NCBI GenBank assembly: GCA_031253655.1 | Contig: JAIRVY010000093.1 | Location: forward strand, 1 to 37,532 | Direction of reading: 5' to 3' | DNA from: Bacteroidales bacterium | GTDB taxonomy: Bacteria > Bacteroidota > Bacteroidia > Bacteroidales > WCHB1-69 | DNA length: 37,532 nucleotides | Shown: positions 1 through 37,532 of the stretch, piece after piece | Layout of the letters: every line of letters begins with the position of its first letter | Numbering within the stretch: position 1 is the stretch's first letter | Position numbers and translations under genes: made by a program | The notes under the pieces: model-generated | What the model was told of the DNA's origin: nothing | Seen by the model: the letters and a program-made list of their open reading frames with translations, nothing else | Databases searched by the model: none

Positions 1-236
1 ACTTCGCACACCCTTATAAATCATATCAAAGAGGATGTAATGAAAACGCAAACAGGCTTATAAGACAATATTTTCCAAAAGGTACTGATTTTTCTACAAT
101 AGATGAAAATGAAGTATTACATGTTCAAAATCAACTAAATAACAGACCAAGAAAAAAATTAGGATTTATGACTCCAATTGAATATTTTTTCTTATTTCGC
201 CGAAACAAAAAAGTTGCATTTGTGACTTGAATGTAC
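1..236 (+). mobile_element. IS30-family insertion sequence, right end
   Basis: Only the 3' part of the element lies in the window: the transposase tail to 230 and a few terminal bases. The right boundary is inferred from where similarity to the paralogue tail at 867 starts (about 237). The exact terminal inverted repeat and target duplication cannot be set without the left end. Confidence 0.65.
3..230 (+). CDS. IS30-family transposase, C-terminal fragment (cut by window edge)
   Basis: The frame is open from base 3 to the stop at 228-230 and gives 75 residues. It carries the end of the DDE domain typical of IS30-family transposases: 'FAHPYKSYQRGCNENANRL' with the catalytic Glu in the GCNEN context, then 'IRQYFPKGTDF' and 'QLNNRPRKKLGFMTPIEYF'. 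The N-terminal HTH and the first two catalytic Asp residues lie outside the window. The protein would cut and join the element's ends. It ends directly at the IS boundary, and the host sequence that follows is the tail of a duplicated gene. Function is secure at family level; whether the full element is intact cannot be seen. Confidence 0.85.
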   Translation, partial: FAHPYKSYQRGCNENANRLIRQYFPKGTDFSTIDENEVLHVQNQLNNRPRKKLGFMTPIEYFFLFRRNKKVAFVT

Positions 237-275
237 CAAATAAATGAAGTGATTGAAAAGTACAAGAAATATTAA
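237..275 (+). pseudogene. C-terminal remnant of a paralogue of the gene at 406
   Basis: Twelve codons and a stop read QINEVIEKYKKY. The same string, QIINEVIEKHKKF, is found at 867-908 just past the stop of the gene at 406. The two DNA stretches are nearly identical over about 40 bp. This suggests that a tandem copy of that gene once lay upstream and was split by the IS30 insertion, leaving only its last codons here. Seen directly: the repeat. Inferred: the duplication and disruption. Confidence 0.55.
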
Positions 276-405
276 ATGAAATATAGTATATTACGAAAAA
301 TCTGTTATATTATGGTTTTCTTTAAGTATTAAAATATATACAGACTTTTCATGAATATACTAAAACGTCAATATACAAACCATACCAAAATAGAAAGGCG
401 AAATT

Positions 406-873
406 ATGATGAGTAGAGAAGAAATGATACAAGATATGTCGCGATATTTCGATAAAAAGGCGGAAGTTGGTATATTTTGGTATCATCCATTATTAGAGGA
501 TCTTTTTGAGATTCACTCAATGCCAGCCACATCGCTAAAAAAAGAAGAATTAACATACCCAAAACTTCATAAAACCATTTGGCAAGAATTGCATTATAGT
601 ACAATTAATAAAAAGAAAAAAGGATTGCCATACGATCCAATTTATCTTTCAGATTACACACAGATACCAAGAGGCAGAATTTATTTTATAGAAGGCGAGT
701 TTTATGTAAAGGTAGGAAGTTGGATAACTGATAAAATAAAGAAGATGATTATCAATAAATTTAATCTTAAAAAGTGTACAGTCGTTTTTGAAATAGATAT
801 TCATTGGGAATTAGGTCATGGTTGGTCAACCGAAAAAGATTTATTGAATTTCGATTTGAAGAAGTTCAAATAA
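406..873 (+). CDS. hypothetical protein of about 155 aa, frameshifted near its C-terminus
   Basis: The start is the first of two adjacent ATG codons, preceded by GAAAGG at 392-397. The 155-residue product is soluble, lysine-rich and rich in aromatic residues ('EVGIFWYHPLLEDLFEIHS', 'YTQIPRGRIYFIEGEFYVK', 'DIHWELGHGWSTEKD'). I recognise no catalytic motif and give no function. The reading frame ends at 873, but a -1 shift at the T run 855-857 would continue as FEEVQIINEVIEKHKKF to a stop at 908. That tail is also found in the remnant at 237-275, so the ancestral protein most likely had it. This copy therefore appears to have lost one T. It is flanked by an IS30 element, which fits a locus under rearrangement. 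Confidence 0.6.
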   Translation: MMSREEMIQDMSRYFDKKAEVGIFWYHPLLEDLFEIHSMPATSLKKEELTYPKLHKTIWQELHYSTINKKKKGLPYDPIYLSDYTQIPRGRIYFIEGEFYVKVGSWITDKIKKMIINKFNLKKCTVVFEIDIHWELGHGWSTEKDLLNFDLKKFK

Positions 874-920
874 TTAATGAAGTAATTGAAAAGCACAAGA
901 AATTTTAATTTTTAAAACAT

Positions 921-954
921 CCTATATTAACAAAAGATATGGGTTAATATTAGG
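921..954 (-). terminator. hairpin downstream of the leftward Fe-S operon
   Basis: CCTATATTAAC at 921-931 pairs with GTTAATATTAGG at 943-954, an 11-bp stem with one bulged base and an 11-nt loop. Read leftward, it follows the stop of the gene ending at 974 and is followed by a short T run (complement of AAAA at 914-917). The stem is A/T-rich, so termination strength is doubtful. Confidence 0.4.
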
Positions 955-973
955 TAACAAATAATTAAGCGGA

Positions 974-2764
974 TTATATACTTTCGCTCACAATTTCCGC
1001 TATATCTTTTACCGGAAAACCTGATCCGCGCATAAATCCTTTTTTGCACATTGGGCATGCAGTAGCGATGAGGTCGGGATTACTTTTCAACAGATTTTGT
1101 AGCGCAGCATCTCTAATTTTCCTTTGTTCTTCGCAACTAAGAGTTGTGTTTCCCAGATTAAAGCCACAGCAAAAACTCTTTTCTTTTTCGTTACTTGAAG
1201 ATAAAATATCTGCAACATTCTTCAATACTTTGCGGGGTGCACTGTAAACGCCGCACCCTCTGCCTAACTCGCAGGGGTCGTGATAAGCAATTTTAAGATT
1301 TTGTTTTTTTAATGTAAGCATCTTATTGTTAATCAACCTCTCAATATACTCAGTATGATGCATTACCGGAATATTGAGTTTATACTCTTTTTTGAATGAT
1401 TGATAACAAATTGGACATGAAGTAATTAATAGAATAGCATTCGACTCACGAATATAGGCTGTGTTTTTCCTACGCAATTCTTTGGCTTGCTGTTCAAATC
1501 CCTGCTGTATCAGCGGGCGTCCACAGCAGATAGTTTTCTCTGCATCAATATGCCAATATTTCTGACCTACAGCCTCAAAGATATTTTTCATAGCATTGAT
1601 AATGCCCTGTGTTAAATGAGACATACAACCGGAATAGTAAGCAACCCTTCCAATGGCATTAAACGGTTGAATAACATCAAGATACTTGTAATTATTAGAA
1701 GTATCTATATCTTTTTTATAGCGGTGAATTCTTCTGATTCTTGTTAATTCCAATCCCACAGGACAGTCAACAACGCATCTGTCGCACATCAAACAATTGT
1801 TGGCAACCTCTTCTCTGAGTCGCTTGTAGCGGAGTTCTCGAAGCAGGTAAACCGATTGTACGTCAGATATTTGTAATTCTTTATTAAGTGGACAGTTATC
1901 GATGCAAATACCACAGCGGGAGCATGCACTGAGTTCAAATTTGGTAAAGCCGGTGGAAATAATGTCTTCTCTCAATCCTAATTTTCTGAAATAGATTAAA
2001 AGAGGTTCGGTAAGAATGTGCATATATCTCGAAAAAGGTAACGAAACGAAGAAGATTCCAAGTGCTAAAGAATAGAAGAGCCACCAAGTAGTTTCTAAAT
2101 ACCAAAAAGCATCGTTGCTTACAGAGGGAAAGGTGTAATTTATTAATTTTCCAAGATTTTCTGTAAGAAAACCTCCATTATGGTATCTATTTGCCGTAAC
2201 ACTTTCTGCCAAAAGTCGTAAAGGGAAAATGAGCCAAAGCGAAATCATTACAAATTTATCGAACAGCACATGTTTGGTATTTTTTGTTAAGCCCACAATT
2301 CTTGAATAAAGCCGTTTCAACATCGCTAATAATAATCCCGACAACACAAAACAGAGTAGCAAGTCCATCATGTTGTTGAAAAAGACTTCGCCGTTAAAAT
2401 GGGGGAGTTCTTTGCCGAAATATCTGAAAAAGATGGGCACCCACAAGGGGTGGCTTCCTTTTATTGCCACACTCGCTTCAATTGCACCCACAACAATAAG
2501 TAAAAACCAGCCTAGCGCAATACTTGTGTGCATATAGCCTAACGCTAATCTTTGTTTAAAAACTTTTCTATGAATAAGAACTTCCAGTATCATCTCCCAG
2601 ATAGCCGGAATGAATTTCCACGAAAAGATATTTCTAAAGAGAATGGCTCGTTGTAACCTATCGAATTGGCGAATCCATTTTGTCCATTTTATTAAACACA
2701 TTCCAAACAAAAGGAGAACGCCTGCACAAAACGGAATAACGAAAGGGTTGAAATAGGGATACAT
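974..2764 (-). CDS. membrane-anchored heterodisulfide-reductase-like Fe-S oxidoreductase
   Basis: A 596-aa protein. The N-terminal 250 residues hold about five membrane segments (near 7-27, 78-98, 132-150, 168-186, 226-245), arranged like a NarI-type quinone-facing anchor. Two [4Fe-4S] motifs follow: C281/C284/C287/C291 and C324/C327/C330/C334. The C-terminal half has two CCG (cysteine-rich) domains: C380 with CCG at 413-415 and C450/C453, then C498 with CCG at 532-534 and C570/C573. This layout is that of HdrD/GlpC/DsrK-like electron carriers joined to a membrane domain, linking a soluble donor to the quinone pool. It lies 4 bp after the HdrC-like gene and is probably co-translated with it. 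The redox partner cannot be told; an electron-transfer-flavoprotein or lactate/acyl-CoA donor is possible. Confidence 0.75.
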   Translation of the reverse strand: MYPYFNPFVIPFCAGVLLLFGMCLIKWTKWIRQFDRLQRAILFRNIFSWKFIPAIWEMILEVLIHRKVFKQRLALGYMHTSIALGWFLLIVVGAIEASVAIKGSHPLWVPIFFRYFGKELPHFNGEVFFNNMMDLLLCFVLSGLLLAMLKRLYSRIVGLTKNTKHVLFDKFVMISLWLIFPLRLLAESVTANRYHNGGFLTENLGKLINYTFPSVSNDAFWYLETTWWLFYSLALGIFFVSLPFSRYMHILTEPLLIYFRKLGLREDIISTGFTKFELSACSRCGICIDNCPLNKELQISDVQSVYLLRELRYKRLREEVANNCLMCDRCVVDCPVGLELTRIRRIHRYKKDIDTSNNYKYLDVIQPFNAIGRVAYYSGCMSHLTQGIINAMKNIFEAVGQKYWHIDAEKTICCGRPLIQQGFEQQAKELRRKNTAYIRESNAILLITSCPICYQSFKKEYKLNIPVMHHTEYIERLINNKMLTLKKQNLKIAYHDPCELGRGCGVYSAPRKVLKNVADILSSSNEKEKSFCCGFNLGNTTLSCEEQRKIRDAALQNLLKSNPDLIATACPMCKKGFMRGSGFPVKDIAEIVSESI

Positions 2765-2768
2765 TTAT

Positions 2769-3101
2769 TTATAAGTCGTTTTCTTTTATTATTTTACGAA
2801 GATTAATTATTAAGGCTCTCAGATTTACACCTCGGGGACAAACCAATGTACATTTTCCGCAAAGCATACAAGATTTCAGTAACTCTTCAATGTTGTTATA
2901 GATTCCTGCACGAAATGCAGTATGAATTTTACGGATATTGAAATCTGTGAATTGGGCAGCAGAGCAGGTTGCCGTACAAGAACCGCAACGAATGCATCGT
3001 CGAAACGAACCTACAACATCTTCCAACTGCTTTAGGTGAACTTGCTCAAAGTCTAAACTTAACGTACGCCCTTGATTGATTTGAAAACCAAAATCTACCA
3101 T
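2769..3101 (-). CDS. HdrC-like 4Fe-4S ferredoxin subunit
   Basis: A small 110-aa protein with two [4Fe-4S] motifs, 'CIRCGSCTATCSAAQF' and 'CMLCGKCTLVCPRGVNL', separated by a helix. This is the plan of HdrC and GlpC-type relay subunits. It lacks membrane segments. It sits immediately before the 596-aa membrane Fe-S protein and 4 bp after the glycosyltransferase-like gene, so the two iron-sulfur genes likely make one complex in which this subunit passes electrons to the CCG domains. It starts at the ATG at 3099-3101. Family call is firm; the pathway is not. Confidence 0.75.
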   Translation of the reverse strand: MVDFGFQINQGRTLSLDFEQVHLKQLEDVVGSFRRCIRCGSCTATCSAAQFTDFNIRKIHTAFRAGIYNNIEELLKSCMLCGKCTLVCPRGVNLRALIINLRKIIKENDL

Positions 3102-3105
3102 TATT

Positions 3106-4005
3106 TTACAATTTTTTCTCTAACCCTAAAATTAATTCGTTAAACCAGTCTGCGAAGATTCTTGATAATCTTCTTCTATACACCTTTCGGAAGGTATAAG
3201 CATCTGCTTTATAGTTTCTTTCAATTACTTCCGGGTGTTGAAGGGGTAAGATGGGGGCAGATTTCTTCATTAATTTTCTGATACGGCGTTTTCTCTTTTT
3301 GAATCCCACGTTGGTCACCAAGTTCACATTAGGAGAGATACACAATCCGTTGTTACGCCAAATATGATAATTGTATTGATATTCCCAATAATCTAAATTA
3401 TGTTTTCGTAACACATTATAAATTCTGTGGCAAAATATTTTCTCAATAGGATTTTGAACAAATTTATCAATGACTTTGAAAGTATTTTCGGGGTCTCCTT
3501 TAATTTCCAGACTAAAATTCCGCCAGGCTCTTTTCCAGGTGGCAAACCCCCAGATAAAAGAATAGGAAGTAAAATGGTATGAATTTTTTTGATATTTTCT
3601 TTTTCTTTCCAAATAATTTGCGCCGATGTGCATAATTTTAGGGACATCACGATATTTGTGCAACAGTTCTTCACAGTAGTGAAAAAAATCTAAGTTTGGC
3701 AGTGTATCATCAAACAACACTATCCCTTCCTCCTCCTGTTCAAATAGCCAGGAGATGGCTCGGTACACATTTTTAGATTTTCCGATATGTTCATCGTGAA
3801 ACAGGTATTTGGTTTCACATTTCCACTCCGGCATAATTACAGAACGTGTTTTCAAACAGTTTTGATAATCGGTCGGGGAGGCTCCTTTAGCGCCGTCAGC
3901 GGCTACATAAAGTTTTTCCGGCTTTAGTTTTCGTATGATTTGAAACAAGTTATGCGTTTCTTCCACACGATTATACAAAATTAAGAGAATAGGTGTTTTA
4001 AACAT
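3106..4005 (-). CDS. glycosyltransferase-like protein (nucleotide-diphospho-sugar transferase fold)
   Basis: The 299-aa product starts like a GT-A fold enzyme: 'PILLILYNRVEETHNLFQII' gives the first beta strand and the nucleotide-binding loop, followed by 'KLYVAADGAKG'. A DD pair at residues 99-100 (FDDTLPNLDFFHYC) sits where the family has its metal-binding DxD/EDD motif; the usual acidic first residue is Phe here. 'SYSFIWGFATWKRAW' is typical of HlpA-like sugar transferases found in surface-glycan clusters. No membrane segment is seen. It lies about 50 bp after rodA on the same strand, so it may be read from the cell-shape operon. Donor and acceptor are unknown. Confidence 0.65.
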   Translation of the reverse strand: MFKTPILLILYNRVEETHNLFQIIRKLKPEKLYVAADGAKGASPTDYQNCLKTRSVIMPEWKCETKYLFHDEHIGKSKNVYRAISWLFEQEEEGIVLFDDTLPNLDFFHYCEELLHKYRDVPKIMHIGANYLERKRKYQKNSYHFTSYSFIWGFATWKRAWRNFSLEIKGDPENTFKVIDKFVQNPIEKIFCHRIYNVLRKHNLDYWEYQYNYHIWRNNGLCISPNVNLVTNVGFKKRKRRIRKLMKKSAPILPLQHPEVIERNYKADAYTFRKVYRRRLSRIFADWFNELILGLEKKL

Positions 4006-4054
4006 ATATTTTCGATTTGAACCGCGAAAATATAAAAAAAACAGTAACCGTTCT

Positions 4055-5305
4055 TTATCTATAATCCATCTTTATAAAAACAAAAAGCATAATAGTAAAT
4101 GCCCAAAGTGATGAACCGCCATAACTTATGAACGGTAGCGGAATACCAATAATGGGCAACAAACCGATAGTCATTCCGATATTAATGAAAAAATGAAAGA
4201 AAATGATACCTGCGATGCCATAGCCGTAGTATTTCACAAACGGGTCGCGCTGTCTTTCCGATAATCTTAAAATTCTCAGTACAAGCCCTATAAACAGTAA
4301 GCAGATTGTTAAACTTCCTAGAAATCCCCACTCTTCGCCGATGCCACAGAAAATAAAATCGGTATGCTGCTCCGGAACGAAATTAAGTTTGGTTTGTGTT
4401 CCTTGCATGTATCCCTTTCCAAACAATCCGCCGGAACCGATAGCAATTTTAGATTGATTCAGGTTATAATCAGCGCCTTGCGGGTCATCAACTTTTCCCA
4501 GCAATGTATCTATACGCATCTTTTGGTGTTGTTGTAACATATTGCTGTAACCCATATAGGAAACGGCAATGAAAACTACGGTAACCGCGTAAACAATTGC
4601 ATTTCTAATTACTTTTTTTCTGTTGTTTCTGTGCAAAATCCAAAATAGAACAAAAATTGCTGTTACCAAAGCAAGGGCATAAATTTCATTAAAAAATAAA
4701 GTAAATAAGAAAAGTCCCGCAGCAATTCCTCCCACTACTAAAATCCATCCTGTTAAACCTATTCTGTAAAAAAGTAAAATAAATGAAAAGAAAACTAACG
4801 CTGACCCTGTATCTCTTTGGAGAATAATAATAAAAACCGGGGTTAAAATAATACCGAAAGCAGTTATCCACCTATTTTTTTTTTCCTGTATTGTTTTTCC
4901 TTCGCTGAAAAATTTTGCTAATGCCAATGCAGTTCCAATCTTACAAAACTCGGTAGGTTGAATACTGAAACTTCCAATTTTTATCCAGGCCTGTGCCCCA
5001 GAAATTTCTGTGCCAATAAAAAAAACTGCTATCATTAACAAAAGGCAACAAAGATAGCTGGGATAAGACAAAAAAGAGTAGTACTGTCCCTTCAGTAAAA
5101 GAATGAAAATGGCAATAAGAATTGAAGTGCCAATGAAAACCATTTGTCTGGTGTAGGCATTGTTCATACTAAAAAAATCTGCTGCTGCCGGATTGTATGA
5201 AGTGGAGAATATCGTCAACCAGCCTATAAAGACAATGGCGATATAGTACAATATTAATTGTATATCGAATTCATTTGACCCACCTAATGAAACTTTCTTT
5301 ATCAT
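4055..5305 (-). CDS. rodA: peptidoglycan glycosyltransferase RodA
   Basis: A 416-aa SEDS-family membrane protein with about ten hydrophobic segments. Two family hallmarks are present: 'FVPEQHTDFIFCGIGEEWG' in the large extracytoplasmic loop and 'GIPLPFISYGGSS' near the C-terminus. Known role: lipid II polymerisation during cell elongation, together with a class B PBP. It lies 3 bp after the PBP2 gene on the same strand, the standard pair. Length is close to the usual for Bacteroidetes RodA. FtsW is the alternative, but the PBP2 neighbour argues for RodA. Confidence 0.92.
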   Translation of the reverse strand: MIKKVSLGGSNEFDIQLILYYIAIVFIGWLTIFSTSYNPAAADFFSMNNAYTRQMVFIGTSILIAIFILLLKGQYYSFLSYPSYLCCLLLMIAVFFIGTEISGAQAWIKIGSFSIQPTEFCKIGTALALAKFFSEGKTIQEKKNRWITAFGIILTPVFIIILQRDTGSALVFFSFILLFYRIGLTGWILVVGGIAAGLFLFTLFFNEIYALALVTAIFVLFWILHRNNRKKVIRNAIVYAVTVVFIAVSYMGYSNMLQQHQKMRIDTLLGKVDDPQGADYNLNQSKIAIGSGGLFGKGYMQGTQTKLNFVPEQHTDFIFCGIGEEWGFLGSLTICLLFIGLVLRILRLSERQRDPFVKYYGYGIAGIIFFHFFINIGMTIGLLPIIGIPLPFISYGGSSLWAFTIMLFVFIKMDYR

Positions 5306-5308
5306 ATA

Positions 5309-7108
5309 TTATAAGAATTTCATTTCCAAAATTCTTTTTTCCAAGTCCAATCTTTTCACTTCTCCATTGAGGTAAAACTCGGTAATTAAACTCGCGATAG
5401 GCGCGGCAACCGTAGCACCGAAACCGCCGTTTTCTACTAAGCAAAAAACAACAATTTTTGGTTCCTCTTTGGGTGCTGCACACACGAAAACAGAGTGGTC
5501 TTTTCCGTGAGGATTTTGCGCAGTACCCGTTTTCCCCAACATTTTTATCCCGGGAATTTGAACGCTTCTTCCTGTTCCTGCCAACATTACCTGCTCCATT
5601 CCTTCAATAATAGCATCGAAATGTCTTTTATCAAAACCGCAATCAATTTTTTCAGTAAACCGGTCGTTAATCACGTCTTTTGAGCCTATTGCTTTAATAA
5701 CGTGCGGTTTATAATAAAAGCCTCGGTTGGCAATAATGGCTATAAAGTTTGCCATTTGCAGCGGAGTAACGGCGGCTTCCCCCTGCCCGATACCCATAGA
5801 TATAACAGAGTTCGGATTCCATGATTTCCTATGCAATTTATCGAAATATGCTACCGAGGGAATTATCCCTTTTAGTTCGTAGGGCAGATCTGAATCAAAT
5901 TTTATTCCAAAACCCAGTGCGTTGATATGGTCTTTCCACGCTTGATAAGCCTCTTGGATGGTTTTGTATTTTTTTCTATTATTCAATGTATTGAAAAACG
6001 TTCTGCAAAAATAAGCATTACAGGAGGTTTGTATGGCGTAAATTAAGTCGGGACTTCCTAGGTGGGGGTGGCATTTTACCGTATGAGACCCCATATTATA
6101 TCCGCCACCGCAAGAATACACAGTTTTGGTAGTAATGACTTCTTCCTGCAAGGCAATTAAGCCGTTAGCCAACTTGAAGGTAGAACCAGGGGGATAACTT
6201 GCCTGCAACGCACGATTGAAAAGCGGTACTCTTACGGAATCTAAAAGCAAGGCAGCATAATTCTTACTTCGGGCGCTACCCACCAGCAAGTTTGGGTCAT
6301 AGGAAGGCGTAGAGACAATGCACAATATTTCACCCGTTGTCGGTTCAATTGCCACAATACTTCCCCGCTTATTTTCCATTAGTTTTTCGCCGTATTCCTG
6401 CAGTCGCATATCTAATGTGCTCCACAACGACAAACCCTGAATAGCAATTTGATCTTCCTCGCCATCTTTATAGCTCCCCATTTCGCGATTGTGCACATCA
6501 ACCAATACTACCCGTTTCCCTTTCGTGCCGCGCAATTCCTGTTCGTACGCTTTTTCAATTCCGCTGATTCCAATATAGTCTCCTAATTGGTAATAATCAT
6601 CCGCTTCCAACACTTTTTGGTCCACCTCCCCAACATATCCTAAAATGTGAGCGGAAATAGGTTTAGGATAATGACGTAAGGTTCTGTTTTGAACAAAGAA
6701 ACCAGGAAACTGAAACATTTTCTCCTGTAAATATCCGTAATTGGATTTTGAAATTTGCTGTGCAACCATGGAGGGTTTCATTCGGGAATAGTTTTGCGCT
6801 TTTTCAATACGTTTCTTCAAATCCTCCTTGCTGATATTCAAAATGTAACAAAGCTCTGTTGTGTCAAATCCTCTTGTTTCGTTGGGTACAATCATCAAAT
6901 CGTATGCCGCGTCATTATACACCATCAAAGAATCGTTTCTATCGTAGATTAACCCTCTGGCGGGGTGTTCGGTAATTCGGCGCACGGCGTTTTCAATTGC
7001 TTTGTCCTTATATTTTTTGACTATTACCTGCAATTGAAACAAACGCAGCAAAAACACAAGGGTTATGCCAATGAGAAGAAAAATAATCACGCGATAGTGT
7101 TTGTTCAT
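5309..7108 (-). CDS. mrdA: penicillin-binding protein 2 (elongation-specific transpeptidase)
   Basis: A 599-aa class B PBP. One N-terminal membrane anchor lies at residues 7-27, followed by a PBP dimerisation domain beginning near 'HPARGLIYDRNDSLM'. The transpeptidase domain has the three catalytic motifs: SxxK at 309-312 (PPGSTFKLANG), SxN at 362-364 (TSCNAYFC) and KTG at 526-528 (LGKTGTAQN). It cross-links peptidoglycan made by RodA. The gene follows the polyprenyl synthase gene directly (stop and start abut at 7108/7109) and precedes rodA by 3 bp, so lipid-carrier supply and wall synthesis are in one operon. Confidence 0.93.
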   Translation of the reverse strand: MNKHYRVIIFLLIGITLVFLLRLFQLQVIVKKYKDKAIENAVRRITEHPARGLIYDRNDSLMVYNDAAYDLMIVPNETRGFDTTELCYILNISKEDLKKRIEKAQNYSRMKPSMVAQQISKSNYGYLQEKMFQFPGFFVQNRTLRHYPKPISAHILGYVGEVDQKVLEADDYYQLGDYIGISGIEKAYEQELRGTKGKRVVLVDVHNREMGSYKDGEEDQIAIQGLSLWSTLDMRLQEYGEKLMENKRGSIVAIEPTTGEILCIVSTPSYDPNLLVGSARSKNYAALLLDSVRVPLFNRALQASYPPGSTFKLANGLIALQEEVITTKTVYSCGGGYNMGSHTVKCHPHLGSPDLIYAIQTSCNAYFCRTFFNTLNNRKKYKTIQEAYQAWKDHINALGFGIKFDSDLPYELKGIIPSVAYFDKLHRKSWNPNSVISMGIGQGEAAVTPLQMANFIAIIANRGFYYKPHVIKAIGSKDVINDRFTEKIDCGFDKRHFDAIIEGMEQVMLAGTGRSVQIPGIKMLGKTGTAQNPHGKDHSVFVCAAPKEEPKIVVFCLVENGGFGATVAAPIASLITEFYLNGEVKRLDLEKRILEMKFL

Positions 7109-8065
7109 CTATTTGTTGCGTTTACTGAGTTTGAAAGCCAGATGGATTAAGACCTCTTTTTGGGCAGAGTTTAGAGATAGTAAATTCACATTTTGACACG
7201 CCTTTTGCAAATATTCATCAATTTTATCTTCTGTTTTTTCTTTGCATTGCAAATCGTTGAATATTGCTTTTACGGCATTATACTTTTCGTTTTTGGAATA
7301 ATGGTTTGTGGTAAAATAGTGATGCAGTTGATTTTTTTGAACTTCGCTGGCATTTAGTAAAGCGATGATATAGAGATATGTTTTCTTGTTTTCCTGAATA
7401 TCGCCCCCAACTTCTTTTCCGAATGTTTCAGCATTGGCATAAACATCCAGTACATCATCCATCAGTTGAAAAGCCATTCCCAGATTTATGCCGTACTCGT
7501 AAAGAATATTTTGGTCCCGTTCATTTGCGTTTGCTAAGATGGCTCCTGTTTTTAAACAAGCAGCGAGCATAACTGCTGTTTTCAATCGTATCATATTCAA
7601 ATAATCATCAATTGTAACCTCCTCTTTGGTTTCATAATCCAGGTCGAATTGCTGTCCTTCACATACTTCGATAGTAGTTTGCAGAAAAAGTTTCGACATA
7701 GTGATGAGTATTTCCGGTATGCAGGGAGTTTTCAGCAATTGCTGCATAGCTAAAGAGGCCAATACATCTCCGGAGAGGATGGCAATATTACTGTTCCATT
7801 TTTTGTAGATAGTCTCTTTCCCGCGCCGAATGGAGGCGTTATCCATAAAATCATCGTGTATCAGAGTAAAATTATGTAGCATTTCAAACGCTGTGGCAGG
7901 GTAAAATGCCTCTTCCTTTGTTGCGCCAAAGAGTTCTGCTGCAGTAATTACCAATTGAGGACGCAGGCGTTTGCCCTCTTGCGCCATAATGTAATTTACC
8001 GGAGTGTATAGATTTGTAGGTTCAAGATTTCGGGCGACCTCATTAAAGAAGGTATCTAAATTCAC
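7109..8065 (-). CDS. trans-isoprenyl (polyprenyl) diphosphate synthase
   Basis: A 318-aa all-helical prenyltransferase. The first Asp-rich motif is D71-D72-x-x-D75 (LIHDDFMDN) and the second is D203-D204-x-x-D207 (QLMDDVLDVYA); 'GKRLRPQL' near residue 31 binds the homoallylic substrate. The enzyme condenses isopentenyl diphosphate with an allylic diphosphate, giving quinone side chains or shorter prenyl products; chain length cannot be read with confidence. The start codon is GTG at 8063-8065: no in-frame ATG lies upstream before a stop, and the next Met would remove the conserved N-terminal helix. It lies 12 bp after dnaN and abuts mrdA. Confidence 0.85.
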   Translation of the reverse strand: MNLDTFFNEVARNLEPTNLYTPVNYIMAQEGKRLRPQLVITAAELFGATKEEAFYPATAFEMLHNFTLIHDDFMDNASIRRGKETIYKKWNSNIAILSGDVLASLAMQQLLKTPCIPEILITMSKLFLQTTIEVCEGQQFDLDYETKEEVTIDDYLNMIRLKTAVMLAACLKTGAILANANERDQNILYEYGINLGMAFQLMDDVLDVYANAETFGKEVGGDIQENKKTYLYIIALLNASEVQKNQLHHYFTTNHYSKNEKYNAVKAIFNDLQCKEKTEDKIDEYLQKACQNVNLLSLNSAQKEVLIHLAFKLSKRNK

Positions 8066-8077
8066 AATATACTTTCA

Positions 8078-9208
8078 TTAGTAATTCAACATCACGGGCA
8101 TAATGAGCATCAACAGATTTTCTTCCGGTGAATCCTGCTCGGTGGGAATAATTAAGGCGGCGCGGTTTGGTAGCGACATCTCAAGGGATATCTCTGCACA
8201 GTCCATATTTTCTAACATCTCTCGTAAGAACTTGGAATTGAAGCCAATATCCATCGTTTCGCCGGTATAGGCACCTGCGATGTTCTCTTCTGCTTTGTTT
8301 GAAAAGTCTAAATCTTCTGCCTTAATCTCTGTTTTTTCTTCATTAAGTGAAATTCTTACCTGATAAGTGGATTGGTTGGAGTAGATTCCCACACGACAAA
8401 TAGATTTGTGAAATGCTTTTCTATCCACAATAAATTTATTGGGATTATCTTTTGGGATAACTGCTTGGTAAGCAGGGAATTTTCCCTCTTTCAGGGAAGA
8501 AAAGAGTACAATGTTTCCGAAAGAAAAACGAATGTGGTGGGTATCGGTTGAATATTCAACTTTAACATTATCATTTACACCTCCAAGAATAGTTTTAAGT
8601 TGTGCGATTGGTTTTTTAGGAAGGATGAAAGAAATGGGCTCATCAACTTTAACAGCGCTATTATTATAGCATACTAATTTATGGGCATCTGTTGCCACAA
8701 AAGTGATATTTTCGTCAGAGAGTTCACACAATACGCCCATCATATTGGGTCTCAGTTCGTCGTTTCCGGTAGCAAACAAGGTTTTGCTGATGGCGCGTTG
8801 CAGTATTTGTGATTGAATTTCAAATGTTTGCGGATTTTCCATCGTTTTCATAGCTGGGTACTCTTCGCCGGGGAAGCACGATGAATCGTATTCACCGTTA
8901 ATGGCTGAGAATTTAAGGATGTGATTTTCGAGGTCAATATCAAAAACGATAGGAGTATCCTCCATCAGTTTCAAGGTTTCCAAGATTGTTTTTGAGGGTA
9001 CAGCCACTGCACCTTCGCCTTCCACATTGCTGAGCTGAACGATTGCGGTCATTGTAGCATCCAAATCGGAGGCAGTTAAAGTAAGTATTTCGCCTTCAAC
9101 GGTAAAGAGAAAATTGTCTAAAATAGGAAGCGTACTACTTGTTCCTAAAACGCCGCTGATAGCACTTAGATTTTTATACAAAACATCGCGAGATACAATA
9201 AATTTCAT
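8078..9208 (-). CDS. dnaN: DNA polymerase III beta subunit (sliding clamp)
   Basis: A 376-aa protein of the three-domain clamp family, close to the normal length. The N-terminus 'MKFIVSRDVLYKNLSAISG' and the C-terminal 'ENLLMLIMPVML' are characteristic: the latter matches the usual ending with the conserved P-M near the stop. 'NMMGVLCELSDENITFVATDAHKL' is the domain-2 signature. The ring tethers polymerase to DNA. It heads the leftward operon, with a candidate promoter at 9237-9244. In many bacteria dnaN sits by dnaA; here it precedes cell-wall genes. Confidence 0.93.
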   Translation of the reverse strand: MKFIVSRDVLYKNLSAISGVLGTSSTLPILDNFLFTVEGEILTLTASDLDATMTAIVQLSNVEGEGAVAVPSKTILETLKLMEDTPIVFDIDLENHILKFSAINGEYDSSCFPGEEYPAMKTMENPQTFEIQSQILQRAISKTLFATGNDELRPNMMGVLCELSDENITFVATDAHKLVCYNNSAVKVDEPISFILPKKPIAQLKTILGGVNDNVKVEYSTDTHHIRFSFGNIVLFSSLKEGKFPAYQAVIPKDNPNKFIVDRKAFHKSICRVGIYSNQSTYQVRISLNEEKTEIKAEDLDFSNKAEENIAGAYTGETMDIGFNSKFLREMLENMDCAEISLEMSLPNRAALIIPTEQDSPEENLLMLIMPVMLNY

Positions 9209-9236
9209 AATTTTTTTTTATTAATTGTTAGGGCAG

Positions 9237-9263
9237 CAAAAATAAAAAAATTATGTTTCTTTG
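9237..9263. promoter_or_regulatory. divergent promoter region between dnaN and the CoA-transferase gene
   Basis: Leftward, the complement of 9237-9244 reads TATTTTTG, a full match to the Bacteroidetes -7 box TAnnTTTG, and would serve dnaN. Rightward, TTTCTTTG at 9256-9263 differs by one base from the box and could serve the gene at 9309. No clear -33 TTTG was found for either. Assigned by pattern only. Confidence 0.45.
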
Positions 9264-9308
9264 CGATGAAAAAAAAATAATTTTGAAGTTACTAAAGTAT
9301 CAACAAAT

Positions 9309-9968
9309 ATGGACAAGAATTTAATACGCGAAGTGATTGCCAAACGAGTGGCAAAAGAGTTGAAAAACGGGGATGTTGTAAATTTGGGAATAGGTCTGCC
9401 CACCTTAGTTCCCAACTATTTACCGAAAGAAATAGAATTGGTATTGCAATCTGAGAATGGTTTGATTGGGATGGGACCAACGCCCGAGGAGGGAAAAGAG
9501 GATCCCCATTTGGTTAATGCAGGTGGCGGCTATATTACTGCGCTTCCCGGAGCCGCCTCTTTCTCTTCGGTGCAATCGTTTGCCATAATTCGCGGCGGGC
9601 ATGTGGACGTCACTATACTCGGCGCTATGCAGGTGGACGAACAGGGCGATTTGGCAAACTGGATGATTCCGGGAAAACTAACTCCCGGAATGGGCGGTGC
9701 AATGGATTTGTTAGTAGGTGCCAAACACGTTATTGTGGCTATGGAACACACGGCAAAAGGTGAGCACAAAATATTAAAAAAGTGTACTTTACCGCTCACA
9801 GCAAAAGGACAGGTTAATCTCATCGTTACCGAAATGGGCGTAATGGAGATTACACCGAAGGGTATTCTGTTAAAGGAGATTCACCCTGAATTTTCCATAG
9901 CAGACGTACAGGCAGCCACCGAAGCCACCCTGCTCATCTCACCGGAACTGAAACCGATGGAAGTTTAA
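9309..9968 (+). CDS. 3-oxoacid/butyrate-acetoacetate CoA-transferase, beta subunit
   Basis: The 219-aa product is a complete beta (B) subunit of family I CoA-transferases. The catalytic glutamate is E49 in '[10 protein letters not shown]', which forms the glutamyl-CoA thioester. The glycine-rich '[13 protein letters not shown]', '[19 protein letters not shown]' and '[10 protein letters not shown]' stretches are characteristic. Known role: moving CoA between acetoacetate, butyrate, succinate and similar acids. The alpha subunit, which normally lies just upstream in the same operon, is absent: the upstream neighbour is divergent dnaN. The alpha gene must be elsewhere or lost. Substrate cannot be told. 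Confidence 0.85.
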
Positions 9969-9981
9969 GAGTTTAAGAGCT

Positions 9982-10024
9982 TAAGAATAAAAAAGTTCAA
10001 AGAATTGAACCTTTTATTCTTAAT
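9982..10024. terminator. bidirectional terminator between convergent genes
   Basis: An almost perfect inverted repeat: 9982-10001 pairs with 10006-10024, around 19 bp with one bulge and a 4-nt loop. It is A/T-rich at the base and has runs of A on the left arm and T on the right arm, as expected for an intrinsic terminator working both ways. It lies between the CoA-transferase stop and the stop of the convergent Fe-S gene. Short tandem copies of GTTTAAGA precede it. Confidence 0.75.
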
Positions 10025-10105
10025 TCCACACTTTCAAATTCTCAATTCCTAATCACCTTTATTTATTAATTTTCAATTTCTTATAACAATTCTGTTACAA
10101 AAATA

Positions 10106-11398
10106 TTAAACTAAAACGCTATCCGCAACAATTTCTGCCACGGTTTTCACTTGTATTCCCAATTTGTAGGTGGCGTTGAGTTGCATGAGTTGGTCCACGC
10201 AGTTGTGGCACGGGGTAATCACCACTTGCACGCCGGTGGCTTTAATTTGGTCGGCTTTAAGTTTTCCTGTTTTCAGGCGGCGTTCATTATATTCTCCCAT
10301 TGCAAGTTGCCCGCCGCCGCCGCCGCAACAGAACGCATCGGCACCGTGTGGGCTCATTTCCACCACATTTTCTACACACTGGTTTACTACAAAACGCAGT
10401 TCATTCATTAGTCCGCCATTTCTAGAGATATGACAGGGATCGTGGATAGTGTAAATCTTGTTATTCCGTGATTTATCAACGTTGATGCGGTTTTCGCAGA
10501 GATATTTTCCCAATATCTCGACAAGAGTAAATACTTTAAAATCGTATTTTAGCCCTAACCAGTTTGGCGCTTCCCACCGCACCGCCCGCGCCCCGTGCCC
10601 GCACTCGCCCAATACCAGCGTTTCACAGCCTAACTTCTCCATCTCATCAATTAACCGTTGCGCTAATATCCGCGCTTTTTCAGTATCACCCGAAAAGAAA
10701 GCGTAATTGGTAATGTCGTACATGGCGGTAGAAATCGTCCAGTTCTCTTTTGCAGCGTAGAAAATTTTTGCAACCGCACTTATTGATAACGGAAAAAACT
10801 TCGGTTCGCGGGGATTAAGCGTGTAAAGTATTTTTTTGTCCGGCTCATCCAACGGGATTCGGGCTTCTTTGTCGTTCATCTCATCTTGCAACTCTTCCTC
10901 CATCCATTGAATAGTGTCAATAAATTCCGTTGTTGGAATTGCCATATTGTTTCCTGTTTCCATCGCGGCGTTTACCGTGGCTTGCAACGAAGCAGGAACT
11001 GCATTCAACGCTGCGAGCATCATACGCCCGATGCGCACAATGAACGGAATATCCACCCCGATAGAACAATGCTTTACGCAACGCCCACACATTGTGCACG
11101 ACCCAAACAGTGCGTCCACCATCTCATCTACAGTATACTCATTTATTTCTCTTGCGTTTACCCAAGAAGGTATGAGTTTCCCAAAAGTTGTACAGTATCT
11201 TCTATAAATCGAAGCAACCATATCCACTTTACAGGCGGGCATCATCTTTGGGTCGCCTGTTGCTAAATAATACATACAACTTGTGCCGCACAAGCCACAA
11301 TGTACACAAGCATTTAAGTGTGAAATTAACTTACCGTCTCTTTGTTGTTTAAGAATTGAAAGTGCTTTACTAATTTGTTCGGAAGAAATATTATTCAT
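10106..11398 (-). CDS. DsrK-like cytoplasmic Fe-S oxidoreductase
   Basis: A 430-aa soluble protein with two N-terminal [4Fe-4S] motifs, C31/C34/C37/C41 (CVHCGLCGTSC) and C101/C104/C107/C111 (CTMCGRCVKHC), followed by CCG-type domains: 'LGECGHGARAVRW', 'IHDPCHISRNGG', 'FCCGGGGGQLAMGEYN' and 'TPCHNCVDQL'. This is the plan of DsrK/TmcB/HdrD proteins, which pass electrons between a membrane quinone module and a cytoplasmic redox partner through a special [4Fe-4S] cluster held by the CCG cysteines. No membrane anchor is present, and no membrane partner gene lies beside it. It is a single-gene unit, convergent with the CoA-transferase. The family is clear; the partner is unknown. No dsr sulfite reductase genes are in sight, so a role in sulfate respiration is not implied. 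Confidence 0.75.
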   Translation of the reverse strand: MNNISSEQISKALSILKQQRDGKLISHLNACVHCGLCGTSCMYYLATGDPKMMPACKVDMVASIYRRYCTTFGKLIPSWVNAREINEYTVDEMVDALFGSCTMCGRCVKHCSIGVDIPFIVRIGRMMLAALNAVPASLQATVNAAMETGNNMAIPTTEFIDTIQWMEEELQDEMNDKEARIPLDEPDKKILYTLNPREPKFFPLSISAVAKIFYAAKENWTISTAMYDITNYAFFSGDTEKARILAQRLIDEMEKLGCETLVLGECGHGARAVRWEAPNWLGLKYDFKVFTLVEILGKYLCENRINVDKSRNNKIYTIHDPCHISRNGGLMNELRFVVNQCVENVVEMSPHGADAFCCGGGGGQLAMGEYNERRLKTGKLKADQIKATGVQVVITPCHNCVDQLMQLNATYKLGIQVKTVAEIVADSVLV

Positions 11399-11453
11399 AA
11401 CTGCAAAGATATTTTATTTTGCGTATTATACTCAATAATTTTCCTTCTTTTTT

Positions 11454-12278
11454 TTAAAAGTGCCAAATAACTCCTGTAGCAACAGGCACAACTTCGGGTC
11501 CGCGGTTTTTTCTGAAGAGGTCAATTAATCCGTAGCGGGCATAAAGCGCAAAGTCATTAAATCCTATTTCCACTTGTGCATCTACTGTTAACGGATTCAC
11601 ATTCATTCCTTTACCAAATTGATTCTTAATTTTCTTGTTGTTTTCATCTCTATAAACCACGCTTGATTTACTGGATAGTTTTAAACCCAAATCCACGCCT
11701 GCTTGAATAAAGAAGTGAGAGTTTTTGCTTAATTTTTTCTGATATTCAAACATTACCGGTAGATTTATATACCATTGCACCAATCTGCTTTTCGAATAAA
11801 ATACTCCCTCCTCGGGATGTATCTGAGTCGTAAAATCATTCAGAATTACAAAGGCATAGTTTCTGTCGGCGTTATATTGTTGCACTCTAAAACCAAGTCC
11901 TGTGTAGAAAAGCCAGCCATATTTTCGGGAAAGTTGCGCTTCAACGCCCGCGAAAGTCAAACCTAACTCATACGAGGAGAGTTTCAGTTCGGCATTTTCT
12001 ACGGTGCCAATATTGGTAAGTTTGCGGGTTGCAAGATTGGAAAAACCCGCATAGAAACCACCGCTGTGTGAACTAAACTTTACAATTCTGTTTTTGTTTG
12101 CAAATTTAGAAAAACAAAAAACAGGATAGATGGCAGGGACGCTTCCAACCTCATAACTTCCGTAGAATAATTTGTCTTCAGCGGATAAAGTGTCGGATTT
12201 AATGTTGGGGGTGTCGTTTTGACACATCGCATTGAATAAAAATGCAGTGATAATGAATAGAATGGTTAATTTTTTCAT
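11454..12278 (-). CDS. secreted outer-membrane beta-barrel-like protein
   Basis: The open frame reaches 12326, but the start taken here is the ATG at 12276-12278, which gives a normal signal peptide (MKKLTILFIITAFLFNAMCQ) and a 274-aa product. The mature part alternates aromatic and polar residues in strands such as 'VSRYGWLFYTGLGFRV'-like segments, 'WYINLPVMFEYQKKL' and 'FALYARYGLIDLF', and ends in the aromatic 'GVIWHF', as outer-membrane barrels do. It resembles the PorT/OprF-like small barrels of Bacteroidetes. It is the last gene of the leftward ECF sigma locus, 58 bp after the DUF4252-like gene, and is a likely target or sensor of that system. Function beyond this is not known. Confidence 0.6.
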   Translation of the reverse strand: MKKLTILFIITAFLFNAMCQNDTPNIKSDTLSAEDKLFYGSYEVGSVPAIYPVFCFSKFANKNRIVKFSSHSGGFYAGFSNLATRKLTNIGTVENAELKLSSYELGLTFAGVEAQLSRKYGWLFYTGLGFRVQQYNADRNYAFVILNDFTTQIHPEEGVFYSKSRLVQWYINLPVMFEYQKKLSKNSHFFIQAGVDLGLKLSSKSSVVYRDENNKKIKNQFGKGMNVNPLTVDAQVEIGFNDFALYARYGLIDLFRKNRGPEVVPVATGVIWHF

Positions 12279-12336
12279 GTTTTTTTTTATTTTGATTAAT
12301 TTTGATTTTTTGCACTCTGATAACAAACTATTAAAC

Positions 12337-12780
12337 CTATTTCAAAAGTTCTACCAAATCGTCCGGCGATAATTCACCTTCTACATATATAAATGTTGTT
12401 TTGTTATTATTTCCCACTTTAAAAATTAAGTAGCGTTTTAGATTTGTATTTTTGGATTTGAGTTGATAGTAACCGCTGGTCAGTAAACCGTCTTTTGTTG
12501 ATTCTTTGATACTAAGGGCGCCATCCTTTTCAATTTCAATACATTTTCGAATTTCCGGTAGTGCCCGTGTTCCATCATCAAAGATAATGCTTTTAAAAGT
12601 TTTTATTTTATACTCTTTCATAAGTACTCTTGAGGCTTCCAACATTGTAACCCCTTTGTTGGTACCATATTTTGTGAAAATGGAAAGAACTGCGCCTTGC
12701 GATTGAGCACTAAAACTCATACCCGCATTGGCAAGCACGAGGAAGACAACTACTAAGAATTTTTGTTTCAAATTTTTCAT
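12337..12780 (-). CDS. DUF4252-like secreted protein
   Basis: The start chosen is the ATG at 12778-12780, giving 147 aa with a signal peptide (MKNLKQKFLVVVFLVLANAG...). The upstream extension to 12822 would precede the signal with a Met/Ile-rich leader and overlap the neighbour. The mature part begins 'LSIFTKYGTNKGVTMLEAS', the typical opening of DUF4252 proteins (F-x-KYG-x-x-x-GVT), and ends 'FIYVEGELSPDDLVELLK', also usual. Known context: DUF4252 genes stand beside ECF sigma factors in many Bacteroidetes, as here. The biochemical role is not established. Confidence 0.65.
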   Translation of the reverse strand: MKNLKQKFLVVVFLVLANAGMSFSAQSQGAVLSIFTKYGTNKGVTMLEASRVLMKEYKIKTFKSIIFDDGTRALPEIRKCIEIEKDGALSIKESTKDGLLTSGYYQLKSKNTNLKRYLIFKVGNNNKTTFIYVEGELSPDDLVELLK

Positions 12781-12793
12781 TGTTTTTACTGTA

Positions 12794-13234
12794 TTAATTA
12801 AATAAATCATCATCATAATCATTGAAAATTTGCTTTGTGTCTAATTTTACATTTTCTAATGCTGTATTAAAAGCCAAAGCAATATGTTTTTCGTCTGTAT
12901 ATTTTTTTCCATTAATAACTACATAACCCTTATTACTATTTATATTCGGGAAAAACATTAACAGTAGCGTCAGCGAAGCGGCTACTGCCATAACGACTAC
13001 CCATCGTTTTATAGAATAGGTATGATTTTTTGAAGAAGGTGCAAAATTTTCATACTCTTCTTTCGGAATAATGCGGGCTATGTTGGTTTTTAATTCTTCT
13101 AAACCCAAAAAATATTTTTGATAAAGTATAAGTTCAGAATCAATATTTTCGGAAGAGAAATAGTGAATTATCTCCAATTCTTCTTTGTGAGTTGTTGTTC
13201 CTGAAAAATAGTTTTCGATTCTTTGTTTATTCAT
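12794..13234 (-). CDS. putative anti-sigma factor (single-pass membrane protein)
   Basis: A 146-aa protein with a cytoplasmic N-terminus of about 77 residues, one membrane segment near 78-96 (WVVVMAVAASLTLLLMFF), and a short periplasmic tail ending in an acidic DYDDDLFN. The opening 'MNKQRIENYFSGTTTHKEELEIIHYF' resembles the N-terminal of Bacteroidetes anti-sigma regulators. It follows the leftward ECF sigma gene by 11 bp, the usual place for its anti-sigma factor. No zinc-binding ZAS motif is seen. Called from position and topology. Confidence 0.55.
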   Translation of the reverse strand: MNKQRIENYFSGTTTHKEELEIIHYFSSENIDSELILYQKYFLGLEELKTNIARIIPKEEYENFAPSSKNHTYSIKRWVVVMAVAASLTLLLMFFPNINSNKGYVVINGKKYTDEKHIALAFNTALENVKLDTKQIFNDYDDDLFN

Positions 13235-13245
13235 TTTTTTATTCT

Positions 13246-13731
13246 TTATATCTTAAACTCTTCTCTAATCTTTCTTCTTGCTCTGCACAAATTCATTCTT
13301 ACGGCTTCGGGGGTGCAGTTTGTAATTTGTGCGATATCTTCTACTTCCATTTCTTCAATATCTTTAAGTCGCATAATCATTTGTTGCAGTGGAGGTAATT
13401 TTTCTATCAGACTCCAGATGTAACGACCCAAATCTTTTGCTTCTATATGTTGATGCGGAGATTCTGTATGTGCGATGAGGGATTGATTTTCTATGGGTTC
13501 CATATCTTTGGTTTTTCTGTAGCGGTCTATCACACAGTGTTCAAGAATATGTATAGCTAAGGGTTTACAATTTATATGGGTATTCCATTTTTCGCGGATG
13601 AGCCATAAACGCATCAATACTTCCTGCACCAAATCTTCCGCATCTTCGCGAACACCAAGTTTTTTTCGCGCCAACCGCACCAAATCAGGTCTGATAATCG
13701 CAACTCTCTGAAGAAAAATTTCGGTGTTCAT
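13246..13731 (-). CDS. ECF-type RNA polymerase sigma factor (leftward)
   Basis: The 161-aa product has sigma region 2 ('DAEDLVQEVLMRLWLI', -10 recognition) and region 4 ('LPPLQQMIMRLKDIEEMEVEDIAQITNC', then the recognition helix 'TPEAVRMNLCRARRKIREE'), with no region 1.1 or 3. It directs RNA polymerase to the genes of its regulon, probably including its own operon. The start ATG at 13729-13731 lies 133 bp from the start of a second, divergent ECF sigma gene. The two are of different subtypes: they share the plan but little sequence. Confidence 0.88.
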   Translation of the reverse strand: MNTEIFLQRVAIIRPDLVRLARKKLGVREDAEDLVQEVLMRLWLIREKWNTHINCKPLAIHILEHCVIDRYRKTKDMEPIENQSLIAHTESPHQHIEAKDLGRYIWSLIEKLPPLQQMIMRLKDIEEMEVEDIAQITNCTPEAVRMNLCRARRKIREEFKI

Positions 13732-13864
13732 AATCTACAATACGTTGAAATTAATGAAACGTAACATTGTGTTAGAAAATTTTTCAAAAAAAAATAATTT
13801 CTATCACTTTTCATGCAGCATTTTTACAACTTTTACGTTATATGTATATAAACAAACTGCAAAA
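13732..13864. promoter_or_regulatory. shared promoter region of two divergent ECF sigma genes
   Basis: AACGTAA at 13758-13764 and its exact inverse TTACGTT at 13833-13839 lie symmetrically in the intergenic stretch. Such a pair could be promoter elements facing opposite ways, as in autoregulated ECF loci. The 7-bp length makes chance likely enough that this is only a suggestion. No TAnnTTTG box was recognised for either gene. Confidence 0.3.
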
Positions 13865-14398
13865 ATGCCATTTGAATTAATCATAGCCCAATGTAAAAAA
13901 CTGCTACCGCAGGCGCAAATGGCATTTTACAGCATGTTTTACCAACAGGTGTTCCTACGTAGTTACGCACTACTTAGGGATGATATGATTGCGGAAGAGA
14001 TTATGCAGGATACAATGCTCAAAATGCTTCAAAACATGAACTCTTTTAAAGGTGATAAAGCTTCAATGCAAAAACTGCTTAATAAAATGGCTGTAAACCA
14101 ATCAATTGATACTCTAAGAAGAAAAGGTAAAATTGAGTTTGTTGAAAGTGAATCGATTCCGGAAATAAAAGAGGAAGAACAGAATATAGAAGAATTTGAA
14201 GAAGATTTTGATATAGTATTACAACATTTGGAAACACTTCCGGACGGCTACCGGTTAGTAATTGCTATGCGCATTTTTGAAGAGATGTCGTTTGAAGAGA
14301 TTGGTAAAAAACTGAATATCAACGCATCCTCAGCGAGATCGCAATATGTTCGGGGGATAGAAAAAATGAGAACTGAATTAAGAATAAAGAATAAATAA
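13865..14398 (+). CDS. ECF-type RNA polymerase sigma factor (rightward)
   Basis: The open frame starts at 13724, but the first 47 residues are low-complexity and overlap the divergent gene, so the ATG at 13865 (MPFELIIAQCKKLLPQAQMAF) is taken: 177 aa, a normal ECF length. Region 2 is 'LRDDMIAEEIMQDTMLKMLQNM'; region 4 is 'LPDGYRLVIAMRIFEEMSFEEIGKKLN' followed by 'NASSARSQYVRGIEKMR'. The linker is unusually acidic (residues near 100-125, many Glu). It is followed by a small membrane protein and a secreted repeat protein on the same strand, which are probably its regulator and its target. Confidence 0.87.
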   Translation: MPFELIIAQCKKLLPQAQMAFYSMFYQQVFLRSYALLRDDMIAEEIMQDTMLKMLQNMNSFKGDKASMQKLLNKMAVNQSIDTLRRKGKIEFVESESIPEIKEEEQNIEEFEEDFDIVLQHLETLPDGYRLVIAMRIFEEMSFEEIGKKLNINASSARSQYVRGIEKMRTELRIKNK

Positions 14399-14423
14399 AC
14401 CTGCATACAAAAAAACTGAAAAA

Positions 14424-14849
14424 ATGAACCCAATTCCAACAAATCACGAGGAGCGGTTTTGCGCCAGACTTCTACTTCAAAACAAAAAAATAAAACGCCG
14501 AAGACAAATTCGATATGTCTCTCTGTCCGCTACAATGGCACTGTTGATTGCCCTGCCGCTTTATCTCTTTTTGGTTAATAAAACAGATTATGTCGCAGAA
14601 TCTCCCTTTACCAAAGAGGTGCAGGAAGTAATTATTAATTATCAAGCAAGGTTAGATGCAGAAATTGCAGAGATTAGAGCTATGTCGTGTTATGCCCAAA
14701 TGCAAAAAGAGATTGCCGAAATTCAGAACAATAACCTCCCCTCCGACGAACTTGCTGTATTATCCATTGAAAAACAACTTTACTACATCGAAAAAATATT
14801 TACTATTAAGATTGAAGCGGTAAAGTATATGCAAACAATGTGTATTTAA
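14424..14849 (+). CDS. putative membrane regulator beside the rightward sigma factor
   Basis: A 141-aa protein: a basic N-terminus with 'KKIKRRRQIR', one membrane segment near 32-51 (VSLSATMALLIALPLYLFLV), and a helical, partly coiled-coil periplasmic part (residues 62-110, 'LDAEIAEIRAMSCYAQMQKEIAEIQ'). It starts 25 bp after the sigma gene. Position and topology fit an anti-sigma factor, but no anti-sigma signature is visible; a non-specific operon partner is the alternative. Confidence 0.5.
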   Translation: MNPIPTNHEERFCARLLLQNKKIKRRRQIRYVSLSATMALLIALPLYLFLVNKTDYVAESPFTKEVQEVIINYQARLDAEIAEIRAMSCYAQMQKEIAEIQNNNLPSDELAVLSIEKQLYYIEKIFTIKIEAVKYMQTMCI

Positions 14850-14881
14850 AGATTTAGAATTCACCAATAAATAATAAATTT

Positions 14882-16021
14882 ATGAAAAAGTTATTTTACC
14901 TTTCTGCTCTTCTGTTTTTTTGCACTTCCACCTTGTTTGCGCAAAAAAATCAAATTCTTAACAACCAAAACAAGGTAATCCGCGAAAAGTTTTCAATTCA
15001 ATCCAAAGATATTATCGAATTGAATACCAATTATGTAAAAAATATAACCATTGAAGAATCTGATAGCAATGAAGTCGTTTTTATTACTACAATTACGCTT
15101 AACAAATCTTCAAAAGAAAATTTTGATAACCTGATGAAAGCAATCAAGATCTCAAATAAACAATCCGGAAAAACCATAACATATACCTTTGACATTGACT
15201 GGTCGGGTAGGAGCAAAACGAATAATTTAACAGGAATCACGGATATTACACTCAAAATATTTGCTCCAAAAGATGTATTATATGATATTACTGCACGGTA
15301 TGGAAATGTGAAAGTGGAAAATGTTTATAATGATTTTAGGGCTAATATTGCCTACGGTAATCTCGATGCGCATGATTTGCTGGGTAATAATAATAAAATT
15401 GAGATTAAGTATGGAAATCTAACTATGGAAGATTTTCGTGGCAGTCGGAATCAAGTAGTTATTAAATATGGGAAGTTCAAAATATTTAAAGCAGAGCATC
15501 TTGGTTTAGATATTAAGTACTCCCAGGGAGATATCATTAATGCAGGTATGCTTAGATTAGATTCCAAATACTGTACCGTTACATTAAATACTGTAAAAAA
15601 CTTAATATTTACTTCCGGATACGATAAGATTACCATTCAAAAATCTATTGAAAAAATTGAAGGAGATATGAAATACGGAACACTAACTCTTAAATCTTTA
15701 AAATCTTCCTGTGTATTAAATCCTTTTTCCTATTCAAAAATTACCATTGAGGAAGTTTTGAATTCGTTTACCAATATTTTCATTACAGATGCCACCCATA
15801 GCAATATTTTTCTCAATATTCCAAGAGAAGAATCTTTTGCGTTTGATTATTCAGGCAGGTATACGGACTTTAAAGACAAAAATATACGATTAAATGAGGC
15901 TACTTTCAGTTCGGATAATTATACCACCGGGATGCAGGGGATTTACGGGAAGAAACTAGCTTCGGATAAAAAAGTAAAGATTTCGGCGCGATACGGAAGT
16001 GTGTCGTTGTTTGAAAGGTAG
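14882..16021 (+). CDS. secreted beta-solenoid repeat protein (DUF4097-like)
   Basis: A 379-aa protein with a clear signal peptide (MKKLFYLSALLFFCTSTLFAQ). From about residue 130 onward it is built from repeats of roughly 20 residues with an Y-G or Y-S turn, as in 'ARYGNVKVENVY', 'IAYGNLDAHDLL', 'IKYGNLTMEDF', 'IKYGKFKIFKAEHL', 'IKYSQGDIINAGML', 'MKYGTLTLKSL', and it ends 'ARYGSVSLFER'. This is the look of a right-handed beta helix, as in DUF4097/DUF2807 putative auto-transporter adhesins. It would be periplasmic or on the cell surface. It is the third gene of the rightward ECF locus, 32 bp after the membrane regulator. Ligand and role are unknown. Confidence 0.6.
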   Translation: MKKLFYLSALLFFCTSTLFAQKNQILNNQNKVIREKFSIQSKDIIELNTNYVKNITIEESDSNEVVFITTITLNKSSKENFDNLMKAIKISNKQSGKTITYTFDIDWSGRSKTNNLTGITDITLKIFAPKDVLYDITARYGNVKVENVYNDFRANIAYGNLDAHDLLGNNNKIEIKYGNLTMEDFRGSRNQVVIKYGKFKIFKAEHLGLDIKYSQGDIINAGMLRLDSKYCTVTLNTVKNLIFTSGYDKITIQKSIEKIEGDMKYGTLTLKSLKSSCVLNPFSYSKITIEEVLNSFTNIFITDATHSNIFLNIPREESFAFDYSGRYTDFKDKNIRLNEATFSSDNYTTGMQGIYGKKLASDKKVKISARYGSVSLFER

Positions 16022-16625
16022 AACAGTATAAGCCCACTATTATAGGGCGTAAATTAAAAAGTACATAAAAGAGTATTCTATTTTACCCGATTTTTTACCT
16101 GATTTTTAATTACTTACAACATTTTTTTGCCCACGCAGGCAGAAATCAATTTGTGCAAAAACGTGCCAAAACTTACATTTTAGTTTAATTTTTACCCCGC
16201 AAACTTTAATTAACCATAGTGAAAGTTAAACTTTATCTGTGCATAAGTAATACTTTCCTACTAATAAGCCCAGAATACGCGGTAAACAGGCAAAAAACAC
16301 GCTTTAAACAGTGATTAACTATACTCATGCCAAACATACCTATTTACCCCAAATTTAACCCCTTTTTTCTATCCAAAAAAATCTTTTATAAATCAATTTG
16401 TCACGAGTTAACAGCGAGTTAACAGCAAAGTTTGCAGCAAAATATGTTCGACTGAAACCCCTTAGGGCAGCAAAAAAAAATGAGATATTGAAAAAAACGT
16501 GTCAGTTCTCACCCATAATATAACAACTTTAATATTGAGTAACACCCCTTTTGTTTATATAAAATGTTAAATATAAGCAATATAACGGATTTCAGTATAT
16601 GAAGTGGTAAATACGTTGTTATTTA
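16022..16625. other. gene-free left end of the prophage with repeated motifs
   Basis: Some 600 bp without a plausible gene. It holds TTTTACCCGA (16081-16090), TTTTTTACCTGA (16091-16102), TTTTTACCCCGC (16189-16200) and TATTTACCCCAAA (16341-16353), the last two each followed by a TTTAA stretch. Mu-family transposases bind repeated sites near the ends, so these are candidate sites. Further right lie an 11-bp tandem repeat (16404-16425) and CATAATATAA at 16514-16523, a string also found beside the repressor start. The region is rich in GTTAAC/TTTAA words. Confidence 0.5.
16404..16425. repeat. 11-bp tandem direct repeat, two exact copies
   Basis: CGAGTTAACAG occurs twice back to back (16404-16414 and 16415-16425). 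Each copy contains the palindrome GTTAAC. One 11-bp unit is close to one helical turn, so two bound proteins would face the same side. It may be a transposase, repressor or host-factor site. Confidence 0.7.
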
Positions 16626-17306
16626 CTATGATTCCTGCCTAATTACCCCCACCACAATAGCAATGGCATATATCTTACTCCTATGCAAAATAAACGGCTC
16701 GTAATTTGGATTATCGGATACGATAGTTAGCGTGTCGTCTGTTTCGCCCTTTTTTATACGTTTAACCAACGCACCCTGCTCCGTATCTAATGCATATACT
16801 TTATTCCATTGGAAAAACGTATCTAACGGCAATTTTCTACACGCCACAATATCTCCGGAATTGTATTTGGGATACATTGAGGAGCCTTTTACCTGTATTA
16901 AAAACTCAGCCTCCTTAAATGTTGGCACTACAAAACGTTCACATTCATATTCTAATATCTGTGTCTCACCAGTTCCAAAACCCGCCATTGCACTGATGGG
17001 GATTAATGGAATACCTTCATTTGGTTGAGCTGGAAACATTTTGGGAACTCCTATGTTTCTTAGTAGCATATCCCCCTTTCCATTAATCCAAACTTTGTTT
17101 ATATTATCGTCAATAGAACAAAGTTTATCAACGAATTTTTGAGATACAGGAACTTGTCCATTCAATATTTGCGACAAAGACGACTTTGTATAGCCCAGTA
17201 AGGACGCAATTTCAGCGTCATTTTTGCCATATTCACGAAAAATATACCAGTTTATTATTTTTCTTATTCTTTGTAAATCAAACAGATTGTCGTTGTTTTC
17301 AGCCAT
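16626..17306 (-). CDS. prophage repressor, HTH plus S24 (LexA/CI-like) peptidase domain
   Basis: A 226-aa protein. The N-terminal HTH spans about 12-62 ('NDAEIASLLGYTKSSLSQILNG'). The C-terminal half is an S24 domain: a cleavage-site-like A108-G109 (ISAMAGFGTGE), the catalytic Ser143 in 'VKGSSMYPKYNSGD', and Lys182 in 'GALVKRIKKG'. The layout is that of CI/LexA-type repressors that cut themselves when RecA filaments form, so induction by DNA damage is likely. This differs from the Mu c repressor, which has no such domain. It is divergent from the early operon across a 100-bp control region. Confidence 0.88.
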   Translation of the reverse strand: MAENNDNLFDLQRIRKIINWYIFREYGKNDAEIASLLGYTKSSLSQILNGQVPVSQKFVDKLCSIDDNINKVWINGKGDMLLRNIGVPKMFPAQPNEGIPLIPISAMAGFGTGETQILEYECERFVVPTFKEAEFLIQVKGSSMYPKYNSGDIVACRKLPLDTFFQWNKVYALDTEQGALVKRIKKGETDDTLTIVSDNPNYEPFILHRSKIYAIAIVVGVIRQES

Positions 17307-17406
17307 AATATAAAAAAAAATGCGTTTTTGTTGTATAATATAAAAAAAGTTTATATTTTTGCCGTGTTATTCCAAGTAGGAAAAACGCCACAAAAAAAGT
17401 AAAAAA
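17307..17406. promoter_or_regulatory. early control region: rightward promoter and candidate operators
   Basis: TATTTTTG at 17354-17361 fits the TAnnTTTG -7 box, with TTTG at 17327-17330 upstream (23-bp spacing, a little long). It would drive the early operon from 17407. ATAATATAA occurs at 17305-17313 (overlapping the repressor start) and 17335-17343, and once more at 16515-16523; GTATAATA at 17333-17340 recurs in the late operator at 34177-34184. These are candidate repressor sites, by repetition only. Confidence 0.55.
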
Positions 17407-17583
17407 ATGAATACTGAAATCAAAAAAGTAAAAGTAAAATACGGAACAAGCGAAAAGTTGGCTAAAATGTTTCGTGTAACAACCCGAAGCATCGGTAATG
17501 CGATTAACGGAAGGTCAAACAGCGAAAAGGCACAAAAGATTCGCAAGGCTGCTATTAATATGGGCGGCGACCCTATTTATTAG
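17407..17583 (+). CDS. small HTH regulator (Cro/Ner-like position)
   Basis: A 58-residue protein reading 'YGTSEKLAKMFRVTTRSIGNAINGRS', a compact helix-turn-helix, followed by a basic tail. It is the first gene to the right of the early promoter and divergent from the repressor, the position held by ner in Mu and cro in lambdoid phages; it probably turns down early and repressor transcription. The start ATG is 46 bp after the -7 box. No stronger family assignment is possible. Confidence 0.65.
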   Translation: MNTEIKKVKVKYGTSEKLAKMFRVTTRSIGNAINGRSNSEKAQKIRKAAINMGGDPIY

Positions 17584-17610
17584 AGTATTAACCCATAAAA
17601 TATATGTATT

Positions 17611-17865
17611 ATGAAAAACCCAATCCAAATTATTGAAAAAACACAATGGGCATATCAGGTTTTTAGGTCTGCCGATGGAAAATCACTTAATTATTGGAAC
17701 ATCCAATTTACGGGTGTAACCTATTCGGGAAAAAAAGATGCCATAAAGGCATTGCATTACTATGGCAGAGGATTTGTTGAGGCAAAGCGGCATACTAAAA
17801 CGCAAAGGCTATATGGTGGAACCTTCTATGGAAGCGAGTATAAAAAAGTGTATGAATTAGTTTAA
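17611..17865 (+). CDS. small hypothetical early phage protein (84 aa)
   Basis: A basic soluble protein without a recognised motif ('QWAYQVFRSADGKSLNYWNIQF', then 'GKKDAIKALHYYGRGF'). The regular mix of aromatic and charged residues and its place 27 bp after the HTH gene in the rightward early operon make it a likely real gene. Function unknown. Confidence 0.55.
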   Translation: MKNPIQIIEKTQWAYQVFRSADGKSLNYWNIQFTGVTYSGKKDAIKALHYYGRGFVEAKRHTKTQRLYGGTFYGSEYKKVYELV

Positions 17866-17881
17866 GTTCAGGGAGGTAAAA

Positions 17882-18226
17882 ATGAAAAAACAAAGGCCAA
17901 CTAATATTCTTATTAATGTTACCATTCCAGTTCGCACCTCTCAACCCCAGGAACTTGAGAAAACAATTTTGCAAACGCTTCAAAAAGCGATACAAAGCAG
18001 TATAGATTCTTTTGATTTTTCACCTTCCGGTGCATTTTGTAAGTTACCTCATACTGCGGGAAGTAATCAGGCGTGCCGTCCTTGTATAATTCGGAATGGC
18101 TACTGTTCAGTTCTATACCCAAGGACTTGCATAGAGGTTCAAGTACGGTATAAACATGTTTGTCAGCTTTTAAGAGAGCCTTATCGTCCTGAAACTGTCC
18201 CATCGTCAGTTGAAGACTATTATTAA
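17882..18226 (+). CDS. uncertain early ORF, 114 aa, in conflict with an antisense ORF
   Basis: In favour: a strong Shine-Dalgarno-like GGGAGGT at 17871-17877, the same strand as the early operon, and a plausible first half with an amphipathic helix ('QELEKTILQTLQKAIQSSID'). Against: from about residue 50 the sequence (Cys/Pro/Arg-rich, 'KLPHTAGSNQACRPCIIRN') looks like an antisense shadow. The gene may be truncated or frameshifted after residue 50. An ORF on the other strand covers the same bases and reads better in that half. Confidence 0.35.
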   Translation: MKKQRPTNILINVTIPVRTSQPQELEKTILQTLQKAIQSSIDSFDFSPSGAFCKLPHTAGSNQACRPCIIRNGYCSVLYPRTCIEVQVRYKHVCQLLREPYRPETVPSSVEDYY

Positions 18227-18233
18227 ATTCCAT
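17919..18233 (-). CDS. possible antisense gene, 104 aa, inside the early operon
   Basis: From the ATG at 18231-18233 the leftward frame reads 'MEFNNSLQLTMGQFQDDKAL' and goes on with a balanced composition ('YTVLEPLCKSLGIELNSS', 'CFVSLFEAFAKLFSQVPG') to 17919; the frame is open further, to 18350, without a better start. A TAATTTCG-like box (complement of 18267-18274) lies 34 bp upstream. It would be the only leftward gene between the repressor and 27.4 kb. If real it may act against the early transcript; equally it may be the shadow of the rightward ORF. Confidence 0.4.
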   Translation of the reverse strand: MEFNNSLQLTMGQFQDDKALLKADKHVYTVLEPLCKSLGIELNSSHSELYKDGTPDYFPQYEVTYKMHRKVKNQKNLYCFVSLFEAFAKLFSQVPGVERCELEW

Positions 18234-18366
18234 ACGTGTAAATTTTAAAGTTTGGCAACGCGAAATTACACTTTTTCCCCGCAAGCGATAAGAATAACTT
18301 ATAGGGTGCACATCTAGGTTCGAGACCGGAGCGGGAGCTAAAAAAAACAAAAAACAATAATAACCA

Positions 18367-20394
18367 ATGGCATATCAAATAATAGACGGAACGGTTTGTA
18401 TTACGGTGAATGACTGGGTGGCGTGTGGTTTAACTTATCCTCAGTTTAATACAGATAGTTATAGAGGTTATTTAACCATTTTCCGGCGCGGGCTTTACGG
18501 AAACACGTTGATTGATATTTCCAGCATTCGCCGCCCCGAACGTTTGGAGGTAATAGAGGCTAATATGGGAAAGGCTTTTCCGAGTGCATCGGCAAAAGAT
18601 GCCAAAGAAGGTGTAAGGATTGATGGCGAGGCTGAATTTTTTTACAGAACTTACAGAGATGAACTTGGCATTGAATTGATTGAGGAAAAGAAGAGGCTAT
18701 ATACCAACAACGCGAGCATCTTAAACTATTATGTGAATATGTATGAGGAGCATATTCGCGTTCGTGCAGCACGTGGCAAAAAGCCATTGGCAGCAGACTT
18801 TTTTAAGAATTGCTGCAAATGTTCAAAGGAACTTTACGAAATACCTGACCATGCCGGCGGAATTGAAAACAATTTACCCACGAATGTTCGCCGTTTTGAA
18901 GAAAAATTCAGAGAATACCGAAAACTTTACCTCTCTAACAGAGAAGCAGCTTACGAATCATTAATCAAAAAATCATCTTTCTGTAATAACGCCGCAAAAC
19001 TAACCGGCTCCGCTAAGGATTGGGTAATTGCCCGGTGGTCATCTCAGGTGAATAAGTGCACGCTTTATCAACTTTTTGATGAATACAACCATCGGGCAAG
19101 TGCGGAGCCTGAACTGAAGTGGAAGTCCATTCACGAGCCGCGAACGCTGTATCTGTTTCTAAATAAGCCGGAAGTTAAGGCTTTGTGGTACGGTTGTCGC
19201 TTTGGCGAGTTGAAATTCAAGGAAAAATATGTCCGTCAACACAGTACGGAATTGCCCACCAGGCGCGATACGTTGTGGTATGGAGACGGAACAAAACTTA
19301 ACTACTACTACCGGGATGAAAAGGGCGAAGTGGCAACGATTAACGTGTACGAGGTTATGGATGTGTACAGCGAAGTATTTTTGGGTTACCATATCAGTAA
19401 AAACGAAGACTTTGAAGCACAGTTCCACGCCTATAAAATGGCAATAGAAACATCCGGGTGCAAGCCTTACGAGATACGGTTCGACAATCAAGGCGGACAC
19501 AAGAAGTTGAAAAACAATCAGTTTTTTAAGAATTTGGCACGCTTGGCAATTAATACACAGCCTTACAACGGAAAAAGCAAAACCATTGAGAGCGCCTTTG
19601 GACGTTTTCAGGCAGAATTTTTACACAAGGACTGGTTTTTTACCGGTATGAATATTCAGGCAAAGTTGGAGGAAAGCAAAGTGAACCGCGAATTTGTAAA
19701 CGCCAACCTTACCAACTTGCCCACACTTGATGAGATAAAAAAGATATACGAAAAACGCCGCCGCGAATGGAACGATGGCGTGCATTATGCCACCGGTAAA
19801 CGCCGCATTGATATGTATCGCGAAAGCCAAAACGAAAAGGCAACACAGGTAAGCGCGTATGATATGATACTCTTGTTTGGCATGATAAATAACAAACCGG
19901 TTAAATACCGTGCAAACGGCATTGTAATGGAAGTTAAAAAGCAAAAATATCAATTTGAAGTATTGAAAAACGGCGCACCGGATATTGACTTTAACCTGCG
20001 CAATATTGACAGGGAGTTTTATGTGGGATATTTTTTAGAGGATATGACTACCGTGGCTCTTTACGAAAAATCGGCAACCGGCGATTACCGTTTTGTTGCT
20101 ATGGCAGGGAAGTATATCAAAATTCATCGTGCAAAACAGGAGCAAGACGAGTTAGACTATGCGTTTATTGCGGCTATGAACAGAGTAAATAAAACAATGC
20201 GCATTACTATTCACGAGGGTGCGGAGCAACGCCTTGAACGTCACGGCTACCACCCCTCACAATTCGGATTACAAATGCCCAAACTCAAAGGTATATCCAA
20301 AAAGGATTACAGTGTGGGCAAATCGCTCAAGGCGGAAAGTAATTTGGTAGAAAGTTTAGACAAAGAGGTAGAATGTGTCGCAGCAATTTATTAA
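18367..20394 (+). CDS. Mu A-like DDE transposase
   Basis: A 675-aa rve/DDE-family recombinase of about the length of MuA. The catalytic triad is D307 ('LWYGDGTKLNYYY'), D373 ('IRFDNQGGHKK') and E408 ('KTIESAFGRFQAEF'), in an RNase H-like core. The N-terminal third is a DNA-binding part; the region after about 500 matches the Mu-transposase C-terminal beta-barrel that contacts DNA and the B protein. It catalyses strand transfer during lysogeny and replicative transposition. It begins 133 bp after the last upstream rightward start's ORF end and is followed by the B-like gene 18 bp later. Confidence 0.9.
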   Translation: MAYQIIDGTVCITVNDWVACGLTYPQFNTDSYRGYLTIFRRGLYGNTLIDISSIRRPERLEVIEANMGKAFPSASAKDAKEGVRIDGEAEFFYRTYRDELGIELIEEKKRLYTNNASILNYYVNMYEEHIRVRAARGKKPLAADFFKNCCKCSKELYEIPDHAGGIENNLPTNVRRFEEKFREYRKLYLSNREAAYESLIKKSSFCNNAAKLTGSAKDWVIARWSSQVNKCTLYQLFDEYNHRASAEPELKWKSIHEPRTLYLFLNKPEVKALWYGCRFGELKFKEKYVRQHSTELPTRRDTLWYGDGTKLNYYYRDEKGEVATINVYEVMDVYSEVFLGYHISKNEDFEAQFHAYKMAIETSGCKPYEIRFDNQGGHKKLKNNQFFKNLARLAINTQPYNGKSKTIESAFGRFQAEFLHKDWFFTGMNIQAKLEESKVNREFVNANLTNLPTLDEIKKIYEKRRREWNDGVHYATGKRRIDMYRESQNEKATQVSAYDMILLFGMINNKPVKYRANGIVMEVKKQKYQFEVLKNGAPDIDFNLRNIDREFYVGYFLEDMTTVALYEKSATGDYRFVAMAGKYIKIHRAKQEQDELDYAFIAAMNRVNKTMRITIHEGAEQRLERHGYHPSQFGLQMPKLKGISKKDYSVGKSLKAESNLVESLDKEVECVAAIY

Positions 20395-20412
20395 CCCAAT
20401 CAAATAAATATT

Positions 20413-21273
20413 ATGATTACATTAAACGAAAAATTGGAAATTAGAGACTGTTTGCAGCGGTACTGCGAACAAAGAGGAAGTCAAAACAAAGCCGCCAATA
20501 CGCTCAACGGCGTTTCATCGGCAACCATCAGCAAGTTGCTCAACAATGAGTGGGACTTGATTAACGAGGTAATGTGGCGCAGCATTGCGGCGCAAATCGG
20601 CGTAAAACAAAAATCGTGGAATATAGTGGAAACAAGAGATTTTAAAACCTTAACCTACATCTTTAAGGATGCACAGGAAAACGCTATGGTAATGGCTGTT
20701 TGCGGCGAAGCCGGAAGCGGAAAAAGTTTAACGGCACGCGCTTTTTCCGAAAGCAACAAAAACGTGTTCCTGCTCAATTGTAACGAGTACTGGAACCGCA
20801 AACTGTTTATGCAGGAGCTGCTTCGCGAAATGGGTAAAAACAGTTACGGTGATACTGTTGGCGAAATGATGCAAAGCATTGTAAGCGAACTAAAGCGCAC
20901 GGAAAACCCGCTTATTGTTATGGATGAAGCCGACAAGCTGAGCGACCAGGTGTTGTATTTCTTCATTACGCTTTACAATCAATTGGAAGACCACTGTGGC
21001 ATTATCCTTTTGGCAACCGACCACTTGGAAAAGAAGATTAAACGTGGCTTAAGACTAAACAAAAAGGGCTACAAAGAGATTTACAGCCGTATAGGTAGAA
21101 AGTTTATCATGCTCAAGGGTGCCAATATTACGGATATTACCGAAATATGTGCCGCCAATGGATTAACCGAAAAAACCGACATAAAAACAATTATTGACGA
21201 CTGCGAAAATGACCTGAGACGTGTAAAGCGCAAAGTACACTCTATTCATAAAGTAAACGCTTCAAAGCAATAA
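20413..21273 (+). CDS. Mu B-like AAA+ ATPase (target-selection protein)
   Basis: The 286-aa product has an N-terminal HTH ('AANTLNGVSSATISKLLNNEW', residues 28-47), a Walker A motif GEAGSGKS at 98-105 and a Walker B LIVMDEAD at 167-174. This is the architecture of MuB, which coats target DNA and stimulates the transposase in an ATP-dependent way. It directly follows the transposase gene and ends 2 bp before the next start. Confidence 0.88.
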   Translation: MITLNEKLEIRDCLQRYCEQRGSQNKAANTLNGVSSATISKLLNNEWDLINEVMWRSIAAQIGVKQKSWNIVETRDFKTLTYIFKDAQENAMVMAVCGEAGSGKSLTARAFSESNKNVFLLNCNEYWNRKLFMQELLREMGKNSYGDTVGEMMQSIVSELKRTENPLIVMDEADKLSDQVLYFFITLYNQLEDHCGIILLATDHLEKKIKRGLRLNKKGYKEIYSRIGRKFIMLKGANITDITEICAANGLTEKTDIKTIIDDCENDLRRVKRKVHSIHKVNASKQ

Positions 21274-21275
21274 GT

Positions 21276-21980
21276 ATGAGCAAAACATATCAACCTACTT
21301 CTGAACTTACAACGCTGCCTCCCTGTGTGAAGGGAAAAAAAGCACGTGCCTTAACGGTTCGTAATGTGTATGATAAGAAGTTTAAAACCATTTCTCTGTC
21401 TGACAAGTGGCGGTCGGCAATTGGCAAGCCTGAGTTTACCGGGACGTGGTTTATATATGGGCCTCCTAAACACGGGAAAACCTCTTTTGCTTTGCAGCTA
21501 AGTAAATATCTGACCTCTTTTGGCAAAGTGCTGTATGTAACCGCAGAGGAGGGTATTAGTTTGGCTTTTAGAAAAGCGATGCAGTGCCATCAAATTGAAG
21601 ATGTAGAGAAAAATTGGTTTGTAATTGACCGCCGTGATGTTCCGAATATATCGGATTTAGTTTCGGTTCTTTTGCGCCAACGCAGCCCAAAGGTTGTTTT
21701 TATTGATTCTGTTTTGTTTTATAATATGAAACAAACGGAATACAGGAAACTTAAAAAAATGTTCCCTGATAAATTGTTTGTGTATGTTTCTCATGTGAAT
21801 AGCAGCGGCGAGCCAAAGGGTGCTACTGCCGATGAGATATGGCGTGATGCAATGGTATATTTCAAGGTATCCGGCTTTCGTGCCTTTCCGGTTAGCCGGT
21901 ATGGCGGCGGGGAGCCGATAGACGTGTGTCCGGAACTGGCGGAAAAGTATTGGGGAAATGTAATATCAATTACGAATTAA
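21276..21980 (+). CDS. second P-loop ATPase (RecA/RadA-like fold)
   Basis: A 234-aa protein with Walker A GPPKHGKT at 62-69 and Walker B 'KVVFIDS' at 139-145; 'LYVTAEEGISLAFRKAM' between them is typical of RadA/DnaB-type RecA-fold ATPases, and the size fits phage Sak4-like recombinases. Mu has no such gene next to B. Role is open: single-strand annealing or repair at transposition, or another aid to B. The start overlaps the ribosome track of B (2-bp gap). Confidence 0.65.
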   Translation: MSKTYQPTSELTTLPPCVKGKKARALTVRNVYDKKFKTISLSDKWRSAIGKPEFTGTWFIYGPPKHGKTSFALQLSKYLTSFGKVLYVTAEEGISLAFRKAMQCHQIEDVEKNWFVIDRRDVPNISDLVSVLLRQRSPKVVFIDSVLFYNMKQTEYRKLKKMFPDKLFVYVSHVNSSGEPKGATADEIWRDAMVYFKVSGFRAFPVSRYGGGEPIDVCPELAEKYWGNVISITN

Positions 21981-21992
21981 AAATTACGAATT

Positions 21993-22421
21993 ATGCCTAT
22001 CAAACCCGAAAACAAAAAAAGATATCCAAAGCATTGGAGCCAGTTATCGAAAGCAAAAAGATATATGGCTGGAAATAGTTGTGAGGTGTGCGGAATAAAA
22101 AACCATACAATTATCAAAAGGCTTCCGCACGGCAAATACAGGCTACCAGCGTCTCAGGAGTGGGATATGATAATTGCACGTATTAGGTATTGTCACAGCA
22201 ATTTGAAAGAATCATTAAAATATCACGGTTTTACAAGAATTGTACTTACCGTTGGGCACTTAGACCATACGCCCGAAAATAACGCCGATTCAAATCTTAA
22301 AGTGATGTGCCAATATTGTCATAACAGACACGACTTGAAACACAGAGTGGAAAATAGAAGGAAGAAATACGTTGGTAAAAATCAAATTGAATTATTTATA
22401 AATATACAATACTATGAATAA
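21993..22421 (+). CDS. HNH-type zinc-finger protein
   Basis: A 142-aa basic protein with two zinc-knuckle pairs, 'SCEVCGIKN' and 'VMCQYCHNRHDLKHR', flanking the HNH-like core 'VGHLDHTPENNADSNL'. This fits a small HNH endonuclease, which cuts DNA using a metal bound by the His/Asn residues. In phage early operons these may act in replication or as mobile homing-type enzymes. Its 3' end overlaps the next gene by 8 bp, so it is integrated in the operon. Confidence 0.6.
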   Translation: MPIKPENKKRYPKHWSQLSKAKRYMAGNSCEVCGIKNHTIIKRLPHGKYRLPASQEWDMIIARIRYCHSNLKESLKYHGFTRIVLTVGHLDHTPENNADSNLKVMCQYCHNRHDLKHRVENRRKKYVGKNQIELFINIQYYE

Positions 22422-22899
22422 CCCCCGCACCACCCAACAAAACCGCACTCTGTATTGGCTCTTTAGCCAGCTCGGTGTGAACAACAAATTCGCCATTTCC
22501 GAAATAGTGTTTGAGTTTACCGGTGGCAGAACCGAACACACCAGCGAGTTGGAATTTATGGAGGCAATGGAACTGATTAAATACCTCAAAAGCATACGCA
22601 CAGAAAAACGGCATACCGTATCTGAGCGAATAGACACGGTGGGGGATGATGCACCGGAACGCGCCGAATTGGATAAAAAGCGCAAGGGCGTGCTTCGCGC
22701 CATCTTCCGCTGGGGGGAGTTACAGGGGCTGAAATACACAATGGATTACGTGAAAGGTATTGCCTGCAAGGCTGCCGGCACAAACTACTTTAACGAGATA
22801 AGCCCGGCAGGGCTTACGCGCATTTACCATGAGTTTTGCAAAAAGCAAAAGACGGTAAGCACAAAAAATGAAACTTATGAACCTTTTTGTATGAATTAG
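22414..22899 (+). CDS. GemA-like (Mu gp16-type) early protein
   Basis: A 161-aa protein beginning 'TTQQNRTLYWLFSQLGVNN' and ending with 'MDYVKGIACKAAGTNYFNEISPAGLTRIYHEFCKKQ'-like residues, a pattern of N- and C-terminal helices found in the DUF1018/GemA group of transposable phages, which modulate host DNA gyration and gene expression. The match is by general pattern and position between B and Gam. The middle is charged. Overlaps the HNH gene by 8 bp. Confidence 0.45.
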   Translation: MNNPRTTQQNRTLYWLFSQLGVNNKFAISEIVFEFTGGRTEHTSELEFMEAMELIKYLKSIRTEKRHTVSERIDTVGDDAPERAELDKKRKGVLRAIFRWGELQGLKYTMDYVKGIACKAAGTNYFNEISPAGLTRIYHEFCKKQKTVSTKNETYEPFCMN

Positions 22900-22901
22900 C
22901 T

Positions 22902-23072
22902 ATGGGTAAGAAATGTAAAAACCGTGGATGTGCCTACCACGCTTGTATGAGTGATGATTGCCAATATATCGTGATGGCATTTAGAGGTTATACTGAATGG
23001 AAAAGAGAGTGCGAAAAAGAAACAATTGAAGAAAAAAGAAACTACAGATTAACAGAATTTCTAAAAAAATAA
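22902..23072 (+). CDS. small cysteine-rich protein (56 aa)
   Basis: From the ATG at 22902 (the frame also opens upstream at a TTG that would overlap the previous gene). Four cysteines near the N-terminus, 'CKNRGCAYHACMSDDC', could bind zinc; the rest is a charged helix rich in Glu and Arg. Unknown role; it follows the GemA-like gene by 2 bp. Confidence 0.5.
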   Translation: MGKKCKNRGCAYHACMSDDCQYIVMAFRGYTEWKRECEKETIEEKRNYRLTEFLKK

Positions 23073-23088
23073 ACCAAACCAAAACATT

Positions 23089-23307
23089 ATGACAACAGTA
23101 GATTATTACCCAAAGAAAAGCCGCCTTGACTTTATTGCGCCCGATGGTTTACCCGGCGGCGGTATCATGGGTGACCGCGCCCACGTAAGAGCGGCAGAAA
23201 TGATTATGAACGGCACCGCAATTGTACGCATTTGCGGACTTGATTCTAAAATGAACAAACAGTATCTAAGGAGACTTGGTATAAAAAAAGTTAAACAATT
23301 AATTTAG
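23089..23307 (+). CDS. small hypothetical early protein (72 aa)
   Basis: A basic protein without a family I can name; contains 'APDGLPGGGIMGDRAHVRAAEMIMNG'-type Gly-rich segment and a C-terminal helix 'YLRRLGIKKVKQLI'. It is in the operon, 16 bp after the previous gene and 7 bp before the Gam-like gene. Confidence 0.5.
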   Translation: MTTVDYYPKKSRLDFIAPDGLPGGGIMGDRAHVRAAEMIMNGTAIVRICGLDSKMNKQYLRRLGIKKVKQLI

Positions 23308-23314
23308 TAGTATT

Positions 23315-23830
23315 ATGGCAAAAACAAGAGAAAAAAAGGTGATTCACTCAGGTGTTACCACCGAGCAAATGGAACTGGCATTTGCGGATTATGCGCGTTG
23401 TGATGCGCGTATTCAAAAAATCAATGCCCAAATGGACATTGAAATGGTAAAGATTCGCGAAAAGAATGCTGAGGAAATAGGCAGGCTGAGCGAGTTGAAA
23501 GATAAATCTTTCGACATTCTGCAGTCTTATGCTATGGAAAACAAGGCGGAAGTCTTTATCAAAAGAAAAAGTATGGAGACAGTGCACGGCGTTCTGGGCT
23601 TCAGAACAGGCACACCGCAACTGAAAACGCTGAAGGGTTTCACATGGAAGGCGGTAACCAATCTGTTAAAGGAGTTCCTGCCGGATTATGTGCGCACAGC
23701 GGAGGAGCCGGCAAAGGACAGACTGCTTGCCGACAGGGACCTTCCGGAAGCGGCAGTGCACTTTTCCAAAGTAGGGATTTTTGTAACACAGGATGAAACG
23801 TTTTTTGTGGAACCGAAAAAAGAGGAATAA
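23315..23830 (+). CDS. Gam-like host-nuclease inhibitor
   Basis: A 171-aa protein. The first 80 residues form a long coiled coil ('DARIQKINAQMDIEMVKIRE', 'EIGRLSELKDKSFDILQSYA'), followed by 'GVLGFRTGTPQLKTLKGFTW', the conserved strand segment of Mu Gam. Gam is the phage relative of Ku: it binds DNA ends and blocks host exonucleases. Its place in the early operon behind B agrees. Fairly confident. Confidence 0.8.
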   Translation: MAKTREKKVIHSGVTTEQMELAFADYARCDARIQKINAQMDIEMVKIREKNAEEIGRLSELKDKSFDILQSYAMENKAEVFIKRKSMETVHGVLGFRTGTPQLKTLKGFTWKAVTNLLKEFLPDYVRTAEEPAKDRLLADRDLPEAAVHFSKVGIFVTQDETFFVEPKKEE

Positions 23831-23864
23831 CCAGTTAATAATTAAGCATTAAAAAATTAACATT

Positions 23865-24053
23865 ATGAAAATTTCAAAATTAGAAAAGGGTACAGTTTTT
23901 ACAACTGTAAAAGGAAAATCCGAATATCAGTATATCGGAAAATTTACCAGCGAAGATGGGGTAGATTACTACCTTTCTACCCACGCTTATTCAAATGGTA
24001 AAAGTGGTTTTTATACTACTAAGGACATTGAGGTAATTGATTTGCCATTTTAA
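23865..24053 (+). CDS. small hypothetical protein (62 aa)
   Basis: A 62-residue protein with strand-like alternation ('TVFTTVKGKSEYQYIGKF', 'DYYLSTHAYSNGKSGFYTT'), suggesting a small beta barrel (SH3-like). No named family. It ends 8 bp before the tRNA-like hairpin element at 24062. Confidence 0.5.
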   Translation: MKISKLEKGTVFTTVKGKSEYQYIGKFTSEDGVDYYLSTHAYSNGKSGFYTTKDIEVIDLPF

Positions 24054-24061
24054 AAATGGTA

Positions 24062-24116
24062 TTCGGTGTGTGGGGCACTAAAATAAAGGGCGGGTTCGAT
24101 TCCCGCCACCGGAGCA
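24062..24116 (+). ncRNA. tRNA-like acceptor/T-arm minihelix element
   Basis: A 7-bp acceptor-like stem (TTCGGTG 24062-24068 with CACCGGA 24107-24113, one G.U pair) stacks on a T-arm of perfect form: stem GCGGG 24090-24094 / CCCGC 24102-24106 and the canonical 7-nt loop TTCGATT. The 21 nt between acceptor and T-stem (24069-24089) are too few for D and anticodon arms. No CCA follows; the end is G-CA. It lies between two small genes in the early operon. It may be a processed tRNA mimic, a decayed tRNA, or chance. Confidence 0.45.
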
Positions 24117-24152
24117 AAATTAATCATTAACCACTAATCATTAATCACTACT

Positions 24153-24437
24153 ATGAAAGTTTATCTCGCCGGCAAAATTTCAGGGCTTAATTATACGGAT
24201 ATTTTTGTGAAATTCAACGCAGCGGAATTTCTACTCAAGCAAGCCGGCTATACTGTAGTGAACCCTATCCGGCTGGTTTCGCAAGATTGGCTTTGGGAAA
24301 AGTGTATGAAAGTATGTATAGGCGGATTGGTGCAATGCGATGCCATTTACCTGTTGCCCGACTGGGCGGAAAGCAGGGGGGCAAAATTAGAATACCATAT
24401 TGCGCAAGAACTTAAACTTAAATTAATAGCATTATGA
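24153..24437 (+). CDS. DUF4406-like protein (nucleoside 2-deoxyribosyltransferase-like fold)
   Basis: A 94-aa protein starting 'MKVYLAGKISGLNY', with 'AGYTVVNPIR' and ending with 'CDAIYLLPDWAESRGAKLEY', the features of DUF4406 proteins, small relatives of nucleoside deoxyribosyltransferases. Common in phages; function is not established, with nucleotide metabolism a guess. It overlaps the next gene by 4 bp (ATGA). Confidence 0.7.
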   Translation: MKVYLAGKISGLNYTDIFVKFNAAEFLLKQAGYTVVNPIRLVSQDWLWEKCMKVCIGGLVQCDAIYLLPDWAESRGAKLEYHIAQELKLKLIAL

Positions 24438-24877
24438 TAAAATACATTATTACATCAGATGCCTTTACCGGCGAGGCGACACTTACCTACGATGAGAACG
24501 GTGAGCGCCCGACACTTGACTGCTTTAATACCAATATGCGAGAGGAGCAGCATAGGTGGATGATGCGTTGGGTTTGTGAAATGGCGATTAACCAAAATGC
24601 GTTACAAAGCGCATTAAGACATTGCAAACTGCCAAATCTCAAATTTCGGCAGATAGACTTTGACCCCACATTTGCCGATTTTTGGGCTATATACTTTAAA
24701 AACAGATACAAGGACAACAGCAGTAAAAAAGTAGCAGAAAAGCGGTGGAATGGTATAAGCAAGGGCGCTCAATTGGCAGCGTACAACTATGTGCCGCAAT
24801 ACTTTCTGCAAATACCGGCAGGCACGCAGCCGAAGTTAGCAGAAACATATTTAGGCAGTGAAGTTTGGATTAGATAA
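24434..24877 (+). CDS. hypothetical early protein (147 aa)
   Basis: Starts in the ATGA overlap with the DUF4406 gene, so translation is probably coupled. It has an aromatic-rich central part, 'REEQHRWMMRWVCEMAINQN', and 'FADFWAIYFKNRYKDNSSKKVAEKRWNG', which resembles replication-organiser C-terminal helices of phage small proteins but does not identify it. Soluble, no transmembrane segment. Confidence 0.55.
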   Translation: MIKYIITSDAFTGEATLTYDENGERPTLDCFNTNMREEQHRWMMRWVCEMAINQNALQSALRHCKLPNLKFRQIDFDPTFADFWAIYFKNRYKDNSSKKVAEKRWNGISKGAQLAAYNYVPQYFLQIPAGTQPKLAETYLGSEVWIR

Positions 24878-24885
24878 AACGAATT

Positions 24886-25215
24886 ATGGCAACAAAGATT
24901 AAGATTAGACTTTCCAGGCAAGAGTTTGAAACAATAAGTACCATTATTACTCATGCTGCAGACATTGTAGATGTTTTTGATGTAATCTCGTTATATACCA
25001 AAGAGGCGTTGGAAGATTTAAAATTTCGCTTTTTGTCGAAACAGTACAAGGTACAAAGCAGATATCAATTTAGCTTAACAATGGTTGAGATGTATATTTT
25101 TTTAAATAATGTTGGGGCAATTGGCTTGTACGAAAAGGCAGTGTGCGAATTGATTTACAACAAACAAATAGCCCCGCAGGTAAGCCGCGCCATACAAATG
25201 CGGATGGGGTTTTAA
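24886..25215 (+). CDS. hypothetical early protein (109 aa)
   Basis: Mostly helical soluble protein ('RQEFETISTIITHAADIVDV', 'EALEDLKFRFLSKQY', 'PQVSRAIQMRMGF'). No family recognised. 8 bp after the previous gene and 24 bp before the collagen-like gene. Confidence 0.55.
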   Translation: MATKIKIRLSRQEFETISTIITHAADIVDVFDVISLYTKEALEDLKFRFLSKQYKVQSRYQFSLTMVEMYIFLNNVGAIGLYEKAVCELIYNKQIAPQVSRAIQMRMGF

Positions 25216-25239
25216 ATAACAATTAAATACAAATTTATT

Positions 25240-25689
25240 ATGAAAAAAAATCATTTTGAAGTGCAAATGCAGGTACCGGTTACATTTTCAATACCGGAAC
25301 CAAAAGTAACCGTTTACAGGGGGGTAACTTCTTTCCTGTTTGATTCTCAAGAGCAGTTTGACGATTGGATTGCTTCAAACGGGAAGCAAGTAAAAGATGG
25401 AGATTTAATTCTTTTTAGAGACGAAACTCCTGAAATGTACAGAGATGGTGAAAACTTTGTGAAATTTAAAGGAGGCAAAGGAGAAGACGGTAAAAACGGG
25501 GAAGACGGAAAGGATGGGAAGAATGGAAAGGATGGTGAGAATGGAAAAAACGGTGAAAACGGTGCACAGGGTAAGAGCGCCTACGAGTCGGCAATTACGG
25601 GTGGGTACACCGGTAGCGAAACCGAGTTCAATACTTCCTTAGCAAGTATAGGTGATATCAACACAGTATTAACCACAATTATAGGATAA
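25240..25689 (+). CDS. collagen-like phage fibre protein (149 aa)
   Basis: Residues 1-75 are a globular N-terminal part ('FLFDSQEQFDDWIASNGKQV'). Residues 78-112 are twelve Gly-X-Y triplets (GGK GED GKN GED and so on), which would form a short collagen-like triple helix. The tail 'GKSAYESAITGGYTGSETEF' is the linker widely seen in phage tail fibres ('SAYE-A---G-TG-E-E'). It is likely a trimeric virion protein, yet it lies at the end of the early operon rather than with tail genes. The repeat DNA (about 25470-25575) is purine-rich and could vary in length by slippage. Confidence 0.65.
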   Translation: MKKNHFEVQMQVPVTFSIPEPKVTVYRGVTSFLFDSQEQFDDWIASNGKQVKDGDLILFRDETPEMYRDGENFVKFKGGKGEDGKNGEDGKDGKNGKDGENGKNGENGAQGKSAYESAITGGYTGSETEFNTSLASIGDINTVLTTIIG

Positions 25690-25691
25690 GT

Positions 25692-26810
25692 ATGAGTACA
25701 ATAGAAAACAATCTACAGATTATAAGCAACTGCAAAGAGGATATTAGGCAGGCAATAGAAAATAAGGGCGTAGGAATACCGCCTGCAACCCCTTTGGTGC
25801 AGTACGCATCTAAGGTAAGCGCAATTGCGCAAGGTGGCGGGGGTTGCGTTTCTGACGGGTGGCAGCCACATCCGGACTGGTGGGATATTGAGCAGATATT
25901 TAAAGATGACCCCGACCCGAATAAGAGGTGTATTGTTTTATTTAGCGATACGGTTGATGTCTATAATTTCAATTTTGGCAACAATAGCGGTTATTATAAA
26001 ACTTCTGACGGAAAAACAATAAATTATAATGGCAATTGGACGGCTGACCTTTCAAAAGACAAATCCGGAAAGCCTTTCGCCACAAGATATGCCATTTTTT
26101 ATTCTACAAATGTTAACCTTTCTTTTAATATAGCTACAAGCTTTATATTTTACCATGCGCTTTATATTTATATTGGTAATAACTCCGTTCCGACTTTCAG
26201 CCTTGGGGCGAAAGCAGCATATAGCCCACACCTTCCCTACTTTGAAGCTGTAAAAATGGATGCTACTGTTGTGTTAAACTCCGGTTTCTATGGAGCAAAC
26301 GCTTTTTTGAATACGGGATTGCAATATATAAACAGGCTGCCACCAGTTACAATTCCGGATATGTCTCTAAATAACACCTCATTGGGAGAACTTACCGTTC
26401 CTAAAAATTCATTTTATGTCCAAAGTTTCAGTAATGTAAGAACTTTAAAAAAATTAATACTCAATCATCCTTTACGAGATTACTTCAATCCATACAATTA
26501 TGTTGTACCCACTCTTAGTGATATGAGTATTGTGTGTGTTGAGACGCAGGAAGATCCTATTCAGTTTCCTGAATATAACGTTTCATTTCCACATGATTGG
26601 CGCCTTGACTTAGTAGGAATCCAATCTTATCAATCAGTTCTTGAAATATGTAATCGCTTAGAACCTGCCCCGCCTCCAGTGATTATTGAAGATGATATCG
26701 ATCCCAATATGCCACCTGTTGTAGTGACACCTACTGTACGCTGTAATTTTGCCAATAGACCCTATCTGGCTCAATTATTAGCTGATAAAGGATACGAATG
26801 TTATAGTTGA
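25692..26810 (+). CDS. putative tail-fibre/receptor-binding protein (372 aa)
   Basis: Starts 2 bp after the collagen-like gene. The N-terminus 'ENNLQIISNCKEDIRQAIENKG', then 'TPLVQYASKVSAI' and a Gly run, is the adaptor segment of many phage minor structural proteins. The rest is aromatic- and Asn-rich with leucine-rich BspA-like pieces ('LGELTVPKNSFYVQSFSNV', 'LKKLILNHPLRDYF') and ends in the 'RPYLAQLLADKGYEC' segment seen in Bacteroidetes surface proteins. Likely role: contact with the host surface. Function is inferred from composition and its neighbour. Confidence 0.5.
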   Translation: MSTIENNLQIISNCKEDIRQAIENKGVGIPPATPLVQYASKVSAIAQGGGGCVSDGWQPHPDWWDIEQIFKDDPDPNKRCIVLFSDTVDVYNFNFGNNSGYYKTSDGKTINYNGNWTADLSKDKSGKPFATRYAIFYSTNVNLSFNIATSFIFYHALYIYIGNNSVPTFSLGAKAAYSPHLPYFEAVKMDATVVLNSGFYGANAFLNTGLQYINRLPPVTIPDMSLNNTSLGELTVPKNSFYVQSFSNVRTLKKLILNHPLRDYFNPYNYVVPTLSDMSIVCVETQEDPIQFPEYNVSFPHDWRLDLVGIQSYQSVLEICNRLEPAPPPVIIEDDIDPNMPPVVVTPTVRCNFANRPYLAQLLADKGYECYS

Positions 26811-26837
26811 TAGTTATTAGAAATAATAGTATTCATT

Positions 26838-27182
26838 ATGGAAAAACAAAAAAACAGCGACATTGAAGTAGAAGTGAAATTTAGGGGCATGCCTATTGAA
26901 CAGCTGCCAGATTTTGAGTTTGCGTTTCATACGGAGTTACATTCGAAATCAACCTATATGTGTAGCAAGAGTGGAAACGAATTGGTAAACTGTACGATTA
27001 GCGAGGTCGGAGCGAACTTTCCGAAGATTGACACAACCGTAAAGTGCATTATTGAAAACCATAATTTCATGCCCGGACGCCTGTGCGTGCTTGTGCACAT
27101 AAAGTGGCCCGACCACGATTATGCAGATGGCGTGAGAAATGATATTTACAGGGAAAAGTTATCGTTAATACTTTCACCATAA
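26838..27182 (+). CDS. hypothetical protein (114 aa), possibly virion-associated
   Basis: A soluble, strand-rich protein ('DIEVEVKFRGMPIEQLPDF', 'PDHDYADGVRNDIYREKLSL'). The tail pattern PD-x-x-Y-x-DG-x-R-N resembles small proteins next to fibre genes in Bacteroidetes phages, by memory of patterns only. Follows the fibre-like gene by 27 bp. Confidence 0.5.
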   Translation: MEKQKNSDIEVEVKFRGMPIEQLPDFEFAFHTELHSKSTYMCSKSGNELVNCTISEVGANFPKIDTTVKCIIENHNFMPGRLCVLVHIKWPDHDYADGVRNDIYREKLSLILSP

Positions 27183-27191
27183 ATTCTGAAA

Positions 27192-27428
27192 ATGACAAAA
27201 AAAGGATACAACAGGCTAAACTATCTAAAACAGTGTAAAATCATTGTTGATATTGTGAATTTGCATTATAAGCCGGGTTATACCACTTATGCAGGGGTGT
27301 TCCGTACTTTTATTGAGCCGTTGTATCCCATGCACTACAATACGTTTATGAGAATAATAAATATGCCCAATGTTGACCGGCAAATTGAAAGGGAAATGGA
27401 GCACATCAAAAGGGCTTTCCAAAGGTGA
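27192..27428 (+). CDS. hypothetical protein (78 aa), last gene of the rightward early operon
   Basis: A basic helical protein ('LNYLKQCKIIVDIVNLHYKP', 'QIEREMEHIKRAFQR') with no recognised family; the C-terminal helix and basic residues would allow nucleic-acid binding. It ends 29 bp before the terminator hairpin. Confidence 0.5.
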   Translation: MTKKGYNRLNYLKQCKIIVDIVNLHYKPGYTTYAGVFRTFIEPLYPMHYNTFMRIINMPNVDRQIEREMEHIKRAFQR

Positions 27429-27457
27429 AAGTATGCCTGAGTTACGTAATTAATAGG

Positions 27458-27484
27458 AAGCTCTCTTACTTGAGGGCTTTTTTT
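27458..27484 (+). terminator. intrinsic terminator of the early operon
   Basis: AAGCTCTC (27458-27465) pairs with GAGGGCTT (27472-27479) through 8 bp with one G.U, a 6-nt loop, and then a T run (27480-27484, TTTTT A TT). The stem overlaps the stop codon of the leftward gene that ends at 27466, so the two opposing operons meet here. Confidence 0.8.
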
Positions 27485-27996
27485 ATTGCAAGTTCTGCAG
27501 TAACATCGGGCGCTAACTTTTTCATTGTATATTTATGCTCTGCCGAGCTATCTTCTACACGACAAACATATTCTTCCACGCTGTCCACATAGCGTTCGTG
27601 GTTGTGGTTAGTGGTACTTTGTGTTCGCATTAAGCCGTTGGTAAATGGTGTGCAGAAGCCTTGCAACGCTCTCACTACTATGCCGGGTATGTTTAGATAT
27701 TCAAGCATTTGCACTCGAATTTGTTCCGGCGTATATTCTGCGGTTTGCCCGTACCATTGGGTTACGATGTGCAGCTTAATGGTAAGGTCGGCATCCTGTA
27801 CCTGCTGCCCCATCGTGCGCCACTGGATGGGCACAAACTCAAAAAACACTGCCGGCGTTTCAAAGGGGGTTTCCTGTTCTATAAATTCAACGTTTTGGTT
27901 CCACAGGTCGAAGTGTTTAAAAAACGGTTCTCCGGTTTTGGGGTCAATGATTGATTTTAGTTTTTGCTCGTAGGCTAAATAAAGTTGTGCTAACAT
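27466..27996 (-). CDS. putative tail-terminator/neck protein (176 aa)
   Basis: Last gene of the leftward late operon. It has the look of minor tail proteins that cap the tail tube: 'FETPAVFFEFVPIQWRTMGQ', 'QVQDADLTIKLHIVTQWYGQ', a 'YTPEQIRVQMLEYLNIPGIV' helix and a strand-rich C-terminus, as in DUF3168/gpU-like proteins. It follows the gpG-like gene by 28 bp, and Mu-like phages carry such a gene near this point. The family is inferred, not matched. Confidence 0.45.
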   Translation of the reverse strand: MLAQLYLAYEQKLKSIIDPKTGEPFFKHFDLWNQNVEFIEQETPFETPAVFFEFVPIQWRTMGQQVQDADLTIKLHIVTQWYGQTAEYTPEQIRVQMLEYLNIPGIVVRALQGFCTPFTNGLMRTQSTTNHNHERYVDSVEEYVCRVEDSSAEHKYTMKKLAPDVTAELAIKKALK

Positions 27997-28024
27997 TCTA
28001 ATAATGATTACTGGTTAATATGGG

Positions 28025-28495
28025 TTACTTGTTAAATATTTCTTTGAGTTTGGTTTCTAATTTTTCGATGATTATTTTGTTGAGTTCGGGGTCGTTGCCC
28101 ATAAATTGGCGTTTTGGCATGGTGAAGCCGGCGCCCCTGCCGGCTTTTAATCCCTCATTATGTACTCTTCCGTATGGTTCTTTGCTTTTGAAGGCAGTGG
28201 GATTTGTCCAAATCACTACCGTTCCGGGCGATGTTTCTTTCACTTCGATGGAACGTGCTAAATCGCCGGTGGCACCTGTGAGTATTTTTCGTGTTTTTGC
28301 CACTCCTTTTGTCTTTTCACTTTGCCGGCGTTTTACCTCTTGCCACTTGTTTCTGCCCCATGCTTCGTTTTGGAAACTCTTTTTAAAGAAACTCACTGCC
28401 TCTTTTCCGGCGATAACCGGAGCGTACTTATCAAAGAACTCTTTGTATTCTGTGGTAAGGCGTTTGATATTTTGGTTAAATTCTTTTGGGGTCAT
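28025..28495 (-). CDS. phage virion morphogenesis protein (Mu gpG-like)
   Basis: A 156-aa basic protein: 'AWGRNKWQEVKRRQSEKTKG', 'RKILTGATGDLARSIEVKET', 'YGRVHNEGLKAGRG' and 'MPKRQFMGND' are the conserved blocks of the phage virion morphogenesis family (tail completion/head-tail joining). The MPKRQFMG motif is the family's C-terminal hallmark. It lies upstream of the tail-terminator-like gene and is separated from the MuF gene by a reversed cassette at 28496-29083. Confidence 0.85.
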   Translation of the reverse strand: MTPKEFNQNIKRLTTEYKEFFDKYAPVIAGKEAVSFFKKSFQNEAWGRNKWQEVKRRQSEKTKGVAKTRKILTGATGDLARSIEVKETSPGTVVIWTNPTAFKSKEPYGRVHNEGLKAGRGAGFTMPKRQFMGNDPELNKIIIEKLETKLKEIFNK

Positions 28496-28513
28496 AGTTT
28501 ATTATTATTTTCG
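28485..28513 (+). promoter_or_regulatory. candidate rightward promoter of the reversed cassette
   Basis: TTTG at 28485-28488, 17 bp, then TATTTTCG at 28506-28513 (one mismatch to TAnnTTTG). The same TTCG variant is seen at 29024-29031. Transcription would start about 28520 and read the gene at 28553. It overlaps the 5' end of the leftward gpG-like gene. Confidence 0.45.
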
Positions 28514-28552
28514 CGTTCAAATAGATGTTTAACATTTTGATTTCTTTTATAT

Positions 28553-28996
28553 ATGGATACACTTATAACAGCGGCTGTTAGTATAATAGCAGGAGCAATA
28601 ATTAGTGAGTTAATAAGATTTATGGTTCCTGTTTGGAAAAGGAAAATTAAAAGTGCGGTTCCGGAAAGGAAAAGCACAAGAGACAGGATACAGCTAAGTA
28701 TAAAGTATCCTTTTTTCATTGCGGCATACTTTTGTGTATTTAAGTATGTCTGCTTTGGCAAGTGGTTTGTGGTTTCATTCATAATAATTACGATTTTAAT
28801 GACTATTTTTATTACGTGGGATGTATTTTATTATTCGTTATTATTTGCAAGTTATGAGGCTAAAAAAGAACGGTTAGAGGATGATATCAAAAGGTGGACA
28901 CAGTACCTTGCGGATTGCAATAATAAGGATGAGACACGAAAGAAGATGATTTTAGACAAATTGGAGGCATTGAGAGTTGAGCTGAAAAAGATTTAA
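28553..28996 (+). CDS. membrane protein with C-terminal coiled coil, reversed in the late operon
   Basis: A 147-aa protein with hydrophobic segments near 4-25, 52-68 and 71-99, followed by a charged coiled coil (101-147, 'KKERLEDDIKRWTQYL', 'KKMILDKLEALRVELKKI'). It runs against the surrounding leftward late genes and has its own promoter candidate, so it behaves as an inserted moron cassette expressed in the lysogen. Its neighbour on the other strand is the nuclease-like end of the MuF protein. Superinfection exclusion, host-protection or toxin-immunity are possible; there is no sequence match to prove any. A 96-aa opposite-strand ORF overlaps it and is judged a shadow. Confidence 0.65.
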   Translation: MDTLITAAVSIIAGAIISELIRFMVPVWKRKIKSAVPERKSTRDRIQLSIKYPFFIAAYFCVFKYVCFGKWFVVSFIIITILMTIFITWDVFYYSLLFASYEAKKERLEDDIKRWTQYLADCNNKDETRKKMILDKLEALRVELKKI

Positions 28997-29001
28997 TTTT
29001 G

Positions 29002-29031
29002 TTTGTTATTAAAAAATTTATACTATCTTCG
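29002..29031 (+). promoter_or_regulatory. candidate rightward promoter of the hairpin RNA
   Basis: TTTG at 29002-29005, 18 bp, then TATCTTCG at 29024-29031, one mismatch to TAnnTTTG. It begins directly after the stop of the cassette gene and would start a transcript near 29036. Confidence 0.45.
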
Positions 29032-29035
29032 CCGC

Positions 29036-29096
29036 GTTAAAAGGAAATAGTAACAGCCTACCCCTGTAGGGTACGGAAATGGACTATTTCTTTTTT
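29036..29096 (+). ncRNA. compact two-tier hairpin RNA ending in a T run
   Basis: Outer stem GAAATAGT 29044-29051 with ACTATTTC 29083-29090 (extendable by AAG/TTT with one G.U). Inside is a second hairpin, TACCC 29059-29063 with GGGTA 29069-29073, flanked by CC/GG pairs. T run 29091-29096 follows. A promoter candidate lies just upstream. This could be an about 60-nt small RNA with its own terminator, or only a terminator of the cassette gene. The last bases overlap the end of the leftward MuF gene (its final Lys codons account for the T run). Confidence 0.4.
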
Positions 29097-30202
29097 ATTT
29101 TATCTGTCATTGAATATAAATATGCCCTACCATTCTTTAACTTGCGAACATTTAAGAACCATTCATTTTCAAGCAGTGTTACTTTATAATAGTAGAATTT
29201 ATCTACCATAGGATTTCCTTTGAAACAGTTAGCTTCGGCCACATATTCAGCATTCTTTAATACCGTATCTATTGTTCGCAGTATTTCATCTCGCGTCCAT
29301 TTATTTGGAAAAAAATCATACTGGAAATGTTCAAGACCTTTTCTGTTAAACCCTACCTGTATGGTTCCTTCGGAAGTTTTCTTTTCAATGATTACGTCCT
29401 TAAGCCTGCCAATTGCATTTTTAAGTGATTCGTTTCTTGCTATGTTATAAGTAGATTTTTCGACTTCTTCTTTTCGAGATTCACTCATTTTAAGGTAACT
29501 TGCCTTATCCGTAAAAATCTCTCCTGTTTCTGCCGGATTGCCTTCCAGCCCTGCCGGTGGCGTGTAGTTGTATGTTCCGTCTGTGGCGGGTTCGTCTGTT
29601 TCTTCCCAGTCGCATTTGCAGTTCCACAGGTTGCCGGGTTGATTCTCGCTCCAAAAGGGGTCATCTTTCGCCCATACTTTGCCCCAAAATATGCGGTGCT
29701 CTTCTCGTGGGTTTGCAGAACGTGAGGGGAGCCACTTAATATTTGGATACAGTTCGTTGCTTACCGGGTCGGCGTTAAAGTCATTCCACTGTTTTGCGGT
29801 TCTTGTGCGGGCAACTGTAGTATTATACTCTGCCACTTGGTAGCGATTAAAAGTGTTTAAAATAGCCTTTTTTATTTTAGGGTGTTCATTCTCCTGTAGC
29901 AACCGCGTGGCGTGGTAGGCTTTGAAGGCAGAGAATCGGCTCACATTCGCCTCAAGCTGCTGCTGCATATCAAAGTATCTGCTGCCGTATTCGCCGCTTT
30001 GTAATACACCGGAAACAGCTCGTTTAAGGCTTTCGCAGTAGGCACGGTACAGGTCAGTGTTAATTGTGCTGCTGTTGCCGGCTTTAATATCGGACAGTAC
30101 TTTTTCGTACAACTCCTTTTTGGTTAAGTTGTAGGGTGCGGTAAAAGTTGCCACGCACTCCATAACCTGTGATGTTGAGTTTCCGAAATAAAGAGTATCC
30201 AA
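29084..30202 (-). CDS. MuF-type minor head protein with C-terminal nuclease-like domain
   Basis: A 372-aa protein. Residues about 110-235 are MuF/gp7-like: 'PREEHRIFWGKVWAKDDPFW', 'NQPGNLWNCKCDWEETDEP', 'PAGLEGNPAETGEIFTD'. The C-terminal 275-372 is a separate domain: 'GFNRKGLEHFQYDFF', 'RDEILRTIDTVLKNAEYVAE', 'FYYYKVTLLENEWFLNVRKL', ending in a polylysine tail. This resembles the PBECR (phage Barnase-EndoU-Colicin E5/D-RelE-like) nuclease group described as fused to MuF, with H292 and R304 as candidate active residues. The start codon is TTG at 30200-30202; the frame is open upstream into the portal gene without an ATG, so the true start is uncertain. It follows the portal gene. Role: capsid assembly; the domain may be an injected effector. 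Confidence 0.75.
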   Translation of the reverse strand: MDTLYFGNSTSQVMECVATFTAPYNLTKKELYEKVLSDIKAGNSSTINTDLYRAYCESLKRAVSGVLQSGEYGSRYFDMQQQLEANVSRFSAFKAYHATRLLQENEHPKIKKAILNTFNRYQVAEYNTTVARTRTAKQWNDFNADPVSNELYPNIKWLPSRSANPREEHRIFWGKVWAKDDPFWSENQPGNLWNCKCDWEETDEPATDGTYNYTPPAGLEGNPAETGEIFTDKASYLKMSESRKEEVEKSTYNIARNESLKNAIGRLKDVIIEKKTSEGTIQVGFNRKGLEHFQYDFFPNKWTRDEILRTIDTVLKNAEYVAEANCFKGNPMVDKFYYYKVTLLENEWFLNVRKLKNGRAYLYSMTDKIKKK

Positions 30203-30231
30203 TATTTCAAGTCCGGGCGTTGGATGCGCCC

Positions 30232-31449
30232 CTATACGAAAAAATCGGGGACTGATTTCATTTCTTCTTTCATTGCCTCGTAGTTTTCAGGCTTTGGAAT
30301 ATCAAACTCCTCGTAAACAAAATCATCATCTACCGGCAACTCTTTTTTAATTCCGGCAATCACCTCCCATTTTATTTTTAGTGCGTTCCAGTCTTTTTCG
30401 GGACTTCTAAACCATATTTCGCCGCCTTGCAGGTTGAAGCCAAAGCGTTTTAAAATGGCGCGCACCTGTGTGTTGAGTAGCGAGAGGATAAATTTCTCAT
30501 CGGACTCTTTTACGCTGTCTTCACTTTCTGCGTGTACTTCGCCCAGTGAGCGCGCCCCCTTTTCGCCCTGTTCAGTAGTGAGGGTATTTCTTACAAGTAT
30601 TTTAGAAATAAAGGCATCGCATATGGCAACCAAATCCTTGTAAATCACATTTCCGGCACCGCTGTCTCCGGATATGAGATTCATTTGAGAACTTTTTGGA
30701 CGCACAAACCAGGGCGCAGCGCCCCAATTTTCATTCATTCGTACTAACGCCATGCGTGTGTCCTCGTCGAAGTCCTCGTATGTGCAATCCCTAAACGGCA
30801 TACCAAACATTTCGGCATATTGTGCCATATCGCCTAATCCGCCTCGCTTATAAATTACATACTGCGCAATTTTTGCCATTAGTCCCATTGATGTGGGGTT
30901 TCCTGTGTAAATCATGTAGCGGTTGTACGGTTCTTGAGTAAAGAGGATATCAGGTGTAATTATGGATTGCTGATAGGATATGCACTGAAATTTGCGTTCA
31001 GGGTGTACGTGTTTTCTTGGTATAAGGTCGTAATCAATGCGGTGCACTTCCTGGTCATTGTCCCACCAAATCTTATTGATTTGAATAACCGTGTATCCCC
31101 AAAGTATGGTATCCATCAGGTCGTTTATAATTTGCCGCATGTCGGGCGAACTTAACAGTTTTCCGATTAGCTCATCTTCCACGCCGTCTTTCACAAAGAG
31201 TAAATCCTTATTGAGAATATTGTCCACACGTTTTCCCCACGTGGATTCTATTTGTCCGTCTAACAGCAAATCATCGTAAAGGTCGTACAGGCGTGTTCGG
31301 ATTGGGCTTTCTTTGTTTTCAAAACTTTTAATGGCATTGCGCCAACCTTGAATATCCGTTGAAGTGCGCTGTGGCACACGTACGTCAATATTTTGTATGA
31401 CTATTGCCGGTACATTTCCGGCTTTTTTAATTCCTTTTTTCTGTTCCAT
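30232..31449 (-). CDS. DUF935 portal protein (Mu gp29-like)
   Basis: A 405-aa protein of the DUF935 family: 'NAIKSFENKESPIRTRLYDL', 'DGQIESTWGKRVDNILNKDL', 'LWGYTVIQINKIWWDN', and the conserved middle 'KRGGLGDMAQYAEMFGMPFR', then 'TLTTEQGEKGARSLGEVHAE'. It forms the dodecameric portal ring through which DNA is packaged. Its start overlaps the stop of the gp36-like gene by one base (TAATG), and MuF follows. Confidence 0.9.
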   Translation of the reverse strand: MEQKKGIKKAGNVPAIVIQNIDVRVPQRTSTDIQGWRNAIKSFENKESPIRTRLYDLYDDLLLDGQIESTWGKRVDNILNKDLLFVKDGVEDELIGKLLSSPDMRQIINDLMDTILWGYTVIQINKIWWDNDQEVHRIDYDLIPRKHVHPERKFQCISYQQSIITPDILFTQEPYNRYMIYTGNPTSMGLMAKIAQYVIYKRGGLGDMAQYAEMFGMPFRDCTYEDFDEDTRMALVRMNENWGAAPWFVRPKSSQMNLISGDSGAGNVIYKDLVAICDAFISKILVRNTLTTEQGEKGARSLGEVHAESEDSVKESDEKFILSLLNTQVRAILKRFGFNLQGGEIWFRSPEKDWNALKIKWEVIAGIKKELPVDDDFVYEEFDIPKPENYEAMKEEMKSVPDFFV

Positions 31450-31859
31450 TAGAGATGGTTTTTACGTTTTGTGTTTGAGCCGAAAGCAACAAAATTACTC
31501 GGCGATTGTTCCCCTTGCAGTCTGGGCAAACCGAGAGTGGCTTTTTCGCGCTGCACCTGCTTTAAGAATGAAATGGCATCTTCATATTTTTTGCGGCGCG
31601 TTTCCGGCATTCCTACGGGATTGTTAACAGAATAGCAATTGTACAATGCGATATCGCGAATCAGTTTAACGACCATAGCGCAACGGGCGCTTCCCGTTTT
31701 TTTGAACTCTTGAGCCAAATCATATCTTGCCGTTAAGTAGCTGCTTGCCTCGTGTATCGCATCGCCAATTGCCGTATGCGCGTTTTCCTCATTTCGGGTA
31801 ACTGCTTGCAGCACTTCCCCGAAGATTCCCTTTTTTAAATCTTCAATTGTAAAGTACAT
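31449..31859 (-). CDS. DUF1320-like head-tail protein (Mu gp36-like)
   Basis: A 136-aa protein: 'GDAIHEASSYLTARYDLAQE', 'CAMVVKLIRDIALYNCYSVN' and 'RRKKYEDAISFLKQVQREKA' are the DUF1320 blocks (four helices, gp36/head-tail connector). The extended Gln/Ser/Asn tail is ordinary. Sits between a 77-aa gene (2-bp gap) and the portal gene (one-base overlap). Confidence 0.85.
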   Translation of the reverse strand: MYFTIEDLKKGIFGEVLQAVTRNEENAHTAIGDAIHEASSYLTARYDLAQEFKKTGSARCAMVVKLIRDIALYNCYSVNNPVGMPETRRKKYEDAISFLKQVQREKATLGLPRLQGEQSPSNFVAFGSNTKRKNHL

Positions 31860-31861
31860 GG

Positions 31862-32095
31862 TTATACGGTATAATAGATGGATATTTTTTGCAGTTCAAT
31901 AGAATCTTTTAGTTTAGGGTGCAAAACTCCCTGCTGAATAAGGAAGTTTACGTGTACCCTGTTGTACACCCGTATTTTTTTGTGTACTTTGATAACATAA
32001 TGACGTTTTTTGGTTAGGTGTGCCAATCTGTTGGCTTGTTTGATGGCACTTTTGACTCTGATGTAATTGTACAGGCGCTTGCATAATTGAAACAT
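31862..32095 (-). CDS. small basic hypothetical protein (77 aa)
   Basis: Very basic and helical ('YNYIRVKSAIKQANRLAHLTK' and 'HYVIKVHKKIRVYNRVHVNF'). It sits between the large terminase (21-bp gap) and the DUF1320 gene, in the operon; no family known. A small structural or DNA-binding part is likely. Confidence 0.6.
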   Translation of the reverse strand: MFQLCKRLYNYIRVKSAIKQANRLAHLTKKRHYVIKVHKKIRVYNRVHVNFLIQQGVLHPKLKDSIELQKISIYYTV

Positions 32096-32116
32096 TTGAA
32101 ATTAATAATTTATGGT

Positions 32117-33643
32117 TTATACTCGTTTTGAGGAGTGTTTTCTCACTCCAACGTTAATTTTAGTGTTGTCTAATGTTTTTGCCTTTTCGTTGAGTTTCCA
32201 TACGGCGCCTTCTACCGCATCGCAGCCGTCTGCCGGTGCGCTTAATTTAGGCTCCAATAACAAAAACGATTCTTCTAACCGTGCAAAATGTGGGTTCTCT
32301 TTTTTAGCAATGTTTAATATAAGGTGTCCGTTTCGGTTTAACGGTTCAAGGTTTCCCTCTATTCGGCTGTATTTGTCCGGTTTCTTTCTGTCATCCGGTA
32401 AAATTGGAAAAACACCCCTTTCTTTTGCTGCTTCACGGAACAGAGGTGTAATCACCTGTTCGTAAAAAGGGTCTTGCAGCGAGTTGTTTTCGATATAGGA
32501 ATATACCTGTACGCTTTCGGGAATATCATCCCTCACATTGTAAAACCACTGCACAAACTCGGCATTGGTTACCTGCAGGCAACGGCAATCTATCACATAG
32601 TATTTTCCTTCCAATAAGCCAACGGCAACCAGCGATTTGGATGAGTTTGCCTTTGTAACGCGGTTTGATGGCGAGGGGTCACCGTAAAGCACGATATATC
32701 TGAACCGTTTTAAATTGGGAACCGCGCCCCACACCATTTCCTTAAAAACCGTTCCTTCCGATACGGGATTGTTGTAGTATTCGCCCTGTATTGCTTTTGT
32801 GGAAAGTTTTGAAAGGATGGCGTCAATATCTTCTTCACTGTTTTTGTCCCATGAAGATTTTCCGTTTTTGTCTTTAATATTGATAATATCCACATGGTCT
32901 GCCACCTTTATGGCGCGTGTAATACAGCAATCTTTAGCAATGATGTTACCATTGAACAGGATGCGCCAATTTCCGCTAACGCTTAAAGTTGGGATTAATG
33001 CGCGTTCAATCCAGTCCCATTTGGTTTTAATGCGTTCCGGGTTGCGGCACTCCTCGTCCGTATCAATATCGTCAATCAAAATAAAATCGGGGCGTATCTC
33101 TTCGTTGCGGGTTCCACGCGGCGATTGACCGGCGCCAATGGCACGAAAGGCACAACCTAACTTGGTGGTAAACTCGCCGGCTTCCCATTTGCCCTCCGTT
33201 TTCTGTTCGCCGTAATCGTTAATGATGCGGCAGTTAAATTCCATCTGTAGCCGGAACGGTGTTAGTAAACGTTCTGCATTATCGTAGCTGTTGGAAACTA
33301 ACAGTACATTTCGTATTTGTCCGGTAAGAGACAACTTAATAATCTCAAACATGGAGCGTGCCGACTTTGCCAGCTCGCGGCTCCACGCTCTAACTTCGTA
33401 ATATTTTGTTTTGGAAAATAAGCGTTTGGTTGCTTTTTTATGAAACTCTGCCGGTGCTGCTGTACAGTATTTAGGAAAATAGTATTTAAACCACGCTTCC
33501 GGATCGGCTTCAAGTTTTTTGATGCGTAGTTGTTTGTCGGCTTCCGATTCGCTGCTGTCCACTTCCACATCGGCGATATACTGCTTAAAGTATATTTCCC
33601 ACTCTTTTATTGCGCGTTTGTCTTGTGCCGTTAACTGTGCCAT
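32117..33643 (-). CDS. terminase large subunit (Mu gp28-like)
   Basis: A 508-aa packaging motor. The Walker A-like motif is WSRELAKSAR at 87-96, the Walker B FILIDDID at 187-194, and the C-terminal RNase H-like nuclease has D322 in 'VLYGDPSPSNR'. 'RAIGAGQSPRGTRNEEIRPD' is the conserved stretch between. It pumps DNA into the head and cuts the packaged end. Its ATG overlaps the stop of the small subunit gene by one base. Confidence 0.9.
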   Translation of the reverse strand: MAQLTAQDKRAIKEWEIYFKQYIADVEVDSSESEADKQLRIKKLEADPEAWFKYYFPKYCTAAPAEFHKKATKRLFSKTKYYEVRAWSRELAKSARSMFEIIKLSLTGQIRNVLLVSNSYDNAERLLTPFRLQMEFNCRIINDYGEQKTEGKWEAGEFTTKLGCAFRAIGAGQSPRGTRNEEIRPDFILIDDIDTDEECRNPERIKTKWDWIERALIPTLSVSGNWRILFNGNIIAKDCCITRAIKVADHVDIINIKDKNGKSSWDKNSEEDIDAILSKLSTKAIQGEYYNNPVSEGTVFKEMVWGAVPNLKRFRYIVLYGDPSPSNRVTKANSSKSLVAVGLLEGKYYVIDCRCLQVTNAEFVQWFYNVRDDIPESVQVYSYIENNSLQDPFYEQVITPLFREAAKERGVFPILPDDRKKPDKYSRIEGNLEPLNRNGHLILNIAKKENPHFARLEESFLLLEPKLSAPADGCDAVEGAVWKLNEKAKTLDNTKINVGVRKHSSKRV

Positions 33644-34092
33644 TACATACAGGATTTAATGTACATATCAAAATATGAGGCTATCTGTTTGGATTGTTCA
33701 AAGTCGGTAATCTTTCTCACAAAAGCCAAAAACTGTTTGCCTACCTCTGTTTTTTCTGCCACGTTGGTTTCTGTTTCAAGATTTTTAATGGCAGCCGTTA
33801 TTTTCAACACGGCATCCGCTTCTTTGGAACTCATAAAACGCTTGCCTTCCTCCCTGTTTTTGACAGCATTTTTAGCTTCTAACAATTGGTCGTAAAGGTC
33901 GGCGAGGGTTTCGCTTTTACTAAGTAAAAGAGACTTGTTTAATTTTTCCCACTTTTCCGCTTCAACCCATTTGCAAATTGTTTGTGCGCTAACGCCCACA
34001 CGCTTTGCCACTTCCTTTTGGGTAATGCCGGGATTGTTGATGTAAAGATTTCGTGCAAAGTCTTTTTTTTGTTCACGTGTCAAATCGCCCAT
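33643..34092 (-). CDS. terminase small subunit-like protein (HTH, DUF1804-like)
   Basis: The longest frame begins at a TTG at 34113, but the ATG at 34090-34092 is preferred because the -7 box lies at 34111-34118, upstream of it. The 149-aa product has an N-terminal HTH ('ITQKEVAKRVGVSAQTICKWVEAEKW') and a helical C-terminal half. It would recognise phage ends and recruit the large subunit. First gene of the leftward late operon, overlapping the next start by one base. Confidence 0.75.
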   Translation of the reverse strand: MGDLTREQKKDFARNLYINNPGITQKEVAKRVGVSAQTICKWVEAEKWEKLNKSLLLSKSETLADLYDQLLEAKNAVKNREEGKRFMSSKEADAVLKITAAIKNLETETNVAEKTEVGKQFLAFVRKITDFEQSKQIASYFDMYIKSCM

Positions 34093-34242
34093 TTTTCCGA
34101 TTTTTTGAGGCAAAACTACTACGGATTTCGATAAACGGGAATAATTTATTATACACTGTTATAATGTTATTATACTGTATAATAATATAGAAAATTATAT
34201 TTTTTTTGATATTACTTTTGCCGAAAAATTAATGGCGCACTA
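34093..34242. promoter_or_regulatory. divergent late promoters with twin palindromic operators
   Basis: Leftward -7 box TAGTTTTG (complement of 34111-34118); rightward -7 box TACTTTTG at 34213-34220, both full matches to TAnnTTTG. Between them TTATTATAC begins at 34146 and 34167, exactly 21 bp (two turns) apart; the second copy is the perfect palindrome TTATTATACTGTATAATAA (34167-34185), the first a broken one (ATTATA 34148-34153 / TATAAT 34160-34165). Both operons would be switched together from here. Confidence 0.65.
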
Positions 34243-35373
34243 ATGGCGAAACAGACAAAAAATGAATTTGTGAGCGGTGAGGAGATGTATCTGAACGGTA
34301 CAATTTCGGCGCGTAACGACAGCAATAAGGAGGAAACCATTATTGATGTTCCTGTTTTAATTCAAGAGATTGAGCAAAAGCGCAGAAAAGGTTGCAAAGA
34401 GTTCACTTTTTATGTAAACTCAGATGGTGGGCAATGTATTCAGGGGCAAACACTGTTTAGTTATTTACAAAGAAACAAGTTCAATGTTACCTGGGTTGTG
34501 GACGGCATCGCCGCGTCTATGATGGCTGCCATAATCAGCGACCCCAGTCATAAAGTTATCGCCAACGCCTACTCAAAATTTATGTATCATCGCGTGCAGG
34601 GTTCTGTTTACGGAAACGCCGATGATTGTAGAAATTATGCTACCATGCTGGATAAATTTGAGGGAAGTATCTATGATATGCTTGCCAGGCGTATGAAAAT
34701 AACTACCCAAGAGGCTCGTACAAAGTTTTGCGATGGCCGCGACCACTGGTTAACGGCACAGGAAGCAATGAATTTAGGGCTGTGTGATGAGATTATACCA
34801 AGCGATATTTCTATTCCCGATACCATTACGGACAGTAAGGCAATATTTGACTATTGTCAAAATCATATTATTAATCAAAAATCAAGCGAAATGTTAAAAG
34901 AAACAAAAAAATTTGCGGATGCGCTTAATATGGCTGAAACCACCGACGAGGATGTTGTCCTCACAAGAGTACAGGCTGTTGTAAATGAACGTAACGCCGC
35001 ACAGAGTGAGTTGGCGGCAGAAAAAGCCAAAAACCTAACCCTTTCCCAACAGGTTGCCAATTACCAAAAGCAAAAGGTAACCAACCTTATTAACGCAGCC
35101 GTTGAAGCCAAAAAAATTGGTGAAGATGAGCGCGCTACTTACACAAAGTTGGCGGAAGCTAATTTTGAAGATGTAGAAGCGATTTTAGCAAAACGTCAAG
35201 GCGTGGACAAAGTAGTGGATAAACTTGACGGTAATGTTATTCCGGAAGCTGAAAAGGCGTGGGGATGGGATGAGTACCACAAAGCAGGAAAGTTGGAAAA
35301 TCTGAAGGCGACTAACAAAGCGCACTTTGATGAACTCTACAAAGCAAAATTCAACACAAACCCTAAAAATTAA
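34243..35373 (+). CDS. ClpP-type prohead protease with C-terminal scaffold
   Basis: The 376-aa product has an N-terminal S14 ClpP-like domain: Ser92 in 'DGIAASMMAAI', His116 in 'FMYHRVQGSVY' and Asp167 in 'DGRDHWLTAQEAMNLGLCDE'. From about 217 the protein is a charged coiled coil ('NERNAAQSELAAEKAKNLTL') and then a helical tail, the scaffold. In Mu the protease I and the scaffold Z share one frame, with Z made from an internal start; here an ATG at 34891-34893 (M217) lies at the boundary. It matures the prohead. First gene of the rightward late operon. A four-base TAATG joins its start to a tiny upstream frame at 34232. Confidence 0.85.
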   Translation: MAKQTKNEFVSGEEMYLNGTISARNDSNKEETIIDVPVLIQEIEQKRRKGCKEFTFYVNSDGGQCIQGQTLFSYLQRNKFNVTWVVDGIAASMMAAIISDPSHKVIANAYSKFMYHRVQGSVYGNADDCRNYATMLDKFEGSIYDMLARRMKITTQEARTKFCDGRDHWLTAQEAMNLGLCDEIIPSDISIPDTITDSKAIFDYCQNHIINQKSSEMLKETKKFADALNMAETTDEDVVLTRVQAVVNERNAAQSELAAEKAKNLTLSQQVANYQKQKVTNLINAAVEAKKIGEDERATYTKLAEANFEDVEAILAKRQGVDKVVDKLDGNVIPEAEKAWGWDEYHKAGKLENLKATNKAHFDELYKAKFNTNPKN

Positions 35374-35378
35374 AAATT

Positions 35379-35789
35379 ATGTGGATTAACAAAACAACAA
35401 ATGCAAGCTACGGCTTTACAGCTCCGGAAGTTGAGGAGCATTCAAACCAAATGATTGAAGTTCCATTTCCTGCTCCCCCGGTTATTGCTCTGGCAGTAAT
35501 TGATAGCGGGAAAACGAAAATAAAAGTAAAATCTCCTTTTACTTTTATTGAACTCGGAACTACCGCTATAGCCACTGAGATAGAAATTGAAGTTGGCGAG
35601 AACGTACAACCCGGAGCCATGATTACCGTTCAGGCAAAAGGTACCGCTACAGAACAGGTAAGTTTCAAGGACAACGGTGTTGTGAAGGCTCCTGCCTTTG
35701 CCAACGTAGCCGGAAAAACAAAGGTGCAAACCTTAGTGTATAACGGAAGCGCATTTGTGCCAACAGGTGTAGCGTTCCAGATTGATTAA
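35379..35789 (+). CDS. putative head decoration protein (136 aa)
   Basis: Strand-rich, with a beta-sandwich look ('IALAVIDSGKTKIKVKSPFT', 'EIEIEVGENVQPGAMITVQA', 'VQTLVYNGSAFVPTG'). It lies between protease/scaffold and major capsid, the usual decoration-protein slot; small Ala/Val/Thr-rich proteins there stabilise heads. No direct family match. Confidence 0.5.
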   Translation: MWINKTTNASYGFTAPEVEEHSNQMIEVPFPAPPVIALAVIDSGKTKIKVKSPFTFIELGTTAIATEIEIEVGENVQPGAMITVQAKGTATEQVSFKDNGVVKAPAFANVAGKTKVQTLVYNGSAFVPTGVAFQID

Positions 35790-35822
35790 TAAAATAATAA
35801 TTAACCATTAAAAAGAAAAAAG

Positions 35823-36944
35823 ATGAAAAAAGGAACAAAGTTTTTATTTAGCGTAGTTACCGCACTGTTGTTTGCGGTTTCATTGGGCAGCGTATTTGGC
35901 ACGCCCGTTGGTATTGGGGCTTTTGCGGCTTCAACATTTATTAAAGCGCCTGCCGGTTCTCTTAGGATGGCGGTTGCGCCGGAAATATGGACGGATTACA
36001 TCATAGGTAATCTATTTAAGGGAAATGAATTTTTATTGGATTCGGTAGATGAAAGTCAGTATGTAATTGGCGGTACGCTGGTGCACATTCCGCAAGCGGG
36101 AAGTGTCAGCGGGGTAAAGAGAAACAGGGAGTCGCTACCAGCAACCATCAAGAGACGTAAAGATATAGACATTACCTACGCTCTTGACGAGTTGACTACC
36201 GACCCAAGATTTATACCTTATGCCGACACGGTTGAATTGAGCTATGATAAAATGGATAGTTGTATGACCGAAGATATGGCGGCGCTTAAACAGTTTGCAG
36301 CCGAAAGTATGCTGTATAACTGGAAACCGACTTACTATATTAAAGCAAGCGGAACGGCATTAGCCGGAAACCTTGTGTATGGAACCGGTAAGAGAACAGG
36401 TTTGACAGTTGCGGACTTTGCCAAAGCCAAAGCAATTTTTAACAAGTGGAATATTGACAAGGCAGACCGTTATGTAATATTATCAACCGAAATGTATGAA
36501 CAGTTGTGTGCGGAGCTTCGAGAATCTAACGACAAAAACATCGGCGGAATTTACGACCCTGTTTCCGGTAGATTAGTCAAACTGGAGGGATTTACCATCT
36601 ATGAACGCTCCACCACCTTGTTAGCCTCAAAAGATACACTTACTTCTGTTTCAGGAATTGCGGGATTATTTAAGTGGACAGGCGCAGATTTGCTATATAC
36701 CCCCGAAGAGATGATTGCGATTGAAACGGAAGCAGCAGTAGCAGCCACCACTACCTGTGTAGTTGGACTATTTTGGAGCAAAACGTGGGTAGCCCGTGCG
36801 ATAGGTTCTACGCAAATGTTTGAGAATACCGGCGACCCTACTTATTACGGTGATATATACAGTTTCCTGCAACGCATAGGCGGGCGCGCCCGCAGGGCAG
36901 ATGGCAAGGGAGTGTTGGGTATAATACAGGCTACAGCTGCTTAG
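35823..36944 (+). CDS. major capsid protein
   Basis: A 373-aa protein. After the first 50 residues it reads like HK97-fold capsids: 'GTLVHIPQAGSVSGVKRNRE', a long helix near 'DKMDSCMTEDMAALKQFAAE', 'NKWNIDKADRYVILSTEMYE', and the C-terminal 'GLFWSKTWVARAIGSTQMFEN'. It lies directly after the decoration-like gene and before the sheath, the expected place. Odd: the first 38 residues, 'MKKGTKFLFSVVTALLFAVSL' onward, look like a signal peptide, ending Ala-x-Ala-like (AFAAST). The gene could start later, but no good ATG is seen until Met49. Confidence 0.75.
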   Translation: MKKGTKFLFSVVTALLFAVSLGSVFGTPVGIGAFAASTFIKAPAGSLRMAVAPEIWTDYIIGNLFKGNEFLLDSVDESQYVIGGTLVHIPQAGSVSGVKRNRESLPATIKRRKDIDITYALDELTTDPRFIPYADTVELSYDKMDSCMTEDMAALKQFAAESMLYNWKPTYYIKASGTALAGNLVYGTGKRTGLTVADFAKAKAIFNKWNIDKADRYVILSTEMYEQLCAELRESNDKNIGGIYDPVSGRLVKLEGFTIYERSTTLLASKDTLTSVSGIAGLFKWTGADLLYTPEEMIAIETEAAVAATTTCVVGLFWSKTWVARAIGSTQMFENTGDPTYYGDIYSFLQRIGGRARRADGKGVLGIIQATAA

Positions 36945-36946
36945 TT

Positions 36947-37108
36947 ATGGAAAAAAAAGAACTTCAAAAAATTGCCGATGGGATTATGCGGGGTAACGGT
37001 TTAAAAGCCGTTTACCTCGCTGCCGATGGGCAGTGGTTCTCTAATAAGGAAAGTGCCGAAAGGCACAGCGGCGAAACGAAACCCCAAGAGTTTAAACTTA
37101 AAAAATAG
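36947..37108 (+). CDS. small hypothetical protein (53 aa)
   Basis: Two bases after the capsid stop. The product, 'MEKKELQKIADGIMRGNGLKA', goes on 'VYLAADGQWFSNKESAERHS', a strand-turn-helix pattern, and ends lysine-rich. Similar small proteins with a 'fts-ee-A--H' motif occur before the sheath gene in Mu-like phages of this group. It is probably real, judging by packing. Confidence 0.6.
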   Translation: MEKKELQKIADGIMRGNGLKAVYLAADGQWFSNKESAERHSGETKPQEFKLKK

Positions 37109-37113
37109 AAAAG

Positions 37114-37532
37114 ATGTTACCAAGAGTAAAAATAATTTTTGAAAACGGATTGCTCGGCTCCTCATCCCCGATGGATGACGGAGTGTGTGGTTTCGTTTGC
37201 ACAGGTGTTGCCCTTACCGGCAAATTAGAGTTGAACAAACCCTACCTGATTACCAAATATGATGCACTGGCAGAATACGGCGTTACCGCCGAAAGTTCTG
37301 ACGTCAACGCTAACCTTCACAAGGCAGTAAAAGAGTTTTACGATATTGCACCGCAAGGCAGCAAGTTGTATTTTATGTGCGTTGCAAATACGGTAAAAAT
37401 GTCCGATATGGTAGATAAAACCAAAGAGTACGGCAAGAAATTGATAGAGTACTCTAATGGTGCCATTCGCTTTTTATTCTGCTTTAAAAAAGATGCTACC
37501 GCTTACACTCCTACCATTTTGGACGGATTGGA
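37114..37532 (+). CDS. DUF2586-like tail sheath protein (partial, runs off the window)
   Basis: The first 139 residues are visible. 'MLPRVKIIFENGLLGSSSPM', 'GFVCTGVALTGKLELNKPYL', 'YDALAEYGVTAESSDVNANL' and 'KAVKEFYDIAPQGSKLYFM' match the N-terminus of DUF2586 sheath proteins. These form the contractile tail sheath. A contractile (myovirus) tail is thus expected. 5 bp after the small gene. Confidence 0.75.
   Translation, partial: MLPRVKIIFENGLLGSSSPMDDGVCGFVCTGVALTGKLELNKPYLITKYDALAEYGVTAESSDVNANLHKAVKEFYDIAPQGSKLYFMCVANTVKMSDMVDKTKEYGKKLIEYSNGAIRFLFCFKKDATAYTPTILDGL

Follow-up and report, generated by a model that had tools for sequence, protein, structure and literature searches.

In mitochondrial transcripts, tRNAs lying between genes serve as punctuation, the marks being working tRNAs in their own right. 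The eukaryotic nuclear RNA mascRNA and menRNA (RF01684) are short, with an acceptor stem, a T-arm and a reduced middle, and phage C4 is an antisense immunity RNA. As described in PMC11143913, the phage M3 and C4 RNAs mimic pre-tRNA and are substrates of host RNase P, as are some polycistronic mRNAs, and RNase P also cleaves minimal hairpins composed of an acceptor stem, T-stem and T-loop.

The element described here is located at 24062-24116 (+) of a 37,532-nt stretch of Bacteroidales DNA (contig JAIRVY010000093.1; the whole stretch analysed is termed the window). With the minimal RNase P hairpins it shares the coaxial acceptor/T-stem helix and the T-loop, but those hairpins are laboratory constructs, whereas this is a natural element, known here from its sequence, that lies in phage mRNA leaders and has a 3′ N-CA end. 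It is likened to M3 and C4 by description, not by sequence, and unlike C4 it is a leader to protein-coding genes, found repeatedly and in varied forms. The mascRNA/menRNA model is its best full-length Rfam match, at 17.3 bits far below the cut-off of 42.5. The acceptor, T-arm and N73-C-A 3′ end are common to tRNA genes (RF00005), and some members of the class documented below have D- and anticodon-like arms, but an anticodon arm is lacking in the window element. As in mitochondria, tRNA-shaped marks lie between genes of one transcript, but most of the phage elements cannot decode. A literature search, with most subscription journals and all preprints outside its scope, found no report of tRNA-like elements in Mu-like Bacteroidetes prophages or transposable phages. 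The main text of two hankyphage papers has no word beginning with "tRNA", and in passages of the Porphyromonas gingivalis phage paper tRNA is mentioned for the insertion sites of other phages.

An acceptor/T-arm element between early prophage genes

The sequence-only reading had described a 7-bp acceptor-like stem, a perfect T-arm and 21 nt between them, and this description is correct to the base. The 5′-strand of the acceptor-like stem, TTCGGTG (24062-24068), forms 7 of 7 pairs, one of them G.U, with the 3′-strand, CACCGGA (24107-24113), and these pairs are kept in the homologue L156/L243. The D and anticodon arms are replaced by a 21-nt middle (24069-24089), a region that elsewhere has 8-89 nt. 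The T-arm (24090-24106) has the stem strands GCGGG (24090-24094) and CCCGC (24102-24106), with the loop TTCGATT (24095-24101), and aligns without mismatch to the tmRNA T-arm model. A discriminator-like G and then CA follow at 24114-24116. All 12 acceptor and T-stem pairs can form and both helices are present in the predicted RNA fold. A small hairpin predicted within the 21-nt middle, where a D-arm might be sought, overlaps the last acceptor bases; there is no room for an anticodon arm, and none is present in the predicted fold or found by ARAGORN. The folding energy is ordinary (z -1.2; 28 of 200 shuffles are equally or more stable), and it is comparison among relatives, not folding energy, that places the element beyond chance.

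The 99-bp intergenic position was also confirmed, with the gap bounded by a stop at 24053 and an ATG at 24153 in the ORF list. A Mu Gam-like gene (23315-23830, +; PF07352, E 5.8e-32) lies 5′ of the element, followed by an ORF (23865-24053) directly 5′ of the gap that encodes a 62-aa protein with only one weak match among 196 other genomes. The gene 3′ of the element (24153-24437, +) encodes a DUF4406 protein (PF14359, E 8.6e-24), and the order of element and DUF4406 gene is common to L156. The leader of this gene (24117-24152, +) is without a Shine-Dalgarno-like sequence and is mostly heptamer repeats, (CATTAAT/CATTAAC/CACTAAT)n at 24118-24152, that are also present before DUF4406 in L156 and are repeated dozens of times across the host genome (e.g. 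L009-L028), often directly before start codons. Abutting the 5′-end of the acceptor is the sequence GGTA (24058-24061, +), and GG[TC][AG] is present at this position in 17 of 41 acceptor-bearing elements. The motif is over-represented, is often within RATGGYA and is not present in the host tRNA flanks listed. A 24-codon peptide from an ATG at 24056 was also considered, and was dropped because that frame has an early stop in L156.

By tRNA standards, the window element has a 7-bp acceptor stem with an unpaired discriminator and a 5-bp T-arm with a TTCRANY loop. Nevertheless, ARAGORN predicts no tRNA in the window and there is no Rfam match in the window at the gathering threshold, so the RF00005 cut-off is not reached. 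At the E-value threshold, the only own-strand matches are the mascRNA match noted above and a tmRNA T-arm match (17 bits, cut-off 47), and no RF00005 row is returned for the element even at E 10, with one overlapping same-clan match of lower score omitted by the tool. As in RNase P substrates, there is a coaxial acceptor/T-stem helix of ~12 bp with a T-loop, all 12 pairs of which are kept in homologues. The 3′ RCCA of such substrates is absent, the element ending G-CA-AAA with one C of CCA encoded. Most host tRNA genes likewise stop at C74 or CA: of the 30, all encode C74 and 17 encode CA.

Host tRNAs and other genomes

The host genome (G000) is 91% complete and has 30 tRNA genes above the Rfam cut-off. 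A decayed host tRNA, one of the origins suggested by the sequence-only reading, is unsupported, as the window element aligns to these genes only over the T-arm consensus; the top alignment scores, 31, are to Leu(TAA) and Arg(CCT). The middle of the window element does look eroded relative to L156, which Rfam scores as a tRNA. Among the sub-cut-off tRNA-like matches in the host genome, one is antisense within a long ORF, one is a tmRNA-like 3′-sequence and one is a tRNA-Pro-like 3′-fragment (L255, near 7772-7842 of contig C23). The last lies directly before a tRNA-Arg(TCT) gene and is possibly an old integration scar.

A DNA search of the element's own genome listed 45 other places, and those examined are the downstream heptamer repeat and not the element. 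Across 197 genomes there are matches in 11, one being the window's own. For the 10 others, ARAGORN identifies a tRNA or tmRNA gene at the site in 6, two (L063 and L067) look by eye like parts of tRNA-Leu genes and two (L060 and L068) look like chance. An exact 27-mer of the element is absent from viral_contigs.

Homologues and a damaged second copy

L156 and L243 are one and the same contig, IMG/VR 3300027891_000299, which encodes a transposase 90% identical to that of the window. This contig has a minimal element with a 10-nt middle before the transposase gene and a fuller one before DUF4406. The latter, L156, is syntenic with the window element, and in a comparison of the two, 10 pairs are identical, one is changed on both sides (C-G to G-C), one is G.U and none is broken. 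The identity of their middles is 26%, although all 12 pairs are kept. At 39.2 bits L156 reaches the Rfam tRNA cut-off, although a D-arm and an anticodon arm could not both fit into its 27-nt middle. The window also has a MuA-like transposase gene (18367-20394, +; rve E 7e-5, below the Pfam cut-off, with tblastn matches to annotated phage Mu A-like transposases). Located 26 nt before it, at 18277-18340 (+), is a sequence that, when aligned with the intact L243 element, is recognizable as a second copy, in which the CCCGC/GCGGG stem is kept and the T-stem and T-loop are broken. By alignment, the window prophage thus has one intact and one damaged copy.

Other homologue pairs also have paired changes. 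There are five double changes with none broken in L191-L192, three with none broken in each of L130-L225 and L199-L226, and six with one broken in L179-L197. Pairs in which the register disagrees have up to 8 broken pairs and may be non-homologous elements. All of these pairs were taken from detected elements only, which favours kept pairs. When six elements (those of the window, L156, L157, L154 and two P. gingivalis phages) are aligned, 97.2% of the cells are paired, versus 40-53% after a shift of 1-3 columns; three pairs are changed on both sides, which is modest support with six sequences. The full T-stem is missing from the minimum-energy folds predicted for L156 and L249.

A class of elements in Bacteroidota Mu-like phages

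The loci surveyed were the best 80 of 105 and the best 80 of 128 gam relatives, 11 DUF4406 loci, 5 transposase loci and 5 phage records, with contexts >90% identical counted once. In the first set (the window and 91 loci), a scan for 5-bp T-arms identified 22 sense sites, of which 17 have an acceptor, and 5 antisense sites, of which none does; the shuffle expectation is 1.6 and 0.8 T-arms per strand. The second set, 80 genome loci, has 38 sense (33 with an acceptor) and 2 antisense (1 with an acceptor). Combined and non-redundant, there are 58 sense and 5 antisense sites in 182 sequences, a count made before 8 further phage records were added. Strong acceptors are present at 23 of the 58 sense sites, whereas 300 exchanges of the 3′-strands between sites yield 1.9 on average and 6.2 at most, and CA follows the discriminator position at 39 of the 58. 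Several prophages have two or three elements. The annotated phage records that bear the element, including those of hankyphage and the P. gingivalis phages, list no RNA feature there, and in hankyphage p00 it is located in the gap at 1756-1876, before an early gene, with the first acceptor base at about 1767 of BK010646. By the same scan there is no site in the early regions of phages Mu and D3112, Peternella_1 or MT835523.

Extending the search for this stem-loop to related prophages has thus produced many sense-strand sites, and double changes within homologue pairs. From such comparisons it is well supported that tRNA-mimic elements constitute a widespread class in the Mu-like phages of Bacteroidota from the gut and mouth. 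This membership, and the damaged copy before the transposase gene of the same prophage, go beyond the sequence-only reading, whose observation is confirmed and whose interpretation is partly supported and widened. Its suggestion of a tRNA mimic is well supported by the paired changes, the same-strand bias and the fixed place before start codons.

With the additional phage records there are 188 sequences, and these have 49 non-redundant acceptor-bearing elements, some of which are uncertain because 6/7-pair acceptor matches can arise by chance. The middle is <35 nt in 12, 35-46 nt in 15 and longer in 22. ARAGORN recognises 14 of the 49, seven with a 3-nt anticodon and seven as tRNA-???, and the seven with a readable anticodon could be ordinary phage tRNAs. 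All ARAGORN calls in the 188 sequences, 20, are on the plus strand and none is on the minus strand. Of 12 loci examined, only L187, L249 and L156/L243 score high enough to reach the Rfam tRNA cut-off. Minimal forms with middles of 8-16 nt occur in different phages. P. gingivalis phage 015a has a stub where the anticodon arm would be, and at the same place phage 381OKJP has an 89-nt middle with extra stems predicted on an intact acceptor/D-like/T-arm frame. What is conserved is the coaxial acceptor/T-arm helix together with a 3′ N-CA end resembling that of host tRNA genes, and the anticodon side is free to shrink, grow or vanish.

Position before transposase genes

Elements are found preferentially immediately 5′ of the transposase gene. 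MuA starts with <130 nt of upstream sequence were excluded, and a strict T-arm was then found within 110 nt upstream of 19 of 81 non-redundant MuA starts, with 14-27 nt between the discriminator and the ATG. The same scan identified none before 107 MuB and 127 gam starts, and 2 before 35 DUF4406 starts, those of the window and L156. A relaxed scan increased the numbers to 21 of 81 for MuA (one, L176, is A/T-rich and probably chance), 2 of 107 for MuB and 8 of 127 for gam. None of the 21 MuA genes with a T-arm in the relaxed set has a Shine-Dalgarno-like sequence, which is present in 15 of the remaining 60 (p 0.0086), and the A content of the last 14 leader bases is 0.59 versus 0.40. MFE z-scores barely separate the two groups (medians -0.89 with and -0.36 without a T-arm). 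The strict scan found no element before 62 of the 81 MuA starts, and there is none before DUF4406 in the closest gam relative (L072/L152). The element is thus not essential. In L152, an intrinsic-terminator-like hairpin with a T-run (2950-2990) lies directly before DUF4406 in place of the element.

Possible processing by RNase P

Because RNase P needs no more than the acceptor/T-arm domain and the host genome encodes RNase P RNA (259.5 bits), cleavage at the first acceptor base is proposed. Host RNase P would cut the early RNA, which is polycistronic, where the acceptor stem begins, and the downstream message, encoding the transposase or, in the window, the DUF4406 protein, would then start with a 5′-phosphate at the very edge of a stable helix. 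After the helix would come a short leader rich in A, as favoured by Bacteroidota ribosomes. In hosts with RNase Z, the RNA could be cut again after the discriminator, so that the leader alone would remain. Most other genomes of the order that were searched have a good RNase Z match. A 3′ endonucleolytic cut is doubtful in the window host because its genome has no match to RNase Z (TIGR02651), and nothing beyond a weak paralogue was found in any of the 6 genomes of its genus (G000 and five others). We infer from sequence comparison, with a probability of about 0.5, that the elements are tRNA-mimic punctuation cut by RNase P, with this cleavage giving early mRNAs a structured 5′-end and thereby affecting their expression. 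More tentatively, the anticodon-less mimics might be reusable punctuation, with which host RNase P divides a single early transcript into individual messages that all have a tRNA-like 5′ cap and an A-rich leader, with the anticodon side evolving freely or gaining domains, as in 381OKJP.

The helix might instead remain uncut, as a 5′-leader structure that either protects the mRNA against decay or keeps upstream RNA and translation from interfering with the start region, its tRNA likeness then reflecting ancestry more than recognition by an enzyme. The short distance from the element to the transposase ATG is consistent with this, as are plain hairpins of ~10-12 bp that, by eye, are near the same place in L164, L172 and L175 (z -5.2, -4.4 and -4.8), and the dependence of Bacteroidota initiation on leader structure described in PMC6847099. 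A plain insulator, however, needs no T-loop, no 7+5 bp register and no N-CA, and these recur around unrelated middles; we consider this explanation rather unlikely. That the elements are relics, phage tRNA genes decaying after loss of the anticodon half, seems quite improbable. Readable anticodons in 7 of the 49 elements, the tRNA score of L156 and the plainly damaged pre-transposase copy of the window favour it. Against it are the double changes that preserve stems around a rapidly altered middle, the sense-strand orientation and fixed distance to a start codon, the minimal forms in different phages or the exclusively plus-strand ARAGORN calls.

We regard as still more improbable a role as decoys or sensors, free tRNA-like RNAs whose binding partner would be EF-Tu, a synthetase, a modifying enzyme or a defence nuclease directed at tRNA. 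The acceptor/T-arm is the part of a tRNA that these proteins contact, and the presence of two or three elements in several prophages is consistent with this role. Host defences that cut tRNA ends exist, as reported in PMC12851939. A decoy does not, however, predict a fixed place before start codons or a sense-only orientation, and a normal anticodon arm is missing in most of the elements.

If the RNase P reading is true, tRNA punctuation of mRNA, best known from mitochondria, would also occur in an important group of phages from the gut and mouth, where the mimics have no need to decode. This would account for the clean leaders of the transposase and other early genes in a phylum in which ribosomes ignore Shine-Dalgarno sequences and avoid leaders with structure. 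The class would also constitute a natural set of presumed RNase P substrates reduced to varying extents, and an unannotated RNA feature is added to hankyphage, for which induced RNA-seq data exist (Bacteroides thetaiotaomicron jmh43 with the repressor silenced; PMC12135933).

Other features of MuA leaders

Plain 10-12-bp hairpins or long stems, identified by eye, occupy the element's place upstream of MuA not only in the three loci noted above but also in L245, and these might be T-loop-less forms of the element. As described in PMC3155529, PMC6847099 and PMC9976891, Shine-Dalgarno sequences are absent or ignored in Bacteroidota and initiation is tuned by leader structure. A group of MuA genes, mostly of Prevotella type (e.g. 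L202, L205, L206, L210, L222 and L234), comes after an upstream stop codon and has an AAGGAGG-like sequence, which is odd for a phylum reported to ignore such signals.

Follow-up and report, generated by a model that had tools for sequence, protein, structure and literature searches.

A polymorphic-toxin MuF protein of a Bacteroidales prophage is very probably joined to the portal protein, as a minor fusion product, by programmed -1 ribosomal frameshifting. At the portal/MuF junction of the window (the whole stretch of DNA analysed, 37,532 nucleotides of one Bacteroidales contig) lies a recoding signal that is well supported by comparison with related loci: a slippery heptamer in register ahead of the portal stop, a stem-loop downstream of it and a second frame without a conserved start codon.

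Results

The MuF frame and its genomic setting

A Pfam search of the window placed the MuF frame directly 3' of a Portal_Mu gene and 5' of a gpG-like gene. The genes concerned are the following:

30232..31449, minus strand: Mu-type portal gene, 405 aa, frame 0, C-terminus ...SVPDFFV* (Pfam Portal_Mu PF06074, E=8.8e-65)
29084-30202, minus strand: MuF-LPD3 frame, 372 aa (ORF listing and translation)
29495..30202, minus strand: MuF core, with the linker GLEGNPAETGEIFTDKASY at its end (linker 29495-29551; PF04233 above cut-off and alignment of relatives)

The MuF core scored 33.4 bits against PF04233 in the genome search and 32.6 bits in hmmscan (cut-off 29.6 bits). The window also encodes a Mu-type transposase and a transposition ATPase, which bear out the Mu-like phage setting of the original prediction, and since these genes share the contig with chromosome-type genes, the window, on gene content, most likely carries a Mu-like transposable prophage. 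The idea of a self-standing MuF gene is not supported: the TTG taken as its start at 30202 is not conserved, and the frame carries on beyond it, in -1 register, into the portal gene, which it overlaps.

A slippery heptamer at the portal/MuF junction

The last codons of the portal gene are GAT TTT TTC GTA TAG. The -1 frame, open from T TTT TTC onwards, is that of MuF, which gives the junction these elements:

30238..30244, minus strand: slippery heptamer T TTT TTC, read (GA)T TTT TTC in the portal frame (sequence; conserved in relatives)
30232..30234, minus strand: portal stop codon TAG, 3 nt past the heptamer (sequence; spacing equal in 42/55 non-redundant relatives)
30203..30244, minus strand: MuF-frame extension FFRIGAHPTPGLEI, in the -1 frame, linking the slip site to the MuF core (translation; FFR and the open frame common to relatives)
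30215..30231, minus strand: hairpin GGGCG-CATCCAA-CGCCC, beginning 6 nt past the heptamer (folding and stem scan)

Related junctions were fetched through MuF protein similarity, independently of the slip signal. Among 105 distinct loci, MuF lies in the -1 frame relative to the portal in 82, is fused to it in frame in 5 and is apparently +1 in 7, the other 11 being truncated or unplaced. TTTTTTC or CCCTTTC stands at the junction in 49 of the 55 non-redundant loci, while the other in-frame portal positions, 19,051 in all, show neither; further heptamers count for less, since some X XXY YYZ is present at 0.5% of codon positions. The MuF frame of the relatives is open upstream, mostly via FFR, into the portal 3' end, and the codon for the first MuF-core residue is CTC, CTT, TTA or TTG, with no conserved start; in 21 of the 55 non-redundant loci the first 120 MuF codons hold no ATG whatever. 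At one locus (L018) a stop in the MuF frame lies immediately next to the heptamer, which places the shift at or after it. Both Hankyphage p00 and the antibiotic-induced phage BX-TP2 carry the signal. At the level of sequence, then, comparison supports the recoding signal, the frame relation and the lack of a conserved start.

The region past the heptamer folds. Mean folding energy in 30-nt windows is -10.3 kcal/mol directly past it, most surrounding windows lying at about -2 to -4, and stems scoring at least 8 were found at 67% of junction sites against 1.9% of control sites. In the stems that begin at +6 nt, several positions occur both as GC and as CG, some also as AT and TA, with pairing preserved; the hairpin is usually kept though its sequence differs among relatives. 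About a fifth of the junction sites have a low stem score, and the hairpin of the window is weaker than that of most relatives. A role as intrinsic terminator was considered and rejected: the T-run precedes the hairpin rather than following it, and the other strand yields an A-run.

Two other ways of making MuF have to be weighed against frameshifting. Ribosomes might reinitiate at a non-ATG codon shortly past the portal stop and so make MuF as a separate protein, the overlap being incidental; the window offers a TTG (30202) about 30 nt past that stop, as well as an ATG (Met14), public annotations set MuF starts at that place or further on, and portal and MuF are separate genes in Flavobacterium phage FPSV-S1 and in Mu. 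However, the starts annotated for p00-like phages differ by 24 nt, no start codon is conserved there, 21 of the 55 relatives lack any ATG in 120 codons, and reinitiation leaves both the heptamer and the hairpin unexplained, so that we regard it as very unlikely. The fusion could instead arise when RNA polymerase, rather than the ribosome, slips on the T-run or A-run, as the T10, A10 or A12 runs of some relatives would allow, together with three loci (L060, L083 and L070) in which a T7 run goes with an apparent +1 or -2 offset. Most sites, however, are merely T6, C CCT TTC is no homopolymer at all, and the spacing of the hairpin suits a paused ribosome; we give transcriptional slippage even less credence.

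Natural variants and wider sampling

Some relatives make the junction differently. Portal and MuF are in frame at a T10 run in L085 and at an A10 run in L037 and L062, and the PHROG family phrog_35074, 890 positions long, aligns with the portal over its first portion and with MuF over the second. At the T7 loci mentioned above, the apparent +1 (or -2) position of MuF relative to the portal may reflect either a different recoding or an indel. In L130, portal and MuF are separate genes and MuF has an ATG start. Three Porphyromonas gingivalis phages (L132, L136 and L137) retain TTTTTTC and the hairpin, with frame 0 entering MuF and the -1 frame ending after 21-26 codons. The sequences suggest that the P. 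gingivalis phages keep both products with their roles exchanged, as in dnaX.

A second sample consisted of Portal_Mu matches in genomes of the window's own class, not picked by MuF similarity. Among the 24 portals that could be placed, a heptamer combined with a long -1 frame occurs in 12 (TTTTTTC in 7) and an in-frame fusion in 5; a 937-aa open frame of doubtful placement (L177) may be a sixth. The arrangement is found in 5 of 22 portals from other classes of the phylum, all on A-runs and all in one host family. In L160, L164, L165, L166 and L167, from another class of the phylum, the portal ends in KKK on A-runs and a long -1 frame is open. Mu, D3112 and Mushuvirus have no such slip site at the junction. 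In Rhizobium phage RR1-B (L174), A AAA AAC near 3580 precedes the portal stop by 12 nt and the -1 frame is open for 520 codons, MuF being annotated to start 81 nt past that stop; the slip arrangement may accordingly extend beyond the phylum, as judged from this one sequence.

The C-terminal domain belongs to LPD3 and is predicted to adopt a BECR-type fold

Behind the MuF core lies a separate domain:

29087..29485, minus strand: exchangeable C-terminal domain, residues 240-372, of the LPD3 family with a predicted BECR-type fold (Pfam LPD3, structure model, structural matches and conservation)
29327-29329, minus strand: His292, in a helix of this domain

The original prediction had described a MuF protein fused to a separate PBECR domain. 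The fusion is confirmed; the family is not, the Pfam assignment being LPD3 (PF18798), at 27.8 bits with the tail alone and 24.9 bits with the whole protein, the latter below the curated cut-off of 27 bits. LPD3 also matches at E<=0.1 in 26 of 39 related tails. A profile search of the 372-aa protein against the PBECR families (PF18809/PF18812 and others) gave no Pfam match, such matches being weak and restricted to the tails of three relatives, and its EndoU match is weak and under its cut-off (E=0.012). The start of the domain also had to be moved, from residue 275 to near residue 240, where the swapped part begins.

An AlphaFold2 model of the tail, built from 39 aligned sequences, has a pLDDT of 94.7 and consists of helices followed by four strands. 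The GLEHF motif with His292 and the helix RDEILRTIDTVLKN are both present in the C-terminal domain as foreseen, with four strands behind the helix of His292 where three had been proposed. Searching solved structures with a profile of the aligned tails gave no match, and neither did Foldseek with the model against the PDB (E<=0.001). In a second-look structural comparison, BECR toxins head the list: 7m5f_C, a chain of a CDI toxin system (Z 5.0), and colicin D (Z 4.8), with MqsR/MqsA at 4.5, BrnT and the K. pneumoniae 342 CDI complex at 4.3 and RelE at 3.6. The Z values, none above 5.0, are modest, and a family missing from the list of this aligner is not thereby excluded. A viral structure library returned LPD3 and polyvalent phage proteins. 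The predicted tail has the layout of a BECR fold: a helix with His/Glu, then strands, with Ser/Thr in a late strand (columns 292, 364 and 366; Ser364 and Thr366 sit in the last strand). Column 292 is occupied by H in 17, E in 21 and D in 1 of the 39 aligned tails, in keeping with the weight initially placed on an aligned His292. Because the matches agree across one superfamily and column 292 admits only H, E or D, a BECR-type nuclease fold is the best reading of the model, with colicin D, CDI toxins, MqsR and RelE nearest.

MuF tails are exchanged among relatives

The tails of 78 relatives form 10 clusters. That of the window belongs to the largest, with 41 members, and several of the others resemble CdiA_C nuclease domains. 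The MuF tail of Hankyphage p00 (L129, 4080-4874) matches Gln_amidase, a glutamine-deamidase papain-fold toxin family (E=4.6e-10). L005 and L090 have cores that are 98% identical and tails without a BLAST match to each other, and L037 and L062 form a second such pair, core identity across these pairs being 96-98%. Because near-identical MuF cores bear unrelated tails, the window protein is, on sequence comparison, a MuF polymorphic-toxin protein, of a kind already known; one tail shared by all MuF proteins, which would have pointed to a structural extension, is not what the relatives have. Tail swapping and fold, like the junction signal, are thus supported by comparison. In the alignment of relatives, the linker GLxGNPAxTGxIFTD..Y (29495-29551) between core and tail is kept regardless of which tail comes next; it is a possible exchange boundary or processing site.

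One open reading frame near MuF has the position of an immunity gene:

28553..28996, plus strand (opposite to MuF): 147-aa ORF with hydrophobic stretches, between MuF and gpG (position only)

It has no PHROGs match at E<=0.001 and weak, sub-cut-off Pfam matches only; on its position it is a possible candidate immunity gene. An opposite-strand ORF behind MuF is also present in Hankyphage p00 and BX-TP2, that of Hankyphage sharing no sequence similarity with the ORF of the window. That an immunity gene generally adjoins MuF is not supported: gpG lies within 200 nt of MuF in 32 of the 55 loci having an identifiable gpG, which leaves little space for one.

That scarcity of space also bears on whether the LPD3 tail is a toxin at all. 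It could be a non-enzymatic RNA- or capsid-binding domain, as would agree with LPD3 having been named without an assigned function, with LPDs being listed as unknown in PMC5512222 and with the MuF-C domain of Mu being called inactive in the same paper. Against this, relatives replace LPD3 tails by CdiA_C-like nuclease domains, Hankyphage bears its glutamine-deamidase toxin domain in the same place, column 292 never departs from H, E or D, and Bxa, a Bacteroides MuF fusion, was shown to be antibacterial (PMC11699363). We therefore hold a non-enzymatic tail to be unlikely, though by no means negligibly so, and lean, by a small measure, towards the tail acting as an RNase.

Discussion

We propose a single coding unit made up of portal gene and MuF frame. 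Most ribosomes would halt at the portal stop and yield the 405-aa portal, while a minority would shift back by one base on T TTT TTC, aided by the hairpin 6 nt downstream, to yield portal(1-404)-RIGAHPTPGLEI-MuF-LPD3, 788 aa. A few fusion subunits would then join the portal ring and so bring MuF and the LPD3/BECR domain to the exit vertex, inside the capsid; we infer that slipping by roughly one ribosome in ten would lead to few fusion copies per 12-subunit ring. The toxin domain, most likely a metal-independent RNase whose target would be RNA of the host, would act in the newly infected cell, after release by what we guess to be cleavage near the conserved linker GLEGNPAETGEIFTD. Delivery of this domain into the host, which requires both release and injection, is put forward tentatively, at somewhat less than even chances. 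In its general form, our proposal is that in Bacteroidales Mu-like phages the -1 frameshift is a dosage device, which sets a polymorphic toxin covalently on a minority of portal subunits and gives few copies per virion, and that in the P. gingivalis phages this pair of products arises with the frames swapped; we consider this reasonably probable. In-frame fusions would put MuF on every portal subunit, which counts against a strict need for low dose.

If the proposal is true, the frameshift link sets both the position of the toxin, by fusion to the ring, and its copy number, by the slip rate, and public annotations of MuF N-termini are wrong or missing in this Bacteroidales Mu-like phage group. 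The junction arrangement is common to many Bacteroidales phages, cultured Bacteroides phages among them.

MuF polymorphic toxins, LPD3, in-frame portal-MuF genes and phage -1 frameshifting at tail chaperones are all already known. For frameshifting at the portal/MuF junction we found no account in the open-access literature, most subscription papers being outside this scope, and priority is unproven; the closest papers on MuF, portal and frameshifting concern tail chaperones or in-frame fusions, others having been judged by title.

Several known systems share part of this design: (i) Jamet 2017 (PMC5576092) describes polymorphic-toxin architecture for MuF proteins, and Alexei 2024 (PMC11699363) does so for Bacteroides and shows the MuF fusion Bxa to be antibacterial. 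The present locus resembles these in having MuF after the portal gene, exchangeable toxin-type C-terminal domains and a prophage setting, and differs in the frameshift signal to the portal, the relevant passages of both papers mentioning no frameshift, in the LPD3/BECR tail and, compared with the loci described for Bxa, in often having little room for an adjacent immunity gene. (ii) In-frame portal-MuF genes (Microbacterium phages, PMC7302621; P. gingivalis phages) likewise hold both proteins in one polypeptide, whereas they need no frame change, and the P. gingivalis slip site would shorten the product. (iii) The predicted tail shares its fold with BECR toxins (colicin D, CdiA-CT, MqsR and RelE), including a helix that bears His/Glu and a last strand that bears Ser/Thr, although it has neither a sequence match to solved structures nor a PBECR Pfam match; among phage PBECR/LPD3 domains (PMC5512222), it is LPD3 by Pfam. 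(iv) The -1 frameshift of tail chaperones (lambda gpG/gpGT; SPP1 17.5/17.5*, PMC6316719) has the same X XXY YYZ near the end of the first gene and the same short main product with a longer minor one, and the UUUUUUC predicted as the slip site of SPP1 is identical to the heptamer of the window; the genes so joined here, in contrast to those of lambda and SPP1, are the portal and MuF.
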